From NCBI RefSeq assembly GCF_014138265.1, contig NZ_JACGXL010000004.1:186001-250000 (forward strand): a DNA stretch of 64,000 nucleotides, in the 5' to 3' direction. Under the pieces are notes generated by a model. It saw only the letters and a list, made by a program, of their open reading frames with translations, searched no databases and had not been told where the DNA came from. This stretch comes from Dokdonella fugitiva. Lineage in GTDB: Bacteria; Pseudomonadota; Gammaproteobacteria; Xanthomonadales; Rhodanobacteraceae. Shown one piece after another: positions 1 to 64,000 of this stretch (within the stretch, counting starts at the first letter, position 1; every line of letters starts with the position of its first letter). Made by a program: the position numbers and the translations under genes.

Positions 1-231
1 TCCAACATAGCTAGCGAAGCTGTCAAGTTGTTGGCGTAAGTCCACGAACTGACGAAAGTTCGCGTCTCCGCCGAGGCGCTGCGCAAGCGTTCCGAGTGTA
101 GTATGCGACCCGCCCTGCGGTTGCGACGGGTTTCGCGCTTGCGCCGCCGTTGTGCACAGCAAAAATCGGCGCAATGTGACGCTCCCGACCCCTCGTGGCA
201 TGGTTCGCAGCCGGCCCCGAGGCTGCCCCGC

Positions 232-237
232 TATGCT
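232..237 (+). promoter_or_regulatory. Possible -10 box for gshB
   Basis: TATGCT lies about 27 bases before the gshB start codon and fits a sigma-70 -10 element. No good -35 is visible at normal spacing. The rest of positions 1-264 shows no supported gene. Confidence 0.3.
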
Positions 238-264
238 CCACCCACGCGCGTCCCGGAAGACTGC

Positions 265-1215
265 ATGACCCGTAACCTAGCCGTGCTGATGGATCCGATC
301 GGCACGATCAACCCGAAGAAGGACACCACCCTGGCGTTGCTGCTCGAAGCGCAGCGCCGCGGCCATTCCCTCCACTACATGACCCAGGGCGACCTCGCGG
401 TGCGCGACGGCGCGGCCTGGGCGCGGCTCGCGCCGCTGGCCGTGCGCGACGACCCGCACGACTGGTTCACCGTCGGCGCCCCGGCCTGGCGGCCGCTCGC
501 CGGCATCGACTACGCGTTCGCGCGCAAGGACCCGCCGGTCGACGCCCAGTTCATCTACGACACGATGGTGCTCGAGCTCGCCCAGCAGGGCGGCGTCGAG
601 GTCGTGAACGACCCGCGCGGCCTGCGCGACGCCAACGAGAAGCTGTTTTCGCTGCAGTTCCCGCAGTGCTGCCCGCCGACCGCGATCGCGCGCGACGCCG
701 CCGAACTCAAGCGCTTCGCCGCCGAGCACGGCGAGGTCGTGCTCAAGCCGCTCGACGGCATGGGCGGGCGCAGCATCTTCCGCTCGCGCCACGGCGACCC
801 GAACCTCAACGTGATCCTCGAAACGCTGACCGGCAACGGCCGCGGCTTCGCGATCGCGCAGAAGTTCATCCCGGAGATCAGTGCGGGCGACAAGCGCATC
901 CTCATGATCGACGGCGAGCCGGTGCCTTACGCGCTCGCGCGAATACCGCAGGGCGACGATTTCCGCGGCAACCTCGCTGCGGGCGGCAAGGGCGTCGGCG
1001 TGCCGCTGTCCGAGCGCGACCGCTGGATCGCCGCGCAGGTCGGCCCCGAGCTGCGCCGGCGTCGCATGCGCTTCGTCGGCCTCGACGTCATCGGCGACTG
1101 GCTCACCGAGATCAACGTGACCTCGCCGACCTGCGCGCGCGAGCTCGACGCGCAGTTCGGCCTCAACATTGCCGGGCTGCTGTTCGACCGGCTCGAAGCT
1201 GGCGCACCCGCCTGA
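265..1215 (+). CDS. gshB: Glutathione synthetase
   Basis: The 316-residue protein matches the usual length of bacterial GshB, the cytoplasmic ATP-grasp ligase that joins gamma-glutamylcysteine to glycine to make glutathione. Visible features are an N-terminal pre-ATP-grasp domain starting MTRNLAVLMDPIGTINPKKD, the segment RKDPPVD near residue 87, the ATP-grasp glycine-rich loop DGMGGRSIF at about 164-172, GDKRIL near 208 and the metal/ATP-binding segment LTEINVTSPT near 280. The ATG at 265 is preceded by GGAAG and begins at the family's usual N-terminus; the frame is open further upstream but that part looks non-coding. The stop overlaps the tonB start (TGATG). The order gshB-tonB-yqgE-yqgF-pyrB is also known from Pseudomonas. 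Confidence 0.97.
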   Translation: MTRNLAVLMDPIGTINPKKDTTLALLLEAQRRGHSLHYMTQGDLAVRDGAAWARLAPLAVRDDPHDWFTVGAPAWRPLAGIDYAFARKDPPVDAQFIYDTMVLELAQQGGVEVVNDPRGLRDANEKLFSLQFPQCCPPTAIARDAAELKRFAAEHGEVVLKPLDGMGGRSIFRSRHGDPNLNVILETLTGNGRGFAIAQKFIPEISAGDKRILMIDGEPVPYALARIPQGDDFRGNLAAGGKGVGVPLSERDRWIAAQVGPELRRRRMRFVGLDVIGDWLTEINVTSPTCARELDAQFGLNIAGLLFDRLEAGAPA

Positions 1216-2075
1216 TGAGCGACCCGACCGCCAGCAGCGCCGATCGCCTCGGCGTCACCCTGCTGTTCTCCGCGGTCGCGCACGCGGTGCTCGCGCTCGG
1301 CATCACGTTCGAGTTCGAAAAGGCGCCGCCGCGCATGCCGTCGCTCGACGTCATCCTCGTGCAGTCGGCCAACAGCGAGAAGCCGGACAAGGCCGACTTC
1401 ATCGCGCAGGCGAGCAACAGCGGTGGCGGCGACGCCGACAAGCCGCATCGACCCGCGCAGCCGCTGTCGAGCCCGGTGCCGAAGGCGACGCCGGGGGTGG
1501 CACCCATCCCGCTCGACGACGGCGCGCCGCGGCCGACGCCGCCGAGCCCGACCGAGATGCTCACCCAGCGCGCCTCGACCTATCGCATCACGACCGATCG
1601 TCGCACGCCCGAGGCCGACCCCGAGCCGGATCGCGACGAACGCGAAACCGATCAGCGCAAGGTCGAGATGGCACGCCTCGCGCAGGAGATCCAGCACGAA
1701 TCCGAGCAGTACGCGAAGCGGCCCAAGCGCAAGTACATCTCGGCGAACACGCAGGAGTACGAGTACGCCGCGTACATGCGCGCGTGGGTCGCGCGGATCG
1801 AGCGCATCGGCAACCTCAACTATCCCGACGAGGCGCGGCGGCGCCAGCTGCACGGTCAGCTCGTGCTCACGGTCGGCCTCGATCGCAAGGGCAAGGTGAA
1901 GAGCATCGACGTGATCCAGTCGAGCGGGCACAAGGTGCTCGACGACGCGGCGATCCGCATCGTGCGCCTCGCCGAACCGTTCCCGGCGCTGCCCGAGAGC
2001 AAGGAACAGGTCGACGAGCTGTACATCAGCCGCACCTGGCAGTTCCTCCCCGGCGACATCCTGCGCAACCGCTGA
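1215..2075 (+). CDS. TonB-like energy transducer (TonB C-terminal domain)
   Basis: This 286-residue protein has one hydrophobic segment at residues 13-31, a proline-, aspartate- and glutamate-rich periplasmic linker at about 80-180 with charged, probably helical stretches, and a TonB C-terminal domain at about 190-283 (NYPDEARRRQLHGQ, then SSGHKVLDDAAIRI). TonB proteins transmit proton-motive force from ExbB/ExbD to outer-membrane receptors. No exbB or exbD is next to it. Its place behind gshB corresponds to the TonB-like gene beside the pil genes of Pseudomonas, so it may serve another envelope task than iron uptake. It overlaps gshB by one base and is probably co-transcribed with it. Confidence 0.9.
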   Translation: MSDPTASSADRLGVTLLFSAVAHAVLALGITFEFEKAPPRMPSLDVILVQSANSEKPDKADFIAQASNSGGGDADKPHRPAQPLSSPVPKATPGVAPIPLDDGAPRPTPPSPTEMLTQRASTYRITTDRRTPEADPEPDRDERETDQRKVEMARLAQEIQHESEQYAKRPKRKYISANTQEYEYAAYMRAWVARIERIGNLNYPDEARRRQLHGQLVLTVGLDRKGKVKSIDVIQSSGHKVLDDAAIRIVRLAEPFPALPESKEQVDELYISRTWQFLPGDILRNR

Positions 2076-2212
2076 GCGAGGCCCGGAGCGCCCGTCCGGG
2101 TGGTGCAGCGCACGCGGAGTGCGGATCCGAGCCGGTGCGGATGCGCCGATTCGACGGCGATCGCGCGCGATTCCCGTTCAGCGCGTCCTTAGGCCCGCCC
2201 GCGCGGCTCGCG

Positions 2213-2218
2213 TACAAT
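2213..2218 (+). promoter_or_regulatory. -10 box directly in front of yqgE
   Basis: TACAAT is followed after only six bases by the yqgE ATG at 2225. A transcript starting at the usual distance would begin at or within the start codon, so the mRNA could be leaderless. No Shine-Dalgarno sequence is visible. Confidence 0.5.
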
Positions 2219-2224
2219 CGCGCC

Positions 2225-2788
2225 ATGGCCGACAGCACGCCACTCACCAACCAGCTGCTCATCGCGATGCCGACCTTGCGCGATCCGAACTTCGCGCGCG
2301 GCGTCGCGTTCCTGTGCCAGCACGGCGAGGACGGCGCGATGGGGCTCATGATCAACCGCCTGTCGGAGTACCGCCTCGGCGACGTGCTCGCGCAGATGAA
2401 CATGCATTCGGAGTTCGCCGACGTCGTCGATGCACCGGTGCTGATCGGCGGGCCGGTGCAGCCGGAGCGCGGCTTCGTGCTGCATTCGCCCGGCGGCGAC
2501 TGGGAATCCTCGTTCCGCATCTCCGAGCAGATCGCGGTGACCACGTCGCGCGACATCCTCGTCGCGATGGCTGCGGGCAAGGGTCCACGCCACGCGGTCG
2601 TCACGCTCGGCTATTCGGGCTGGAGCCCGGGCCAGCTCGAGCAGGAGCTGTGCGAGAACCACTGGCTCACCGCGCCCGCGACCGAGCACGTGCTGTTCGA
2701 GACGCCGCTCGAGGACCGCTGGGAAGCCGCTGCCGGCCTCGTCGGCGTGAACCTGTTCCAGCTCGCGAGCTATGCCGGCCACGCCTGA
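2225..2788 (+). CDS. yqgE: YqgE/AlgH family protein
   Basis: At 187 residues this equals the length of E. coli YqgE. Family landmarks are the N-terminal LLIAMPTLRDPNFARGVAFL, then GLMINR near residue 40, GGPVQPERGFVLH in the middle and GYSGWSPGQLEQEL toward the C-terminus. The family (DUF179, called AlgH in Pseudomonas) is cytoplasmic; its biochemical role is not settled, though AlgH was linked to alginate regulation. Its 3' end overlaps yqgF by 17 bases, a common arrangement for this pair that implies translational coupling. Confidence 0.95.
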   Translation: MADSTPLTNQLLIAMPTLRDPNFARGVAFLCQHGEDGAMGLMINRLSEYRLGDVLAQMNMHSEFADVVDAPVLIGGPVQPERGFVLHSPGGDWESSFRISEQIAVTTSRDILVAMAAGKGPRHAVVTLGYSGWSPGQLEQELCENHWLTAPATEHVLFETPLEDRWEAAAGLVGVNLFQLASYAGHA

Positions 2789-3221
2789 GGGCACCGCACT
2801 CGCGTTCGACGTCGGCACGCGCCTGATCGGCATCGCGGTCGGCAACTCGATCTCGGCGAGTGCGCGCCCGCTCGTCGCACTGGTCGCCGACGACTGGACG
2901 CGCCTCGACACGCTCGTCGCCGACTGGCGGCCCGATCACCTCGTGGTCGGCCTGCCGCTCGCGCTGGACGGCGGCGAACAACCGATGAGCCGACGCGCGC
3001 GCGCGTTCGCCGAGGCGCTGCACCGGCGCTACGCGAAACCCGTGCACCTCGTCGACGAACGCAACACCTCGCGCGAGGCGGCCCGCCGCTTCGCGGCGCA
3101 GCGCGCGAGCGGCGCGGCACGGCGCAAGGACGCGGCGGCGATCGACGCGCTCGCCGCGCAGATCATCCTGGAACACTGGCTGGCCGGCGCGCACGAAAGC
3201 GCGGGCTGGCCGGCGAACTGA
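2772..3221 (+). CDS. yqgF: YqgF/RuvX Holliday junction resolvase-like nuclease
   Basis: The 149-residue protein has the RNase H-like fold signature of YqgF: AFDVGTRLIGIAVGN at the N-terminus with the first catalytic Asp, VVGLPLALDG in the middle and VDERNTSREA with the later acidic residue. The family is implicated in 16S rRNA 5'-end maturation and is called a putative Holliday junction resolvase. It starts inside the end of yqgE, with the ATG at 2772, and ends 20 bases before pyrB. Confidence 0.95.
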   Translation: MPATPEGTALAFDVGTRLIGIAVGNSISASARPLVALVADDWTRLDTLVADWRPDHLVVGLPLALDGGEQPMSRRARAFAEALHRRYAKPVHLVDERNTSREAARRFAAQRASGAARRKDAAAIDALAAQIILEHWLAGAHESAGWPAN

Positions 3222-3241
3222 CCCGAGAGGAAGACACGACG

Positions 3242-4189
3242 ATGTCCGATCCGTCCATCGACGCCGACGGCCGCCTGCGCCACCTGATCACGCTCGACGG
3301 CCTCGGCCGCGCGCGCATCGAAGGCCTGCTCGACCGCGCCACGTCGTTGCGCGAGCAGTTCCGTGCCGGCTCGACGTCGTTGCCGCTGCTCGCCGGGCGC
3401 ACCGTCGTCAACCTGTTCTTCGAGGCGTCGACGCGCACGCGCACGAGCTTCGAGCTCGCCGCGCGCCGCCTCGGTGCGACGGTCGTGAACTTCGACATCG
3501 CCAGCTCCTCGACCAGCAAGGGCGAAACCCTGGAGGACACGCTCGCGACGATCGAGGCGATGGGCACCGATGCGTTCATCGTGCGCCACAAGGAGAACGG
3601 TACGCCGGCGCGGCTCGCCGCGCACGCGCGTCGCGCGGCGATCCTCAATGCGGGCGACGGCAACCGCGCGCACCCGACCCAGGGCCTGCTCGACCTGCTG
3701 ACGATCCGCGACCACAAGAAGCGCGTCGAGGGCCTGCGCGTGGCGATCTGCGGCGACATCCGCCACTCGCGCGTCGCGCGCTCCGACGTGCACGGGCTGC
3801 ACGCGCTCGGCGCCGCGGAAATCCGCCTGTGCGGCCCCGCCGCGCTGCTGCCGGACGCCGGCGAATTTCCCGGCTGCACCCTGTCCGGCGATCTGGACGC
3901 GGCCCTCGACGGCGTCGACGTGGTCGTCATGCTGCGCATCCAGAAGGAGCGCATCGAGGGCCTGCCCGGCCTCGACGAGCACGCGTACTTCGCGCGCTAC
4001 GGCCTCGATCGCACGCGCCTGGCGCGGGCGAAGCGCGACGCGATCGTCATGCATCCGGGGCCGATGAACCGTGGCATCGAGATCGCGGCGGACGTCGCCG
4101 ACGGTGCGCAGTCGGTGATCCTCGAACAGGTCGCGAACGGCATCTACGCGCGCATGGCCGTGCTGGCGGAACTGCTCGCCGCGCGTTGA
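3242..4189 (+). CDS. pyrB: Aspartate carbamoyltransferase catalytic chain
   Basis: This 315-residue enzyme makes carbamoyl-aspartate in pyrimidine synthesis. The carbamoyl-phosphate loop EASTRTRTSFELAARRLGA lies at about residues 61-79, HPTQGLLDLLTI in the middle and the C-terminal HPGPMNRGIEI carries the aspartate-binding arginine region. GAGAGGAAG stands before the ATG. In Pseudomonas the gene between yqgF and pyrB is pyrR, which is absent here, and no pyrC-like or pyrI gene follows. Regulation must therefore differ from the PyrR-linked arrangement. Confidence 0.97.
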   Translation: MSDPSIDADGRLRHLITLDGLGRARIEGLLDRATSLREQFRAGSTSLPLLAGRTVVNLFFEASTRTRTSFELAARRLGATVVNFDIASSSTSKGETLEDTLATIEAMGTDAFIVRHKENGTPARLAAHARRAAILNAGDGNRAHPTQGLLDLLTIRDHKKRVEGLRVAICGDIRHSRVARSDVHGLHALGAAEIRLCGPAALLPDAGEFPGCTLSGDLDAALDGVDVVVMLRIQKERIEGLPGLDEHAYFARYGLDRTRLARAKRDAIVMHPGPMNRGIEIAADVADGAQSVILEQVANGIYARMAVLAELLAAR

Positions 4190-4236
4190 CGACACGCCAC
4201 CGCGCGCCGCGGCGACGGGGCGCCGGTGCGCCCTGC

Positions 4237-4242
4237 TAGACT
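4237..4242 (+). promoter_or_regulatory. Extended -10 promoter of the 4267 lipoprotein gene
   Basis: TGC-TAGACT lies 25 bases before the start codon. The same TGCTAGA core recurs before valS, proS and the gene at 44078, which supports it as a real promoter element. Confidence 0.5.
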
Positions 4243-4266
4243 GCCTTCCCACTCCCTGGGGAAGAC

Positions 4267-5943
4267 ATGTCCATGCGCACACGGATCCTGCGCCACCTCG
4301 CCCTGGCCGCCACCCTCGTCGCGGTCGCCGGCTGCGGCAAGAAGGCCGACACCACCACGCCGCTCGCGTTCGTCCCGGCCGACACGCCCTACCTGTTCGC
4401 GAACATCGAACCCGCGCCCGACAGCGCGATCGCGCACTGGCGCGAACAGATGCAGGGCGCGTGGCCGCTGTTCACCGACATGATGGACGAGATGCTCGCC
4501 CAGGTCGGCAAGACGGACGCGGACAGCGCCGCGCCGAAGGTGCTGAAGGCGGTGCTCGACGAAATGCGCGGGCGCAGCACGCCCGAGCAGTGGCGCGAGA
4601 TCGGCTTCGACCCGAAGGCGCACGCGGCGTTCTACGGCGTCGACCTGCTGCCGGTGATGCGCCTCGAACTCGCCGATCCGGACGCGTTCCGCGCGATGAT
4701 CGCGCGGATCGAACAGAAGTCGGGCACGGCGCTCGGCACGACGCGCATCGGCGAGCAGGACGTACGCACGTTCGGCAACGACGAGGCGCGTGGCCTCGTC
4801 GCGATCGAAGGCAAGCACCTCGTCGTCGCGTTCGCCGCCGGCGGCGCCGACGAAGCGCTCGAACGCAAGTTGCTCGGCATCGACCGGCCGGCGCAGGTTC
4901 TCGACGCGAGCGCGCTGGCCGACTTCAACAAGGCGCGCGGCTACCTGCCGTACGGCAGCGGCTGGGTCGACACGCGCCGCCTCGTCGCGATGATCGCCGC
5001 GAAGGCGGCCGCCGGCGATCCGGCCAAGGCGCCCGATGCGACCTGCCGCGACGAGATCGACGCGCTCGCGGCGAAGGCACCGCGCCTCGCGATCGGCTAC
5101 CGCGATCTCGACGACAAGCGCATGACGATGCATGCGCGCATCGAACTCGATCCCGTGCTCGCGAAGTCGCTGTCGGCGCTCGCCGCGCCGCTGCCGGGCA
5201 GCACGCCGGACGACGCCCTGCTCGATTTCGCGCTCGCGGCCCCCGTGCTCAAGGCGCGCGACTTCCTCGTCGCGCAAGCCGACGCGGTCACCAAGGCACC
5301 GTTCCGCTGCGCCGAACTCGCCTCGATCAACCAAAGCATGGCGGAGGCGAAGGCGAAGCTCGCGCAGACGATCCCGCCGCCGTTCGGCGACCTCAGCGGC
5401 GCACGCGTCACGCTCAGCCGCTTCGCATGGCCCGCGGGCGAGGCGAGCATGCCCGACGTCGCCGGAACCTTCCTCCTCGGCAGCTCCAACCCGGCGCTCC
5501 TCGCCAGCCTCGCGCAGATGACGTCGCCGGCGCTCGCGGGCATCGCGATCGCACCGGACGGCAAACCGGTCGCGATCCCGTCGGCCGCGCTACCGCCGCA
5601 ACTCGCCGGCAAGCTCGACCTCGACGTCGCGATGACGACCAGTGCGATCGGCGTGTCCTTCGGCAAGGACGAAGCGCAGCGGCTCGCCGCCGCGATCGCC
5701 GCGCCCGCGGCCGCGGACGGCACGCTTTTCACGATGCGCCTTCGCGGCGAGATGTACGCGAAGTTCGCCGACGCGATGGACCGCTTCAGCGCATCGCTCC
5801 CGCCGGAGTCGCGCAAGCAGCTCGACACGCAGCGCAAGCTCTACGCGCTGTACGCGCAGTGGTTCGACCACATCGATGCGCGCATGGCGCTCGTGCCCGA
5901 AGGCGTCGACTTCAGCGAGAGCGTCACGTTCGGCGCGCACTGA
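4267..5943 (+). CDS. Large predicted lipoprotein of unknown function
   Basis: The 558-residue product begins with a lipoprotein signal (VAVAGC, lipid-modified Cys at residue 23, followed by GKK). The rest is soluble and rich in alanine, aspartate and lysine with no transmembrane segment, so it is probably anchored at the periplasmic side of a membrane. The section PLAFVPADTPYLFANIEP after the lipobox resembles the opening of DUF3352-like proteins, but I cannot assign a family. An internal ATG at 4273 is an equally possible start. It has its own candidate promoter and stands convergent to the sulfotransferase gene with only 15 bases between. Confidence 0.85.
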   Translation: MSMRTRILRHLALAATLVAVAGCGKKADTTTPLAFVPADTPYLFANIEPAPDSAIAHWREQMQGAWPLFTDMMDEMLAQVGKTDADSAAPKVLKAVLDEMRGRSTPEQWREIGFDPKAHAAFYGVDLLPVMRLELADPDAFRAMIARIEQKSGTALGTTRIGEQDVRTFGNDEARGLVAIEGKHLVVAFAAGGADEALERKLLGIDRPAQVLDASALADFNKARGYLPYGSGWVDTRRLVAMIAAKAAAGDPAKAPDATCRDEIDALAAKAPRLAIGYRDLDDKRMTMHARIELDPVLAKSLSALAAPLPGSTPDDALLDFALAAPVLKARDFLVAQADAVTKAPFRCAELASINQSMAEAKAKLAQTIPPPFGDLSGARVTLSRFAWPAGEASMPDVAGTFLLGSSNPALLASLAQMTSPALAGIAIAPDGKPVAIPSAALPPQLAGKLDLDVAMTTSAIGVSFGKDEAQRLAAAIAAPAAADGTLFTMRLRGEMYAKFADAMDRFSASLPPESRKQLDTQRKLYALYAQWFDHIDARMALVPEGVDFSESVTFGAH

Positions 5944-5958
5944 GCGAGCCGTGCCCGG

Positions 5959-6606
5959 TCAAGGCGCGCCGCGCTCGAACAGCGCGCGCGCCTCGTCGTA
6001 GAGGCGGCAGTCGTTCGCATTGAGGGCGGCGATGCGCGCCCGCGCCGTCGCCGGCAAGGCGTATCCGCCGGTCGCGTCGTCGTTTCGATTGTCCGTCGCA
6101 TCGTCCCATTCGATGCCGACGAGCTGCCGCAGGCGCCGTTGCGACTCGGCCATCTCCTCGACGATGCCGAGGAAGAAGAAATCTGCGGGGCGATATCGGC
6201 CGAAGAAGCGTGACGCGACGTTGCGCATGCGCGGCAGCGCGGCGAACGCCTCGAGGTCGAGCCGCTCCTGCACGAGCCGGCGGCAATCCGGATTGCGCGG
6301 ATCCGGCACGCGTTTCCAGTAGTGATAGTGGCTGGCGACGCGCTGCACGGGATCGCGCAGCCAGCTGACGAGGCGCGCGCGCGCGCCGAGGTGATCGTAC
6401 TTGTCGGCGATGAAATGACCGTGCACGCAGGCGAAACCGGCGAGTCGCGCCACCGATGGCGCCGGATTCGCGAAGCGGCGCCAGAGGTGGCCCGGCGCGA
6501 GCGGACGGTCGGCGTAGTCGAGCAACAGGCGATCGCCGAAATGGCGTTCCAGTCGGGTGCGGAACGCCGTGCCTGCGGTCTTCGGTACGTGCACGGAGAT
6601 CAGCAT
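5959..6606 (-). CDS. Sulfotransferase family protein
   Basis: The 215-residue protein opens with ISVHVPKTAGTAFRTRL, the 5'-phosphosulfate-binding loop of PAPS-dependent sulfotransferases, and has SWLRDPVQRVASHYHYW near residues 81-97, the 3'-phosphate-binding motif. The substrate is unknown; members of this compact group usually sulfate carbohydrates or lipids. The start overlaps the upstream methyltransferase gene by seven bases, and that gene overlaps pilU, so the three are probably translated from one mRNA. The open frame continues upstream, but the signature begins right at this ATG. Confidence 0.88.
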   Translation of the reverse strand: MLISVHVPKTAGTAFRTRLERHFGDRLLLDYADRPLAPGHLWRRFANPAPSVARLAGFACVHGHFIADKYDHLGARARLVSWLRDPVQRVASHYHYWKRVPDPRNPDCRRLVQERLDLEAFAALPRMRNVASRFFGRYRPADFFFLGIVEEMAESQRRLRQLVGIEWDDATDNRNDDATGGYALPATARARIAALNANDCRLYDEARALFERGAP

Positions 6607-7430
6607 GCGCCATCGCCCTCGCCACCGCGCTCGGCTTCGTTGGCGACGACCCATCGGCGCCCGATCCAGCCCTTGCCGGCAGCCGCATCGTCGCTCGAGT
6701 CGAGCAACCTCAGGTGCGGCTTCGCCACGAGGCTTCGCGCGAGCGCCGGTTCGGACAACGCGTGCATTTCGAAGACCGCATTGCGACGCCACACGATGCG
6801 ACGCATCAGGTTCAGCGCCCCGGTAGGCACGTGTTCGAACACCTTGCCGCGCCAGCTCCGGTCCGCGCCCACGACGAACTGGAACGCGGCGACGCCACCC
6901 GGGGCGAGGACGCGGTAGAACTCGTCGATGTAGGCCGTCGCGAGTTCGGCGGGGATGTGCTGCAGCGTGATGTGCGAGAACACGAAATCGACGCTCGCGT
7001 CGGCGATGCCCTCGATGCGCGGCGAAGCGTTGCAGCGGAACTCCGCGTTGCCGAGATCGGCGTTGAGCCGGCGCGCAGTCTCGATCATGCTCGAGGACAC
7101 GTCGATGCCGACGGCGTGTTCGAAATGCGCGGCGAGCGCACGCGTGAGGCGCCCGGCGCCGCAGCCGAAATCCAACGCGAGCCGCCTGCCGCGCGGGTAG
7201 CCGCGGACGGACACTGCCGCGAGCGAGGCGCCGACTTCGAGGTTTCCGGTCGCGAGGAATTCGTGCGGATCCCAACGCCGGCCGCGCTTGTCGGCCTGCG
7301 ACAGCACCGCCCACAACGGATCGTCGCGCCCGAGCGTCTCCCAGACGCGGCGCAGGCGATCGAGTTCGGGCGTGTTCGGCGGACGGGGGCTTGCGTCGGA
7401 CGCGTCAGGTTTCAACGAGTTCGACACCAT
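6600..7430 (-). CDS. Class I SAM-dependent methyltransferase
   Basis: The 276-residue protein has the S-adenosylmethionine-binding motif LALDFGCGAGRLTRALAAHF at about residues 84-103, then the acidic loop GIDVSSSMIETAR and the motif IV/post-motif region DFVFSHITLQHIP. These mark a type 11-like small-molecule or glycan methyltransferase; the target is unknown. The ATG at 7430 lies inside the last 26 bases of pilU in another frame, and the 3' end overlaps the sulfotransferase start. A methylation-sulfation pair suggests decoration of one secreted molecule, which is inference. Confidence 0.88.
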   Translation of the reverse strand: MVSNSLKPDASDASPRPPNTPELDRLRRVWETLGRDDPLWAVLSQADKRGRRWDPHEFLATGNLEVGASLAAVSVRGYPRGRRLALDFGCGAGRLTRALAAHFEHAVGIDVSSSMIETARRLNADLGNAEFRCNASPRIEGIADASVDFVFSHITLQHIPAELATAYIDEFYRVLAPGGVAAFQFVVGADRSWRGKVFEHVPTGALNLMRRIVWRRNAVFEMHALSEPALARSLVAKPHLRLLDSSDDAAAGKGWIGRRWVVANEAERGGEGDGAC

Positions 7431-8535
7431 CGAGACCCTGGCTCAGCGTGTGCGCGTCGCCGCCCTGGGCGAGCTTGATGCGCAGGCGCACTTCGTTCGC
7501 CGAGTCGGCATGGCGCAATGCGTCCTCGTAGCTGATCTCGCCGGCCTGGTACAGCGTGAACAGGCTCTGGTCGAAGGTCTGCATGCCGAGGTTGGTCGAT
7601 TCCTTCATCACGTCCTTGAGCTTGTGGATCTCGCCCTGGCGGATGTAGTCCTGCACGAGCGGCGTGCCGAGCATGACCTCCATCGCGACGCGGCGCGCCT
7701 TGCCGTCCGGCGTCGGGATCAGCTGCTGGGCGACCACGCCCTTGAGGTTGAGCGACAGGTCCATGAACAGCTGCTCGCGGCGGTCCGCGGCGAAGAAATG
7801 GATTATGCGGTCCATCGCCTGGTTGGCGTTGTTCGCGTGCAGCGTGCACAGGCAGAGGTGGCCCGTCTCGGAGAAGTTGATCGCGTGTTCCATCGTCTCG
7901 CGCGTGCGCACCTCGCCGATCATGATGACGTCGGGCGCCTGGCGCAGCGTGTTCTTCAGCGCGTTCTCCCAGCTGTCGGTGTCGATGCCGAGTTCGCGCT
8001 GCGTGACGATGCAGCCTTCGTGCTTGTGCACGTATTCGATCGGGTCCTCGATCGTGATGATGTGGCCGGTCGAGTTCTGGTTGCGATAGCCGATCATCGC
8101 CGCGAGCGAGGTCGACTTGCCGGTGCCGGTCGCGCCGACGAAGATGATGATGCCGCGCTTGGTCATCGCCAGCGACTTGATCACCGGCGGCAGGCTGAGC
8201 TCCTCCACCGTCGGGATCTTCGTCTCGATGCGACGCAGCACCATGCCGACGCAGTTGCGCTGGTAGAAGCACGACACGCGGAAGCGGCCGACGCCGGTGA
8301 CCGAGATCGCGAACTGGCACTCGTGCGTCTTCTCGAACTCCTCGCGCTGCGACGGCGTCATCACGTTGAGGACCATGTCGCGAGATTGCTGCGGCGTGAG
8401 CGCGTTCTGCGTGATCGGCGTGATGCGGCCGTTGACCTTCATCGACGGCGCGACGCCGGCCGTGATGAACAGGTCCGACGCCTTCTTGTGCGTCATCAAC
8501 TTCAGATACGAGGTGAAATCGACGCTGCTGCTCAT
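7405..8535 (-). CDS. pilU: Type IV pilus retraction ATPase PilU
   Basis: This 376-residue hexameric ATPase has the PilT/PilU layout: an N-terminal PAS-like domain (YLKLMTHKKASDLFITAGVA), Walker A GATGTGKST, the Asp box IEDPIEYVHKHE, a Walker B region (DVIMIGEVRTRETME) and the His box TLHANNANQAMDRI. The HECQFAIS segment and C-terminal LSQGLDGVE extension are typical of PilU rather than PilT. ATG 8535 was chosen over ATG 8541 because GGGGA stands eight bases upstream and it gives the MSSSVDFTS start expected from Xanthomonas PilU. No pilT lies beside it; instead a methyltransferase and a sulfotransferase gene follow in overlap. Confidence 0.95.
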   Translation of the reverse strand: MSSSVDFTSYLKLMTHKKASDLFITAGVAPSMKVNGRITPITQNALTPQQSRDMVLNVMTPSQREEFEKTHECQFAISVTGVGRFRVSCFYQRNCVGMVLRRIETKIPTVEELSLPPVIKSLAMTKRGIIIFVGATGTGKSTSLAAMIGYRNQNSTGHIITIEDPIEYVHKHEGCIVTQRELGIDTDSWENALKNTLRQAPDVIMIGEVRTRETMEHAINFSETGHLCLCTLHANNANQAMDRIIHFFAADRREQLFMDLSLNLKGVVAQQLIPTPDGKARRVAMEVMLGTPLVQDYIRQGEIHKLKDVMKESTNLGMQTFDQSLFTLYQAGEISYEDALRHADSANEVRLRIKLAQGGDAHTLSQGLDGVELVET

Positions 8536-8574
8536 GGCCATTCCCCGAGCCGGATTTCCGACCGGCGTCGCTTC

Positions 8575-8580
8575 ATCTTA
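8575..8580 (-). promoter_or_regulatory. Possible -10 box of the pilU operon
   Basis: On the minus strand TAAGAT stands about 40 bases before the pilU start. No convincing -35 accompanies it. Confidence 0.35.
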
Positions 8581-8644
8581 CACCGCGCCGGGCCGGCCGC
8601 CGCGGCGATCGGCGCACATTTTGGCCTTGTTCGGCGCCATTTGC

Positions 8645-8664
8645 CGGCCCGCCGCGGCGGGCCG
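8645..8664 (-). terminator. GC-rich hairpin behind lptG
   Basis: CGGCCCGCCGCGGCGGGCCG is a perfect 20-base palindrome starting ten bases beyond the lptG stop codon. It lacks a following T tract, so it could also be a factor-dependent or mRNA-stabilising stem. Confidence 0.35.
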
Positions 8665-8674
8665 CCGGGTGCGC

Positions 8675-9769
8675 TCAGGCATGCCGGCGGAAGTAGGCGA
8701 CCGCGAGCGCGACGAGGATCAGCGGCGGCACCAGGTTCGCCACCGCGGGGTGGAAGCCGTACACCGAGCCGACGCTGACGATCGCGCGCTGCAGCAGGTA
8801 GAAGCCGAGCGCGAGCACGATGCCGATGAACAGGCGCTTGGACAGGCCGCCGCTGCGCAGCGCGCCGAACGCGAACGGGACCGCGCAGAACACCAGCACG
8901 AGCACGTTCAGCGGATAGAACACGCGCGCCCAGTACGCCTCGCGGAACGTCGACGCGTCCTGCCGGTTGCGGTCGAGCGCAGCGATGTTCTGGCCGAGGT
9001 CGCGCAGTGTCATGTACTGCGCCTTGACGATGCTGCTCGCGAGCAGGCCGGGATCGAGCTGCGAATCCCACGCCTTGGAGTCCTGCTTCGTGCTCGCCGC
9101 CGAGCCTTCGCCGAACTCGGTGCGGCGCACGTCGTGCAAGGTCCACTGGCCCTCGACGTGGATCGCGTGCCCGGCCATCGACAGCGCGCGCAGGCGGCCG
9201 TCCGCGTCGAACTCGAACACGCGCACGCCGTCGAGGTCGACCTCGCCCTTGGCGCCATGCGTACGACCGTGGCGGGCGCCGATCACCGTCTCGCCGTCGC
9301 GCGCCCACAGCACGCCCTTGGCGAGCGCGACGTCCTTCGACTTCGCGGCGAGCTGCAGCGCCTGCGCCTTGCGTTCGCCGTACGGGCCGAGTGTCTCGCC
9401 GAGCACGACCACGCCGAGCGTGAGCAGGCCCAGGCCGAGCACGACCGACGCGCAGATGCGCAGCTTGGACAGGCCGGCCGCGCGCAACGCGGTCAGCTCG
9501 CCGGTGCCGGCGAGCCCGCCGAGGCCGAGCAGGCCGCCGATCAGCGCGGCGTAGCCGAACATCTCGTAGCAGCGCCGCGGCACCGTCAGCAGCACGTAGG
9601 CGACCGCGCGCGCGAGCGTGTATCCGCCCTGGCCGACGTCGTTGAGTTCGCCGATGAAGATGCGAAACGCGTCGAGCCCGACGATGACCGCCCAGGCGAC
9701 CACGACCGCGCTCAGCACCGCGGCGGCGACGAGCCAGTCGACGCGCTTGAACAGGGGGCGGCGGATCAT
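8675..9769 (-). CDS. lptG: LPS export ABC transporter permease LptG
   Basis: The 364-residue inner-membrane protein belongs to the YjgP/YjgQ family and forms, with LptF and LptB, the ABC transporter that extracts lipopolysaccharide from the inner membrane and passes it to LptC. It shows three transmembrane helices before (residues about 13-120) and three after a roughly 150-residue periplasmic beta-jellyroll domain. The segment GELTALRAAGLSKLRI is the coupling-helix region facing LptB. Its ATG overlaps the lptF stop by four bases (ATGA). lptA, lptB and lptC are not in the window. Confidence 0.95.
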   Translation of the reverse strand: MIRRPLFKRVDWLVAAAVLSAVVVAWAVIVGLDAFRIFIGELNDVGQGGYTLARAVAYVLLTVPRRCYEMFGYAALIGGLLGLGGLAGTGELTALRAAGLSKLRICASVVLGLGLLTLGVVVLGETLGPYGERKAQALQLAAKSKDVALAKGVLWARDGETVIGARHGRTHGAKGEVDLDGVRVFEFDADGRLRALSMAGHAIHVEGQWTLHDVRRTEFGEGSAASTKQDSKAWDSQLDPGLLASSIVKAQYMTLRDLGQNIAALDRNRQDASTFREAYWARVFYPLNVLVLVFCAVPFAFGALRSGGLSKRLFIGIVLALGFYLLQRAIVSVGSVYGFHPAVANLVPPLILVALAVAYFRRHA

Positions 9770-10917
9770 GCGCGGCGCACCCTGCGCGGCGCCTTCAGGC
9801 GCTCGCCGCTCCAGATCAGCCAGGCCGCGATCGCCAGCGCCGGCACGTACACCCACCACAGGCCGAAGCCCGCGGCGAGCTTGCCCTGGCCGATCCACGC
9901 GCGGCCGAGCAGCAGGCCGTTGTAGTAGACGAGCCAGGCGAGCAGCGCGAGCAGCATGCGCGCGTAACGCGGTTCACGCGGGCTCGTGCGCGACAGCGGC
10001 AGCGCGAGCAGGCCGAGCACGAGCACCGACAGCGGCGCGGCGAGGCGCCAGTGCAGCTCGGACATCATGACCGGGTCGTCGCCGCCGCGCAGCAGCACCG
10101 CGGTCGGCGCCGCGCGCTTCTGCGCGGCCTCGTCGTCGTCGCCGGCGCTGTCGGGCAACTTGATGTCGTTGCGCACGAAGCGCATGAGGCGGAAGTCGTC
10201 CTCGCCGAGCTTGCCTTCGACGCGGAAGCCGTCCTGCAGCGCGATGTAGCGCCCCTCGCCGTCGGCATCGTGGTAGAGGAAGCCGTGCGTCGCGGTGATC
10301 ACGTCGATGCGCGTCTTGCCGGCTTCGTTGTCGGGCCGTTCGCTCTCGATGAACATGCGCTTGAACTGCGTGCCGTCGGCCGACATCTCGCCGACGTAGA
10401 TGACGCCGTCGCGTCCGGGCAGCTCGACGAAGCGGCCTGGCTCGAGGCCGGCGACGATCAGCGAGCGGCTCGCCTCGGTGAGCAGGCGCTGCGACAGGCG
10501 CTCCGACGCGGGCGCGAGCCAGAACGAGATCGCTGCGAGCACGAGCATGGTGGGCAGCACGAACAGCATGAGTGGCCGCAGCAGACCGGTCGAATCGAGA
10601 CCGGACGACTGCAGTACGGCCATCTCGCTGTCGCGCCAGAGCCGCCCGTAGGCGCTGAGCACGCCGAGCAGCACCGCCAGCGGCATGAGGATCGTCAGCG
10701 TGCCGATCGTGCGCAGCCCGATCAGGGTGAACAGCAGCTCGGCCGGGATGCGCCCCTTGGCGATCTTCGCGAGCAGGTCGGCGACCGCGCCACCGACCAT
10801 GACCAGCAGCAGGATCGCGGTCGCGGCGAGGAAACCCACGGCGAGTTCGCGCAGCAGGTAGCGATCGACGATGCGCAGGGCAAGCGGGTTGTTTTGCCTT
10901 AGAATGGAAAGCTTCAT
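9766..10917 (-). CDS. lptF: LPS export ABC transporter permease LptF
   Basis: The 383-residue permease is the partner of LptG. It begins [20 protein letters not shown], has an early transmembrane pair ([20 protein letters not shown]), the coupling region [18 protein letters not shown] near residues 80-97, a periplasmic domain with an acidic stretch ([14 protein letters not shown]) and three C-terminal helices. The open frame runs further upstream but the start at 10917 agrees with the family. It is divergent from pepA across 146 bases, an arrangement widespread in gammaproteobacteria. Confidence 0.95.
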
Positions 10918-11063
10918 GCGCGCTGGCAATGGCGGCGCAGGCCGGTCGCCGGGGCGCCGCGGCTGCATCGTCACGCGGTCCGGCCGGTCCGGCCCTAGTC
11001 CGACGAAGGGCGCACAGTGTAACCGCGCGCGCACCCGGAACATCCACATCTGGCGAAACACCG

Positions 11064-12554
11064 ATGACCACCCTGAAGTTCAGCATCCGCAGCGACGCAC
11101 CGGAAAGCGCCGCGACCCCGTGCCTCGTCGTCGGCATCCACGAAGAGCGCGTGCTCGGCGCCGCCGCGCAGCGCGTCGATGCCACGTCCGGCGGCGCGAT
11201 CCGCCGCCTCGTCGAGAGCGGCGACGCGAGCGGCAAGGCCGGCACTTCGATCGTGCTGTTCGGCCTGCCGGGCGTCGCCGCCGAGCGCGTGCTCGTGGTC
11301 GGCCTCGGCGACCAGAAGAAATTCGACGCCGCGGCCTACCATCGCGCGGTCAACGACGCTGCCCGAGCGCTGAAGGCACTGCCGGTCGCGTCCGCCTATT
11401 CCACCTTGGCCGAACTCGGCGTACCCGGCCGCGACGACGCTTGGAAGCTGCGCACGGCCGCGCTCGCGGCCGACGCGCAGGCGTACCGCTACACCGCGAC
11501 GTTCAAGCCGAAGGAAGCGGCGAAGACGCCGCAGCTGCAGGCGGTCGAGTTCGCGGCTCCGGTCTCGGCCGCGCGCGCGCTGGCCGAAGCCGGCGCGATC
11601 GCCGCCGGCGTGCGCTTCGCCAAGGAACTCGGCAACCTGCCGCCCAACATCTGCAACCCGTCCTACGTCGCCGCTCAGGCGAAGCAGATCGCCGACGCGC
11701 ACGCGGGCGTCACGCTCGAGGTGCTCGAGCGCGAGGACATGGCCAAGCTCGGCATGGGTTCGCTGCTCGGCGTCGCGCAGGGTTCGGCCAACCCGCCCAA
11801 GCTCGTCGTGCTGCGCTGGCAGGGCAAGGGCGACCAGAGCCGCCCGTACGCGCTCGTCGGCAAGGGCATCACGTTCGACACCGGCGGCATCTCGCTCAAG
11901 CCCGGCGCAGGCATGGAGGAGATGAAGTTCGACATGTGCGGCGCGGCCGGCGTGCTCGGCGCGTTCCTCGCCGCGGTCGAGCTGAAGCTGCCGCTGAACC
12001 TCGTCTGCATCGTGCCCGCGGTCGAGAACATGCCCGACGGCAACGCGTACAGGCCCAGCGACATCCTGACCAGCATGTCGGGCCTCACGATCGAGGTGCT
12101 CAACACCGACGCCGAAGGCCGCCTGATCCTCTGCGACGCGCTCACCTACGCGCAGAAGTTCGATCCGGAGGTCATCATCGACGCGGCGACGCTCACCGGC
12201 GCGTGCGTGATCGCGCTCGGCAAGCACGCGTCCGGCCTCATGACCAAGGACGACGAACTCGCCGACCAGCTGCTCGTCGCCGGCACGCTCACCCACGACC
12301 GCGCCTGGCGCCTGCCGCTGTGGGACGACTACCAGGGCCAGCTCGAGTCCGGCTTCGCCGACGTCGCCAACATCGGCGGCAAGAACGCCGGCGCGATCAC
12401 CGCGGGCTGCTTCCTCGCGCGCTTCACCAACGGCCGCCGCTGGGCCCACCTCGACATCGCCGGCACCGCCTGGGACGAAGGCCGCAAGGGCCTCGCGACC
12501 GGGCGCCCGGTGCCGCTGCTCGTGCAGTACCTCATCGATCGCAGCGCGAAATGA
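11064..12554 (+). CDS. pepA: Leucyl aminopeptidase (cytosol aminopeptidase, M17)
   Basis: The 496-residue two-metal exopeptidase removes N-terminal residues from peptides; in E. coli PepA also acts as an architectural DNA-binding protein. The C-terminal catalytic domain shows [28 protein letters not shown] and the family signature [10 protein letters not shown] with metal ligands and the catalytic arginine. The ATG at 11064 fits the family length. It overlaps the next gene by four bases (ATGA), starting a pepA-membrane protein-holC operon. Confidence 0.97.
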
Positions 12555-13006
12555 CCGAGCCGGACCTGCTGCAGAAGCGCAAGACGCAGGTGGTCGCCGC
12601 GGTGTTCGGCGTCAGCCTCGTGATCGGCGGCCTGCTCGCCGCGCAGCACGTCGAACTGTTCGCGAATCCGGCCGCGATGCAGGACGCCGTGCAGACGATC
12701 CGTGGCAGCGGTCTCAACATCGCCTACCAGCTCGCCGTACTGCTGCTGTGCTTCACCTGGCTCGAGATGGATTCGCGCCAGCTCGGCATCCGCAGGCCGT
12801 GGTGGCTGAACCTCGGCGTGGTGTTCTTCACCTCGATCTTCGTGCCGTACTATCTCTACAAGACGCGCGCGCCGGGTCATCGCGGCGGCGCCGTGCTCGC
12901 GTATTTCGGCGTGCTGTGCGGCAGCGTGTTCGCGATGCTGGCCGGCATGGTGCTCGCCCTTTCGTTCGTCGCCGATCCGCCGTCGGCGGCGGGCCGGGGC
13001 GTCTGA
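12551..13006 (+). CDS. Small integral membrane protein between pepA and holC
   Basis: The 151-residue product has about four hydrophobic segments ([47 protein letters not shown] and a long one at residues 116-142). I recognise no domain or motif. The position between pepA and holC and the ATGA overlap with pepA suggest co-expression, not function. Confidence 0.8.
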
Positions 13007-13010
13007 CGCC

Positions 13011-13433
13011 ATGCCGCGCGCCGACTTCTACCTCATCGACAAGCCGCGCTTCCGCGCCGAGCCGCTCTTGCTCGTGTGCGAACTCGCGAAGAAGGCGTTC
13101 GCGGGCGAGCAGCCGACCCTGGTCCTCGTGCGCTCGCACGACCAGGCCGAAGCGCTCGACGAGCTGCTGTGGGCGTTCGACGAGAACGCGTTCATCCCGC
13201 ACCAGATCGCCGGCGACGACGACGACGCGATCACCGCGGTGTTGATCGTGCCGCCCGGCGTCGACGCCGCCGACCGCCCGCTCGTGATCAACCTGCGCGA
13301 CGTCTGCGCGCCGGGCCTGTTCGAACGCGTGCTCGAAGTCGTGCCCGCCGACGAGGCCGAACGCGCGGGCTCGCGCGAACGCTGGAAGACCTACAAGGCC
13401 GCGGGCTTCGACGTCGCCAAGCACGACATGTAG
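13011..13433 (+). CDS. holC: DNA polymerase III subunit chi
   Basis: The 140-residue protein fits HolC: PRADFYLIDKP at the N-terminus, LVLVRSHDQAEALDELLWAF, the stretch FIPHQIAGDDD and C-terminal RWKTYKAAGFDVAKHD. Chi links the clamp loader to single-stranded DNA-binding protein and pairs with psi (HolD). A probable holD lies at 17909-18406, so both accessory subunits are in this window. The gene is the last of the pepA operon and is followed by a repeat-rich palindrome rather than an ordinary terminator. Confidence 0.93.
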   Translation: MPRADFYLIDKPRFRAEPLLLVCELAKKAFAGEQPTLVLVRSHDQAEALDELLWAFDENAFIPHQIAGDDDDAITAVLIVPPGVDAADRPLVINLRDVCAPGLFERVLEVVPADEAERAGSRERWKTYKAAGFDVAKHDM

Positions 13434-13440
13434 TCACCCA

Positions 13441-13626
13441 AAAAGAGCGGAAAGACCACGAAGGACACGAAGGACACGAAGGAAGAGCAAGGGATTCGAA
13501 GATTGAAACACGGAGCACACGGAGCACACGGAGGAGAAAAAGCGAACTCGGTTCTTGTTTTCTCCGTGTGCTCCGTGTGCTCCGTGTTTCAATCTTGGGC
13601 TTGTCCTTCGTGTCCTTCGTGTTTCA
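13441..13626. repeat. Nested inverted repeat built of ACGAAGGAC / ACGGAGCAC tandem units
   Basis: Two sets of 9-base tandem units face their own complements. The outer arms carry ACGAAGGAC units (13455-13483) and their complement (13602-13622). The inner arms, 13501-13540 and 13558-13594, both contain three ACGGAGCAC-like units followed by a GAAAA end; they form a 37-base match interrupted by one three-base insertion, with a 17-base loop. Such repeats occur scattered in unrelated bacterial genomes and often give false ORFs with LRVLRVLR or HGAHGAHG strings. Here it separates convergent holC and upp and could act as a bidirectional terminator or be a mobile palindromic element. Confidence 0.9.
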
Positions 13627-13641
13627 GTCTCCCGCTCTGCT

Positions 13642-14277
13642 CTACGGGCGCGTGCCGAAATAGCGGTCGCCCGCGTCACCGAGGCCCGGCACGATGTAAC
13701 CGTGCTCGTTGAGGCGTTCGTCGATCGCCGCGGTGAAGACCGGCACGTCAGGGTGGCGCGCGCGCAGGTTGGCGATGCCTTCCGGGCAGCTGACGAGGCT
13801 GACGAAGCGCAGCGAGCGCGGCCGCTGCGCCTTGACGCGGTCGAGCGCGGCGACCGCGGAGTTGCCGGTCGCCAGCATCGGATCGACGACGATCACGTCG
13901 CGCTCCTCGAGATCGCGAGGCATGCGGAAGTAGTACTCGACCGGGTGCAGCGTCTGCTCGTCGCGATAGAGGCCGACATGGCCGACGCGCGCACCGGGGA
14001 CGACGTCGAGCATGCCGTCGAGCAGGCCGATGCCGGCGCGCAGGATCGCCACCAGCACGACCTTCTTGCCGTCGATCTCGCGCCCGGTCGCCGCCGCGAC
14101 CGGCGTCTCGATCGCGACCTCGCGCAGCGGCAGGTCGCGCGTGACCTCGTAGGCCATCAGCGCGGCGAGTTCGCCGAGCAGGCGGCGGAACTCGATCGTG
14201 CTCGTCTGCTTCCTCCTGAGCAGGGTCAGCTTGTGCTGCACCAGCGGATGCCCGATCACCTGCACGCCTGCCGTCAT
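13642..14277 (-). CDS. upp: Uracil phosphoribosyltransferase
   Basis: The 211-residue salvage enzyme converts uracil and PRPP to UMP. It shows [20 protein letters not shown] at the N-terminus, the [12 protein letters not shown] loop, the PRPP-binding motif [12 protein letters not shown] and the uracil-binding C-terminal segment [16 protein letters not shown]. The frame is open far upstream opposite valS, but real homology begins at ATG 14277, which has GGAGGGAA before it. It is divergent from valS and convergent with holC. Confidence 0.97.
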
Positions 14278-14337
14278 CGCCTTCCCTCCGTTCGTTTCCT
14301 CCACGATACCGCGAGACCCGGCCGCCGCGCCGCCCCC

Positions 14338-14346
14338 TGCTAGAAT
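14338..14346 (+). promoter_or_regulatory. Extended -10 promoter of valS
   Basis: TGC-TAGAAT lies 45 bases before the valS start codon. It is the same extended -10 form seen before proS and the lipoprotein at 4267. Confidence 0.55.
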
Positions 14347-14391
14347 GGCCGACCCCCTCCGGAGAGGGCCGCACGACGGCCCGCTGCACGC

Positions 14392-17226
14392 ATGGAAAAC
14401 AGTTTCGAACCCGGCCAGATCGAATCGAAGTGGTACGCGCTGTGGGAGGCGAACGGCCTGTTCGCGCCCGCCGGGAGCGGTGAGCCTTACTGCATCCAGC
14501 TGCCGCCGCCGAACGTGACCGGCACCCTGCACATGGGCCACGCGTTCCAGCAGACGATCATGGACGCACTGATCCGCTATCACCGCATGGGCGGCTACCG
14601 CACGCTCTGGCAAGGCGGCACCGACCATGCCGGCATCGCGACCCAGAAGATCGTCGAGAACCAGCTCGCCGCGGAAGGCACGTCGCGCCACGACCTCGGT
14701 CGCGAGGCGTTCGTCCAGCGCGTGTGGGCGTGGAAGGAACAGTCGGGGTCGACCATCACGAACCAGATGCGCCGCCTCGGCGCTTCGGTCGACTGGTCGC
14801 GCGAACGCTTCACGATGGACGAAGGACTGTCCGCGGCGGTGCGCCGCGTGTTCGTGCAGTGGTATCGCGACGGCCTGGTCTATCGCGGCCGCCGACTCGT
14901 CAACTGGGACCCGGTGCTGATGACCGCGGTGTCCGACCTCGAGGTCAACAACGAGGAGAAGGACGGCTCGCTGTGGTCGATCCGCTATCCCGCGAGCGAC
15001 GGCGGCGAAGGCCTCGTCGTCGCGACGACGCGCCCCGAGACGATGCTCGGCGACGTCGCCGTCGCGGTGCATCCCGAAGACGAGCGCTACCAGGCGCTGA
15101 TCGGCAAGGCGCTGAAGCTGCCGCTGACCGGCCGCGAGATCCCGGTCATCGCCGACGAGTACGTCGACCGCGAGTTCGGCACCGGCTGCGTGAAGATCAC
15201 GCCCGCGCACGACTTCAACGACTGGCAGATCGGCGCGCGCCACGGCCTTAGCCCCCTCGTCGTGCTCACGCTCGACGCGAAGATCAACGACAACGCGCCG
15301 GAGAAATACCGCGGCATGGACCGCTTCGCCGCGCGCAAGGCGGTGCTCGCCGACCTCGAAGCGGCCGGATTGCTGGTCGAGACGAAGAAGCACAAGCTGC
15401 AGGTTCCGGTCAGCCAGCGCTCCGACGCGGTGATCGAGCCGATGCTGACCGACCAGTGGTTCCTCGACCTCACGCGCGACGCGCTGCCCGACGGACGCCC
15501 GGGCGGACGCAAGGCGATCATCGAACCCGCGCTCGCTGCGGTGCGCGACGGCGAGATCCGCTTCGTGCCGGACAACTGGGCGACGACCTACAACCTGTGG
15601 CTCGAGAACATCCAGGACTGGTGCGTGAGCCGCCAGCTCTGGTGGGGCCACCAGATTCCCGCGTGGTACGACGAGGCCGGCAACATCTTCGTCGGCGAGG
15701 ACGAAGCCGATGCGCTCGCGCACGCGGCGACCGAGCCGGTCGGCGCCCTGCGCCGCGACGAGGACGTGCTCGACACCTGGTTCTCGTCCGCGCTGTGGCC
15801 GTTCTCGACGCTCGGCTGGCCGGGCGAGACGCCCGCGCGCGCGGCCGAGTGGGAGCAGTTCCAGGCGTTCGTGCCGAGCAACGTGCTCGTCACCGGTTTC
15901 GACATCATCTTCTTCTGGGTCGCGCGCATGGTCATGGCGACCCAGTACTTCACCGGCAAGGTGCCGTTCCGCGAGGTCTACATCAACGCGATCGTGCGTG
16001 ATGCGGAAGGCCAGAAGATGTCGAAGTCGAAGGGCAACACGATCGACCCGCTCGACCTCATCGACGGCATCGACCTCGAGTCGCTGGTGAAGAAGTCGAC
16101 CGCATCGCTGCTGATCCCGCAGGTGCGCGAGAAGGTCGAGAAGCGCATCCGCAAGGACTACCCCGACGGCATCCCCACGGTAGGCGCCGATGCGCTGCGC
16201 TTCACCTTCGCCGCGCTCGCGAGCTACGGCCGTACGATCAACTTCGACCTCAAGCGCGCCGACGGCTACCGCAACTTCTGCAACAAGCTGTGGAACGCGG
16301 TGCGCTTCGTGCTCATGAACGTCGGCGACGGCGCGCAGCCTGCCGCGTCGGCCGCGCCTGCGACCGAAGCGGAGCGCTGGATCCTCACGCGCCTGCGCGC
16401 GACGCTGGCCGAGGTCGCAGCACATTTCACGACCTATCGCTTCGACCTGCTCGCGCAGGCGCTGTACGAGTTCGTCTGGAACGACTACTGCGACTGGTTC
16501 CTCGAACTCGCCAAGCCCGCGCTCAACGGGGGCGACGCGGCCGCTGCGGCGTCGACGCGCCGCACCCTGCTCGTCGTGCTCGACGCGGTGCTGCGCGCGC
16601 TGCACCCGATCATGCCCTTCATCACCGAAGAGCTGTTCCACGAGGTTGCCCCCGCGCTCGCCGCGTCCGGCCTGAAGCACGCGGCGTACGGCGCGTCGAC
16701 GAGCATTTCGACGCTCCTCTATCCGCGTGCCGACGATTTCGCAGCCGACGACGCGGCGACGGCCGAAATCGAATGGCTCAAGGCGGTGCTCACCCAAGTG
16801 CGGCGCATCCGCAGCGAGATGAACATCGCGCCGCGCAAGGAGATCCCGCTGCTCTACACCGGCGGCGGCGCGGCCGATCGCGCGCGCACGGCGAAATTCG
16901 GCGCGCAGATCGGCTTCCTCGCGCGTGCCGAGTCGCAGCGTTGGCTCGATGCGGGTGGAGCCGAGCCGGCTGCGGCGGCGGCGATCGTCGGCGAGATGAA
17001 GCTGCTGATCCCGCTCGTCGGACTGATCGACCTCGGTGCCGAACGTGCGCGCCTCGAGAAGGAAATCGCGCGCCTCGACGGCGAGATCGCGAAATCGAGC
17101 ACCAAGCTCGGCAACTTCGGCGAGAAGACACCGGCGACCGTGGTCGAGCAGGAGAAGCAGCGCCTCGCCGATTTCACGTCGACGGTCGCGGCGTTGCGCG
17201 AGCAGCTCGAGCGCCTGCGCGGTTGA
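14392..17226 (+). CDS. valS: Valyl-tRNA synthetase
   Basis: The 944-residue class I aminoacyl-tRNA synthetase charges tRNA-Val. The HIGH-type motif LHMGH lies at residues 46-50 within [20 protein letters not shown] at 542-546, and an editing domain sits between them. The C-terminus ([20 protein letters not shown] onward) is the coiled-coil arm specific to ValRS. Starts upstream of 14392 would run into the promoter element. holC-valS neighbourhood is usual in gammaproteobacteria; here upp and a repeat are inserted between them. Confidence 0.98.
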
Positions 17227-17234
17227 GCCCGTGA

Positions 17235-17265
17235 CGTGCGCGACTCCGTCACGGAGTCGCGCACG
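17235..17265. terminator. Hairpin between convergent valS and rimI
   Basis: A 14-base perfect stem (CGTGCGCGACTCCG and its complement) closes a three-base loop, nine bases beyond the valS stop, followed by CTTGTCTG. The symmetric stem could end transcription from both sides. Confidence 0.6.
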
Positions 17266-17323
17266 CTTGTCTGCAGACCACGCGGCGAGCGATCGTCCGC
17301 ACGGCACGACGCGCCGGCGTTCC

Positions 17324-17800
17324 TCACTCGGGCGGCAGCAGCTCGATCGCCATCACGAGCGCGTCCTCGCGCCCCTTCTTCGCCGGGTAGTAGTTCGGCC
17401 GCCGGCCGAATTCGTTGAAGCCGATCGATTCGTACAGCGCGATCGCGCGCGGATTCGACGGCCGTACCTCGAGGTAGACGCGCTCGGCACGCTGCCAGCG
17501 CGCGATGTCGAGCAGGCGCCTGACGATGCGCCGGCCGTGGCCGCGGCCGTGCAGGCCGGGCAGCACGCACACGTTGAGCACGTGCGCTTCGTTCGCGCCG
17601 CTCGACAGCACGCCGTAACCGACGATCGCGTGCGCATCGACGAGCACGACGCACTCGTAGGCGGCGCGCAGGCAGTCCGCGAAGATCGCGCGGCTCCACG
17701 GGAATTCGTAGGCGAGCGCCTCGATCTCGGCGACCCGGTCGAGGTCGTCGGCCTGCATGCGGCGGAACTCGGGTTGTGCCTGCTTGAGGATCGCGACCAC
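17324..17800 (-). CDS. rimI: Ribosomal protein S18-alanine N-acetyltransferase RimI
   Basis: The GNAT-fold protein carries the acetyl-CoA-binding motif [19 protein letters not shown] and the C-terminal substrate segment [23 protein letters not shown] typical of RimI, which acetylates the N-terminal alanine of ribosomal protein S18. The start is uncertain: the frame is open to a GTG at 17860, a GTG at 17800 gives 158 residues and ATG 17758 gives 144, near the E. coli length of 148. None has a clear ribosome-binding site; 17800 keeps residues usually found before the first helix. The gene before it is a probable holD, as in E. coli holD-rimI. Confidence 0.85.
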
Positions 17801-17908
17801 GATCGGTCCGGCGCCATCGCTACCTTCCGGAACCACCGGAAGCCGGTCGCATCTTGCCACGAATGGTGGCCGCGATCGTCGGCCGGCGGCACGCCGGGCG
17901 GCGTACGC

Positions 17909-18406
17909 CTACCGTTCGTCGCCCGCAGCGCGTCCCGCCTGCCGCGGCGCCGGGCGCAGCGGCCGCACGACGCGCTTGAGCTCGCTCCACAGCGCGCGCT
18001 TGGCCCGCGCATCGCCGGCGAGCACGGCCGGTTCGGCCGTGACGACCCAGCCGATCTCGCGCTGCCGCTGCGCGCTCAGCGCGGCGCCCGCGGCACGCGC
18101 CTGCGCGTCGCCGAACGCGACGAGTGCGCGCGCGGTGGCGAGCGTCGCCTCGTCGGCGTTGCCCGCCTGCGCGCAGTCGACGTGGGCGAACGCGAGCGCG
18201 CGCACGACCCCGGCGAGCAGGGCAGCGCCACGCGGGTTCGAAGCGTCGGCGAGCAGCAGCACGCCGCCGCCCGGCGCGGTCGCCGGCACAGGCGCGACGG
18301 CGGCCGGCTCATGCACGAGGTTCGCCCGCGGCGCGGGCGATGCCCCACGCGGCAGGTACACGTCGATGCCGATCTCGGCGAGCCGGTGCAGGTCGCGGTC
18401 ATCCAT
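17909..18406 (-). CDS. holD: Probable DNA polymerase III subunit psi
   Basis: The 165-residue protein opens LHRLAEIGIDVYLPRG, resembling the chi-binding N-terminus of E. coli psi (WQLQQLGITQWSLRRP), and ends with AVLAGDARAKRALWSELKRV, matching psi's conserved C-terminal helix pattern (LRANPTARAALWQQI). The middle has a VLLLADAS strand. Psi sequences diverge strongly, so the call rests on these end motifs, on size and on the position just upstream of rimI as in E. coli. It overlaps the preceding lipoprotein gene by eight bases. Confidence 0.65.
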   Translation of the reverse strand: MDDRDLHRLAEIGIDVYLPRGASPAPRANLVHEPAAVAPVPATAPGGGVLLLADASNPRGAALLAGVVRALAFAHVDCAQAGNADEATLATARALVAFGDAQARAAGAALSAQRQREIGWVVTAEPAVLAGDARAKRALWSELKRVVRPLRPAPRQAGRAAGDER

Positions 18407-19022
18407 GCCGCGGGCCTCCGCGCTGGCGCAGGTCGGCGTGGAACTGCGCGTAGATGCGGTCGAGCGCGGCGCCGTAGGCATCGACGGTCGACTTGATGTC
18501 GTTGCCCGCGGCCACCTCTTCCGCGCGGTAGTAGTCGTCGACGATCGGCCGGCCGTCGCGGCCGTCCGCGCGCAGCTTGAGCGCGACCACCGCGCTCCAG
18601 CCACCGGCGCCGCTCGGCACGCGGTCGAAGCGCAGGATGATGCCGCTGATGCGGATCGCCGGGTCGCTCGCGGGCAGTTCGTCGGTGACCTGTCCCGCGA
18701 TCTTCGATTCGCGCAGCTGCGCGATCAGGCGCCGCTGCAGGATGCGCGTCGGCGGGTCGGTCCAGAGCTGGTAGTGGTACTGGCGCAGCTGTTGTGCGCC
18801 CGGGTCGACCGCGTAGATGAGCGCCTGGTCCGCGTACAGGCCGTCGGCGCCGAATGCGTCGACGACGAGCGGCTCGTGGAACACCGGCGCCGGCGCCGCT
18901 TCGAGCGGTTGCGCGCGCGGCAGGCGGAAATACGTGAAATCGGGCACCGTCGGCGCGCCGCAGCCGGCGAGCGCGAGCGCGACGAGCAGGAGCGCCGGAC
19001 GGACCAGGTTCGATGTCCTCAT
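18399..19022 (-). CDS. ABC-type transport auxiliary lipoprotein (PqiC-like)
   Basis: The 207-residue product has a lipoprotein signal (LVALALAGC, lipidated Cys near residue 22) and the TYFRLPRAQP opening typical of the ABC_trans_aux/DUF330 group to which PqiC belongs. Such outer-membrane lipoproteins accompany MCE-type lipid transporters and are thought to help bridge the periplasm. Its ATG overlaps the MlaD-like gene by four bases, so it belongs to that transporter. It substitutes for the MlaA/MlaC partners of E. coli, which are absent here. Confidence 0.85.
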   Translation of the reverse strand: MRTSNLVRPALLLVALALAGCGAPTVPDFTYFRLPRAQPLEAAPAPVFHEPLVVDAFGADGLYADQALIYAVDPGAQQLRQYHYQLWTDPPTRILQRRLIAQLRESKIAGQVTDELPASDPAIRISGIILRFDRVPSGAGGWSAVVALKLRADGRDGRPIVDDYYRAEEVAAGNDIKSTVDAYGAALDRIYAQFHADLRQRGGPRHG

Positions 19023-19945
19023 TGCGGCTCTTCCTGCAGGTTGTCGGCCTTCGGCGCGAGGATCAGGCGGTTCGGATGGCTGCGGATCTCGCGGCTGAAC
19101 TCGTCGAGGTTGCGGCTCGACGATTCGAGGTGGTGCGTGATCACGTCCATGCGCGCCGACAGCGCGCCGAGCACGCTCGCGAGGTCCTGTACCGAACTGC
19201 GCACGTCGGGCCGGTTGTCCTTGGCGATGCCGGCGAGGTCGCCGAGCGCCTGGTCGAGCGTCGCGCGCGTCTTGCGCAGCTCCGCGCCGAGGTTCCTCAC
19301 CTCGCCGAGGATCGCGCCGACCGCGGCGCGGTTCTCCGGCTTGAGCAAGTCGTTGAGCGCATCGGACGCGTGGTTCGCGCGTTCGAGCAGCGCGCGCGTC
19401 TGCTCGAGGATCACCGGCGTGGTCTTGTCGATCGTGCCGGTGATCGAGTCGACGCGCTGCGACAACGTGGCGATCAGCGGCGAGATCTGCGTGCGCGTGA
19501 GCTCGCTGACCTGGCCGGCGAGCTCGTTCACCGCGGCGAAGATGTCGGCGCCCTCGATGCCCTTGAGTTCGCCGCCGGGCGCGAGCGTGTCGTGGCTCGC
19601 GCCTTCGCGGATGCCGATCGAGACGTCGGCGAGCAGTCCGCTCGACTGCAACCGCGCCGGGCTGTCGACCGGGATCGGCCAGTCGCGGCGGATCGACAGC
19701 ACCACCTTGTAGCGCGTGCCGTCGGCAGTGCGCTCGGGCGTGACCGCGCCGACCTGGCCGATGCGGTAGCCCTCGTAGAACACCGGCGCGCCGTAGCGCA
19801 GGCCGGTCACGTTGCGGTAGCGCACGAGGTAGTCGGTGCTCGCGACGCCCTTGCCGGTGATCAGCGCGAGCGCGACGAGCAGCAGCGCGATCGCGCCGAC
19901 GACGACCGCGCCGACCAGGGTGTAGTTGATGGTGTCGCGTTTCAT
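19019..19945 (-). CDS. MCE-domain (MlaD-like) substrate-binding protein of a lipid ABC transporter
   Basis: The 308-residue protein has one N-terminal transmembrane helix (residues about 8-28), an MCE domain at about 38-118 (VRYRNVTGLRYGAPVFYEGYRIG and later LLADVSIGI) and a long alpha-helical C-terminal part, longer than in E. coli MlaD (about 183 residues) and able to form a periplasmic tunnel or coiled-coil needle. The ATG at 19945 has AAGGGG upstream; farther upstream lies a REP hairpin. Together with the MlaE- and MlaF-like genes and the PqiC-like lipoprotein it should move phospholipids across the periplasm. Confidence 0.92.
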   Translation of the reverse strand: MKRDTINYTLVGAVVVGAIALLLVALALITGKGVASTDYLVRYRNVTGLRYGAPVFYEGYRIGQVGAVTPERTADGTRYKVVLSIRRDWPIPVDSPARLQSSGLLADVSIGIREGASHDTLAPGGELKGIEGADIFAAVNELAGQVSELTRTQISPLIATLSQRVDSITGTIDKTTPVILEQTRALLERANHASDALNDLLKPENRAAVGAILGEVRNLGAELRKTRATLDQALGDLAGIAKDNRPDVRSSVQDLASVLGALSARMDVITHHLESSSRNLDEFSREIRSHPNRLILAPKADNLQEEPQ

Positions 19946-19986
19946 CGATGGCGCCCCTTCACCCATCCCTGCATCGCAGCTTTCCT

Positions 19987-20061
19987 GTGGGAGCGGCGGA
20001 AGCCGCAATGCTCCTCGTCGGCATTCCGCGGCCGAAGCATCGCGGCTTCCGCCGCTCCCAC
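19987..20061. repeat. REP-type hairpin with 20-base perfect arms
   Basis: GTGGGAGCGGCGGAAGCCGC (19987-20006) is the exact complement of 20042-20061, around a 35-base loop that itself pairs partly (ATGCT/AGCAT). GTGGGAGCGGC...AGCCGC is the core of REP elements common in Pseudomonas and Xanthomonadaceae. It lies between the MlaF- and MlaD-like genes of one operon and may set relative mRNA levels. Confidence 0.85.
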
Positions 20062-20077
20062 GGGCAACCCGCGCATT

Positions 20078-20878
20078 CTAAGCTTCCTCCTCGGTCAGCC
20101 GCTTGAGGTACGCGTCGGCATCGACCTGCACTTCGCGCGGGCGCCGGTTCAACAGGTCCTGGATGCGCTCGTTGTCGCTCGCGCGCACCGCCGCGACCGT
20201 GCCGGTGGTGAGGATGTTGCCCTGGTCGAGCACGGTGATCGTGTCGGCGATCTTGAACGCGCTCTCGAGTTCGTGCGTGACGACGACGATCGTCATGCGC
20301 AGCGCGTCGCGCAGGCGCAGGATCAGCTCGTCGAGCTCGGCCGACACGACCGGATCGAGCCCGGCCGACGGCTCGTCGAAGAACAGCAGGCGCGGATCCA
20401 TCACGATCGCGCGCGCGAGCGCCGCGCGCTTGACCATGCCGCCCGAGAGCTGGCTCGGCATGAGGTCCTGGAAACCGCCGAGGTTGACCACCTCGAGCTT
20501 GAGCCGGCTCATGATGCGGATCGTCGACTCGTCGAGCGTCGTGTGTTCGCGCAGCGGCAGCGCGACGTTCTCGCCGACGGTGAGCGAAGTCAGCAATGCG
20601 CCGCCCTGGAACGACACGCCGATGCGCTTGCGCACGTCGAGCAGTGCGCGTTCGCTCGCCTCGCGGAGGTCGACGCCGAACAGCTTCACGCGCCCGGACA
20701 CCGGCCGTTGCAGGCCGAGCAGGTGGCGCAGCAGGGTGCTCTTGCCCGAGCCGGAACCCCCCATGATCACGCGGATCTCGCCCGCGTTGACCGCGAAGTC
20801 GACTCCGTGCAGCACGCGCCGGCGGCCGTACCAGGCCTCGAGCTGCTCGACTTCGATGAGTGGCACGGGAGCGTTCAT
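20078..20878 (-). CDS. Lipid ABC transporter ATP-binding protein (MlaF-like)
   Basis: The 266-residue ATPase has Walker A GGSGSGKST near residues 40-48, the Q-loop FQGGALLTSLTV, the ABC signature QLSGGMVKRAALARAI, Walker B LLFFDEPSAGLDP and the H-loop VVTHELES. The FQGGALL and LSGGM sequences are typical of MlaF/Ttg2A, which powers phospholipid transport with MlaE, MlaD and a STAS protein (MlaB) that binds MlaF. It starts one base after the permease stop. The C-terminal extension after residue 235 may contact the partner subunit, as in E. coli. Confidence 0.95.
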   Translation of the reverse strand: MNAPVPLIEVEQLEAWYGRRRVLHGVDFAVNAGEIRVIMGGSGSGKSTLLRHLLGLQRPVSGRVKLFGVDLREASERALLDVRKRIGVSFQGGALLTSLTVGENVALPLREHTTLDESTIRIMSRLKLEVVNLGGFQDLMPSQLSGGMVKRAALARAIVMDPRLLFFDEPSAGLDPVVSAELDELILRLRDALRMTIVVVTHELESAFKIADTITVLDQGNILTTGTVAAVRASDNERIQDLLNRRPREVQVDADAYLKRLTEEEA

Positions 20879-20879
20879 G

Positions 20880-21677
20880 TCATCGGTTCAGGAAGAACGA
20901 GAACACCATGTCGACCACGATGATCCAGCAGATCGACAGCACGACCGAGCGCGTCGTCGCGCGGCCGACGCCCTCGGCGCCGCCGCTCACGGAGAAGCCG
21001 GTGCTCACGCCGATCAGGGTGATCAGCACGGCGAACACGACGCTCTTCGACAGACCCTGCCAAAGGTCGCCGGTCGACAGCAACGACATCGTCTGCAGCA
21101 GGTATGCAGTCGGCGTCACGTTGAGCGCGGGTGCGCTGTACAGCGCGGCACCGAAGATCGCGACCGCGTTGGCGAAGATCGTGAGCGCGGGCAGCATCAC
21201 GAGCATCGCGACGAGCGCGGGCGCGACGAGGTAGCGCACGGGTTCGATGCCGATCACCGCGAGCGCGTCGACCTCCTGCGACACCGACATCGAGCCGATG
21301 CGCGCGGCGAGCGCGGAGCCGGAGCGACCCGCGACGAGGATCGCGGTGATCAGCGCGCCGAACTCGCGCGTGACCGACTTCGCGACCGCGACGACGACCT
21401 GCGACTGCGCACCGAACTCCGACAGCGAGGCGATGAACTGGATGCCGAGCATGAGCCCGACCGTGAACCCCAGCAGCGCGACGATCGGCAGCGCGTTCGC
21501 GCCGATCTCGCGCATCTGCCGCGCGACCGCGGCGATGCGCACCGGCTGGCCGATGCGCCAACCCGCGAACACGTAGTAGCACGCTTCGAGCAGCAACATC
21601 GCCGCGTAGCCGACACCGGCGAACGCGCCGAGCGTGGCGCGGCCGAGGTCGCCGAGCGGGCGCGCGAGCGCGTTCAC
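20880..21677 (-). CDS. Lipid ABC transporter permease (MlaE-like)
   Basis: The 265-residue protein has five to six transmembrane helices and MlaE family landmarks: LPIVALLGFTVGLMLGIQ, REFGALITAILVAGRSGSA, then EVDALAVIGIEPVRYLVAPR-like sequence. It is the inner-membrane core of the lipid transporter. The start is a GTG at 21677 that overlaps the STAS stop (GTGA), with GGAAG further upstream. The overlap means permease and STAS translation are coupled. Confidence 0.93.
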   Translation of the reverse strand: MNALARPLGDLGRATLGAFAGVGYAAMLLLEACYYVFAGWRIGQPVRIAAVARQMREIGANALPIVALLGFTVGLMLGIQFIASLSEFGAQSQVVVAVAKSVTREFGALITAILVAGRSGSALAARIGSMSVSQEVDALAVIGIEPVRYLVAPALVAMLVMLPALTIFANAVAIFGAALYSAPALNVTPTAYLLQTMSLLSTGDLWQGLSKSVVFAVLITLIGVSTGFSVSGGAEGVGRATTRSVVLSICWIIVVDMVFSFFLNR

Positions 21678-22015
21678 GCGGCGAGCAGCGCTTCCGCGCT
21701 CGGCACGAGCAGGAACACGCGGTCGAGCCGTGCGAGTTCGAGCACCGCGCGCACCGCGTCGCTGACCGCGACGAGCGCGAAGCGGCCGCCGTTCTGCCGC
21801 GCCTGCTGGAAGCCCTCGACGAGCGCGGCGATGCCGGACGAGTCGATGTAGCTGACCGCGGACAATTCGACGCCGACCGGCGTGCCCGCAGCGAGCGCAT
21901 CGAGCACCGCGCGGCGCACTTCCTGCGACCAGGACAGGTCGACCTCGCCGCTGAGGCGGACCAGCACGTAACCGTCGCCGCGTTCGGCGGCGACCCCATT
22001 CGGTGACACGCTCAT
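21674..22015 (-). CDS. STAS-domain protein (anti-sigma-factor antagonist / MlaB-like)
   Basis: The 113-residue protein is a single STAS domain: VLVRLSGEVDLSWSQEVR, then SAVSYIDSSGIAALVEGFQ with the DSSG serines (59-60) that are phosphorylated in SpoIIAA/RsbV, and ALVAVSDAVRAVLELARLD. It could serve as MlaB, which binds the transporter ATPase, or as a partner-switch antagonist, or both. The start overlaps the phosphatase/kinase gene by four bases and its stop overlaps the permease start, placing it exactly between regulator and transporter. Confidence 0.92.
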   Translation of the reverse strand: MSVSPNGVAAERGDGYVLVRLSGEVDLSWSQEVRRAVLDALAAGTPVGVELSAVSYIDSSGIAALVEGFQQARQNGGRFALVAVSDAVRAVLELARLDRVFLLVPSAEALLAA

Positions 22016-23760
22016 GCCTCGTTCGCCTCCCCGGCGATGTCTTCGATGCGTTTGTGCATGACCAGGCGATTGCCGCGGCGGCCCGCGAGCGGCTCGACGC
22101 GCCAGTCGTCCATGACCTCGTCGATCAGCGCGATGCCGAAGCCGCCGCAGCGCATCTCGCCGAGCGGCTTGGGCCGCAGCGCGGCCGGATCCGCGCACGG
22201 CGCGGTGTCGCGCAGTTCGAACGCGAGCGTCGTGCCGTTGCGCGCGAGGCACAGCTCGATGTCGCCGTCGCAGGACTGGCCGTAGCCGTGCCGGATGATG
22301 TTCGCGCATGCTTCGTCGACCGCGAGCACGAGCTTGTCGCGCAGTCGCGGCTCGACGCCGAGCGCATCGAGCGCCGCGCGCACCGCGCCGCGCAGTTCGC
22401 GCAGCGATTCGGCGCGCGCGGGCACGCGCAGGTCGACCAGCCGTTCGGGCTGCTCGGCGCGCGGCGCCTCGACCAGCAGCAGGGTGGTGTCGTCGACGAG
22501 GCGCAGCTGCTTGAGGTCGGCGAGCAGGCTGCGCAGGCGCGGCTCGAGCGACTCCTTCGCATGGCGCGCGATCAGCGCGCGCACGCCGGCGTTGCCGATC
22601 GGCCGGCCCTGCGCGTCGCGCACGTCCGTCGCGCCGTCGGAGAACGCGTAGAAGGTGCCGCCGGCGAGCGCGAGTTCGCGCTGCTCGAACGCGACGCCGG
22701 GCAGGATGCCGAGCGGCGGGCCGCCCGATGGGTATTCGTCGAACGCGTCGCCGCGCTGCACGATCACCGGCGGGAAGCCCGCGCCGGCGAAGCGCACGCG
22801 CGTCGCCGCGCGGTCGCAGTAGCCCACCAGCGCGCAGACGAAGCGACCGTCCTGGGTCGTCTCGCACAGTTCGTCGTTCGCACGCGAGAGCCAGGCGGCC
22901 GGCTCGATGCCGTCCTTGCCGGCCCAGCGCAGCAGGCTCGCCGCGCGCACCATCAGCAGCGCCGCGTCGAGGCCCTTGCCCGAGATGTCGCCGACGACGA
23001 AACCGATGCGACCGTCGGCGAGTTCGAAGTGGTCGTAGAAGTCGCCGGAGATCTCGTGCGCGGGACGATTCACGCCGATCACCGGGAAGCCGTCGCGACG
23101 GCGGTGCGGCAACAGCGATTTCTGCAGCCGGCGCGCAAGGTCGAACTCGCGCTTGAGGCGCTGCTGCTCGAGCAGGCTCGCGGCCATGCGCGCGCTGTTG
23201 ATCGCGAGCGCGGCCGGCGCGGCGACGAGTTCGAGCAGCTCGGCGTCGGCCGCCGAAAACGGCGTGCCGTCGCGCCGGTTGACGATCTCGAGCACGCCGA
23301 TCGGGCCCGCCGCGGTGCGCAGCGGCGCGCAGACGAGGCTGTGCGTGACGAAGCCGGTGCTGTCGTCGGCGGCGCGCCAGACGCGCGGGTCGTCCGCGGC
23401 GTCGACGACGAGCTGGGTCGCGTTCTCGGCGACCGCGCTGCCGACGATGCCCTGGCCGACCGCGAGCCGCACGCCGGTGATGTCGACCGGGCCGATGCAG
23501 ATGCGGCAGTCGAGCACGAGCGTGGCCGGGTCGAGCAGGAACAGCGAAGCGGCCTCGACCTGCATGAAGTCGACCACGCGCGTGACCGTCTCCGACAGCG
23601 TCTGGCGCAGGTCGAGCGAAACCGCGAGGGCTTGCGACAGCTCGGCGAGGAAGGCGAGCGTGCCCGCCTCGCCCGCGCGCGGATCGGTCGCGGGGCGCTG
23701 CGCCGCGCGCGCGTGGCCCGCGGTGCGCGCGCCGGCGGAGCGGGCGCGCAGCGCCTTCAT
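22012..23760 (-). CDS. GAF - SpoIIE/PP2C phosphatase - HATPase anti-sigma-kinase fusion protein
   Basis: The 582-residue protein combines a GAF sensor (about 40-195), a helical linker, a SpoIIE-type PP2C phosphatase (about 225-432, with acidic metal residues in HEISGDFYDHF, VVGDISGKGLDAA, FSDGATDV and VDDTTLLL) and a GHKL ATPase of RsbW type (about 450-575, N box AVDEACANIIRHGYG at 481-494, G box FGIALIDEVMDDW). Families of this build phosphorylate and dephosphorylate STAS proteins in partner switching. The STAS gene follows with a four-base overlap. No transmembrane segment is seen. Its start overlaps the pssA stop. Confidence 0.93.
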   Translation of the reverse strand: MKALRARSAGARTAGHARAAQRPATDPRAGEAGTLAFLAELSQALAVSLDLRQTLSETVTRVVDFMQVEAASLFLLDPATLVLDCRICIGPVDITGVRLAVGQGIVGSAVAENATQLVVDAADDPRVWRAADDSTGFVTHSLVCAPLRTAAGPIGVLEIVNRRDGTPFSAADAELLELVAAPAALAINSARMAASLLEQQRLKREFDLARRLQKSLLPHRRRDGFPVIGVNRPAHEISGDFYDHFELADGRIGFVVGDISGKGLDAALLMVRAASLLRWAGKDGIEPAAWLSRANDELCETTQDGRFVCALVGYCDRAATRVRFAGAGFPPVIVQRGDAFDEYPSGGPPLGILPGVAFEQRELALAGGTFYAFSDGATDVRDAQGRPIGNAGVRALIARHAKESLEPRLRSLLADLKQLRLVDDTTLLLVEAPRAEQPERLVDLRVPARAESLRELRGAVRAALDALGVEPRLRDKLVLAVDEACANIIRHGYGQSCDGDIELCLARNGTTLAFELRDTAPCADPAALRPKPLGEMRCGGFGIALIDEVMDDWRVEPLAGRRGNRLVMHKRIEDIAGEANEA

Positions 23761-24554
23761 CCCTCGCCCTTCCCGGAACCGCGCGAAGCGCGCTCGCTGC
23801 GCTTGCGGCGCAGGCCCCAGAGCGTCATCACCGGCCCGGACATCACGTACAGCACGGCGATGCCGAACAGCACGCGCGGCGGATCGACCGCGAGCGCGAC
23901 GAGGATCAGCATCGCCGCGGGGATCCAGATGAACGGCACGCGGTCCGACTTCGGCCAGGCCTTGAAGCTGAAATAGCGCACCCGGCTGACCATGAGCAGG
24001 CCGGCGACGATGGCGACGACCGGTGTCACGAAGTCCATCTCGCTCGCCTTGAGGCCGAGCCCGCCCGACTCGATCGCCCAGACGAACGACATGCACAGGC
24101 CGGCCGCGGCGGGGCTCGCGAGGCCCTGGAAATAGCGCTTGTCGGCGACGCCGACCTGGGTATTGAAGCGCGCGAGGCGCAGCGCGGCGCAGGCCGCGTA
24201 GATGAACGCGGCCGCCCAACCGAGCTTGCCCCAACCCGAACCGTAGGTCTTCAGCGCCGACAGCGACCACGTATAGAGCACGAGCGCGGGGGCGAGCCCG
24301 AAGCTGACGAGGTCGGACAGCGAGTCGTACTGCACCCCGAAATCGCTCTGCGTACCGGTCAGGCGCGCCACGCGCCCGTCGAGGCCGTCGAGGATGCCGG
24401 CCACGAACACGGCGACGGCCGCCTCCGTGTAGCGGCCGCCGATGCCGGCGATGATCGCGTAGAAACCCGCGAACATCGCGCCGGTCGTGAACAGGTTCGG
24501 CAGCAGGTAGATACCGCGCGGCGGTTTGCGCGCGCCGGTCGAGGGAGCTTCCAT
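23757..24554 (-). CDS. pssA: CDP-diacylglycerol-serine O-phosphatidyltransferase
   Basis: The 265-residue integral membrane enzyme makes phosphatidylserine, precursor of phosphatidylethanolamine. It starts with IYLLPNLFTTGAMFAGFYAI and carries the CDP-alcohol phosphotransferase motif spread over DGRVAR, G and two Asp (DFGVQYDSLSD) at about residues 59-81. Six or so transmembrane helices follow. It is first in a nine-gene minus-strand string leading to a lipid transporter. A TACACT box at 24590-24595 on the minus strand may be its -10 element. Confidence 0.95.
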   Translation of the reverse strand: MEAPSTGARKPPRGIYLLPNLFTTGAMFAGFYAIIAGIGGRYTEAAVAVFVAGILDGLDGRVARLTGTQSDFGVQYDSLSDLVSFGLAPALVLYTWSLSALKTYGSGWGKLGWAAAFIYAACAALRLARFNTQVGVADKRYFQGLASPAAAGLCMSFVWAIESGGLGLKASEMDFVTPVVAIVAGLLMVSRVRYFSFKAWPKSDRVPFIWIPAAMLILVALAVDPPRVLFGIAVLYVMSGPVMTLWGLRRKRSERASRGSGKGEG

Positions 24555-24702
24555 GGTCGATCAGCGGCAATGGTGGATGTGTGGTCGCGAGTGTACCGTG
24601 ATCCGCAAATCCGGGCGTTCTTGCTTGTATCGTGGCCGAAGTGGTGCTATCCAGTCGCCCAAGTGCCGCTCCTGACGGCGCGTCGAAGACAAAGGTCGCC
24701 CC

Positions 24703-25128
24703 ATGAAGTGCAATTGGCTCCTGCTCGCCCTCCTCGCCGCCAGCCTGCCCGTGGCCGCCGGCGAGATGTATTCGTGGACCGACGCCAACGGCACCAAGCA
24801 CTTCTCCGACTCGCCGCCGCCGGCTTCGGTCAAGGCGCAGAAGGTCAAGATGAAGGGCGGCGTGACCTCGAACGAGCCCGCCGAGGATCAGCAGGAGAAG
24901 CCGGCCGCCGACAAGAACGGCGGCCCCGCGCTCGCCGCCGCAGCCGGCTACGCCCCCGAGGACATCAAGCGCAACTGCGCGATCGCGCGGCAGAACCTCG
25001 GCGTCGCCGAAGGTCGCAAGATCCCGGTCGACGCGCAGGGCTACCCGACCGACCTCGACGCGGCCAAGAGCCGCCAGCAGGACATCGACCGCGCGAACGG
25101 GCAGATCAAGCTGTTCTGCTCGCACTGA
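24703..25128 (+). CDS. DUF4124 domain periplasmic protein
   Basis: The 141-residue protein has a signal peptide (LLLALLAASLPVAAGE, cleavage likely near residue 20) directly followed by MYSWTDANGTKHFSDSPPP, the DUF4124 signature of small proteobacterial envelope proteins. The lysine-rich middle and a C-terminal part with two cysteines (CAIARQNL and LFCSH) may form a disulfide. Function of the family is unknown. It stands alone, divergent from pssA and upstream of proS. Confidence 0.88.
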   Translation: MKCNWLLLALLAASLPVAAGEMYSWTDANGTKHFSDSPPPASVKAQKVKMKGGVTSNEPAEDQQEKPAADKNGGPALAAAAGYAPEDIKRNCAIARQNLGVAEGRKIPVDAQGYPTDLDAAKSRQQDIDRANGQIKLFCSH

Positions 25129-25194
25129 CGGGGCGCCGGGCCGGGGCCGGCTCGCCACCGCACCTTCCGCGCGCTGCCCGCGCCGTGGCGGCGC

Positions 25195-25203
25195 TGCTAG
25201 AAT
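25195..25203 (+). promoter_or_regulatory. Extended -10 promoter of proS
   Basis: TGC-TAGAAT is found 30 bases before the proS start codon, identical to the valS element. Confidence 0.55.
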
Positions 25204-25233
25204 CGAACGTTCCGTCTCACCCTCCGGAACGTC

Positions 25234-26931
25234 ATGCGCCTGTCCCGTTTCCACCTCGCGACCGTCAAGGAAGTCCCCGCCGACGCGGAGATCGCCAGCC
25301 ACCGGCTGATGCTGCGCACCGGCATGATCCGCAAGCTCGCCGCCGGCATCTACACGTGGTCGCCGCTCGGCCTGCGCGTGCTGTCGAAGGTCGAGGGCGT
25401 CGTGCGCGAGGAGATGAATCGAGCCGGCGCACTCGAGCTGCTGATGCCGTCGATCCAGCCGAAGGAGCTGTGGGAGGAAACCGGGCGCTGGGAGAAGTTC
25501 GGTGGGCAACTGCTGAAGATCAAGGATCGCAAGGACGCCTCGTACTGCTACGGCCCGACCCACGAGGAAGTCATCACCGACTATGCGCGCAACGAACTGC
25601 GCAGCTACAAGCAGCTGCCGGTGAACTTCTACCAGATCCAGACCAAGTTCCGTGACGAGATCCGGCCACGCTTCGGCGTCATGCGGGCGCGCGAGTTCCT
25701 CATGAAGGACGCGTATTCGTTCCACCTTACGCAGGACTGCCTCGCGAACGAATACCGCAACATGTACGACACCTACGGCCGCATCTTCACGCGGCTGGGC
25801 CTGAAGTTCCGCGCGGTGCAGGCCGACACCGGCGCGATCGGCGGCAACGCGAGCCACGAGTTCCAGGTGCTCGCCGATTCGGGCGAGGATGCGATCGCAT
25901 TTTCGACCGGCTCCGACTACGCCGCCAACATCGAGATGGCCGAGGCCGTCGCGCCCGGCGCGCCGCGCGCAGCGGCGATGCAGGCACTCGAGCGCGTCGC
26001 GACGCCGACGCAGAAGACGATCGACGAAGTCACCGCGTTCCTCGGCGTGAAGCCGTCGCAGTGCGTGAAGACGATCCTCGTGCGTGGTAACGACGGCCTG
26101 GTCGCGCTGTGCGTGCGCGGCGACCACGAGGTCAACGAGGTCAAGGCGGCCAAGCTCGCCGAACTGCCCGGCGAGTCGATGCTCGCCGACGAAGCGGAGA
26201 TCGTGCGCGCGACCGGCACCAAACCCGGTTTCATCGGTCCGGCCGGCCTGCCGGATTCGATCCCGGTCATCGTCGACCGCAGCGCCGCTGCACTCGCCGA
26301 TTTCGTCTGCGGTGGCAACCAGGACGGTACGCACTACCGCGGCGCGAACTGGGAGCGCGACGCGCGCATCACGCGCGTCGCCGACATCCGCAAGGTCGTC
26401 GAGGGCGATCCTTCGCCCGACGGCCAGGGCACGCTGAAGATCGCGCGCGGCATCGAGGTCGGCCACGTGTTCCAGCTCGGCGACAAGTACGCGCAGGCGC
26501 TCGGCGCGACCGTGCTCGACGACGCCGGCAAGGCGCAGGTAATGCAGATGGGCTGCTACGGTATCGGCGTCAGCCGCATCGTCGCCGCGGCGATCGAGCA
26601 GAACCACGACGATGCCGGCATCATCTGGCCGGAACCGATGGCGCCGTGGCGCGTCGCGGTCTGCCCGATCGGCGCGGCGCAGAACGCGCAGGTGCGCGAG
26701 GAAGCGGAGAAGCTCTACGACGAGCTGGCCGCGCGCGGCGTCGACGTGCTGCTCGACGATCGCGGCCTGCGCCCCGGCCCGATGTTCGCCGACATCGAGC
26801 TTATCGGCGTTCCGCATCGCATCGTGGTCAGCGAGCGCGGCCTCGCCGCAGGCACGTTCGAATACCGCCGTCGCGGCGAGAGCGAGAACCGCTCGCTGTC
26901 GCGCGACGAGCTGGCGCGGCTGTTCGCCTGA
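25234..26931 (+). CDS. proS: Prolyl-tRNA synthetase (bacterial type)
   Basis: The 565-residue class II enzyme charges tRNA-Pro. Visible are motif 1 region [21 protein letters not shown], motif 2 ([19 protein letters not shown]), an inserted editing domain (about 225-400) and motif 3 ([17 protein letters not shown]), then an anticodon-binding domain ending in the family-typical DELARLF. The presence of the insertion marks the bacterial form. Length equals the usual 565-575 residues. Confidence 0.98.
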
Positions 26932-27019
26932 GGCATCGCCGCAGGCGCGATCCGCTGCGGCGCAAACTGCGGAATCGATCACAGATCGGCGCGGCCGGCA
27001 CGGGCGCGCACGCGCGTTT

Positions 27020-27028
27020 TGCTAGCAT
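27020..27028 (+). promoter_or_regulatory. Extended -10 promoter of the H-NS-like gene
   Basis: TGC-TAGCAT stands 53 bases before the start codon, directly after a TTT run. Confidence 0.45.
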
Positions 27029-27081
27029 CACCGGTTTGTCGACGCCGGCTGCAGGGCAGCCGCGTATCGAAGGGCGAGAAC

Positions 27082-27402
27082 ATGGCGATTGACCTCAAGT
27101 CGATGAACCACTCCCAGCTGTCGGACCTCATTGCGCGCGCGCAGGCGCGCCAGCGCGAGCTCGTGCGCGAGAAGGCGGCGCGGCTGCGCGACAAGATCCA
27201 TGCACTGGTCGAGGCGGAAGGCCTCGGCATCGACGACGTGCTCGGCGCGCGCGGCAAGCGCGCCGCGGTCGTGCGCAAGGTGAAGCCGAAGTACCGCGAT
27301 CCGGCGACCGGCGAAACCTGGACCGGTCGCGGCAAGCGGCCGCGCTGGTTCAGTGCGGCACTGTCGGCCGGCAAGAAGGAGAAAGACCTCCTGATCGGCT
27401 GA
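27082..27402 (+). CDS. H-NS family nucleoid protein
   Basis: The 106-residue protein has an N-terminal basic coiled coil (LIARAQARQRELVREKAARL) for oligomerisation and the H-NS DNA-binding core PKYRDPATGETWTGRGKRPRWF at about 71-92. The TWTGRG tripeptide environment contacts the minor groove of AT-rich DNA. It is shorter than E. coli H-NS (137 residues), like many H-NS proteins of Xanthomonadaceae and Burkholderia. It is a single gene with its own promoter and a clear terminator, and precedes the glycan cluster. Confidence 0.92.
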   Translation: MAIDLKSMNHSQLSDLIARAQARQRELVREKAARLRDKIHALVEAEGLGIDDVLGARGKRAAVVRKVKPKYRDPATGETWTGRGKRPRWFSAALSAGKKEKDLLIG

Positions 27403-27426
27403 ACGCCGCCCCGAAGTTCCGTCGCG

Positions 27427-27450
27427 ACGCCGGCCCTGCGCCGGCGTTTT
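27427..27450 (+). terminator. Intrinsic terminator of the H-NS-like gene
   Basis: An 8-base stem (ACGCCGGC/GCCGGCGT) with a five-base loop is followed by TTTT, 25 bases after the stop codon. Confidence 0.8.
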
Positions 27451-27574
27451 CGTCTGCGCGATCGGCTGCCGCGCGCTCCCGTGGTAGCGGGCTGCGGCAT
27501 GCGTCTGGCAAGATTTCCCGAATTCACCGGTGCACGACCCCTGTGGCGCCGCTCCTACCCCTGTCGACGCGCCC

Positions 27575-28690
27575 ATGCCCACCGCCACGCGGAAGATCCC
27601 GTTCAATGCACTCGACCGCCAGAACGGCGGCGAACTCGGCGCACGCATGAGCGATGCGGCCACACGCGTCGTCGCCAGCGGCTGGTACGTGCTCGGCGCC
27701 GAGGTCGACGCGTTCGAGCGCGAGTTCGCCGCGTACTGCGGCACGCGCCACGCGATCGGTGTCGCCAACGGCTCGGACGCGCTCGAACTGGCGATCGCGA
27801 GCCTCGAGCTGCCGCCCGGGGCGGAGGTCGCGGTGGCGCCGAACGCGGCGATGTACGCGACGCTCGCGATCCTCGCCAACGGCCTCGTGCCGCTGTTCGT
27901 CGACGTCGATCCGCAGCGCGCGACGATCGATCCGCGCGCGCTCGCGGCCGCGTTGACGCCGCGCACGCGCGCGGTCGTCGCGACGCACCTGTACGGCGCG
28001 CTCGCCGACATGGACGCGATCCTGCCGCTCGCGCGCGCTCGCGGCCTCGCCGTGGTCGAGGACTGCGCCCAGGCGCACGGCGCGACGCATGGCGGACGAC
28101 GCGCGGGCTCGTTCGGCACGCTCGCCTGCTTCAGCTTCTACCCGACCAAGAACCTCGGCGCGCTCGGCGACGGCGGCGCGGTCACGACCGGCGACGACGC
28201 GCTCGCCGTGCGCGTGCGCCAGCTGCGCCAGTACGGTTGGAAGGAGAAGTACAACGTCGGCGTCGCGCACGGGCGCAACAGCCGCCTCGACGAGATGCAG
28301 GCGGCGCTGCTGCGCCTGAAGTTGCCACTCGTCGACCGCTGGAATGCGCGCCGGCGCGACATCGCCGCGCGCTACGGCCGCGGCATCCGCCACCCGGCGA
28401 TCGAAGTGCCGCCACCACCCGGTCCGGACCAGGTCGCGCACCTGTACGTGGTGCGCAGCGAGCGCCGCGACGAGCTGCGCGCGCACCTCGCGCGCTGCGG
28501 TGTCGGCGTCGACGTCCACTACCCGATCCCCGACCATCGCCAGCCCTTGTTCGGCGGCCGCCACGCGGAGCTTTCGCTGCCCGTGGCGGAACGCCTCGCG
28601 CGCGCGTCGCTCTCGCTGCCGTGCTTCGCCGAACTCGACGACGATGAAGTCGACTTCGTCATCGACGCCTGCAACCGATGGGAAGGCTGA
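27575..28690 (+). CDS. DegT/DnrJ/EryC1 sugar aminotransferase (FdtB-like)
   Basis: The 371-residue PLP enzyme shows VANGSDALELAI (phosphate-binding), VVEDCAQAHGA (Asp to pyridine nitrogen), FSFYPTKNLGALGDGGA with the Schiff-base lysine and HGRNSRLDEMQAALLRLKL. Such enzymes aminate keto-sugar nucleotides. Because the WxcM-type protein two genes on has a 3,4-ketoisomerase-like domain, the likely reaction is transamination of dTDP-3-oxo-6-deoxygalactose to dTDP-Fuc3N; that is inference. ATG 27575 was chosen over a GTG at 27530. The stop overlaps the next start as TGATG. Confidence 0.9.
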   Translation: MPTATRKIPFNALDRQNGGELGARMSDAATRVVASGWYVLGAEVDAFEREFAAYCGTRHAIGVANGSDALELAIASLELPPGAEVAVAPNAAMYATLAILANGLVPLFVDVDPQRATIDPRALAAALTPRTRAVVATHLYGALADMDAILPLARARGLAVVEDCAQAHGATHGGRRAGSFGTLACFSFYPTKNLGALGDGGAVTTGDDALAVRVRQLRQYGWKEKYNVGVAHGRNSRLDEMQAALLRLKLPLVDRWNARRRDIAARYGRGIRHPAIEVPPPPGPDQVAHLYVVRSERRDELRAHLARCGVGVDVHYPIPDHRQPLFGGRHAELSLPVAERLARASLSLPCFAELDDDEVDFVIDACNRWEG

Positions 28691-29631
28691 TGCATTCGCT
28701 CGTCGTCCCGGTGTACGGGAACGAAGCGTCGATCGGCGAACTGCTCGAGGCGATCGCCGGGCTCGCGCGACGACTGCCGCAGCCACTCGAAGCCGTCTTC
28801 GTCGTCGACGGCAGCCCCGACCGCAGCAACGCGCTGCTGCGCGACGCGCTGCCGCGGATGCCGTTCCGCTCCCAGCTGCTCGCCCATTCGCGCAACTTCG
28901 GTGCGTTCGCGGCGATCCGCACCGGCCTCGCCGCGGCACGCGGCGACGACGTCGCCGTGATGGCCGCGGACCTGCAGGAGCCGATCGAGCTGATCGAGCG
29001 CTTCTACGACGTGCTCGCGCGCGACGAGGCCGACGTCGTCGTCGGCACGCGCGTCGCGCGCGCGGACCCGTTCTTCTCGCGCCTCGCCTCGACGACGTTC
29101 TGGTGGTTGTACCGCCGCCTCGTGCTGCCGCAGATCCCGCCCGGCGGCGTCGACGTGTTCGCCTGCAACCGTGCGTTCCGCACCGAGCTGCTCGCGATGG
29201 GCGAGGCCAACACATCGCTGGTCGGGCAATTGTTCTGGCTCGGCATGCGCCGCGCGGTGCTGCCGTACGAGCGGCTCGAGCGCCGCCACGGCCGCAGCGG
29301 CTGGTCGTTCTCGCGCAAGCTCAAATACCTCATGGACAGCGTGTTCGCGTTCTCCGACCTGCCGGTGCGCCTGCTCATCCTCGTCGGTGGACTCGGTCTC
29401 GGCACCTCGCTGCTGCTCGGCGGCGTGGTCGCGGTCGCCCGCCTGCTCGGCTACATCACGTTGCCCGGCTACGCGATGACGATGCTCACGCTGCTGTTCT
29501 TCGGCGGACTCAACACGTTCGGCCTCGGCCTCATCGGCGCCTATGTGTGGCGCGCGTACGAGAACACGAAGCAGCGGCCGCTGGCGATCGTGCAGCGCGC
29601 GCAGGAATTCACGGGAACGCCACCGCCATGA
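28690..29631 (+). CDS. GT2 family glycosyltransferase with C-terminal membrane anchor
   Basis: The 313-residue protein has a GT-A fold (LVVPVYGNEASIGELLEAI, FVVDGSPDRSN, AHSRNFGAFAAIRTGL, AADLQEP) and two hydrophobic segments at the C-terminus (LLILVGGLGLGTSLLLGG and MLTLLFFGGLNTFGLGLIGA). The layout is that of DPM1/GtrB-like undecaprenyl-phosphate sugar transferases. ATG 28690 is preferred over 28678 because GGGAAGG stands five bases ahead and it forms TGATG with the aminotransferase stop. Only one acidic residue, in ADLQEP, replaces the usual DxD. Confidence 0.9.
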   Translation: MHSLVVPVYGNEASIGELLEAIAGLARRLPQPLEAVFVVDGSPDRSNALLRDALPRMPFRSQLLAHSRNFGAFAAIRTGLAAARGDDVAVMAADLQEPIELIERFYDVLARDEADVVVGTRVARADPFFSRLASTTFWWLYRRLVLPQIPPGGVDVFACNRAFRTELLAMGEANTSLVGQLFWLGMRRAVLPYERLERRHGRSGWSFSRKLKYLMDSVFAFSDLPVRLLILVGGLGLGTSLLLGGVVAVARLLGYITLPGYAMTMLTLLFFGGLNTFGLGLIGAYVWRAYENTKQRPLAIVQRAQEFTGTPPP

Positions 29632-30572
29632 ACCATTTCGTGCATCCGCAAGGGCTCTGCGAATCGTCCAAGGTCGGGGCACGCACGCGGGTGTGGGCCT
29701 TCGCGCACGTGCTGCCGGGCGCGACGATCGGCGAGGACTGCAACATCTGCGACCACGTGTTCGTCGAGAACGACGTCGTCGTCGGCGACCGCGTGACGAT
29801 CAAGTGCGGCGTGCAGCTGTGGGACGGCGTGCGCGTGGGCAACGACGTCTTCATCGGGCCGAACGCGACGTTCACGAACGATCGCTTCCCGCGCAGCAAG
29901 GCCTATCCCGAGCGCTTCGCGCAGACGGTGCTCGAGGACCACGTGTCGATCGGCGCGAATGCGACGCTGCTGCCCGGCGTCACGATCGGCCGCAATGCGA
30001 TGGTCGGCGCCGGCGCGGTGGTGACGCGTTCCGTGCCGCCGAATGCGATCGTCGTCGGCAACCCGGCCCGCATCGTCGGCTACGTCAACGCCAAGACCGA
30101 CGCCGCCGCAGCCGTCGACGCCGTGCCCGCGGCAACCGGCACCCGCCGCCTCGGCGTCGGCGACGTCGCCGTGCACCGCCTGCCGCGCGTCGCGGACATG
30201 CGCGGCAGCCTCAGCGTCGGCGAGTTCGAGCGCACGGTGCCGTTCGCGCCGAAGCGCTATTTCCTCGTCTTCGACGTGCCCGGGCGCGAGGTGCGTGGCG
30301 AACACGCGCACCGCGAGTGCCACCAGTTCCTCGTCTGTGTGAGCGGATCGGTGTCGGTGCTCGTCGACGACGGCCGGCGCCGCGCGGAGGTGCTGCTCGA
30401 CCGGCCCGACGTCGGCATCCACATCCCACCGATGACCTGGGGCACGCAGTACCGCTATTCCGACGACGCCGTGCTGCTCGTGTTCGCTTCGCACTACTAC
30501 GACGCGAACGAGTACATCCGCGACTACGACCTCTACCTCGCCGAGGCGGGCGCACGCGCGGCGCCGCGATGA
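29628..30572 (+). CDS. WxcM-type bifunctional sugar acyltransferase / ketoisomerase
   Basis: The 314-residue protein fuses a left-handed beta-helix acetyltransferase (about 5-150; hexapeptides such as IGEDCNICDHVFVENDVVVG and IGPNATFTNDRFPR) with a cupin-like domain (about 175-300; RYFLVFDVPGREVRGEHAHR, IHIPPMTWGTQYRY) of the FdtA/WxcM 3,4-ketoisomerase type. In Xanthomonas WxcM takes part in making dTDP-Fuc3NAc for LPS. Both ends of the pathway (isomerase and acetylase) thus sit in one chain, with the aminotransferase two genes upstream. ATG overlaps the GT2 stop by four bases. Confidence 0.9.
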   Translation: MNHFVHPQGLCESSKVGARTRVWAFAHVLPGATIGEDCNICDHVFVENDVVVGDRVTIKCGVQLWDGVRVGNDVFIGPNATFTNDRFPRSKAYPERFAQTVLEDHVSIGANATLLPGVTIGRNAMVGAGAVVTRSVPPNAIVVGNPARIVGYVNAKTDAAAAVDAVPAATGTRRLGVGDVAVHRLPRVADMRGSLSVGEFERTVPFAPKRYFLVFDVPGREVRGEHAHRECHQFLVCVSGSVSVLVDDGRRRAEVLLDRPDVGIHIPPMTWGTQYRYSDDAVLLVFASHYYDANEYIRDYDLYLAEAGARAAPR

Positions 30573-33085
30573 TGCGCGCACTGCGGCGGGTCGTCGCGGG
30601 ACCGATCGGCCGATTCCTGCTCGGTGGCGCGAGCACGACGCTCGTGTCCTACGCCGTCTATCTGGTCCTGCTCGCGTTCCTGCCCTATCTCGCCGCGTAC
30701 TGGATCGCCTACGCGGTCGGCGTCGCCTGGTCGTACTTGGCGAACACGCTGTTCGTGTTCCGCCAGCGCCCGAGCCTCGCGCGCGCGCTCGCGTTCCCGC
30801 TCGTCTACGCGATCCAGCTCGCCGCGGGCTCGCTGCTGATGGTCGTGCTGGTCCAGCATTTAGGCCTGCCGGCGAAGGTGGCGCCGTTGCTGGTGGTCGT
30901 GCTCACGCTGCCGCTGACCTACGTCGCCTCGCGCTGGATCGTCACCACTCCGCATTTCTTCCGCAGGACCGATGCCGTCATGCCGACCGTGGATCCGACC
31001 GTACCATCACGTGTTCCCACCTGGGTCGACGATACCGTCGCCGCGCTGTTCGCACTGGCGGTCGGCGCGTGCGTCTTCCTTTCGTGGCCGCTGGACCTGC
31101 ACACGCCGATCGGCACGGGCGGCGACGCGACGTCGGCGCAATACATCTTCAAGTCGATCCTCGAACACGGCTCCTACACGCGCAACCCCGACGTCGGCGC
31201 ACCGTTCGGCGCGACGATGTACGACTACCCGATCCCCGAACCCACGCACCATGCGTTCATCCGGCTGATCGGCCTGTTCAGCAAGGATCCGTTCGTCGCG
31301 TTCAACCTGTTCTACCTGCTGTCGTTCGCGGTGGCCGCGTTCACCGCATGCTGGGCATTGCGCCGCCTCGGCATCGGCCGGTTGCCGGCGATCGCCGGGG
31401 CGATCGCATTCGCGTTGCTGCCGTACCACTTCCTCCGATTCGGCCACGTCTTCCTCGCTTCGTACGCGGCGATCCCGGTGTTCGGCTACTACGCGCTGCG
31501 GTTGGCGACGTACCAGGCAGCGCACGTGCCGGGGGCGGTACGGATCGGCTGGCTTCCCGTGCTCACGATCGCCACCGCTGCGGGAATGGGCGTGTACTAC
31601 GCCTGGTTCGGACTGTTGTTCGTCGTGTTCGCTGCCGCGCTCGGCGCCGCAAGGACGCGCCAGTGGCAACCCTTGCGCGTCGGCGCCGTCTTCGCGACAG
31701 CGATCGTCGCGGTGATCGCGCTCGCGCTCCTGCCGAACGCGATCTACCACGCTTCGGAAGGCGCCAACGCCGCGGTGGCCGCACGCTTGCCGCAGGAGTC
31801 GGAGATCTACGGCTTGCGCATCACGCAGTTGCTCTACCCGACGCCGGGCCATCGAGTCGGCGCGCTCGACGCATTCATGGCCGTGTACCGGCAGTCGGCA
31901 CCGAACGTCAACGAGAATTCGACCGCGGCGCTCGGGCTCATCGGCGCCCTCGGATTCCTCGCTGCCCTCGGCGCGCTGTTCTTCGGCGACGCTCGCAAGT
32001 ATGCCGGGTTGTGGGCCGCCGGCGCGCTCTGCGTCGCCGGTGTCCTCTACGCAACCATCGGCGGCTTCGGCGCAATCGTCGGCCGCCTGCTTCTTCCCGA
32101 ACTCCGCGGGCTCAACCGCATCAGCGTCTTCATCGGGTTCTTCGCCCTGTACGCGTTCTTCGTCGCCGTCGGTGCATGGGCGCGTGGTCGGGCGCGCCTG
32201 CCGGTGGAGGTCGCCTCCACGATCCTCGTCGTCGCCATCGCCTGCTTCGACCAGGTTCCGGCCAAGGGACTCTCGCACCAGAACGCAGGGGCGATCGCGC
32301 CGCGCAGGGCGCTCTACGCGCGGATTCGCGCGGCGCTGCCGGACGGCGCCCGCGTGTTCGAACTGCCGTACACCTTCTTCCCGGAGAGCCCGCACCCTGT
32401 CGGCAGCTACAACCTGCTCGAACCGTACCTGTTCACGAACGGCCTGAAATGGAGTTTCGGCGACATGCACGGCCGGCCCGCCGACGTGTGGAACCAGCAG
32501 GTCGCCGCGCTCAGCGGAAAGGAGTTCAGCGACGCGCTCGCGCGCGCCGGATTCGCCGCCGTCTACGTCGACCGCCGCGGTTACAAGGACGGCGGAGCGG
32601 CGATCGAGCGTGACCTGCGCGCGCAATTCGGCGCGCCGATCGTCGAAGACGCGGAGCTCGGGCGCGCCGTCTATCGCGTGGCGGAAGCGCGGCCGGACAT
32701 GGTTCCGCATGTCGCGGTCGAACTCGGGCGCGGATGGTCGGGCTGGTCGAAGGCGGGCAACGTCGAAGTGTCCAGCACCGCGGGCGATGCCGATCTGGTC
32801 GTCGCCAATCCCGTTCCGTCGGAACTGCCCATCGCCCTGCGCTTCCACCTGGCCAGCACGACGTCGCGCAAGCTGATCGTGTCGTACGACGATCGGGTGA
32901 TCTCCGTGCATGCACTGCGCGCGGGTGAGGACCTGGAGATCTCCACCGCGATCGACGCGCGGGCGGGCGTGTCGCGACTGTCGCTCCGCAGCGAGGCACC
33001 GGTGGCGCCGACCGCACCGGACACGGCAGCGGCTCCGTCGATCCGCATCAGCGCTCTTTCCTGGGGCGTGTCCGGGCGGTTCTGA
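30569..33085 (+). CDS. GtrA-domain protein fused to a large membrane glycosyltransferase-like protein
   Basis: The uninterrupted 838-residue frame starts with a GtrA domain (about 10-130, four transmembrane helices: FLLGGASTTLVSYAVYLVLL, WSYLANTLFVFRQRP), a family thought to flip polyprenyl-linked sugars. After a linker near residue 137 (VMPTVDPTVPSRVP) comes a second unit with about ten helices and a soluble C-terminal part after about 580, resembling GT-C/YfhO-like proteins. The start ATG overlaps the WxcM stop. An internal ATG at 30980 could start the second unit alone. Third-position base use in the second part looks less GC-biased than in neighbours. Confidence 0.82.
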   Translation: MMRALRRVVAGPIGRFLLGGASTTLVSYAVYLVLLAFLPYLAAYWIAYAVGVAWSYLANTLFVFRQRPSLARALAFPLVYAIQLAAGSLLMVVLVQHLGLPAKVAPLLVVVLTLPLTYVASRWIVTTPHFFRRTDAVMPTVDPTVPSRVPTWVDDTVAALFALAVGACVFLSWPLDLHTPIGTGGDATSAQYIFKSILEHGSYTRNPDVGAPFGATMYDYPIPEPTHHAFIRLIGLFSKDPFVAFNLFYLLSFAVAAFTACWALRRLGIGRLPAIAGAIAFALLPYHFLRFGHVFLASYAAIPVFGYYALRLATYQAAHVPGAVRIGWLPVLTIATAAGMGVYYAWFGLLFVVFAAALGAARTRQWQPLRVGAVFATAIVAVIALALLPNAIYHASEGANAAVAARLPQESEIYGLRITQLLYPTPGHRVGALDAFMAVYRQSAPNVNENSTAALGLIGALGFLAALGALFFGDARKYAGLWAAGALCVAGVLYATIGGFGAIVGRLLLPELRGLNRISVFIGFFALYAFFVAVGAWARGRARLPVEVASTILVVAIACFDQVPAKGLSHQNAGAIAPRRALYARIRAALPDGARVFELPYTFFPESPHPVGSYNLLEPYLFTNGLKWSFGDMHGRPADVWNQQVAALSGKEFSDALARAGFAAVYVDRRGYKDGGAAIERDLRAQFGAPIVEDAELGRAVYRVAEARPDMVPHVAVELGRGWSGWSKAGNVEVSSTAGDADLVVANPVPSELPIALRFHLASTTSRKLIVSYDDRVISVHALRAGEDLEISTAIDARAGVSRLSLRSEAPVAPTAPDTAAAPSIRISALSWGVSGRF

Positions 33086-33114
33086 TCGCCGCCGCCGGCG
33101 GTGCGGTGGCGTGG

Positions 33115-33144
33115 TTGGCGCGGACCGCGCCGTTGCCGGATAAT
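33115..33144 (+). promoter_or_regulatory. Sigma-70-like promoter of the acetoacetyl-CoA synthetase gene
   Basis: TTGGCG and GATAAT are separated by 18 bases, one of the better -35/-10 pairs in the window. The start codon follows about 90 bases later. Confidence 0.5.
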
Positions 33145-33235
33145 CGCGATGTTCGTCGTGCCCGGCAAGCCGTGTCGCGCGCACGTGCAGCGACCACCGT
33201 TCAGGCGGTCGCAAACCCGACCTCCGCAGGCACGC

Positions 33236-35212
<1,977 letters not shown>

Positions 35213-35217
35213 TCGCC

Positions 35218-37305
35218 ATGGCGGCCGCAACAGGAGGCGCGCGTGGGAGTACGCCTCTGCTCTGGTGGATGTTGGGCCTGTTCGGGATGCTGGCAGGCGC
35301 AAGCTGGTTTCTGAACGGTCCGCAAGTCCAGGCGGACGAAGGCTCGTACCTGCTGAGCGCGGCGATGATCGCCGGCCGGTCGATCCTGCCGACGGTCGAC
35401 TACTACTCCGGATACAGCGTCCTGTTGCTGCCGGCCTTCGCGTTCTCGCGGGACCCCGACGCGATCTACCACGGGGCACTGCTGATCAACGCGCTGATGA
35501 TCGCAACGGTTCCGCTCGCGCTGTTCCGGCTGACAAGTAGCCTCTGGCCAAGCCTCGAAACCGGCGTGCGAGCGCGCGCAGCATTGGCCGCTACATGCTA
35601 CGCGCCGGTGCTGGTGCTCAGCCAGTACACGATGTCCGACAATGCGCTCATATGCCTCCATGCGTGGCTGCTGGCGATGGCCGCCTCGCTGTTGCGCCAA
35701 CCGCGGATGGCGGCTGGCGTCACGTTCGGCGCGATCGCCGGGGCCCTTTTCCTCGTGCATCCGCGCGGACTCGTCACGGCGACGGCGGTGCTCGCCGCGC
35801 TTTCGCTGGCAGCCGTGCGGTTGCGTCGAATCCGGCCCGCAATGGTGCTCGCGTGGGTCATGATGTTCGCGGTGTCGATGCTGCATGGCCCGCTGGAGCG
35901 AATCGCCGGGACGTTGCACAACATGCACGGCGGCTATTCGCCGATGGCCTTGCTCGAACGTCTCGCCTCGCCGTCGGCGTGGCCATGGCTGCTGTCGAAC
36001 TTCGTCGGCTGCACGACCGAAGCGGTCGTCGCCTCTCTCGGATTGTTCGTGATCGCCCTGCGCTGCGTCGCGGCCGAGCTGCGTGCGGATCGATGGTCGT
36101 CGCCCAGCGTGGTGCTCATGGCCGCCGTCGTCGCCATGGGTGCGGGCCTGTTCTCGACAGCGGCCTTCTTCGTGCCGCCGGAGCGTGCAGACCAGCTGGC
36201 GTACGGTCGCTACGCGTTGCCGGCGCTGGTGCCACTGATTGCGGCCGGGCTGGTTCGACTGCAGGATGAAGCCGCGCGCGGCCGCGACCTGCTCTGGGTC
36301 TTCGCGACCGCGGTCGTCGGTGTGGGGATCACCGCACTCGCGTACGAACATCTTCCGCCGGCTGCGAAGGCGAACTGGAACCAGATCAATTCACCGCTGT
36401 TGCATCTCTCGCAACAGTTGCTGCCCAAGTCGTCGGCCTGGATGGCTATCCTCGCGTGCTTCGCAGGCGCGTCCTCGATCATCGCGCTGGCATGGCGCGG
36501 CAGCGCGAATCGCGCGCGGGCGGCATTCGTCGTGCTGAATCTTGCTGCCTTCGCGACCTTTTCATCCACGACGACGTATCCCGGCGGCCGCTATTTCACC
36601 GGCGACCGTCAGGTCGTCGGCGTCGCACGCGCGTTCGCCGACGGCACGAGCGACGGCCTGTGCCTGGACCTCGATCCAGCCCTGGACGGCTGGCAGAGGA
36701 CCGATCTCGGCTGGCGCCTGTTTCCGCAAATCGCCAACGTCACGAACGGCTGCGTGCGCGGCGTCATCCAGCGGCTGGACGCGCCCGCGCCGGCGGACAT
36801 GCGTTTCGTAGCGGTCGAACGCCCCTCGCCGCTACCGCATAGCGCTCCTCTTGCGCTGTACGTCACCGACGGCCCCGAGGTCGAGGCGTTCGCCAGCGAC
36901 CACGCACTGCTGTCGATCGCCGCGCTCGCCCCGCTGGCACCGGCCGACCGCTCCGCGAAGGTGACACTCGAGCAACCCGCGCTCCGTGTCGAGGCCGGCG
37001 CGACGCTCGACGTGCGCATTCGCGTGGTGAACGGGAGCAGCCTCACCCTGGCCACCGTCGATCCCCGCGTCAGCGCGAACCCAATACTTGTCGGCGCCTA
37101 CGTCGAAAGCACGAACGGTCAGATGAATTTCCGTGCCTCCCTGCCTCGTCCGATCGCCCCTGCGCAGGGCATCGAGGCGTCGCTGCAGCTCGGGCCGTTC
37201 GATCAGCCCGGCCGCTATGCGATCCATGTGGGCGTCGTGCAGGAACTCGTCGCATGGTTCGACGGCGGCGTCGATACGACGATCGAAGTCGCTGCAGGAC
37301 CGTAG
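35218..37305 (+). CDS. Membrane protein, GT-C glycosyltransferase-like
   Basis: The 695-residue protein has about eleven transmembrane helices in residues 15-460 and a soluble periplasmic C-terminal part with beta-rich sequence. The first loop contains VQADEGSYLLSAAMIAG, an acidic DE pair positioned as in GT39/PMT-type transferases that use polyprenyl-phosphate sugars. No closer family is recognised. ATG 35218 is five bases after the acetoacetyl-CoA synthetase stop; a GTG at 35179 would overlap that gene. Sugar transfer to a surface glycan or protein is an inference from topology and the nearby glycan cluster. Confidence 0.8.
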   Translation: MAAATGGARGSTPLLWWMLGLFGMLAGASWFLNGPQVQADEGSYLLSAAMIAGRSILPTVDYYSGYSVLLLPAFAFSRDPDAIYHGALLINALMIATVPLALFRLTSSLWPSLETGVRARAALAATCYAPVLVLSQYTMSDNALICLHAWLLAMAASLLRQPRMAAGVTFGAIAGALFLVHPRGLVTATAVLAALSLAAVRLRRIRPAMVLAWVMMFAVSMLHGPLERIAGTLHNMHGGYSPMALLERLASPSAWPWLLSNFVGCTTEAVVASLGLFVIALRCVAAELRADRWSSPSVVLMAAVVAMGAGLFSTAAFFVPPERADQLAYGRYALPALVPLIAAGLVRLQDEAARGRDLLWVFATAVVGVGITALAYEHLPPAAKANWNQINSPLLHLSQQLLPKSSAWMAILACFAGASSIIALAWRGSANRARAAFVVLNLAAFATFSSTTTYPGGRYFTGDRQVVGVARAFADGTSDGLCLDLDPALDGWQRTDLGWRLFPQIANVTNGCVRGVIQRLDAPAPADMRFVAVERPSPLPHSAPLALYVTDGPEVEAFASDHALLSIAALAPLAPADRSAKVTLEQPALRVEAGATLDVRIRVVNGSSLTLATVDPRVSANPILVGAYVESTNGQMNFRASLPRPIAPAQGIEASLQLGPFDQPGRYAIHVGVVQELVAWFDGGVDTTIEVAAGP

Positions 37306-37359
37306 GCACGGTCGGCCGGACGATCACACCCGCCGCAATGACGTCCTTGCCCGATCCGC

Positions 37360-38517
37360 TTACGCGAGCGCCCGCTCCAGTTCCAAACGAAGGTCAGCGA
37401 CATCCTCGACGCCGACCGACAGGCGGATCAAGCCGTCGCTGATGCCGAGCCGCTTGCGGTTCGCCGGCGGGATCGACGCATGCGTCATGATCGCCGGATG
37501 CTCGATCAGGCTTTCGACGCCACCGAGCGATTCAGCCAGCGCGAACAGCTCGCAACGCTCGAGCACCTTGCGCGCCTTGCGCAGGCCGCCTTTCACCTCG
37601 ACCGAGACGATGCCGCCGAAGCCGTCCATCTGCTTCTTCGCGAGTGCGTGCTGCGGGTGCGACTTGAGCCCGGGGTAGATCACGCGCTCGACCGCCGGAT
37701 GCTTCTCGAGCCATTGCGCGAGCGTCAGCGCACCATCGCAGTGCGCGCGCATGCGCAGATGCAGCGTCTTCAGGCCGCGCATCGCGAGGAACGCGTCGAA
37801 CGGGCCGGCGATGGAACCGACGGAATTGTGCAGGAACGCCATTTCCTCGGCGAGGTGCGCGCTGCCGCCGACCACCGCGATGCCGCCGACGATGTCGGAA
37901 TGGCCGTTGAGGTACTTCGTCGCCGAGTGCACGACGATGTCGGCGCCGTGTTCGATCGGACGCTGCAGCATCGGCGAGCAGAACGTGTTGTCGACCACGA
38001 AGATCAGGCCGTGCTTCTTCGCGAACGCACCGACCTTGGCGAGATCGACGAGCTTGAGCATCGGGTTGGTCGGCGTTTCCGCCCAGATCATGCGCGTGTT
38101 CGGCTTGAGCGCCGCCTTCAGCGCCGCCGCGTCGTTGAGGTCGATGAAGGTGAAGTCGAGTCCCGCGCTGCGCCGGCGCACGCGCTCGAACAGCCGATAG
38201 CTGCCGCCGTAGAGGTCGTCCATCGCGATCACGTGGCTGCCCGAGTCGAGCAGCTCGAGCACGGTGCCGGCGGCGGCGAGGCCGGACGCGAACGCGTAGC
38301 CCTGGCGGCCGCCTTCGAGGTCGGCGACACAGCGTTCGTAGGCCATGCGCGTCGGGTTCTGCGTGCGCGAATACTCGTAACCCTGGTGCACGCCCGGGCT
38401 CTTCTGCACGTAGGTCGACGTCGCGTAGATCGGCGTCATGATCGCGCCGGTCCACGGATCGGGTGACTGGCCGGCATGGATGGCTCGCGTACCGAGCTGC
38501 AGATCGTTCTTCTTCAT
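37360..38517 (-). CDS. Cystathionine gamma-lyase / gamma-synthase family PLP enzyme
   Basis: The 385-residue trans-sulfuration enzyme shows YEYSRTQNPTRMAYERCVA, SGLAAAGTVLELL, DDLYGGSYRLFERV, the PLP lysine in HSATKYLNGHSDIVGG and the C-terminal LSVGVEDVADLRLEL. Family members split cystathionine to cysteine (gamma-lyase) or make it (gamma-synthase); sequence alone does not decide. The cystathionine beta-synthase gene two genes upstream in the same direction favours the gamma-lyase role in reverse trans-sulfuration. Its ATG overlaps the methyltransferase stop by four bases. Confidence 0.93.
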   Translation of the reverse strand: MKKNDLQLGTRAIHAGQSPDPWTGAIMTPIYATSTYVQKSPGVHQGYEYSRTQNPTRMAYERCVADLEGGRQGYAFASGLAAAGTVLELLDSGSHVIAMDDLYGGSYRLFERVRRRSAGLDFTFIDLNDAAALKAALKPNTRMIWAETPTNPMLKLVDLAKVGAFAKKHGLIFVVDNTFCSPMLQRPIEHGADIVVHSATKYLNGHSDIVGGIAVVGGSAHLAEEMAFLHNSVGSIAGPFDAFLAMRGLKTLHLRMRAHCDGALTLAQWLEKHPAVERVIYPGLKSHPQHALAKKQMDGFGGIVSVEVKGGLRKARKVLERCELFALAESLGGVESLIEHPAIMTHASIPPANRKRLGISDGLIRLSVGVEDVADLRLELERALA

Positions 38518-39479
38518 TGATGGATATCCGTGTGTTGCGGGTTCGGTACCGCTTCGAAGGCGAACAGGTACGATGCGTCGGCATCGTCATGGACGAGCGT
38601 TGCTTCGGTGAACCAGCGCGCGTCGAACACGCCCGTGCGGGCCATCTCGGGCAGGTGCACCAGCCCCGTCTTCCGGGTGACCGAAAAACCCGAGACGGCG
38701 AGGACCTCCTCCAACTGGTCGGGCGTGTATTCGAGTTTGTGGTCCTCGTTGATGTAGGCGTCCGGCGAATGGATCTTCGTAATCGCGCGGTTGGGCGTGT
38801 CCATGACGAATCGCCCGCCCGGCAGGAGATGGGCACGGATCCACGCGAGCAGTTCGGGCAGCTTCTCCGGGAGGATGTGCTCGATCGCCTGGCCCATGAA
38901 GATGCACTGGTATCGGCGCGACTGCAGCGCCGGCACGTTCGCGACGCCCTCGGCGCTTCCGTGGAAATAGGTGACGCGCCCCCAATCGAAATCGAAGGGC
39001 TCGGTCTGATCGAACGTCGGCGTACCCCAGAACTGTCGTTCCGGCGGAAGGTCGAGAATGTCCAGCCGCGAGGGGCGGTGGGGATACCCGAGTTCGATCA
39101 GTGCACCCTCGCGTCGACCGGCGCTGCTCCCGCCGATATCGAGGATGGAATCGAAGGCATCGACTGAACGAATCCAGCGCTGGCGCGCCATGTGCAGGCG
39201 GCGGAAGATATCCGCGCCGCAGTTGGCGAGATACTCCTCGGAACCGAGCAGCGAATCGAGCACGCGTTGCGTGCTGAAGTTCCCACGCTCGATCTGGCGT
39301 CGCCAACCGTCGATGCCGGTCGCGTCCGCCGGACGCCGCAGGACGACCAGGTACGCGAGGCGCACGAACTCTTCGGGCCCGATATCCCCCGCGCCGGTGC
39401 GGGTGATGATGGCCGAACGGATCCTTCCCGCGACCTGCCGCAAGGCCTTCATCTTGCCGCCGCCCCAGCCGCTCCGCAT
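38514..39479 (-). CDS. DUF4214 - SAM methyltransferase fusion protein
   Basis: The protein of up to 321 residues starts with a DUF4214 module (about 30-85: EEFVRLAYLVVLRRPADATG, then FSTQRVLDSLLGSEEYL), a segment normally found in exported or surface-glycan enzymes. A methyltransferase domain follows: SILDIGGSSAGRREGALIE as motif I and IFMGQAIEHILPEKLPELL with a conserved post-motif. Starts at 39479 or 39452 (MKALRQ) are both possible. It lies between cbs and the cystathionine lyase gene, overlapping the latter, although nothing in it relates to sulfur amino acids. Confidence 0.88.
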   Translation of the reverse strand: MRSGWGGGKMKALRQVAGRIRSAIITRTGAGDIGPEEFVRLAYLVVLRRPADATGIDGWRRQIERGNFSTQRVLDSLLGSEEYLANCGADIFRRLHMARQRWIRSVDAFDSILDIGGSSAGRREGALIELGYPHRPSRLDILDLPPERQFWGTPTFDQTEPFDFDWGRVTYFHGSAEGVANVPALQSRRYQCIFMGQAIEHILPEKLPELLAWIRAHLLPGGRFVMDTPNRAITKIHSPDAYINEDHKLEYTPDQLEEVLAVSGFSVTRKTGLVHLPEMARTGVFDARWFTEATLVHDDADASYLFAFEAVPNPQHTDIHQ

Positions 39480-39495
39480 CCGCTGTGGTCCATGG

Positions 39496-40866
39496 CTATC
39501 CCGCCCTCCGTCTGAGGTAGTTCAACAGGTCGATGCGCGTGATCAGGCCGAGGAACTTCGCCCCGTCCATCACGATCGCGACGTGCCCGGCGTCGAATAC
39601 CGGCATCAACGCCTCGATCGGCGACTTCACGTCGAGCACCTGCAGTTTCTCGACCATCGCGGTCGAAACGGTGTCGCGGAACTTCTTCTCGTCCGCGTGC
39701 ACGTGCAGCAGCAGGTCCGACTCGTCGAGGATGCCGACGATGCGGTCGCCGTCCATGACCGGCAGCTGCGACACGTCGTACAGCTTCATGCGGTTGTACG
39801 CGGTCACCAGCAGCTCGTTCGGACCGACCACGACGGTATCGTGTTGCGCGTACGGACGCAGGATGAGGTCGCGCAGGTCGCCGGTCGGCTGGCGCTCGAG
39901 GAAGCCGTTGTCGAGCATCCAGTAGTCGTTGTACATCTTCGACAGGTACTTGTTGCCGGTGTCGCAGACGAGCGTGACGACGCGCTTCGGTTCCTTCTGC
40001 TCGCGACAATAGCGCAACGCGGCGGCGAGCAAGGTGCCGGTCGAGGAGCCGCCGAACACGCCCTCCTTCGCGAGCAGTTCGCGCGCGGCGAGGAAGCTCT
40101 CCTTGTCGCCGATCGCGTAAGCCTTCTTCACGCGCGAAAAATCGCTGATCGACGGCAGGAAGTCCTCGCCGATCCCCTCGACCATCCAGCTCGCCGACTT
40201 CGTCGACAGCGTTCCCTCGTTGATGTACTGCGCGAGAATCGAACCGACCGGGTCGGCAAGGATGAATTCGGTTCGCGGCGATACCTTCGCGAAATAGCGC
40301 GACAGGCCGGTCATCGTGCCGGACGAGCCGCAGCCGAACACGATCGCGTCGACTTTGCCGTCGAGCTGTTCGAAGATCTCGGGGCCGGTGCTGCGCTCGT
40401 GCGCGAGCGGGTTGTCGGGATTGCCGAACTGGTTGATGAAGTACGCACCCGGCGTCTCGCGCGCGATGCGCTCGGCGAGATCCTGGTAGTACTCGGGGTG
40501 CCCCTTGGCGACGTCGGAGCGCGTGAGCACGACTTCCGCGCCCATCGCCTTGAGATTGAAGATCTTCTCGCGGCTCATCTTGTCCGGCACGACGAGCACG
40601 AGGCGATAGCCTTTCGCCTGCGCGACGAGGGCAAGCCCAAGGCCGGTGTTGCCGGCGGTGCCTTCGACGAGCGTCGCACCCGGCTTGAGCTTGCCGGCCT
40701 TCTCGGCGCCTTCGATCATCGACAAGCCGATGCGGTCCTTGATCGAACCGCCCGGGTTCGCGCTCTCGAGCTTGAGGAAGAGTTCGCAGGCGCCGGTATC
40801 GAGGCGCTGCGCCTTGACCATCGGGGTGCGGCCGATCAGCTCGAGTACGCTCTGGTGGATCGTCAT
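39496..40866 (-). CDS. Cystathionine beta-synthase with C-terminal CBS-domain pair
   Basis: The 456-residue protein has the fold-type II PLP domain (LKLESANPGGSIKDRIGLSM with the Schiff-base lysine, GTAGNTGLGLALVA, GGSSTGTLLAAALRY) and two CBS domains from about residue 335 (VVVGPNELLVTAYNRM; FLGLITRIDLLNYL). This is the build of human-like cystathionine beta-synthase, which joins homocysteine and serine; the regulatory CBS pair may bind S-adenosylmethionine or other adenosyl ligands. No heme-binding N-terminal extension is present. It leads a three-gene minus-strand operon ending with the gamma-lyase gene. Confidence 0.94.
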   Translation of the reverse strand: MTIHQSVLELIGRTPMVKAQRLDTGACELFLKLESANPGGSIKDRIGLSMIEGAEKAGKLKPGATLVEGTAGNTGLGLALVAQAKGYRLVLVVPDKMSREKIFNLKAMGAEVVLTRSDVAKGHPEYYQDLAERIARETPGAYFINQFGNPDNPLAHERSTGPEIFEQLDGKVDAIVFGCGSSGTMTGLSRYFAKVSPRTEFILADPVGSILAQYINEGTLSTKSASWMVEGIGEDFLPSISDFSRVKKAYAIGDKESFLAARELLAKEGVFGGSSTGTLLAAALRYCREQKEPKRVVTLVCDTGNKYLSKMYNDYWMLDNGFLERQPTGDLRDLILRPYAQHDTVVVGPNELLVTAYNRMKLYDVSQLPVMDGDRIVGILDESDLLLHVHADEKKFRDTVSTAMVEKLQVLDVKSPIEALMPVFDAGHVAIVMDGAKFLGLITRIDLLNYLRRRAG

Positions 40867-40911
40867 GCGGGCTCCGCGTGAGGCGTCGCGGGCGCAGCCC
40901 GTCGACGGTCG

Positions 40912-40931
40912 TCACCTCCGGCCGGAGGTGA
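40912..40931. promoter_or_regulatory. 20-base perfect palindrome at the cbs transcription start region
   Basis: TCACCTCCGGCCGGAGGTGA begins seven bases downstream of a minus-strand TATCAT box, where transcription of cbs would start. The position suits a repressor operator; a small hairpin in the mRNA is the alternative. Confidence 0.45.
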
Positions 40932-40938
40932 TCGCGGA

Positions 40939-40944
40939 ATGATA
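40939..40944 (-). promoter_or_regulatory. -10 box of the cbs operon
   Basis: On the minus strand TATCAT stands about 72 bases before the cbs ATG. No clear -35 is visible. Confidence 0.45.
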
Positions 40945-41006
40945 CCCGAGGGCGGGGATGTCGCCGACGTCACCGCCTCTGCGGCGGCGTCGGCAACGGC
41001 ATCCGG

Positions 41007-41219
41007 TCAGTGCGCCGCGGCCCACATGGAGGTGAGCTTGTCCTTCGCGTGCAGCTTCTCTTTCTTCATGTTGTGCAGGGTGACGTCGTCCATCGGCAGG
41101 ACGCCCAGCTCCGCATCACGCACCTTGCTGTCCAGTTCCTTGTGGCGCTGGTACAGGCTGCGGAACTCGGCGTTGCTCTGCATCAGCGCTTCGACTTCTT
41201 TCTGGTTCTGCTCGAACAT
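41007..41219 (-). CDS. DUF465 (YdcH-like) small protein
   Basis: The 70-residue product matches the YdcH/DUF465 family: MFEQNQKEVEALMQSNAEFR, then YQRHKELDSKVRDAE and MKKEKLHAKDKL. These are short, charged, helical cytoplasmic proteins of unknown function. ATG 41219 has a strong AGGAGG eight bases upstream, which decides it over a longer frame. A 450-base structured non-coding stretch precedes it. Confidence 0.9.
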   Translation of the reverse strand: MFEQNQKEVEALMQSNAEFRSLYQRHKELDSKVRDAELGVLPMDDVTLHNMKKEKLHAKDKLTSMWAAAH

Positions 41220-41256
41220 CAGCCAACCTCCTCTAGTGCAAGGAACACGCACGCGG

Positions 41257-41280
41257 CGGCACGGCCTTTCGGCCGTGCCG
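41257..41280. other. Hairpin in the presumed 5' leader of the DUF465 gene
   Basis: CGGCACGGCC and GGCCGTGCCG close a TTTC loop on the plus strand (GAAA on the minus strand, a stable tetraloop form). It ends 38 bases before the start codon. Confidence 0.5.
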
Positions 41281-41562
41281 CTGCGGAGCGGGACGAGTTA
41301 CCGCGGGGTTGCGAAATGGCTCGGAAAGAGCCGCCGTTACCTTGGACGGTGCATCGAGGGCGGAGCGGATATCGTCGGGCCTTGCTGCGGACGCCACTGC
41401 CAGGAAACGTCCGTACGCACGACCCGCGCCTCGGAGAACCGAGGGAGTGCTTTCCTCTGTCGCGATCGCTGCTGTCATGGGCTCTGGCCCAAGTGGGGTC
41501 CAGGAAAAAACGGGCCACTTGGGAGCTAGACGCTACTCCGATGCCCCTGCCTTGGCAACCGG

Positions 41563-41582
41563 AAAAACGCGCGATCGCGCGT
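41563..41582 (-). terminator. Intrinsic terminator behind the 41677-42351 gene
   Basis: The minus strand has the 16-base palindrome ACGCGCGATCGCGCGT followed by a run of T (AAAAA on the plus strand at 41563-41567). It lies about 95 bases after the stop codon of the coiled-coil gene. Confidence 0.65.
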
Positions 41583-41676
41583 CCGCCAAGGCGCCGACGC
41601 GCTTGATAAATTTTTAACGCAAACAGCGAGTTGCGCCAAATCAACAGGATGCGACGGCAATATCGTCGCGCCGCTG

Positions 41677-42351
41677 TCAGTCCGACTTCGCGGGCGCCGA
41701 CGGCTTGGCTTTCGGCTTCGCCTTGGGCTTGTCCTTCGCCGGGTTTTCCGCCTTGGCCTTGTCGCCCGAGAGCGCCGCCTCGAGCTGCGCTTCCTTCTTC
41801 GCCAGTGCGGCCGCTTTCGCCTGCGCGGCAGCCATGCGCTTGGCCTGCTCCGCTTCGGCGCGCGCGGATTCCGCCGCCTGCGTCGCCTGCGCGCCTTCGG
41901 CACGCGCCGCTTCGGCGTCGCGCCGCGCGCTTTCCGCTTCCTCGGCGCGGATCTGCGCCTGCAGGCGCTGGCGCTCGAGTTCCGCGCGCGCCTGCTCCGC
42001 GTCGCGCCGGGCGATCGCCAGCTGGAGGCGATCGTTCTCGCGCTGCAGCGCCGTGCGCTGCTCGTCGAGCGACTCGGCCTCGGCGCTCGCGCGCGCGCTG
42101 TCGATGCGCCGCTCGGTCATGTAGATCCAATGCTCGCGCTCGCCGCGCCGCGCTTCCTTGAGGTGTGCGAGTGCGAGGCGGGCGCGATCCATCGCGACGG
42201 ACGCCCGCGTGCCGAGCACGGGGTCGGTCGCGAGCGTGTTGAAGCGGTCGAGCAGCCGCTGGTAGTCGTCGTCGCGCGCGGCGACGGCGTTCACGGCACC
42301 CAGTGCGAGTGCGAAGGCGATCGCGCAGCGGACGGGACGGACGAGGTTCAT
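41677..42351 (-). CDS. Exported coiled-coil protein with lysine-proline-rich tail
   Basis: The 224-residue protein has a signal peptide (AIAFALALGAVNAVAARDD), then a domain like DUF4398 (LDRFNTLATDPVLGTRASV, ARLALAHLKEARRGE), a long Ala/Glu/Arg coiled coil (about 75-190) and a tail of PKAKPKAKPSAPAK repeats. Similar proteins in this order continue into an OmpA-like domain; here it is lacking. Its ATG overlaps the upstream DUF4398 lipoprotein gene by four bases, so the pair probably acts together in the periplasm. Confidence 0.82.
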   Translation of the reverse strand: MNLVRPVRCAIAFALALGAVNAVAARDDDYQRLLDRFNTLATDPVLGTRASVAMDRARLALAHLKEARRGEREHWIYMTERRIDSARASAEAESLDEQRTALQRENDRLQLAIARRDAEQARAELERQRLQAQIRAEEAESARRDAEAARAEGAQATQAAESARAEAEQAKRMAAAQAKAAALAKKEAQLEAALSGDKAKAENPAKDKPKAKPKAKPSAPAKSD

Positions 42352-42743
42352 GGCTGCTCCTGCTGCAGGGCGGCGGGGTGGCTGTCGAGGTCGCCTTGCA
42401 GGCCCTCGTTCTCGCGCGTCAGGTGCTCGACGTCTCCGCGCGCCTTCGCGAGCTTGGCCTTGGCCAGGGCGAGCTCGCTGTCGGCGAGCGATTCGGCGGC
42501 GAACTGCGCGGCCGCATCGTAGTCCTCCTCGCGCTGGGCAGCCTGGGCCTGGTCGAAGTGCCGGCCGGCCGCGCGGTACTCGGCGGCCGCAAGCTGGGGC
42601 GCCTCCGCCTGCCGCGCGGTGGCGAGCGCACGCGAGGCCGCGTCCAGTTCGTCGAGCGGCGGCTTGGTCGGGCTGCACCCTGCAGCCAGCGCGGTCGCGA
42701 GAATCACGATCCACGCATGGATTTTTTCGCGTGCTGGTGTCAT
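42348..42743 (-). CDS. DUF4398 lipoprotein
   Basis: The 131-residue product has a lipoprotein signal (ILATALAAGC, lipidated Cys about residue 23) and the DUF4398 core PLDELDAASRALATARQAEA followed by helical repeats (AAEYRAAGRHFDQAQAA; ALAKAKLAKARGD). The family is found in outer-membrane-associated lipoproteins, often next to OmpA-type genes. ATG 42743 was chosen because it puts the lipobox at normal distance. It is divergent from the PilU-type gene at 42860. Confidence 0.85.
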   Translation of the reverse strand: MTPAREKIHAWIVILATALAAGCSPTKPPLDELDAASRALATARQAEAPQLAAAEYRAAGRHFDQAQAAQREEDYDAAAQFAAESLADSELALAKAKLAKARGDVEHLTRENEGLQGDLDSHPAALQQEQP

Positions 42744-42859
42744 AACTTCGCCGCTCGCCTGCAGAAGAGAGTGCGTATTTTGGGAAGGCGACGCCCGGTT
42801 TGGCAATGCTGGTCCGATGAACCGGCGAACGAGACGAACGAACGAGAGCGAGAACGGCG

Positions 42860-43963
42860 ATGGATATCGGCTATTTCCTGAAACTGATGACCGAGAAGGG
42901 TGCGTCGGACATGTTCCTGACCACCGGCGCTCCGGTGAACATCAAGGTCGAGGGCAAGCTCTATCCGCTCGGCAACACGGGCCTGCCGAACGGCATGGTC
43001 AAGAAGATCGCCTACTCTCTCATGGACGAGGGCCAGGTGCCGCAGTTCGAGAAGGCGCTCGAGCTCAACATGGCGATCGCGGTGAAGGACGCCGGCCGTT
43101 TTCGCGTCAACGTGTTCAAGCAGCGCGGCGAAGTCGGCATGGTGATCCGCGCGATCAAGAGCGAGATCCCGTCGATCGAGCAACTGCGCCTGCCGCAGCT
43201 GTTCAAGAGCATCATCATGGAGCCGCGCGGCCTGATCCTGCTGGTCGGCGCGACCGGTTCGGGCAAGTCGACCACGCTCGCCTCGATGATCGACCACCGC
43301 AACGCGAACACCTCGGGTCACATCCTCACGATCGAGGATCCGATCGAGTACCTGTACCGGCACAAGAAGTCGGTGGTGAACCAGCGCGAGGTCGGCCTCG
43401 ACACGCACAGCTTCCACGAAGCGCTGAAGAACGCGATGCGCGAGGCGCCCGACGTGATCCTCATTGGCGAGATCCGCGACGCGACGACGATGGAGGCGGC
43501 GATCACGTTCTCCGAAACCGGCCATCTCTGCCTCGCGACGCTGCACTCGAACAACGCCGACCAGACGATCGAGCGCATCCTGAACTTCTTCCCCGAATCG
43601 GCGCACAAGAACATCCTCATGAACGTCGCGCTGAACCTGCGCGCGGTGATCAGCCAGCGCCTCGTCATGGGCAAGGACGGCCACCGCCTGCCCGCGGTCG
43701 AAGTGCTGCTCAACACGCCGCACATCCGCGACCTGCTGCGCCGCGGCCAGGTGCACGAGGTCAAGGAGGCGATGGACCGCAGCCTGCAGGAAGGCATGCA
43801 GACCTTCGACCAGTCGCTGTACGCGCTCTACAAGGAAGGCAAGATCGAGCTCGAGGAAGCGCTCAACCACGCCGACTCGCGCGACGGCCTCGCGCTCAAG
43901 GTGCGCCTCGCCGAAGGCGGCGACGCGCCGATGGCCGAAAACTTCGACATGTCGAACTACTGA
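42860..43963 (+). CDS. Second PilT/PilU-type pilus ATPase
   Basis: The 367-residue ATPase starts MDIGYFLKLMTEKGASDMFL and has Walker A GATGSGKST, the Asp box IEDPIEYLYRHKK, the Walker B region DVILIGEIRDATTME and the His box TLHSNNADQTIERI. The ELNMAIAVKDAGRFRVNVF segment and the C-terminal ADSRDGLALKVRL mark it as a PilU-like paralogue, clearly distinct from the PilU at 7405. It probably powers or assists retraction of type IV pili, perhaps only together with PilT, which is not in the window. The gene is alone. Confidence 0.92.
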   Translation: MDIGYFLKLMTEKGASDMFLTTGAPVNIKVEGKLYPLGNTGLPNGMVKKIAYSLMDEGQVPQFEKALELNMAIAVKDAGRFRVNVFKQRGEVGMVIRAIKSEIPSIEQLRLPQLFKSIIMEPRGLILLVGATGSGKSTTLASMIDHRNANTSGHILTIEDPIEYLYRHKKSVVNQREVGLDTHSFHEALKNAMREAPDVILIGEIRDATTMEAAITFSETGHLCLATLHSNNADQTIERILNFFPESAHKNILMNVALNLRAVISQRLVMGKDGHRLPAVEVLLNTPHIRDLLRRGQVHEVKEAMDRSLQEGMQTFDQSLYALYKEGKIELEEALNHADSRDGLALKVRLAEGGDAPMAENFDMSNY

Positions 43964-43970
43964 CGCCACG

Positions 43971-43999
43971 GCGCCTTCTCCGCGCAGCGGGGAAGGCGC
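43971..43999 (+). terminator. Hairpin after the second PilU-type gene
   Basis: GCGCCTTC and GAAGGCGC pair around an inner CCGC/GCGG stem, eight bases after the stop codon. A T tract is missing. Confidence 0.45.
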
Positions 44000-44044
44000 A
44001 CGCGTACCGCTCCGGCGCAGACCGACGAGCGATCCGGCACGCCC

Positions 44045-44053
44045 TGCTAGACT
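44045..44053 (+). promoter_or_regulatory. Extended -10 promoter of the 44078 gene
   Basis: TGC-TAGACT is located 24 bases before the start codon, identical to the element at 4234-4242. Confidence 0.5.
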
Positions 44054-44077
44054 CGGCGGCGGAACACCGACCGCACC

Positions 44078-45673
44078 ATGCCCACGTCGCCACCCCTCCC
44101 GCCCCGCCTGCAGGGCCTGACGCCGCTCGCGGTGCAACAGGTCGTCGCGACCGCGAATGCGCTCGAGGCCGGCCGCGTCGACGAGGCGGAAGCGCAGGTC
44201 GGCGCGGCGATCGCCGCGTTCCCGCATCAGCCGGAGGTGTTGCGCCTGTGGGCGGGCATTCGCAGCCAGCGCGGCGACCACGAGGCGGCGATCCGTGCGA
44301 TCCGGCAGGCGGTCGCGCAACGCGCGGGGGACGCGCTGTACCACAACACGCTCGGCACCGTGCTCGCCGAGGCCGGCGACTACGACGGCGCGATCGCGGC
44401 CCTGCGACGCTGCTGCGAACTGCAGCCCGGCCTCGCGCTCGCGTGGTTCAATCTCGGCGTGCTGCTCACGCGCTGCGTGCGCCACGACGAAGCCGTCGTC
44501 GCGCTGCGGCGCGCGGTCGAGCTCGCGCCGTCGCACGTGCAGGCGCGCGCGCTGCTCGCGGACATGCTGCGCGTCGCGAACCAGCCCGCACAAGCCGCGG
44601 CGGAGTACCGGCGCATCCTCGCCGAGCGCCCGTGCACGGGCATCGCGTGGTGGGGGCTCGCCGACATCAGGACGACGCGCTTCGAAGCCGACGACATCGC
44701 GCGCATGCAGTCCGCGCTGCGTGATGCGCGAGCTGGCGACGACGACGTCGTCGCGACCGGATTCGCCCTCGCCAGGGCCTTCGACGAACGCGGCGACTAC
44801 GCTGCTTCGCTCGCCGCGCTGGAACAGGCGAATGCGGTCGCGCGGCGGCGCCGGCGCTGGGATGCGGCCGGCTTCGACGCGTTCATGGCGTCGATCCGCG
44901 ATGCCCATGCGGCGCCAGCGGCGAGGGTGCCCGGCGACCGCGCGTTCGGGCACGAGGCGATCTTCATCGTCAGCCTGCCGCGGTCCGGCTCGACCTTGAT
45001 CGAACAGATCCTCGCCTCGCACTCCGCGATCGAAGGCGCCGGCGAACTCGCCGACCTGCCGCTGCTGGTCGCTGAGGAGTCGCGCCGTCGGCAGCAGGCG
45101 TATCCGCAGTGGGTCGGTGCGATGCAGGCGGACGACTGGCGCCGGCTCGGCCAGCGCTATCTCGATCGCACGGCGCACTGGCGCCGGCGGCGCGCGCTGT
45201 TCACCGACAAGCTGCCGAACAACTGGTACTACATCGACGCGATCCGCCGCATGCTGCCCGGCGCGCGCATCGTCGCGGTGCGCCGCGATCCGCTCGAGAC
45301 GTGCTTCTCGTGCTATCGCCAATTCCTCTACAACAACGAATACACGCGCACGTTCGGCGATCTCGCCGCATTCTGGCGCGCGTTCGACCGCGCCGTGTGC
45401 GACGGCCTCGCGCGCCACCCCGCGCACGTGCACGAGAGCGTGTACGAGGATCTCGTCGCACGGCCGGAACAGCACATCCACTCCCTGCTCGACTTCCTCG
45501 GCTTGCCGTTCGAACAGGCCTGCCTCGAATTCCACCGCACCGAGCGCGACGTGCGCTCGCCGAGCGCGATGCAGGTGCGCGAGCCGCTGCGCCGCGACAC
45601 CGCGCGCGGCGCGCGCTACGGTGCGCTGCTCGATCCGCTGCGGCGGGAGCTCGCCGTGCTGTCGTCGACCTGA
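44078..45673 (+). CDS. TPR-repeat sulfotransferase family protein
   Basis: The 531-residue protein has tetratricopeptide repeats in about residues 15-250 (ALYHNTLGTVLAEAGDYDGA; ALAWFNLGVLLTRCVRHDEA) followed by a sulfotransferase domain (about 285-520) with the PAPS 5'-loop FIVSLPRSGSTLIEQIL and the 3'-motif VAVRRDPLETCFSCYRQ. TPR-sulfotransferases are widespread in Xanthomonadales and sphingomonads; their acceptors are unknown, proteins or glycans being possible. The gene is convergent with a paralogue and ends four bases from its stop. Confidence 0.9.
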   Translation: MPTSPPLPPRLQGLTPLAVQQVVATANALEAGRVDEAEAQVGAAIAAFPHQPEVLRLWAGIRSQRGDHEAAIRAIRQAVAQRAGDALYHNTLGTVLAEAGDYDGAIAALRRCCELQPGLALAWFNLGVLLTRCVRHDEAVVALRRAVELAPSHVQARALLADMLRVANQPAQAAAEYRRILAERPCTGIAWWGLADIRTTRFEADDIARMQSALRDARAGDDDVVATGFALARAFDERGDYAASLAALEQANAVARRRRRWDAAGFDAFMASIRDAHAAPAARVPGDRAFGHEAIFIVSLPRSGSTLIEQILASHSAIEGAGELADLPLLVAEESRRRQQAYPQWVGAMQADDWRRLGQRYLDRTAHWRRRRALFTDKLPNNWYYIDAIRRMLPGARIVAVRRDPLETCFSCYRQFLYNNEYTRTFGDLAAFWRAFDRAVCDGLARHPAHVHESVYEDLVARPEQHIHSLLDFLGLPFEQACLEFHRTERDVRSPSAMQVREPLRRDTARGARYGALLDPLRRELAVLSST

Positions 45674-45677
45674 CGCG

Positions 45678-47525
45678 TCAGCGCGACGCGACGGTGTCGG
45701 CCGCGTCGTCGGTCGAGTAGCCCCAGTGCCGCAGCATCGGCTCGAGGATCGGCAGCACGGGCTCGATGTACTCGCGATAGCGCAGCCAGCGGTTCATGCC
45801 GCGGCTGTTCACGGGCTGGATCACCTGCGTGTAGCTCGGCGTGCCGATGAAACCCTTGCGCCGCGCGTGCTCGTGGAAACCGAGCAGGGGTGCCGCGTCG
45901 CCGAGATCGAGGAATTGCGCGATCCGCGCGGCCTGCCCTTCGACGTCGGCGACGATGTCCTCGTTGCGCACGGCGAGCACGTCGGGGCCGAACAATGCCG
46001 CATGGTGCAACCACGACTGCATCGACGCGACGTACGACGTCGCCAGGCGCTGCAGGTCCGAGCAAGCGGCAGCGAGCACGCTGGAGCGGAAGTTCTGCAT
46101 GTAGCAGCTGAGGATCACGTCGCAGGGATGGCGCAGCGCGAGAATGAATTTCGCGCGCGGGAACAGCCGATGGATCAGCGGCAGCCACAGCATGTTGAGC
46201 GGATTCTTGTCGACGATCTGCGTGTCCCAGCGCCGCGGGATCGTGTCGCAGACCATGCCGAGGTAGCGCTTGCGCAGCTCGTCGCAGTCGCGCTGGCCGA
46301 GCCGCGCCATGTCCTGCGGCACGAAGATGTCCTGCTCGGCGAGCTGGTCCGACAGCTTGTTGAAGAACGGATTCTCGTCCATCGACTGCAGCCGCGGATG
46401 TGCGTCGAGCATCTGCTCGAGCAGGGTCGTGCCCGAGCGCGGGAAGCCGACGATGAACACCGGCGAATGCTGCGCTTCCGGCGCGGTGAGCGCCGGCCAG
46501 CGGCGATAGGCGTCCGCGTCGACGCGGACATCGGCGAGCGGCAGCGGTGACGCGCCGGGCTCGAAGCGCTTCGGGATCACGTGCTTGAGGTCTTCGACGT
46601 GCAGCGCGTGCGCCGACTGCAGCGCCTGCATCGTTCCGGCGACGTCGTTGCGCTTGGCGCGGACCTCGGCGAGCAGGTAATAGTGCGCATAGTCGCCTTC
46701 GCCACGCAGCCCGGCATCCTCGAGGATCGCCTGCGCCTCGGCGAGGTCGCCCTTGCGCTGCGCGACCTTCGCGAGCACGTGCGCGAGTTCCATGCGCACC
46801 TCGCCGGACGCGCCGTCCAGGCGACCCGCGAGTCGCGACAGCAGCGACTCCGCTTCGGGCAGCCGGTTGAGGCGCTCGTAGGCCGAAGCGAGATGCACGA
46901 TCGCGTGGATGTTGCCGGGGACGCGACGCACGAGGTCCTCGAGCAGGACCTGCGCGGAGTCGCCGTCACCGAGCGCGAGCTGCAGGTCGCCGAGTTCCTG
47001 CTGCAGACCGTCGTCCTCGAGCGGCAGCCACTGGCGCCACGGCTTGAGCAGGTCTTCGGCGTCCTCGTACTCGCGACAGGCCTGGCAGGCGCGCGCGGCG
47101 TGGATGCGCACGCGCGGCGAATCGGGCTCCAGCGCGTACGCGCGCAACGCGACGTCGCGCGCGCCGGCGTAGTCGCGCTGCTGCAATTTGAGCAGCGCGT
47201 AGTTGACGAGCTGCCCGGCGTCCGTCGGCGCATCGTGCAGCACGCGCTCGTAGATCGTTGCGGCAGCGTCGAGGCGGCCCGCCTCGCGCAAGGCGGTCGC
47301 GTAGTTGCCCCAATGCTCGCTGCGCCCGGGGAACAATTGCGTCAAGCGTTCGTAGGCTTCGATCGCATCGGTCGCACGGCCCTGCATCTGCAGGCTGACC
47401 GCGAGCATCGTCAGCAGGTCCTCGCGCGTCGCATCGGCCTGCAGGCGCACACGCACGAGGCGCTCGGCTTCGCGCCAGTCGGCGACGCGGACCGCCGCGG
47501 CAATCGGAATCAGGTCGGAATTCAT
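45678..47525 (-). CDS. TPR-repeat sulfotransferase family protein
   Basis: The 615-residue paralogue of the convergent neighbour has a longer TPR array (about 5-330) and a sulfotransferase domain (about 350-600) with FIVGFPRSGTTLLEQMLDAH and LALRHPCDVILSCYMQNF. Its start codon lies 12 bases behind the T tract of the terminator that follows the TonB-receptor gene, so expression may depend on read-through from that gene. A GACGAAGACG sequence precedes the ATG. The acceptor substrate is unknown; linkage to the receptor suggests a surface or uptake-related target. Confidence 0.9.
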   Translation of the reverse strand: MNSDLIPIAAAVRVADWREAERLVRVRLQADATREDLLTMLAVSLQMQGRATDAIEAYERLTQLFPGRSEHWGNYATALREAGRLDAAATIYERVLHDAPTDAGQLVNYALLKLQQRDYAGARDVALRAYALEPDSPRVRIHAARACQACREYEDAEDLLKPWRQWLPLEDDGLQQELGDLQLALGDGDSAQVLLEDLVRRVPGNIHAIVHLASAYERLNRLPEAESLLSRLAGRLDGASGEVRMELAHVLAKVAQRKGDLAEAQAILEDAGLRGEGDYAHYYLLAEVRAKRNDVAGTMQALQSAHALHVEDLKHVIPKRFEPGASPLPLADVRVDADAYRRWPALTAPEAQHSPVFIVGFPRSGTTLLEQMLDAHPRLQSMDENPFFNKLSDQLAEQDIFVPQDMARLGQRDCDELRKRYLGMVCDTIPRRWDTQIVDKNPLNMLWLPLIHRLFPRAKFILALRHPCDVILSCYMQNFRSSVLAAACSDLQRLATSYVASMQSWLHHAALFGPDVLAVRNEDIVADVEGQAARIAQFLDLGDAAPLLGFHEHARRKGFIGTPSYTQVIQPVNSRGMNRWLRYREYIEPVLPILEPMLRHWGYSTDDAADTVASR

Positions 47526-47536
47526 CGTCTTCGTCG

Positions 47537-47570
47537 AAAAAAAAAGGCCGCGCGGGAAACCCGCGCGGCC
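47537..47570 (-). terminator. Intrinsic terminator of the TonB-dependent receptor gene
   Basis: On the minus strand an 11-base perfect stem (GGCCGCGCGGG/CCCGCGCGGCC, loop of three) is followed by nine T. It lies 25 bases past the receptor stop and 12 bases before the next start codon. Confidence 0.92.
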
Positions 47571-47595
47571 GTGTAGCTTACAACGTGACTCGATC

Positions 47596-50553
47596 TTAGA
47601 ACTTGACCGTCACGCGACCCCAGTAGTAGCGGCCCATCAGGTCGAAGTCGCTCGGGTCCGTGTTCGCGTTCAGCGTGTTGTTCGCGTACAGGAACGGCGG
47701 CTGCTTGTCGCCGACATTGTTCACGCCCACGTCGAAGCGCGTGTTGAGCGATTCGAGGTTGTAGCCGAACTGGATGTCGTGATAGACGGTCGAGCCGAAG
47801 TCGGTGTACAGGCCGTCCAGCGACGGGTTACCCGTGCCGTACGGATGGCTGTCCTGCGACGGCGAGGCCGAACCCATGCGGAAGCGATGGATGTAGCGCA
47901 TCGCCCACGACGCGTCGAACGGACCCATCTGCCAGCCGACCGAGCTCTGCGCGCGCCAACGCGGGAAGAGGCAAACGCCGCCGCTCGCGCCCGGGCACGC
48001 CGCCGCCTGTGCCGAACCGTAGTTCTCGAAGTGACCCGCGAAATGATAGGTCGTGTTGCCCTCGAGACCCGGTGCGGTCTGCAGGTCGTAGTTCTTCAGG
48101 TAGGTCGCGTTCAGGCCGACGTTGAAGCGGCCGAACGAGAACTCCGGCAGACGGTAGTTCAGCGCGAAGTCCACGCCGCCCACGTCCACGCGGCCGAGGT
48201 TGCCGGTCGGCTCGATCAGGGTCTGGATCTGGCCCTGGCTCTCGCCCGACGCGTAACGACGGATCAGCGGGCAGAACGCCAGCTGGCCGGCCGAGCAGAG
48301 GTCGATGACCTGCTGCGCACCGATGCCGGTGATGTTCTCGTTCAGGTAGACGCGCCAGATGTCGGCGCTGACCGACAGGCCTTCCAGCCAATGCGGGTCA
48401 TACACGATACCGAAGTCGAACGACTTGCCCTTCTCCGGGCCGATCGGGAAGCCGGCGAACGCCGCGCCCGACGCGATCGCGTTGAGCTGCAGCGCCTGGC
48501 GCACGTTCTCGTTGACGAAGCTGCCGTCGGTCGGAACGTTGACGCACGCCGGGTTGCCGCCGCCGGTGTAGCCATCGCACGGGTCACGCGAGATCTTCGG
48601 AGCGTCGCTCGCGGCGCCGCCGAAGATGTCGCCGATCGTCGGCGCGCGGAACACCTTCGACACCGTGCCGCGCAGCAGCAGGTCTTCGATCGGGCGCCAC
48701 TCGAGCGCGAACTTCGTGTTGTTCGTGCTGCCGAACGTGTTGTACTTCGACCAGCGGTCGCCCACGGTGAAGTTCAACGCGTGCAGGAACGGCAGATCCT
48801 TGACGATCGGCACGAACAGCTCGGCGTACGCTTCCTTCACGTTGTAACCACCCTGCAGCGCGGAACCGCACTGGCTGCCGAGGGTACAGTTGCCGTTGAA
48901 GTCGACGATGAGGCCGGTGTCGACGTTGGAGTGGATGTACTCGGTGCGGTAGTTGTAACCGACCGCGAGCTGGACCGTGCCGGCCGGCAGTTCGAACAGA
49001 CCACCGTTGAGGTCGAGGCGCTTGACCGTCTCCTTCGAGAACAGGTTGCTCACGCCCGGCGACGCCGCAGCCTGGAGGGCGGCGATCGTGTTCGGATCCT
49101 GCAGGTTGAACGGATTGAACGGAATGCAGCCGTCAATCGGGTTGCCCGGCGTGCCGCAACGGATGACGCCGTTGTCGTCGTACGACGGACCCATGCCCGG
49201 GTTCAGCACGCCGAGATTCGGCAGGCCGTAGGTCGTCGTCGACTGGTGCACGTGACCGTAGTCGAAGCCGAGTTCCCAGTTCCACTGCTGGTCATTCCAG
49301 ACCGAGAACGAACCCTTGAAGCCGGTCGACAGCTGGTCGTTCGCCGTGCCCGAGGACGCGCTGCGGTTGCCGAGCGACTCGAGACGCGCATTGAAGCTGC
49401 CGGCGCCCGGACCGAAGTCGATGCCGAACGGGTTGTAGTAGTTGTCCGCGGAGACGACGGCGCCGTACGGCGTGCCGAACACGGCCGGGGCGAGCTGGAA
49501 CGCCGCCGAGGTCTTGTTGTGCAGCACGTTGAGGTAGACCTCGACGTTGTCGGTCAGCTTGTAGTTGCCGTTGAGGAACAGGCCGGTACGTTCCTGCGGG
49601 GTCATCACGAGGTTGACCGTCGCGTAGTTGTACTTGTCGCTCGGGCCCGCAGCCGTCGAATTGTTGCGATAGCAGTGGTAGTCCGAGCCGATGTTGGCCG
49701 GGTTGTCGCCCGAAGCGCCCGGGTTGCGCGCGATGTAACCGGAGCCGCAGCCGGGGAACAGGTCGGCGAAGCCCGACGGGATCTTGATGTGGCCGTACGG
49801 CGACGAGGTCGAACCGCCGACGAACGTGCTGATCGGGCTGCTGGTCGAGCCGAGGCGCGACACCGAGTTCTTCGAGAACTCGCGGTGGCCCGACAGGACG
49901 CCGTCGATCTTCTTGTAGTTGACGCCGGCCATGATCGAGCCCTTGTCGGAGCTCTGGCCGAACGTGAAGGAGTAACCCTTCGACGTGCCGTCGTCATGGT
50001 CGGAGATGCCGTAGTCGGCCGAGAACTCCGCACCCTGGTAATCGCTGCGCAGGATGAAGTTGACGACGCCCGCGATCGCGTCCGAGCCGTACACCGACGA
50101 GGCACCGTCGGTCAGGACTTCGATGCGCTCGATCATGTTCGCCGGGATCGCGTTCGGATCGCCCGACAGGTAACGGTGGCCGTTGATCAGCACCAGCGTA
50201 CGCGGCGAGCCGAGGCCACGCAGGCCGATGCTTGAGAAGCCGGTACCGCCGGAGTTGTTGACCTGCGGGTTGGTGTTCGGGCCAGTGACGGCCGGGAGCT
50301 GCTGGACGAGGTCGCCCAGGGTCAGCTTGCCGGTCTTCTCGATCGCGGCGCGATCGATGGTGACGACCGGGTTGGACGTTTCGATATCGACGCGACGGAT
50401 GTTCGAACCCGTCACCGTGATGGTTTCCAGCTTCTGGCTGCTGGTGTCATCCTGCGCAAGCACAGGCGCGGCCGACAAACCGACCACCGCCGTGGTGCCT
50501 GCGTACAACGCATAGCGCACGGCTTTGAAAAGCTCGTTGCTCGTATGATTCAT
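47596..50553 (-). CDS. TonB-dependent outer-membrane receptor
   Basis: The 985-residue protein has a signal peptide (ending APVLAQ, about residue 33), a TonB box region (KLETITVTGSNIRR), a plug domain (GDLVQQLPAVTGPNTNP; VLINGHRYLSG; IERIEVLTDGASSVYGSDAI; GVVNFILR) and a 22-strand barrel ending in an aromatic residue (YYWGRVTVKF). GSNIRR-type receptors are numerous in Xanthomonadales; the substrate (peptides, carbohydrates or others) cannot be read from sequence. ATG 50553 fits the signal peptide. The gene is followed by a strong terminator and then a TPR-sulfotransferase gene. Confidence 0.95.
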   Translation of the reverse strand: MNHTSNELFKAVRYALYAGTTAVVGLSAAPVLAQDDTSSQKLETITVTGSNIRRVDIETSNPVVTIDRAAIEKTGKLTLGDLVQQLPAVTGPNTNPQVNNSGGTGFSSIGLRGLGSPRTLVLINGHRYLSGDPNAIPANMIERIEVLTDGASSVYGSDAIAGVVNFILRSDYQGAEFSADYGISDHDDGTSKGYSFTFGQSSDKGSIMAGVNYKKIDGVLSGHREFSKNSVSRLGSTSSPISTFVGGSTSSPYGHIKIPSGFADLFPGCGSGYIARNPGASGDNPANIGSDYHCYRNNSTAAGPSDKYNYATVNLVMTPQERTGLFLNGNYKLTDNVEVYLNVLHNKTSAAFQLAPAVFGTPYGAVVSADNYYNPFGIDFGPGAGSFNARLESLGNRSASSGTANDQLSTGFKGSFSVWNDQQWNWELGFDYGHVHQSTTTYGLPNLGVLNPGMGPSYDDNGVIRCGTPGNPIDGCIPFNPFNLQDPNTIAALQAAASPGVSNLFSKETVKRLDLNGGLFELPAGTVQLAVGYNYRTEYIHSNVDTGLIVDFNGNCTLGSQCGSALQGGYNVKEAYAELFVPIVKDLPFLHALNFTVGDRWSKYNTFGSTNNTKFALEWRPIEDLLLRGTVSKVFRAPTIGDIFGGAASDAPKISRDPCDGYTGGGNPACVNVPTDGSFVNENVRQALQLNAIASGAAFAGFPIGPEKGKSFDFGIVYDPHWLEGLSVSADIWRVYLNENITGIGAQQVIDLCSAGQLAFCPLIRRYASGESQGQIQTLIEPTGNLGRVDVGGVDFALNYRLPEFSFGRFNVGLNATYLKNYDLQTAPGLEGNTTYHFAGHFENYGSAQAAACPGASGGVCLFPRWRAQSSVGWQMGPFDASWAMRYIHRFRMGSASPSQDSHPYGTGNPSLDGLYTDFGSTVYHDIQFGYNLESLNTRFDVGVNNVGDKQPPFLYANNTLNANTDPSDFDLMGRYYWGRVTVKF

Positions 50554-50918
50554 TACACTCTCCAACGTCAGAGTTGTGTCACAGCTCGGGACATGTGCTC
50601 TCCCATCCCTGGGAACGACCAAAACGGTCCACCAAAACCCTCGGCAGTGGGCGATACTAACAACATTCTTACGCTATGGGAATCCCTGAGCGCAGCCTTA
50701 ACATCCGCTAAAAACTCTTGATAATCATTGAGTTATAGCGGTGGAAAAATGCCGCAGCGCAGTGTGGGGACACTTGCGCCGACGCGCGCGACATGCATGG
50801 CCGCGCAATTGCGGGCACACGGAAAACGCACGGCCCGCCACCTGCGGTCGCAGGATCGGCATCATCGGAAGGGCGGAATTCGCAACGGGGTGCAGACGCA
50901 CCGCGCGGAGGGGACGCG
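50554..50918 (-). promoter_or_regulatory. Promoter and leader region of the TonB-dependent receptor gene
   Basis: No gene is seen in these 365 bases. On the minus strand TTCCCA (50677-50682) and TAGTAT (50654-50659), 17 bases apart, form a possible promoter giving a leader of about 95 bases. An AT-rich block at 50708-50740 contains TGATAATCATTGAGT (50719-50733), whose left half equals the Fur-box half-site TGATAAT; the right half is degenerate. Confidence 0.4.
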
Positions 50919-51917
50919 TCAGAGATCCTGACGGTACTGGATGTAAGGCGTGCGCGCCTGGCTGTCGTTGTCGCGCGGCGAATTGAGCGGCGCGGACCAG
51001 AGATTCTGCGCACCGACGCTGAGCTCGCCGCTCCATGGCGTACGCCACGACACGCCGAGATCGAGCGTGGTCCAGCGCTTGCCCGCAAGCGCGGGGTCGT
51101 CACTGCTGAGGACGTGACCGACGATTGCGCCGCGCAGCGAACCCGCATCGAGGCCGAGGCTCAGCGAAAGCTGATCGAGGTCGATCGCCGACGCGAGCGG
51201 ACCGGCGAGGCCGTCGACGGCCGAGAGCCGGCCATGACCGTAACTTGCGGCGATGTCGAGCGCCGCGCCCTGCTCGAAGCGCCAGCGCCCGCGCGCATAG
51301 ATCGATGCCTCGTTGCCGAGCGAATACAGCGGCGCGTCCGGCAGTGCGAGCGTCGGCAACGACGCGACCGCGAAGCCACCGAGGCTCGGGCCGCTCGTCG
51401 GCGCCTGCAACCAAGACAGGCCGTAGGAAAGATCGAGACCGCCGTCGGCACTGGACCAGCCCATGCCGAGCGCGCCGCTCAACGTGCCGCGCGACCACGA
51501 AGCATTGGTGCTGCTGCAGAACGGCGTCGCGCAAAGCATCGGCGTCGCGGAAGGCAGGTACTGACCGAGCATCGCGTCGATGCGCACGCCGTCGGCGAGG
51601 CTCCAGACGAGTCCGTTCGCGGTACCGCTGCGACCGGCCAGCGCCCACGCGGAGGGACCGCGATACGCCGGCGTCGCATCGACCGGCGAACCCACCCAGT
51701 CGTGCGGCAGCGTGACGACCGCGAGCAACTCACCGTTCGCACGCGACCAGATCGGCAGCACCGAAGCGCCGTCGAGCGGCTTGCCCGAAGGATCGATCGC
51801 GAGCAGCTGTTCCACCAGCGGCGTCGGCTGCGCCTGCACCGCCAGGGACGGCAACGACTGCGCCGTTCCCGCGAGCGGGAGCAGCGACAGCAGCAGCGTG
51901 GCGAGGCGGAGCTTCAT
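50919..51917 (-). CDS. Exported protein, possibly an outer-membrane barrel, function unknown
   Basis: The 332-residue product has a signal peptide (LATLLLSLLPLAGTAQS) and a body of alternating short strands with Gly/Ser/Asp turns and frequent aromatic or Leu positions (SLSLGLDAGSLRGAIVGHVL; WTTLDLGVSWRTPW; TPYIQYRQDL at the end), which suggests a beta barrel or beta-rich envelope protein. I recognise no family. ATG 51917 is the second of two ATG codons created by a duplicated 14-base sequence. It lies upstream of, and in the same direction as, the TonB-receptor gene. Confidence 0.75.
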   Translation of the reverse strand: MKLRLATLLLSLLPLAGTAQSLPSLAVQAQPTPLVEQLLAIDPSGKPLDGASVLPIWSRANGELLAVVTLPHDWVGSPVDATPAYRGPSAWALAGRSGTANGLVWSLADGVRIDAMLGQYLPSATPMLCATPFCSSTNASWSRGTLSGALGMGWSSADGGLDLSYGLSWLQAPTSGPSLGGFAVASLPTLALPDAPLYSLGNEASIYARGRWRFEQGAALDIAASYGHGRLSAVDGLAGPLASAIDLDQLSLSLGLDAGSLRGAIVGHVLSSDDPALAGKRWTTLDLGVSWRTPWSGELSVGAQNLWSAPLNSPRDNDSQARTPYIQYRQDL

Positions 51918-51942
51918 GCGTGGCAGGTCATGCGTGGCAGGT
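51915..51942 (-). repeat. Direct duplication of 14 bases over the start codon of the 50919-51917 gene
   Basis: CATGCGTGGCAGGT occurs twice in tandem (plus-strand reading). On the minus strand this puts an extra ATG 14 bases before the real start, opening a five-codon frame (MTCHA) whose TGA overlaps the start codon as ATGA. Confidence 0.75.
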
Positions 51943-52240
51943 GGCGAACGTTCGGCGGAATCTGACTGGCGGACGCGGACGGAGTTCCTCCGGCGCGCAT
52001 TCGGATACGCTCGCATGATACCGCGATTCACGAAAAACTAACAGCACTCGGGCCGGCGGCAACCGTCGAACCCGTCACACGCCGCGACCCTGTCGCCACC
52101 TCTTCGGACGCCGTCGCGGGCACGATCGTCGCGGTTTTCGCCGAGTCGTGGGCACGGCGAGCCGGCTCGCCGGACCACGGCGCGCCGACGCACCGATGCG
52201 CTGCTGCAATACGCACCCCATCGTCAAGGATCCTCGCCTC
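51943..52240. other. Divergent intergenic region
   Basis: Apart from the 14-base duplication at its left end I see no gene here. It holds a perfect 16-base palindrome GGCGAGCCGGCTCGCC at 52156-52171 that could be an operator or a hairpin; convincing -35/-10 pairs were not found. AAGGATCC before 52241 probably supplies the ribosome-binding site of the NTF2-like gene. Confidence 0.4.
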
Positions 52241-53071
52241 ATGCTCGCATCCCTCCTCGTCGCCGGCACGCTCGGCGCGGCCGCCCTTCCGCCGGATCTC
52301 GCCGCCGTCGCCGCGGCGGAGCGCGGTTTCGCGCTCGATGCGCACCGCTTCGGCACTCGCCTCGCGTTTCTCGCCCACTTCGATGCGGAGGCATGGCTGT
52401 TCCGGCCGACGCCGGTGCCCGCGCTGCCGGCGCTCGCGCGCGATCCCGACGATGGACGCCTGCTGGAATGGAGCCCGAAGCAGGTCGGCGTCGCCGCGAG
52501 CGGCGAGCTCGCCGTCTCGACCGGCCCATGGGCCGCGCACGCGGCAGGCGCCGCGCAGTACGCGCACGGCCATTTCCTCACGTTCTGGAAGCGCGGTACG
52601 GACGGCATCTGGCGCGTGCAGGCGGACGGCGGCATCGGCCACCCGGCGCCCGCACCCGCAGCGCCGGGCGTCGCCGCGCTGACCGACCCTCCCGGGGCGG
52701 CGACGCCGCTCGACGCAGCGCAGCGGCAGCAACGCCACGCGGCCCTCGAGAAGGCCGACGACGCGCTGCGCGCGGCGCTCGGCACGGATCCCGCGCACGC
52801 GTTCGACACGATCGCCGACCCCGCCTTGCACGCGATGCGCGACGGCCAGCCGCCGGCCGATGGCGCCGCTGCGCTTGAGCTCGTGCGCAAGGACGCGAGC
52901 GGGCTCGGTCGCGGCGCGCGACGCGCGCTCGATCTCGCCGCGAGCGGCGACTTCGCCTACACGCTCGGCGGCGACGCCGATTGCATCGACTGCGGCAGCT
53001 ACATGCGTGCGTGGCGCTGGCGCAACGGTGCCTGGAAGCTGCTCGTCGATCTCAGCCTGTCGAACCGCTAG
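52241..53071 (+). CDS. Exported protein with two NTF2/DUF4440-like units
   Basis: The 276-residue product has an N-terminal signal (LASLLVAGTLGAAALP) and two units with the same order of elements: AAVAAAERGFALDAHRFG ... HFLTFWKRGTDGIWRVQADGG, and ALEKADDALRAALGTD ... YMRAWRWRNGAWKLLVDLSL. Each looks like a SnoaL/DUF4440 cone-shaped domain that may bind small ligands. No catalytic residues are recognised. The ATG at 52241 has AAGGA upstream. It precedes the S8 protease gene by 145 bases. Confidence 0.78.
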   Translation: MLASLLVAGTLGAAALPPDLAAVAAAERGFALDAHRFGTRLAFLAHFDAEAWLFRPTPVPALPALARDPDDGRLLEWSPKQVGVAASGELAVSTGPWAAHAAGAAQYAHGHFLTFWKRGTDGIWRVQADGGIGHPAPAPAAPGVAALTDPPGAATPLDAAQRQQRHAALEKADDALRAALGTDPAHAFDTIADPALHAMRDGQPPADGAAALELVRKDASGLGRGARRALDLAASGDFAYTLGGDADCIDCGSYMRAWRWRNGAWKLLVDLSLSNR

Positions 53072-53216
53072 CGACGACGCTCACTACGCCTGCAGCGGGA
53101 GGTCATCTGGGCCCTTTGGCAGTTTCGCGTCGGGACGGCGGGCGGCATATTCGGGCGGTTGCATGCCTGCCTCGGGCTGCACACCCCTACCCTCCTCCTC
53201 GTCGAGAGACACGCAC

Positions 53217-56200
53217 ATGACACCCTTGCCTGCACGTACAGCACTCGCTGCGGCACTGACGATCGCGCTCGGCGCGATCGCGCCGCACGCGGTCGCCGCG
53301 AACACCGTCATCGCCGGCCAACCGTCGCTCGACGCGATCGACGCCGCGCGCGGCAATCCGGACCTGATCCTCTTGCGCGCCGGCGTGTTCGACCCGGCGC
53401 GACAGACGCTCGACCTGCGCGAGGTCGGCGCCGCCGCGGCGACCGATTCGAACTACGCGATCGTGCAGCTCAAGCCGGAGCAGCTGAAGGCCGCGCGCAA
53501 GGCGCTCGTCGCGCGCGGCGTCGAGATCCTCGGCTACGTGCCGAACAACGCGTACTACGTACGTCTCAACGGCGTGCGCCTCGGCGACCTCGCGCAGGAC
53601 GCGTCGGTGCGCTGGGCGGGCACGGTCGCGCCAGCGATGAAGCTCGATCCGGCCCTGTGGACCGCGGCGCGCGCGACCTCGGCCGCGTTGCAGAACGACG
53701 GCCGCTACGAACTCATGATCCAGGCCTTCGACGGCGTCTCGTCGGCCGCCATCGAAGGCCAGCTCGTCAAGCAGGTGCCCGGCGTCGAGATCACCTTGCG
53801 CAGCACGCGCGCGCAAGCGCTGCCGTACGTGCGCGCGAAGGTCGACGCGGCATCGCTGAACCGCCTCGTCGACGTCGCGACCGGCATCGACGGCGTCGCG
53901 TTCGTGTCGCCGTGGATCGCTCCGCACACCACCAACGCGGGCGCCATCGGCGCAATCCAGGGCAACCTGACCGGCACCTGCGCCGGCAGCGGTCCGATCT
54001 GCGGACCGACGCCGCTGTTCGACCATGGCATTACGGGCGGCGGCCAGATCGTCGCCGTGGCCGATTCGGGCACGACGCCGAACGCGGCCTGGTTCGCCAC
54101 GCTCGACAAAGGCAACGGGCCGCACACGGAAGTCACGTTCGCCGAGAACCCGCCGCCGGTGCTGCCGGCCATCGGCACGCTGCACCCGGACAACAAGATC
54201 ATCGCCTACTGGACGCAGCCGGGCGGCCCGACCGACTACGACTACGTGTCCGGCCACGGCACCCACACGACCGGCACCGTCGTCGGCGACGCGGCGGGCA
54301 CGTTCGGCGCGACGACGTACATGCCGTCGACGCCGTACGCACCGAACCACGACCTCGCCGACGGCATGGCGCCGAACGCGCAACTGCTGTTCCAGGACAT
54401 CGGCCCGAACCAGGCCACCGCGGTCATCACGCAGGACTTCGAAGGCACGCTCGAACAGGCCTACACGGGCGGCGCGCGCATCCACAGCAACAGCTGGGGC
54501 TCGTCGAGCTCGGGCCAGTACACGACCGAAGACGCCAACACCGATCGCGCGACGCGCAGGGACGAAGGCCTGCTCGTCGTGATCGCCGCCGGTAACGACC
54601 AGGCCGGTGCGATGGCGGTCGGCTCGCCGGGCAATTCGAAGAACGCGGTCACGGTGGCCGCGCTCGGCCATGCGGGCAGCCTCACCAAGGCGGGCTTCTC
54701 CAACGCCGGCCCGACCGCCGACGGCCGCCAGAAGCCCGACGTCGCCGCGCCGGGCACGAGCACGATCTCGGCGAAGAACGCGACCAGCGGCGTGAACACG
54801 ACGGTCACCGCGCCGCTGACCGCGTCCAACTCGGGCACGTCGATGGCGACGCCGACGATCGCCGGCAACGCGGTGTTGCTGCGCGAGTACTTCGCCGACG
54901 GTTTCTATCCGCGCGGCACGACCGGCTCGGGCATTCCCGCCGACCTCGTGTTCGCCGACGGCTTCGACGGCGCGTCGCCGTTCACCGAGAGCGGCCTCGA
55001 CGCGTACAACCCGACCGGCGCCATGATGAAGGCCGTGCTGCTCAACGGCACCGTGCTGACGACGAGCCCGAACACGTTCCCGAACACGGGCACGGGCTGG
55101 GGCCGTCCGTGGCTCGATTCGAACCTGTGGTTCAAGGACACGATGCCGAATGGCGACGACAGCCGCCGACTGCGCGTGTTCGAGCGCACGAACGCATCGG
55201 GCCTCGAGACCGGCGACGTCAACGAGTACACGATCGCCAACGTCGGCGCCGGCGTCGAGCTGCGCGTGACGCTCGCATGGTTCGATCCGGATGCCTCGGT
55301 CGGCGCCGCGTCGACCCTCGTCAACAACCTCGACCTCGAAGTCGTCGGCCCGGGCGGCACCTACCTCGGCAACCACTTCGCCGGCAACGTTTCGACGCCG
55401 GGCGGCACCGCCGACGCGAAGGACACGGTCGAGCAGGTGCGCCTGACCGCGCCGACCGCGGGCAGCTACACGATCCGTGTGAAGGGCACGTCGATCCCCG
55501 GCAACGGCCGCGCCGGCAGCGATCGCCAGGGCTACGGCCTCGCCGTTTCCGGCAAGTTCGCACTGCCTGATCCGGCGCCGCTCGCGGCGCCGACCGCGCC
55601 GACGATCGGCGGCAACGGCAGCGGCGGCATCAGCGTCAACGCGACCGCGTCCGGCAGCGCGCAGAGCTGGCAGCTGTATCGGGCCGACGGCACCTGCGCG
55701 ACCGCCGCGACGGGCGACTTCCATCTCGTCGCCAACGGCACGACCCTGCCGCTCAACGACGACACCAGCCAGGGCGGCTACAGCTACGCGTACAAGTTGC
55801 GCGGCGTGCAGAACGACATCGAAGGCGATGCGTCGCAGTGCGTCGACGTCGTCTCGCTGGACGACTGCACGCTGCAACCCGACTTCGACGTCCACTCGCT
55901 CGCGAGCGACGCGTCGAACGCGAGCTGCAGCGTGAACCTGTCGTGGGCGGCGGGCGCTTCGAACTGCCCGGCCGCGAACACGGTGACGTACACGGTCGAG
56001 CGCGACACCAGCCCGTACTTCACCGCGCCGACGACGGTCGCCAGCGCGCTCGCGGCAGCGGCGTTCTCCGACACCACGGTGACCAACGGCACGCCGTACT
56101 ACTACCGCGTGCACGCGGTCGACGGTGCGGGCAACGCGTCGGCGACGTCTGCGCCTGCCAATGCGACGCCGAGCGGCGTCGACGGTCCGGATCCGGGCAG

Positions 56201-56786
56201 CTACCTCGACGACGTCGACACGCACAGCTACCTCACGCTCGAGGCGCCGTGGCAGGTCACGAACGTCGCTGCTTCCGCCGGCAGCTACAGCTACCACAAC
56301 GGCAGCGACGCCCCGCCGTACCTCGACAACACCTGCGCGAGCATCATGACGCCGTCGCTGGCGATCACCGCCGGCGCGACGCTGAGCTTCCAGGCGAAGT
56401 ACGACCTCGAGTTCCAGTGGGACGGCGTGGTGCAGGAGATCTCGACCGACGGTGGCACCACCTGGGTCGACCTGCCCCCGACCGGCGGCTACCCGAGCAG
56501 CTTCGCGCAGACCACCAATCCGCCGGTCAATGCATGCGGCTACATCGCGAGCCATGGTGCGTTCAACGGCGTCACCACCGCGGGCTCGAATGCGGACCCG
56601 GGCAATGGCACCGCGACCGCGGTGTTCAAGCCGTTCACCACGAGTCTCGCCAGCTACGCGGGCCAGAACGTGAAGATCCGCTGGCGCTTCTCGTCGGATC
56701 CGGCCTCCGGCTTCAGCGGCTTCTTCATCGACCAGGTGCAGATCAGCGGCGCACCGGGCGCAGGCAGCTACATGTGCACGCCGTGA
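53217..56786 (+). CDS. Secreted S8 (subtilisin-type) serine protease with C-terminal modules
   Basis: The 1189-residue protein has a signal peptide (TIALGAIAPHAVAA), a propeptide of about 200 residues and a subtilase domain with the triad Asp283 (IVAVADSGTTPN), His347 (SGHGTHTTGT) and Ser542 (NSGTSMATPTIAGN). An insertion after the Ser contains LVFADGFDGASPF. Downstream come a beta-sandwich of prepeptidase/P-domain type (VELRVTLAWFDPD...NNLDLEVVGPGG), a fibronectin-like unit (about 890-985) and a C-terminal module with paired cysteines. It is probably an extracellular degradative protease. Confidence 0.93.
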   Translation: MTPLPARTALAAALTIALGAIAPHAVAANTVIAGQPSLDAIDAARGNPDLILLRAGVFDPARQTLDLREVGAAAATDSNYAIVQLKPEQLKAARKALVARGVEILGYVPNNAYYVRLNGVRLGDLAQDASVRWAGTVAPAMKLDPALWTAARATSAALQNDGRYELMIQAFDGVSSAAIEGQLVKQVPGVEITLRSTRAQALPYVRAKVDAASLNRLVDVATGIDGVAFVSPWIAPHTTNAGAIGAIQGNLTGTCAGSGPICGPTPLFDHGITGGGQIVAVADSGTTPNAAWFATLDKGNGPHTEVTFAENPPPVLPAIGTLHPDNKIIAYWTQPGGPTDYDYVSGHGTHTTGTVVGDAAGTFGATTYMPSTPYAPNHDLADGMAPNAQLLFQDIGPNQATAVITQDFEGTLEQAYTGGARIHSNSWGSSSSGQYTTEDANTDRATRRDEGLLVVIAAGNDQAGAMAVGSPGNSKNAVTVAALGHAGSLTKAGFSNAGPTADGRQKPDVAAPGTSTISAKNATSGVNTTVTAPLTASNSGTSMATPTIAGNAVLLREYFADGFYPRGTTGSGIPADLVFADGFDGASPFTESGLDAYNPTGAMMKAVLLNGTVLTTSPNTFPNTGTGWGRPWLDSNLWFKDTMPNGDDSRRLRVFERTNASGLETGDVNEYTIANVGAGVELRVTLAWFDPDASVGAASTLVNNLDLEVVGPGGTYLGNHFAGNVSTPGGTADAKDTVEQVRLTAPTAGSYTIRVKGTSIPGNGRAGSDRQGYGLAVSGKFALPDPAPLAAPTAPTIGGNGSGGISVNATASGSAQSWQLYRADGTCATAATGDFHLVANGTTLPLNDDTSQGGYSYAYKLRGVQNDIEGDASQCVDVVSLDDCTLQPDFDVHSLASDASNASCSVNLSWAAGASNCPAANTVTYTVERDTSPYFTAPTTVASALAAAAFSDTTVTNGTPYYYRVHAVDGAGNASATSAPANATPSGVDGPDPGSYLDDVDTHSYLTLEAPWQVTNVAASAGSYSYHNGSDAPPYLDNTCASIMTPSLAITAGATLSFQAKYDLEFQWDGVVQEISTDGGTTWVDLPPTGGYPSSFAQTTNPPVNACGYIASHGAFNGVTTAGSNADPGNGTATAVFKPFTTSLASYAGQNVKIRWRFSSDPASGFSGFFIDQVQISGAPGAGSYMCTP

Positions 56787-56830
56787 CCTGAGCACGTACC
56801 ACCGACCGCGAGAGCGGGCTAAGCTGTAGG

Positions 56831-56863
56831 ACACCGGCGCGGACTTCCGCGCCGGTGTCGTTT
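56831..56863 (+). terminator. Terminator of the S8 protease gene
   Basis: A 12-base perfect stem (ACACCGGCGCGG and its complement) with loop ACTT is followed by CGTTT, 44 bases after the protease stop and 14 bases before the mtgA start. Confidence 0.65.
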
Positions 56864-56876
56864 CAGGGAGTCGCTC

Positions 56877-57596
56877 GTGCCCGCTGTTCCTTCCCGCCGC
56901 CGCTGGTCGCGACGCCTCGCCCGCTGGCTGTTGCTCGCCGCCGCGGCCTGGTTCGTCGGCAGCGTGCTGCTCGTGCTGCTGCTGCGCTTCGTGCCGCCGC
57001 CGCTGTCGGCGGTGATGGCCGCGGACTGGCTCGGTGCGAAGGTCTCGGGCGATCACGATTTCGTACTGCGCCATCGCTGGACGCCGTGGCAGCGCGTGTC
57101 GCCTGCGCTGCCGATCGCGCTCGTCGCCGCCGAAGACCAGCGCTTCCCGCTCCATCACGGTTTCGACTTCGAGGCGATCCAGCGCGCGATCGAGGAAGCC
57201 GACGACGGCGAACGCCTGCGAGGCGCGAGCACGATCAGCCAGCAGGTCGCGAAGAACCTGTTCCTGTGGAGCGGGCGCAGCTTCGTGCGCAAGGGCTTGG
57301 AGGCCTACTTCACCGTGCTGCTGGAGACGCTCTGGCCGAAGCGGCGCATCCTCGAGGTCTACCTCAACATCGCCGAGTTCGGCCACGGCATCTACGGCGC
57401 CGCGGCAGCGAGCGAACAGTTCTTCCACACCACGCCGGAACGCCTCGACGCACGCCAGTCCGCGCTGCTCGCCGCCGTGCTGCCGAACCCGGCGCGCTTC
57501 CGCGTCGACCGGCCCAGCCCGTACGTGCTGCGTCGCGCGGCGTGGATCCAGCGCCAGGCGAACCAGCTCGGCGGTGCCGCCTACCTGCCGCATTGA
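56877..57596 (+). CDS. mtgA: Monofunctional biosynthetic peptidoglycan transglycosylase
   Basis: The 239-residue protein has one N-terminal transmembrane helix (WLLLAAAAWFVGSVLLVLLL) and a GT51 domain with the catalytic glutamate in ALVAAEDQRFPLHHGFDF, then GASTISQQVAKNLFLW, RKGLEAYFTVLLE and the YLNIAEFGHGIYGAAAAS motif. It polymerises lipid II into glycan strands without a transpeptidase domain. The start is a GTG with CAGGGAG seven bases ahead. It is preceded by the protease terminator, so a separate promoter or read-through is needed. Confidence 0.95.
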   Translation: MPAVPSRRRWSRRLARWLLLAAAAWFVGSVLLVLLLRFVPPPLSAVMAADWLGAKVSGDHDFVLRHRWTPWQRVSPALPIALVAAEDQRFPLHHGFDFEAIQRAIEEADDGERLRGASTISQQVAKNLFLWSGRSFVRKGLEAYFTVLLETLWPKRRILEVYLNIAEFGHGIYGAAAASEQFFHTTPERLDARQSALLAAVLPNPARFRVDRPSPYVLRRAAWIQRQANQLGGAAYLPH

Positions 57597-57639
57597 GGCG
57601 CCCCGCCGCGCTGTCATCCCCGCGATCGGCCGACTCCGC

Positions 57640-57645
57640 TAGCAT
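57640..57645 (+). promoter_or_regulatory. -10 box of the GT2 gene at 57681
   Basis: TAGCAT lies 35 bases before the start codon; no clear -35. Confidence 0.35.
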
Positions 57646-57680
57646 GCGGCCGTTCCGTTCCTTCCGCACCGGTTACCGCC

Positions 57681-58613
57681 ATGCCCAAGCTCACCGTCGT
57701 CGTGCCCGCCTACAACGAGAGCGAAGGCCTGCGCGATTTCCACGCGCGAGTGGCCGCGGTGCTCGACCGCCTCGACCTCGAAACGGAAGTGCTCTACGTC
57801 GACGACGGCAGTCGCGACGACACCTACGCGGTGATGTGCGCGCTGCGCGAGGCGGATCCGCGCGTGTCGACGCTCAAGCTGTCGCGCAACTTCGGCAAGG
57901 AACTCGCGCTGACCGCCGGCCTCGATCACGTCGACGCCGACGCCGCGGTCGTCATCGACGCCGACCTGCAGGATCCGCCCGAACTCATCCCGACGTTCGT
58001 GCAGCACTGGCGCGACGGCTACGACGTCGTCTACGGCACGCGCGCGTCGCGCGCCGGCGAGACCGGCTTCAAGAAGATGACCGCCTCGGGCTTCTACCGC
58101 GTGATGGAGCGGCTGTCGTCCACGCCGATCCCGCGCGACACGGGCGACTTCCGCCTGCTCTCGCGCCGCGCGCTCGACGCGCTCGGCAAGGTGCGCGAGC
58201 GGCAGCGCTTCATGAAGGGCCTGTTCACCTGGGTCGGCTTTCGCCAGCTCTCGGTCGTCTACCACCGCGACCCGCGCCACGCGGGAGAAACGAAGTGGAA
58301 CTACTGGAAGCTCTGGAACTTCGCGATCGACGGCATCACCTCGTTCTCCGGTGCGCCGCTCAAACTCGCCACCTACGTCGGCCTGATCGCCGCGCTGGTC
58401 GCGTTCGGCTTCGCCCTGTGGGTACTCGGCAAGGCGCTGCTGTTCGGCGACCCGGTGCGCGGCTACCCCTCGCTGATGGTCGTCGTGCTGTTCCTCGGCG
58501 GCGTGCAGCTGATGGCGCTCGGCGTGATCGGCGAATACCTCGGACGTCTATACGTCGAATCGAAGCAACGTCCCCTGTACCTCATAGACGAGTATCATCC
58601 GTCGGTTGGCTGA
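57681..58613 (+). CDS. GT2 family glycosyltransferase (GtrB/DPM1-like)
   Basis: The 310-residue protein has the GT-A elements LTVVVPAYNESEGL, LYVDDGSRDDT, LSRNFGKELALTAGLDH and the acidic DADLQDPPEL, and two C-terminal membrane helices (TYVGLIAALVAFGFALWVLG and LMVVVLFLGGVQLMALGVIG), ending with EYLGRLYVESKQRPLYLIDE. This is the polyprenyl-phosphate sugar transferase type related to GtrB and ArnC; the sugar is unknown. Its DADLQDP keeps the metal-binding Asp that the paralogue at 28690 has as ADLQEP. Confidence 0.93.
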   Translation: MPKLTVVVPAYNESEGLRDFHARVAAVLDRLDLETEVLYVDDGSRDDTYAVMCALREADPRVSTLKLSRNFGKELALTAGLDHVDADAAVVIDADLQDPPELIPTFVQHWRDGYDVVYGTRASRAGETGFKKMTASGFYRVMERLSSTPIPRDTGDFRLLSRRALDALGKVRERQRFMKGLFTWVGFRQLSVVYHRDPRHAGETKWNYWKLWNFAIDGITSFSGAPLKLATYVGLIAALVAFGFALWVLGKALLFGDPVRGYPSLMVVVLFLGGVQLMALGVIGEYLGRLYVESKQRPLYLIDEYHPSVG

Positions 58614-58644
58614 CGTCCCGATCAGCCTGCGGGGAGAGAGATCG

Positions 58645-61600
58645 ATGAGGAAAGGGTACGCGTGGCTAACCGCCGGCGCCGCCGCGGTGAGCCTGTATGT
58701 CGGCTACGTCCAACTGGCCGGACGCCACGGCCCGATGTTCTTCCACGGGGAGTCGGAGGAACGCGACGAGGGCCGCTCGCCGAGCGAAGGCGACTACTGG
58801 GCGATCCGCGTCGGCTACGGCGGCGATGCGCAGCACCTGCGCTTCGAGCCAGCCTGGCTGCTCGATTCGGCGCGCCAGGACAAGGCGGTCGCATCCGGCG
58901 TACCGGCCGGCAAGAAGACCTATCGCCCGTCGGCCGACAAGGCCCTCGCACTCGATCCGAACGCGTTCACCCTGCTCGGCCCGCAGCCGCTCACCGGCGA
59001 GGGTTTCGGCGCCGACCGCGCCGCCGGCCGCACCAACGTGATCGTCAGCGACCCGGACAACGCGTCGGTCGCATGGCTCGGTTCGGACGGCGGCGGCGTC
59101 TGGAAGACGACCAACTGCTGCACGGCCGACACGACCTGGACCGTCAAGACCGATTTCCCCGAGATCGCGAGCATGGCGATCGGCGACATCACGATGGACC
59201 CCGCCAACCACGACGTGCTCTACGCGGGCACCGGCGATCTGCGCTACGGCTCGATGTCGTTCGGCGCCGCCGGCGTGCTGAAGAGCACCGATCGCGGCGA
59301 GACCTGGCAGCTGCTCGGCGCGAACGTGTTCAATCCGATGTACGGGCCGTCCGCAGGCAGCTTCCCGCAGTACCAGGCGATCGGCAAGGTCGTGGTCGAC
59401 CCGAACGACTCCGACAACGTCGTGGTCGGCACCAAGACCGGCCTGTTCGTCTCGAACGACGCGGGCGCGAACTGGACCGGTCCGTGCTACACGAACGCGT
59501 TCACCAGCGGCGCCGGCGAGCAGCGCCAGGACACGACCGGCCTGCTCGCGGTGAACCGCAGCGGCACGACCTACCTCTATGCGGGCGTCGGCACGCGCGG
59601 CAACGCGACCCCGGTGCAGCCGAACCTCAACAAGAACGGTGCGAACGGCGTCTACCGCGCGGTCATGCCCGCGAGCGGATGCCCCGCGGTCGGCGACTGG
59701 ACCCTGCTCGCGAACGGCTTTCCGGCCGGCGTCGGCAACGGCACGCCGAACACGAGCCGGGGCCGCCTCGAACTCGCGGCCGCGCCGAGCGACCCGCTCA
59801 CGCTCTACGCGATGTTCTCCAACGTGACCGGCAACGGCATCCTCGGCGTGTGGAAGACCACCAACGGCGGTGACGCCTGGACCCAGGTCGGCACGCCGAG
59901 CGGCGCGGGCACGCAGATGTGGTACGACGCCGGCCTCAAGGTGTCGCCGACCGATCCGAACGTGCTGTTCGTCAATTCGGTCGACCTGTTCCGCTCGAGC
60001 AACGGCGGCACGTCGTACGTGAACCTCACGCAGGCGTACAGCGGCGGCCCGGTGCACCCGGACAACCATGCGACCGCGATCGTCGGCAGCGACGCCAACC
60101 ACGTGCTCAACGGCAACGACGGCGGCATCTACTACGTCGACAACGCGCTGACCGCGACCACTGCATTCAACGCGAACTGGACCGACCTCAACAAGCAACT
60201 GCCGACGATCGAGATCTACCACGGCGACATCACCGCGGACTTCGCCAACTCGGCGAACGCGGGCGCCACCGCGGGCTTCCAGGACAACGGCAGTGCCTCG
60301 GTCATGTTCTCCGGCACGCCGGCCGCCGCCGCGTGGCAATCGACCAACGGTGGCGACGGCATCGTCTCGCGCATCGAGCCGGTGCTCGGCCAGTACTGGT
60401 ACACGTCGGTCTACTACGCCGACCTCTACGTCAGCACGAGCGGACCGTTCGGCAACCAGCAGTCCATCTCGGGCGCCTGGGGCAGCGACCGAGCGAGCTT
60501 CTTCACGCCGTTCGACCTCTACCGCTACGGCGTGCTCGACGCGCCCGGCAGCGCGTGCACGACGGCGGCGGGCTGCAAGCACATCATCCTCGGCACGCAG
60601 CGCGTGTGGGAATCGCAGAGCGGCGGTCTGCCGACGAGTTCGTGGAGCGCGAAGACCGGCGACCTGACCAAGAACAACCTCATCGTCGGTTCGGACAACC
60701 GCTCCTACATCAACCAGATCCACTACTCGGTCAGCGATCCGACCGTCGCGATGGCCGGCACCAACGACGGCAACGTGCAGTACGTGTTCGGCCTCGGCGC
60801 CGCAGGCGCGGCGACCGCGGTCAACGTCACCGGCGGCAACACCGTGCTGCCGAACCGGCCGATCCTCGACGTCGCCACCGACCCGCACAACCCGCTCGTC
60901 GGCTACGCCGCGGTCGGCGGCTTCGCGGCGAACACCGCGGCGACGCCCGGCCACGTGTTCCGCGTGACCTGTACCGCGCAATGCGCGAGCTTCACCTGGG
61001 TGGACAAGAGCGGCAACCTGCCGGACATCCCGGCCAACGCCGTGATCGCCAATCCGCACAACGCGAACCAGGTGTTCGTCGGCATGGACTGGGGTCTTTA
61101 CTATACCGACGACATCAGCGCGGCGACGCCGGTGTGGCAACGCTTCGAAGGCCTGCCGCACGTGATGGTGTGGAGCCTGTCGATCGATCGCGGCTTCACC
61201 ACGCTCGCCGCGTTCACGCGTTCGCGCGGCGCCTGGGCGTGGCCGCTACCGACCACCGGCGGGGGTGCCGACCTCGCGGTCACGATCACGCCGCCCGCGG
61301 TGGTGGAGCCCGGCCTGCAGCAGCGTTACACGGTGAGCGTGACCAACAACGGTCCGGACGACGCCGCCAACGTGCAGCTCGACAGCACGATGCCGGCCGG
61401 CATCTCGTTCCACCACAACAGCGGCGACTGCACGACCGGTTATCCGTGCGCGTTCCCGACCCTCCCGGTCGGCCAGACGCGCACGGTGACGACCGACGTC
61501 TGCGTGCCGCGCAACTACGTCGCGCCGGATCCGGTGTCGTTCAACGCGACGGCGAACTCCGCGACGGGCGATCCGTCGTCGACGAACAACAGCGCGAGTG

Positions 61601-61653
61601 CGAACGCTCCGCTCGAGCTGTCGCCGTTCGCCGACGGGTTCGACTGCGGCTGA
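58645..61653 (+). CDS. Exported Asp-box/BNR (VPS10-like) repeat protein with C-terminal DUF11-like domain
   Basis: The 1002-residue protein begins with a hydrophobic N-terminus (YAWLTAGAAAVSLYVGYVQLA) and has beta-propeller Asp-box repeats such as SDGGGVWKTTN, LKSTDRGETWQLL, VSNDAGANWTG, WKTTNGGDAW and RSSNGGTSYVNL over about 140-860. The end is a DUF11-like domain (DLAVTITPPAVVEPGLQQRYTV) with cysteines, finishing SPFADGFDCG. Such proteins are secreted and often bind or cleave glycans, but the enzyme residues of sialidases are not evident. The ATG at 58645 has GGGGAGAGAG upstream. Confidence 0.88.
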   Translation: MRKGYAWLTAGAAAVSLYVGYVQLAGRHGPMFFHGESEERDEGRSPSEGDYWAIRVGYGGDAQHLRFEPAWLLDSARQDKAVASGVPAGKKTYRPSADKALALDPNAFTLLGPQPLTGEGFGADRAAGRTNVIVSDPDNASVAWLGSDGGGVWKTTNCCTADTTWTVKTDFPEIASMAIGDITMDPANHDVLYAGTGDLRYGSMSFGAAGVLKSTDRGETWQLLGANVFNPMYGPSAGSFPQYQAIGKVVVDPNDSDNVVVGTKTGLFVSNDAGANWTGPCYTNAFTSGAGEQRQDTTGLLAVNRSGTTYLYAGVGTRGNATPVQPNLNKNGANGVYRAVMPASGCPAVGDWTLLANGFPAGVGNGTPNTSRGRLELAAAPSDPLTLYAMFSNVTGNGILGVWKTTNGGDAWTQVGTPSGAGTQMWYDAGLKVSPTDPNVLFVNSVDLFRSSNGGTSYVNLTQAYSGGPVHPDNHATAIVGSDANHVLNGNDGGIYYVDNALTATTAFNANWTDLNKQLPTIEIYHGDITADFANSANAGATAGFQDNGSASVMFSGTPAAAAWQSTNGGDGIVSRIEPVLGQYWYTSVYYADLYVSTSGPFGNQQSISGAWGSDRASFFTPFDLYRYGVLDAPGSACTTAAGCKHIILGTQRVWESQSGGLPTSSWSAKTGDLTKNNLIVGSDNRSYINQIHYSVSDPTVAMAGTNDGNVQYVFGLGAAGAATAVNVTGGNTVLPNRPILDVATDPHNPLVGYAAVGGFAANTAATPGHVFRVTCTAQCASFTWVDKSGNLPDIPANAVIANPHNANQVFVGMDWGLYYTDDISAATPVWQRFEGLPHVMVWSLSIDRGFTTLAAFTRSRGAWAWPLPTTGGGADLAVTITPPAVVEPGLQQRYTVSVTNNGPDDAANVQLDSTMPAGISFHHNSGDCTTGYPCAFPTLPVGQTRTVTTDVCVPRNYVAPDPVSFNATANSATGDPSSTNNSASANAPLELSPFADGFDCG

Positions 61654-61662
61654 CGCAGCGTC

Positions 61663-61694
61663 CACGTGCCGGCATCGGTCGATGCCGGCACGTG
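61663..61694 (+). terminator. Hairpin after the Asp-box protein gene
   Basis: CACGTGCCGGCATCG and its exact complement are separated by two bases, ten bases beyond the stop codon. No T tract follows, so termination strength is uncertain. Confidence 0.55.
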
Positions 61695-61729
61695 CTGCGC
61701 GGCGGCGAGCAGCCGTCGCGCGCGAGCGC

Positions 61730-61735
61730 TAGACT
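61730..61735 (+). promoter_or_regulatory. -10 box of the CBS-domain gene
   Basis: TAGACT lies 40 bases before the start codon and matches the hexamer of other promoters here, without the TG extension. Confidence 0.4.
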
Positions 61736-61775
61736 TGCACCGCGGCGGCCGCGCCGCGCTCGAGCGGAGGCGCAC

Positions 61776-62204
61776 ATGCTCCAGGTCAAGCATCTCCTCG
61801 CGGACAAGGGCGACCGTATCTTCACGGTCGGCCCCGACGAACCGGTGCTCGTCGCGATCCGCACGATGGCGGACCGCTACGTCGGCGCGCTGCTCGTCAT
61901 GCGCGGCGACGAACTCGTCGGCATCGTTTCCGAGCGCGACTACGCTCGCAAGGTGATCCTCAAGGGCCGCTCGTCGAGTGACACGCCCGTGCGCGACATC
62001 ATGACGTCGCCGGTGATCACGGTGAACCCGACCGACACGGTCGACACCTGCATGCGCCTGTGCACCGACAGCCGCGTGCGCCACCTGCCCGTCGTCGAAG
62101 GCGCGAAAGTCGTCGGCGTCGTCTCGATCGGCGACCTCGTCAAGGCCGTGATCAGCGAACAGGGCGAGCAGATCGAGCAGTTGCAGCGCTACATCGCGGG
62201 CTGA
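61776..62204 (+). CDS. CBS-domain-pair protein
   Basis: The 142-residue protein consists of two CBS domains only (IFTVGPDEPVLVAIRTMADR...GIVSERDYARKVIL and VITVNPTDTVDTCMRLCTDS...GVVSIGDLVKAVI), which bind adenine nucleotides in other proteins and act as energy or ligand sensors. The target is unknown; no enzyme or channel gene is attached. GGAGG stands just before the ATG. It is convergent with maiA across 25 bases. Confidence 0.92.
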   Translation: MLQVKHLLADKGDRIFTVGPDEPVLVAIRTMADRYVGALLVMRGDELVGIVSERDYARKVILKGRSSSDTPVRDIMTSPVITVNPTDTVDTCMRLCTDSRVRHLPVVEGAKVVGVVSIGDLVKAVISEQGEQIEQLQRYIAG

Positions 62205-62229
62205 CGACGCCCGGCACGCTCGCCGCGCG

Positions 62230-62892
62230 CTAGGTTGCGCCCGGCTGGCTCTCCGGCCGCGCCGCATCGAATTCCGGCAGCGCCATGCAGCGCTCGTTGA
62301 TCGCGGCGATCGTCGGGAACGGCGCGAGGTCGACGCCGAATCGCTTCGCGTTGTAGACCTGCGGAACGAGGCAGGCGTCGGCGAGGCCCGGTGTGTCGCC
62401 GTGACAGAACTCGCCGGTGGCGACGTCGCCGACCAGGATCGCCTCGAAGGCGCGGAAGCCAAGTTCGATCCAGTGCCGCGTCCAGCGCTCGCGCGCGCCC
62501 GCGTCGACGCCGAGTTCGCGCTCGAGGTACTGCATCACGCGCAGGTTGTTGAGCGGATGCACGTCGCACGCGATCACCTGCGCGAGGCCGCGCACGTGGG
62601 CGCGGTCGCGCGGCAGCGTCGGCAGCAGCGGGCGGTCCTGGTTCACGTCGTCGAGGTACTCGATGATCGCCATCGACTGGCGGATCACGCGTTGGCCGTC
62701 GACGAGTACGGGCACGGCTTCCAGCGGATTGAGCTCGCGGTGCGCCGGCGCATGCTGTTCGCCGCCGTTGTCGAGCAGGTGCACCGGCTTGATCGCGTAC
62801 GCGAGCCCCTTGAGGTTCAGCGCGATGCGCACGCGGTAGCACGCGCTCGAACGCCAGTAGTCGTACAGCGTGAGATCCGTGTGGTTCGACAT
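62230..62892 (-). CDS. maiA: Maleylacetoacetate isomerase (zeta-class GST fold)
   Basis: The 220-residue protein has the thioredoxin-fold N-terminus with the active-site stretch YDYWRSSACYRVRIALNLKG and the GST zeta motif VIRQSMAIIEYLDD near residues 67-80, and a helical C-terminal domain (CDVHPLNNLRVMQYLE). It isomerises maleylacetoacetate to fumarylacetoacetate in tyrosine breakdown, using glutathione made by the gshB product. ATG 62892 is preferred over GTG 62898 because GGGGAGGGTGG lies at proper distance. It follows fahA by 33 bases. Confidence 0.93.
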   Translation of the reverse strand: MSNHTDLTLYDYWRSSACYRVRIALNLKGLAYAIKPVHLLDNGGEQHAPAHRELNPLEAVPVLVDGQRVIRQSMAIIEYLDDVNQDRPLLPTLPRDRAHVRGLAQVIACDVHPLNNLRVMQYLERELGVDAGARERWTRHWIELGFRAFEAILVGDVATGEFCHGDTPGLADACLVPQVYNAKRFGVDLAPFPTIAAINERCMALPEFDAARPESQPGAT

Positions 62893-62925
62893 GTCCACCC
62901 TCCCCTGCAGCCGACCGCCCGTGCG

Positions 62926-63918
62926 TCAGCCGCGCGGCGCCTGCCGCGTGACCGTCTGCTCGATCGCGCCGAAGATGCTGCGACCCGCACCGTCGGTGAT
63001 CTCGATGCGTACCGTATCACCGAACTTGAGGAACGGCGTGCTCGGCTTGCCGTCGCGCAGGGTCTCCACCGTGCGCTGCTCGGCGAGGCAGGACGCGCCC
63101 TTGCCGGTGTCCTCGTTGGCGATCGTGCCCGAGCCGACGATCGTGCCCGCGCCGAGCGGGCGCGTCTTCGCCGCGTGCGCGACGAGGTCGGCGAAGCTGA
63201 ACTGCATGTCGACGCCGGTTTCGGCTTCGCCGAACCAGGCGCCATTGATCCACGTGCGCATCGGCAGGTGCAGCTTCTCGCCGCGCCAGGCATCGCCGAG
63301 TTCGTCCGGCGTCACCAGCACCGGCGACAGCGTCGAGCGCGGCTTGGACTGCAGGAAGCCGAAGCCTTTGGCGAGTTCGGCCGGGATCAGCCCGCGCAGC
63401 GAAACGTCGTTGACGAGTCCGACGAGCTGGATGTGCGAGGCCGCGGTCGCGGACGACGCCCCCATCGGCACGTCGTCGGTGACGACGACGACCTCGGCTT
63501 CTAGGTCGATGCCCCAGTCCTCGCTCGAGGCGAGGATCGGGTCGCGCGGGCCGTAGAAGCCGGCGCTCGTCGCCTGGTACATGAGCGGATCGACGTAGAA
63601 GCTCTCCGGCACGTCGGCGCCGCGCGCACGGCGCACGCGTTCGACGTGCGGCAGGTAGGCCGAACCGTCGACGAACTCGTACGCGCGCGGCAACGGCGCG
63701 GCGAGCGCGGCCGTGTCGAGCGCGAACGCGCCCGAGGCCGTGCCGGCGTCGAGTTCCGCGGCGAGTGCGTTCAGACGCGGCGCCGCGTTCGACCAGTCGT
63801 CGAGTGCCGCCTGCAGCGTCGCTGCGATCGCGCTCGCGCGTACCGCGCGCGACAGGTCGCGACTGACGACGACGAGCGTGCCGTCGCGGCCGCCTTCCTT
63901 GAGGGATCCGAGTTTCAT
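62926..63918 (-). CDS. Fumarylacetoacetate hydrolase
   Basis: The 330-residue protein begins MKLGSLKEGGRDGTLVVVSR and has the FAH metal-binding elements FYVDPLMYQATSAGFYGPRD, DWGIDLEAEVVVVTDD and later LGAGTIVGSGTIANED. It is of the bacterial form (about 330 residues) that splits fumarylacetoacetate to fumarate and acetoacetate, the last step of tyrosine catabolism. ATG 63918 was chosen from homology; the frame is open further. Acetoacetate released here could feed the acetoacetyl-CoA synthetase encoded at 33236. The first genes of the pathway probably lie beyond the right edge. Confidence 0.94.
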   Translation of the reverse strand: MKLGSLKEGGRDGTLVVVSRDLSRAVRASAIAATLQAALDDWSNAAPRLNALAAELDAGTASGAFALDTAALAAPLPRAYEFVDGSAYLPHVERVRRARGADVPESFYVDPLMYQATSAGFYGPRDPILASSEDWGIDLEAEVVVVTDDVPMGASSATAASHIQLVGLVNDVSLRGLIPAELAKGFGFLQSKPRSTLSPVLVTPDELGDAWRGEKLHLPMRTWINGAWFGEAETGVDMQFSFADLVAHAAKTRPLGAGTIVGSGTIANEDTGKGASCLAEQRTVETLRDGKPSTPFLKFGDTVRIEITDGAGRSIFGAIEQTVTRQAPRG

Positions 63919-64000
63919 GGTTCTGTCCGTTCTGGTTTGACGGGGACTGCGGCGCCGGACGCGTCGCCCGCGCGCGCGTCGGCGTAAGTATTCCACGCCC

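Follow-up and report, generated by a model that had tools for sequence, protein, structure and literature searches.

Sequence comparison shows that the kinase, phosphatase and STAS protein of a partner switch, a gene set that in other bacteria normally controls transcription, go with the MlaF-type ATPase of a lipid transporter rather than with its MlaE-type permease, and this is our key result. The transporter is of the ABC kind that carries phospholipids between inner and outer membrane. We consider it likely that the switch gates the transporter ATPase, the STAS protein being its MlaB, active when unphosphorylated and released from MlaF by phosphorylation of Ser59. The original prediction of a switch acting on the transporter is supported in part: comparison strongly supports a switch in which the HATPase, PP2C and STAS domains are aimed at MlaF; phosphorylation and binding are predicted. 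We infer the phosphorylation, the sign of its effect, the signal sensed and the direction of lipid transport.

The operon lies on the minus strand of the window, a stretch of 64,000 nucleotides of Dokdonella fugitiva DNA (Table 1). The coordinates and sequence confirmed that pssA, the gene for the fused GAF-PP2C-HATPase protein, the STAS gene and mlaE overlap one after another by 4 bases, and that 1 base separates mlaE from mlaF. All genes named originally were found, but the operon runs past the extent given then and includes a lipoprotein gene that had been omitted. The pssA gene is the first of the operon in the Dokdonella fugitiva lineage, and its product barely exceeds the TIGR00473 equivalog cut-off of NCBIfam (107.5 bits against 107). 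The fused protein comprises a GAF domain (about residues 49–187), a PP2C/SpoIIE domain (249–431) and an RsbW-like HATPase_c_2 domain (446–570); across the genome HATPase_c_2 gave a single match at 91 bits, the next scoring 37. MlaF has a C-terminal extension with the final residues VDADAYLKRLTEEEA. For mlaD the TTG start listed at 20008 sits upstream of a likelier ATG. The word repeated in the hairpin between mlaF and mlaD has 148 matches in the genome, compared with 33 for a reversed control (up to 2 mismatches allowed). A promoter and terminator scan gave 0 promoter-like sites and 1 terminator-like site, with 2.2 expected.

Table 1. Features of the operon, in window coordinates
Feature	Coordinates	Strand	Basis
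pssA, CDP-diacylglycerol--serine O-phosphatidyltransferase	23757..24554	-	Pfam CDP-OH_P_transf; NCBIfam TIGR00473
Fused sensor-phosphatase-kinase (GAF-PP2C-HATPase)	22012..23760	-	Pfam GAF, SpoIIE (130 bits), HATPase_c_2 (88 bits)
STAS protein, proposed switchable MlaB-like subunit	21674..22015	-	Pfam STAS
MlaE-type permease, GTG start	20880..21677	-	Pfam MlaE (230 bits)
MlaF-type ATPase, proposed switch target	20078..20878	-	Pfam ABC_tran
Strong hairpin in the mlaF-mlaD gap, two opposed copies of a genome-wide repeated word	19987..20061	-	Fold z-score -8.7
Long MlaD, 308 aa, single MCE domain and long C-terminal region	19019..19945	-	Pfam MlaD
ABC_trans_aux (PqiC-like) lipoprotein, last gene of the operon	18399..19022	-	Pfam; 4-base overlap with mlaD

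The transporter had been described as Mla-type. MlaE, MlaF and MlaD are indeed present; the architecture, however, is not that of canonical Mla but of the Mla-Pqi chimeric (Mpc) type, because the operon ends with a long MlaD and a PqiC-type lipoprotein. By Pfam, MlaE, MlaF, an elongated MlaD and a PqiC-family lipoprotein are encoded together without MlaC, as in the Mpc system of Brucella abortus (excerpt of PMC12436622), which likewise has MlaE- and MlaF-like proteins and a PqiC-like lipoprotein, no MlaC in its operon, and a long MlaD (331 aa, 308 aa here). In Brucella the permease carries the STAS domain as a fusion, and the excerpt mentions neither kinase nor phosphatase, whereas here STAS is a separate 113-aa protein linked to both. 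The STAS-fused MlaE proteins of the class genomes form their own clade in an MlaE tree from which the Brucella sequence itself is absent. Neither MlaC nor MlaA was found in the operon, and none of its products reached the NCBIfam cut-offs for MlaF, MlaE, MlaD or MlaB. A canonical Mla operon is thus ruled out by the long MlaD, the PqiC-like lipoprotein and the missed cut-offs; the genome's canonical Mla set lies elsewhere, at C7.

The linkage of kinase, STAS and transporter is, judged from its distribution, old. Of the 97 family genomes, 22 encode an orthologue of the fused protein at full length, and its gene is followed by STAS and then MlaE in all 22, so that the conserved adjacency of GAF-SpoIIE-HATPase genes with STAS and mlaE, on which the original prediction had staked itself, is borne out. 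In 21 of the 22 loci the kinase and STAS genes overlap by 4 bases; the STAS–MlaE spacing is variable. A Dokdonella fugitiva orthologue (L057) is 93% identical. An independent MlaE query of 369 class genomes gave, among the matches listed, 46 of at least 275 bits (a line placed at a visible score gap, after the gap was seen), 42 of which have a PP2C or HATPase match no more than 4 kb away, compared with 0 of the next 54. Together, these counts rule out a chance neighbourhood. PP2C/HATPase matches occurred in 70 class genomes, and the system is present in 58 of these; the other 12 (G108, G124, G164, G175, G183, G201, G202, G263, G307, G345, G410 and G417) were set aside as other SpoIIE proteins, with loci inspected for three (L241, L242 and L284). 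Kinase and STAS share one fetched locus in 57 of the 58 genomes, together with PP2C in 53 and with no PP2C match in that locus in 4 (G101, G260, G381 and G439); in the remaining genome the parts stand at contig ends. The linkage was also found in Alphaproteobacteria and, at low scores, in a Lindowbacteria metagenome-assembled genome, whose locus (L095) forms a long branch in the MlaE and MlaF trees, lacks both the MlaF motif and a lipoprotein match.

Eight Marinicella-like genomes carry pssA beside the GAF-PP2C-HATPase gene with no STAS or MlaE adjoining. Each has a single match to the module STAS profile, and in 8/8 it is followed by MlaE and MlaF; the wider Pfam model adds a second STAS_2 domain in a long ORF (541 and 563 aa) in two Marinicella genomes. 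These genomes, as well as G118/G266, G139, G280, G215 and G439, were considered as rule-breakers and rejected as such, since elsewhere they retain either STAS next to MlaE or an MlaF of the module type. True exceptions are G162 and G398, which have the module type of MlaE with neither STAS nor kinase at the locus and gave no PP2C/HATPase match genome-wide at 1e-30. In addition, G179 has a module-type MlaE without an upstream STAS, and its triad adjoins a canonical-type MlaE. The MlaF proteins of G162 and of the STAS-less G179 locus belong to the module clade; the transporter can, therefore, exist without the switch.

The association with the ATPase was revealed by loci in which the two transporter components disagree. 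In several families the switch genes stand beside canonical MlaE, MlaD, MlaA and MlaC with no MlaB, but their MlaF belongs to the module clade and carries its C-terminal motif. In 7 loci the permease groups with canonical MlaE (100/100 in the MlaE tree) and the ATPase with the module MlaF proteins (95/83, in a tree with unsettled bootstrap and three fusion-type MlaF sequences), which indicates that the switch genes follow the ATPase. A STAS profile that recovers 21/21 MlaB control loci found only the switch STAS in these seven. The MlaF end Y[LMI]xxL is present in 43/44 module loci and in all 7 other loci with module-type MlaF, in contrast to 2/21 of the MlaB controls, where a DGPVPF-type motif is found instead (20/21). 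In E. coli the C-terminal extension of MlaF packs against MlaB (excerpt of PMC7367683).

The DSSG motif of the STAS protein occupies residues 58–61, with Ser59 of YIDSSG as the predicted phosphoacceptor. It aligns with the SpoIIAA loop and fits the D-S-[ST]-G phosphoacceptor pattern of RsbUVW-type switches. DSSG was found in 97/97 distinct module STAS domains aligned, a set that takes in 8 domains from genomes with the kinase gene elsewhere and excludes 24 more STAS near distant SpoIIE proteins (mostly ISSAG, not DSSG); the STAS of L287, also DSSG, lies outside it. However, Ser is kept at the acceptor position in 21/21 MlaB controls, so the residue alone proves nothing, and Ser or Thr stands there in 15 of the 18 aligned rows of STAS–MlaE fusions (20 loci fetched, 2 giving no aligned STAS row); Ser59 by itself was ruled out as evidence of phosphorylation. 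The AlphaFold model of the protein (pLDDT 91.5), compared with the PDB, is closest to TM1442, SpoIIAA and RsbV, with a TM-score of about 0.8 to SpoIIAA/RsbV compared with about 0.57–0.67 to MlaB. Likewise, the sequence passes the NCBIfam anti-sigma antagonist model (74.7 bits, cut-off 53.45) and falls short of the MlaB model (28.6 bits, cut-off 90).

The catalytic domains appear intact. Over 109 kinase rows, the catalytic E, N, H and D are kept in 109, 107, 107 and 109, the N and G boxes are intact and the G-box glycines are kept in 107, 103 and 107, while over 125 PP2C rows the aspartates are kept in 124 (GD of GDFYD), 115 (second D of GDFYD), 124 (VGD), 124 (SDG) and 119 (DD); the alignments hold some loci twice, some non-module proteins and some partial PP2C rows. 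We take the conserved aspartates to be metal ligands. The module kinase of G179 has Y for H, and the L149/L298 protein has lost several kinase residues. The sensor on the phosphatase is GAF here and HDOD in other lineages.

We propose the following mechanism. MlaE, MlaF, the long MlaD tube and the PqiC-like outer-membrane lipoprotein would form an envelope-spanning lipid transporter, whose assembled, active state would need unphosphorylated STAS bound by its helical face to MlaF. The RsbW-like HATPase would phosphorylate Ser59, at the centre of this face, and phospho-STAS would leave MlaF, or bind it unproductively, stopping transport. The PP2C domain, under control of GAF (or HDOD), would strip the phosphate and switch transport on. 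It is probable that the HATPase competes with MlaF for a single face of STAS. With somewhat less confidence, we favour a broader reading: anti-sigma/anti-anti-sigma machinery would have become a phosphorylation gate dedicated to an ABC transporter ATPase, inherited as one cassette of sensor-PP2C, HATPase kinase, STAS and MlaF that combines with different lipid permeases. In some genomes two permeases may share a single switchable MlaF; in L204 and L227 one module-type MlaF lies next to two permeases. Ordinary MlaB would represent the same design lacking a kinase.

The original prediction further tied the switch to phospholipid synthesis through pssA. By comparison of loci this tie is a feature of some lineages only: pssA lies upstream in 21/22 family loci, but among 51 further kinase–STAS loci (a count that leaves out the family-close L057–L077, L079 and L094) it was found in only 4 (L078, L080, L083 and L299). 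No pssA match in the other 47, some of them on stretches short upstream, rules out a general link. It is thus unlikely that the switch links lipid transport with phosphatidylserine/phosphatidylethanolamine synthesis, despite the 4-base overlap of pssA with the kinase gene in Dokdonella fugitiva and the Marinicella-like loci, where pssA adjoins the kinase gene with STAS and MlaE elsewhere.

We consider it improbable that the same switch works with another sign or chemistry, phospho-STAS being the active form or the HATPase mainly sequestering STAS rather than phosphorylating it. The sign cannot be read from sequence, and E. coli MlaB T52A stays bound while ATPase activity is abolished (excerpt of PMC5016091), so the hydroxyl may be needed for catalysis. 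Against this, T52E lowers the MlaF pull-down (excerpt of PMC7367683), and the catalytic residues of the kinase are nearly invariant.

A conventional partner switch acting on a sigma factor encoded elsewhere, with HATPase as anti-sigma factor and STAS as antagonist, merely co-transcribed with the transporter, would explain the RsbU/RsbW/RsbV domain make-up, the anti-sigma antagonist score and the fold of STAS. This alternative, which the original prediction had raised, found no support and is less likely still. The switch genes track one MlaF type across different transporter backgrounds and adjoin canonical-type Mla operons without MlaB, and a search of the Dokdonella fugitiva genome with the STAS_2 model gave three domains, each belonging to a different one of the three MlaE systems. 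Nor was any sigma-factor family among the commonest 25 of 146 Pfam families, in 80 of the 141 flanking ORFs collected. Finally, a STAS acting as a constitutive MlaB-type assembly subunit, with kinase and phosphatase directed at something else, is very unlikely: canonical MlaB does keep Ser with no linked kinase (21/21), but kinase and STAS almost always share a locus and, where the kinase is unlinked, the sole module-STAS-profile match stands beside MlaE in 8/8 genomes.

Gating of the transporter ATPase, our preferred reading, has parallels in known systems. The RsbU–RsbV–RsbW and SpoIIE–SpoIIAA–SpoIIAB switches of B. subtilis consist of a PP2C phosphatase, a HATPase kinase and a STAS protein, and have a sigma factor as output. 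The operon shares with them PP2C, HATPase, the D-S-[ST]-G loop of STAS and a sensor on the phosphatase; it differs in its proposed output, an ABC ATPase, and in the fusion of phosphatase and kinase in one protein. In Vibrio fischeri, SypE is likewise both serine kinase and phosphatase for a STAS protein, SypA, which is active unphosphorylated, as we propose here; its target is unknown, its output is biofilm, and the excerpts mention no transporter linkage (PMC8256260, PMC4517449). E. coli MlaFEDB has in common with the operon an MlaE permease, an MlaF ATPase, an MCE protein and a STAS protein with a hydroxyl residue at the acceptor position (excerpts of PMC7367683, PMC5016091). By analogy with E. 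coli MlaB (excerpt of PMC7367683), STAS would sit on the helical subdomain and C-terminal extension of MlaF. Unlike the E. coli system, the operon has the order STAS-E-F-D-lipoprotein, no MlaC or MlaA, a different C-terminal motif on MlaF and a STAS nearer to anti-sigma antagonists than to E. coli-type MlaB; it also encodes a kinase and a phosphatase, neither of which is named for E. coli MlaB in those excerpts.

Control of MlaB by phosphorylation was hypothesised in a 2016 eLife paper (PMC5016091) and left open in a 2020 paper (PMC7367683); the excerpts point out the SpoIIAA-like residue of MlaB and name no kinase. Among open-licence PMC papers, in the portions of text available, we found none on the combination of kinase, phosphatase and STAS with a lipid transporter. 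In the loci described here there are candidates for a kinase and a phosphatase dedicated to this task, whose genes go with a single ATPase type in many families; the question of MlaB phosphorylation can thereby be tested in a system that is simple and non-pathogenic. If the proposal is true, the reach of partner switching would include gating a transporter ATPase directly, and outer-membrane lipid homeostasis would be under rapid post-translational control, with GAF or HDOD domains as inputs.

The switch genes of the window, coding for a PP2C phosphatase, a HATPase kinase and a STAS protein, lie in a seven-gene minus-strand operon: pssA, GAF-PP2C-HATPase, STAS, MlaE, MlaF, long MlaD and lipoprotein. 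The junctions from pssA to MlaF are those of the original prediction (successive four-base overlaps, then a gap of one base), but the operon extends past MlaF by two more genes, MlaD and the lipoprotein. According to the available text of PMC12436622, Brucella Mpc, a Mla-Pqi chimera, has the same transporter make-up; its STAS domain, however, is fused to the permease, unlike that of the window. The closest named relative found is Dokdonella fugitiva (fused protein 93% identical). Besides the MlaE system of the operon, the window's own genome encodes a canonical one that includes MlaB and another whose STAS is fused to MlaE; it holds three STAS_2 domains, one per MlaE system, and a single clear RsbW-like HATPase_c_2 (91 bits; runner-up 37 bits). 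Between the genes mlaF and mlaD lies a hairpin with a long stem, built from a word with 148 genome matches (at most 2 mismatches) versus 33 for the reversed control. Among the matches listed many copies are paired in opposite orientation, in the manner of REP/BIME elements; the hairpin may determine the relative amounts of transcript upstream and downstream of it.

Features of the operon in the window
Feature	Position	Strand	Remarks
Fused GAF-PP2C-HATPase protein		minus	582 aa
STAS protein		minus	113 aa, separate gene
Long MlaD		minus	308 aa
Lipoprotein		minus	ABC_trans_aux (PqiC) family; end of the seven-gene operon
Long-stemmed hairpin	19987-20061		separates mlaF from mlaD

The neighbourhood is conserved. 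Full-length orthologues of the fused protein (>640 bits) were found in 22 of 97 family genomes, all 22 with STAS and MlaE next downstream. With the MlaE alignment as a separate query, 369 class genomes gave 46 matches of at least 275 bits (next score 199 bits). A PP2C or HATPase match lay within 4 kb of 42 of these 46 and, among the matches listed, of none of the 54 next-best ones. Most of the latter are in open frames of ~370-460 aa, and in 18 of the 20 fetched the frame that holds MlaE also gave a STAS domain. As for the four unlinked high-scoring matches, the module of G189 is divided between two contigs (L233, L300), the switch genes of G179 adjoin another MlaE, and G162 and G398 are genuine exceptions. 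Beyond the class, the module is present in Dongia deserti, a Rhodospirillum MAG and a Proteobacteria MAG; in a Lindowbacteria MAG it is present too, with low scores.

A PP2C/HATPase match at 1e-30 was present in 70 class genomes, and 58 of them hold the system; the matches of the other 12 seem to be unrelated SpoIIE proteins, three of their loci having been inspected. Kinase, STAS and PP2C share one fetched locus in 53 of the 58, four (G101, G260, G381, G439) have kinase and STAS without a PP2C match within the locus, and G280 has the parts at contig ends. The switch genes adjoin the high-scoring MlaE type in 42 genomes, are split in G189, and in 11 (G118, G141, G179, G249, G266, G275, G282, G292, G360, G402, G456) lie next to a module-type MlaF, a canonical-type MlaE or both. 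In the remaining four (G139, G215, G280, G439) they are unlinked, and a MlaF-MlaE-MlaD operon of module type is found elsewhere in each genome. At loci L230, L229, L288 and L299, where the fetched stretch holds kinase and STAS without a PP2C match, the transporter adjoins in three and lies elsewhere for L288; their phosphatase may be encoded at another place or belong to a different type.

The predicted tie to phospholipid synthesis is supported in some lineages at most. Whereas pssA precedes the fused gene at 21 of the 22 family loci (the 22nd, L020, begins at a contig edge), it occurs in only 4 of 51 further kinase-STAS loci scanned (L078, L080, L083, L299), and it adjoins the kinase gene in eight Marinicella-like loci. 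Any direct link with phosphatidylserine synthesis would therefore be no more than a lineage trait. In these eight genomes, two of them named Marinicella, the pssA and GAF-PP2C-HATPase pair had no adjoining STAS or MlaE match (ORFs listed for four); the module STAS profile matched exactly once per genome, with MlaE and MlaF next in all eight.

In several families the switch genes adjoin canonical-type transporter genes, as at L237 (HDOD-PP2C, HATPase, STAS, MlaF, MlaE, short MlaD, MlaA, MlaC). The MlaE tree places seven such loci on the canonical side (100/100), whereas the MlaF tree places them inside the module MlaF clade (95/83), away from canonical MlaF (100/100). Kinase, phosphatase and STAS are thus inherited with MlaF, whatever the MlaE, as would be expected if STAS partners MlaF; the MlaF of G162 and that of the STAS-less G179 locus, both within the module clade, are exceptions. 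A STAS profile that detected MlaB in 21 of 21 canonical control loci found the switch STAS alone at L237, L239, L240, L285, L287, L292 and L301, and nothing on the unlinked MlaF-MlaE-MlaD operons L305-L309, L317 and L318. In G118 and G266 (L223, L224) STAS is followed by MlaF alone; the genes for MlaE-MlaD-MlaA-MlaC are in another place and have neither MlaF nor MlaB beside them (MlaA and MlaC named by resemblance). In one family (L239, L240, L292) MlaF is at the far end of the cluster, convergent to STAS-MlaE-MlaD-MlaA-MlaC, and retains the module-type C-terminus. L204/L311 and L227 have a chimeric-type MlaE-MlaF-MlaD-lipoprotein set followed by canonical-type MlaE-MlaD-MlaA, with no second MlaF or MlaB match within the fetched stretch; two permeases may share a single MlaF there.

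The available text of PMC7367683 places Tyr261, Leu265 and Leu266 of the E. coli MlaF C-terminal extension between MlaB and the neighbouring MlaF. The extension ends in Y[LMI]xxL at 43 of 44 module loci (exception L095) and at 7 of 7 other loci whose MlaF is of module type, those with canonical MlaE included. Of the MlaB controls, 2 of 21 have this motif and 20 of 21 a DGPVPF-type one; neither occurs in three fusion systems, and one of two kinase-free module-type MlaF proteins has Y[LMI]xxL. The extension is a putative co-varying contact element.

DSSG was found in 97 of 97 distinct module STAS domains, profile-aligned with the same SpoIIAA loop, and hardly any variation is seen in the N-box and G-box of the kinase or in the aspartates of PP2C. 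Since all 21 MlaB controls also have Ser at the acceptor position (next residue Ala), these residues by themselves are no proof of phosphorylation; 18 STAS-MlaE fusions have Ser in 7, Thr in 8 and others in 3. The STAS model (pLDDT 91.5) is nearest to TM1442, SpoIIAA and RsbV, with MlaB lower in the ranking, so the modelled protein looks like an anti-sigma antagonist in the company of a transporter.

Phosphatase and kinase form a single protein in some lineages and two neighbouring genes in others. The input domain varies: GAF in the window, HDOD in four of four other proteins by Pfam scan and in further ones by N-terminal resemblance, and at L287 what looks, by resemblance alone, like a receiver domain. 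Several class genomes encode, in addition to a linked module, another GAF-PP2C protein that is not linked to STAS (L293-L297). It may provide the module's STAS with a further phosphatase input; RsbV has two such inputs, RsbU and RsbP. The GAF-PP2C-HATPase protein at L149/L298 (G311:C94) has neither the Asn of the N-box nor the glycines of the G-box, its kinase is likely dead, and its genome also has an intact module (L228). A gene of ~140-150 aa, which we take to be DUF1841-like, lies just upstream of the kinase-free MlaE (G162/G398), the GAF-PP2C gene (G215) and the kinase gene (G260) (L231, L232, L283, L230), and is a possible further component.

Our literature search, covering titles and abstract starts of open-licence PMC papers, found no paper linking SpoIIE/HATPase proteins with Mla STAS proteins. 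A 2023 phylogenomic study sought MlaB in synteny via NCBI model NF033618 (PMC10665443, available part); the window's STAS scores 28.6 bits on this model (cut-off 90), so such searches may have missed it. MlaB phosphorylation, in the parts available, was proposed in PMC5016091 and left undecided in PMC7367683. The binding of MlaB to MlaF, on which the original prediction drew, is indeed described in the latter, as is the requirement of MlaB for assembly. There the phosphomimetic T52E weakens MlaF binding, and in PMC5016091 T52A keeps binding and abolishes ATPase activity. We propose that phosphorylation of Ser59, the predicted acceptor within DSSG, by the HATPase domain would take STAS off MlaF, the sign of this effect being the weakest step, and that PP2C would undo the phosphorylation upon a signal via GAF or HDOD.
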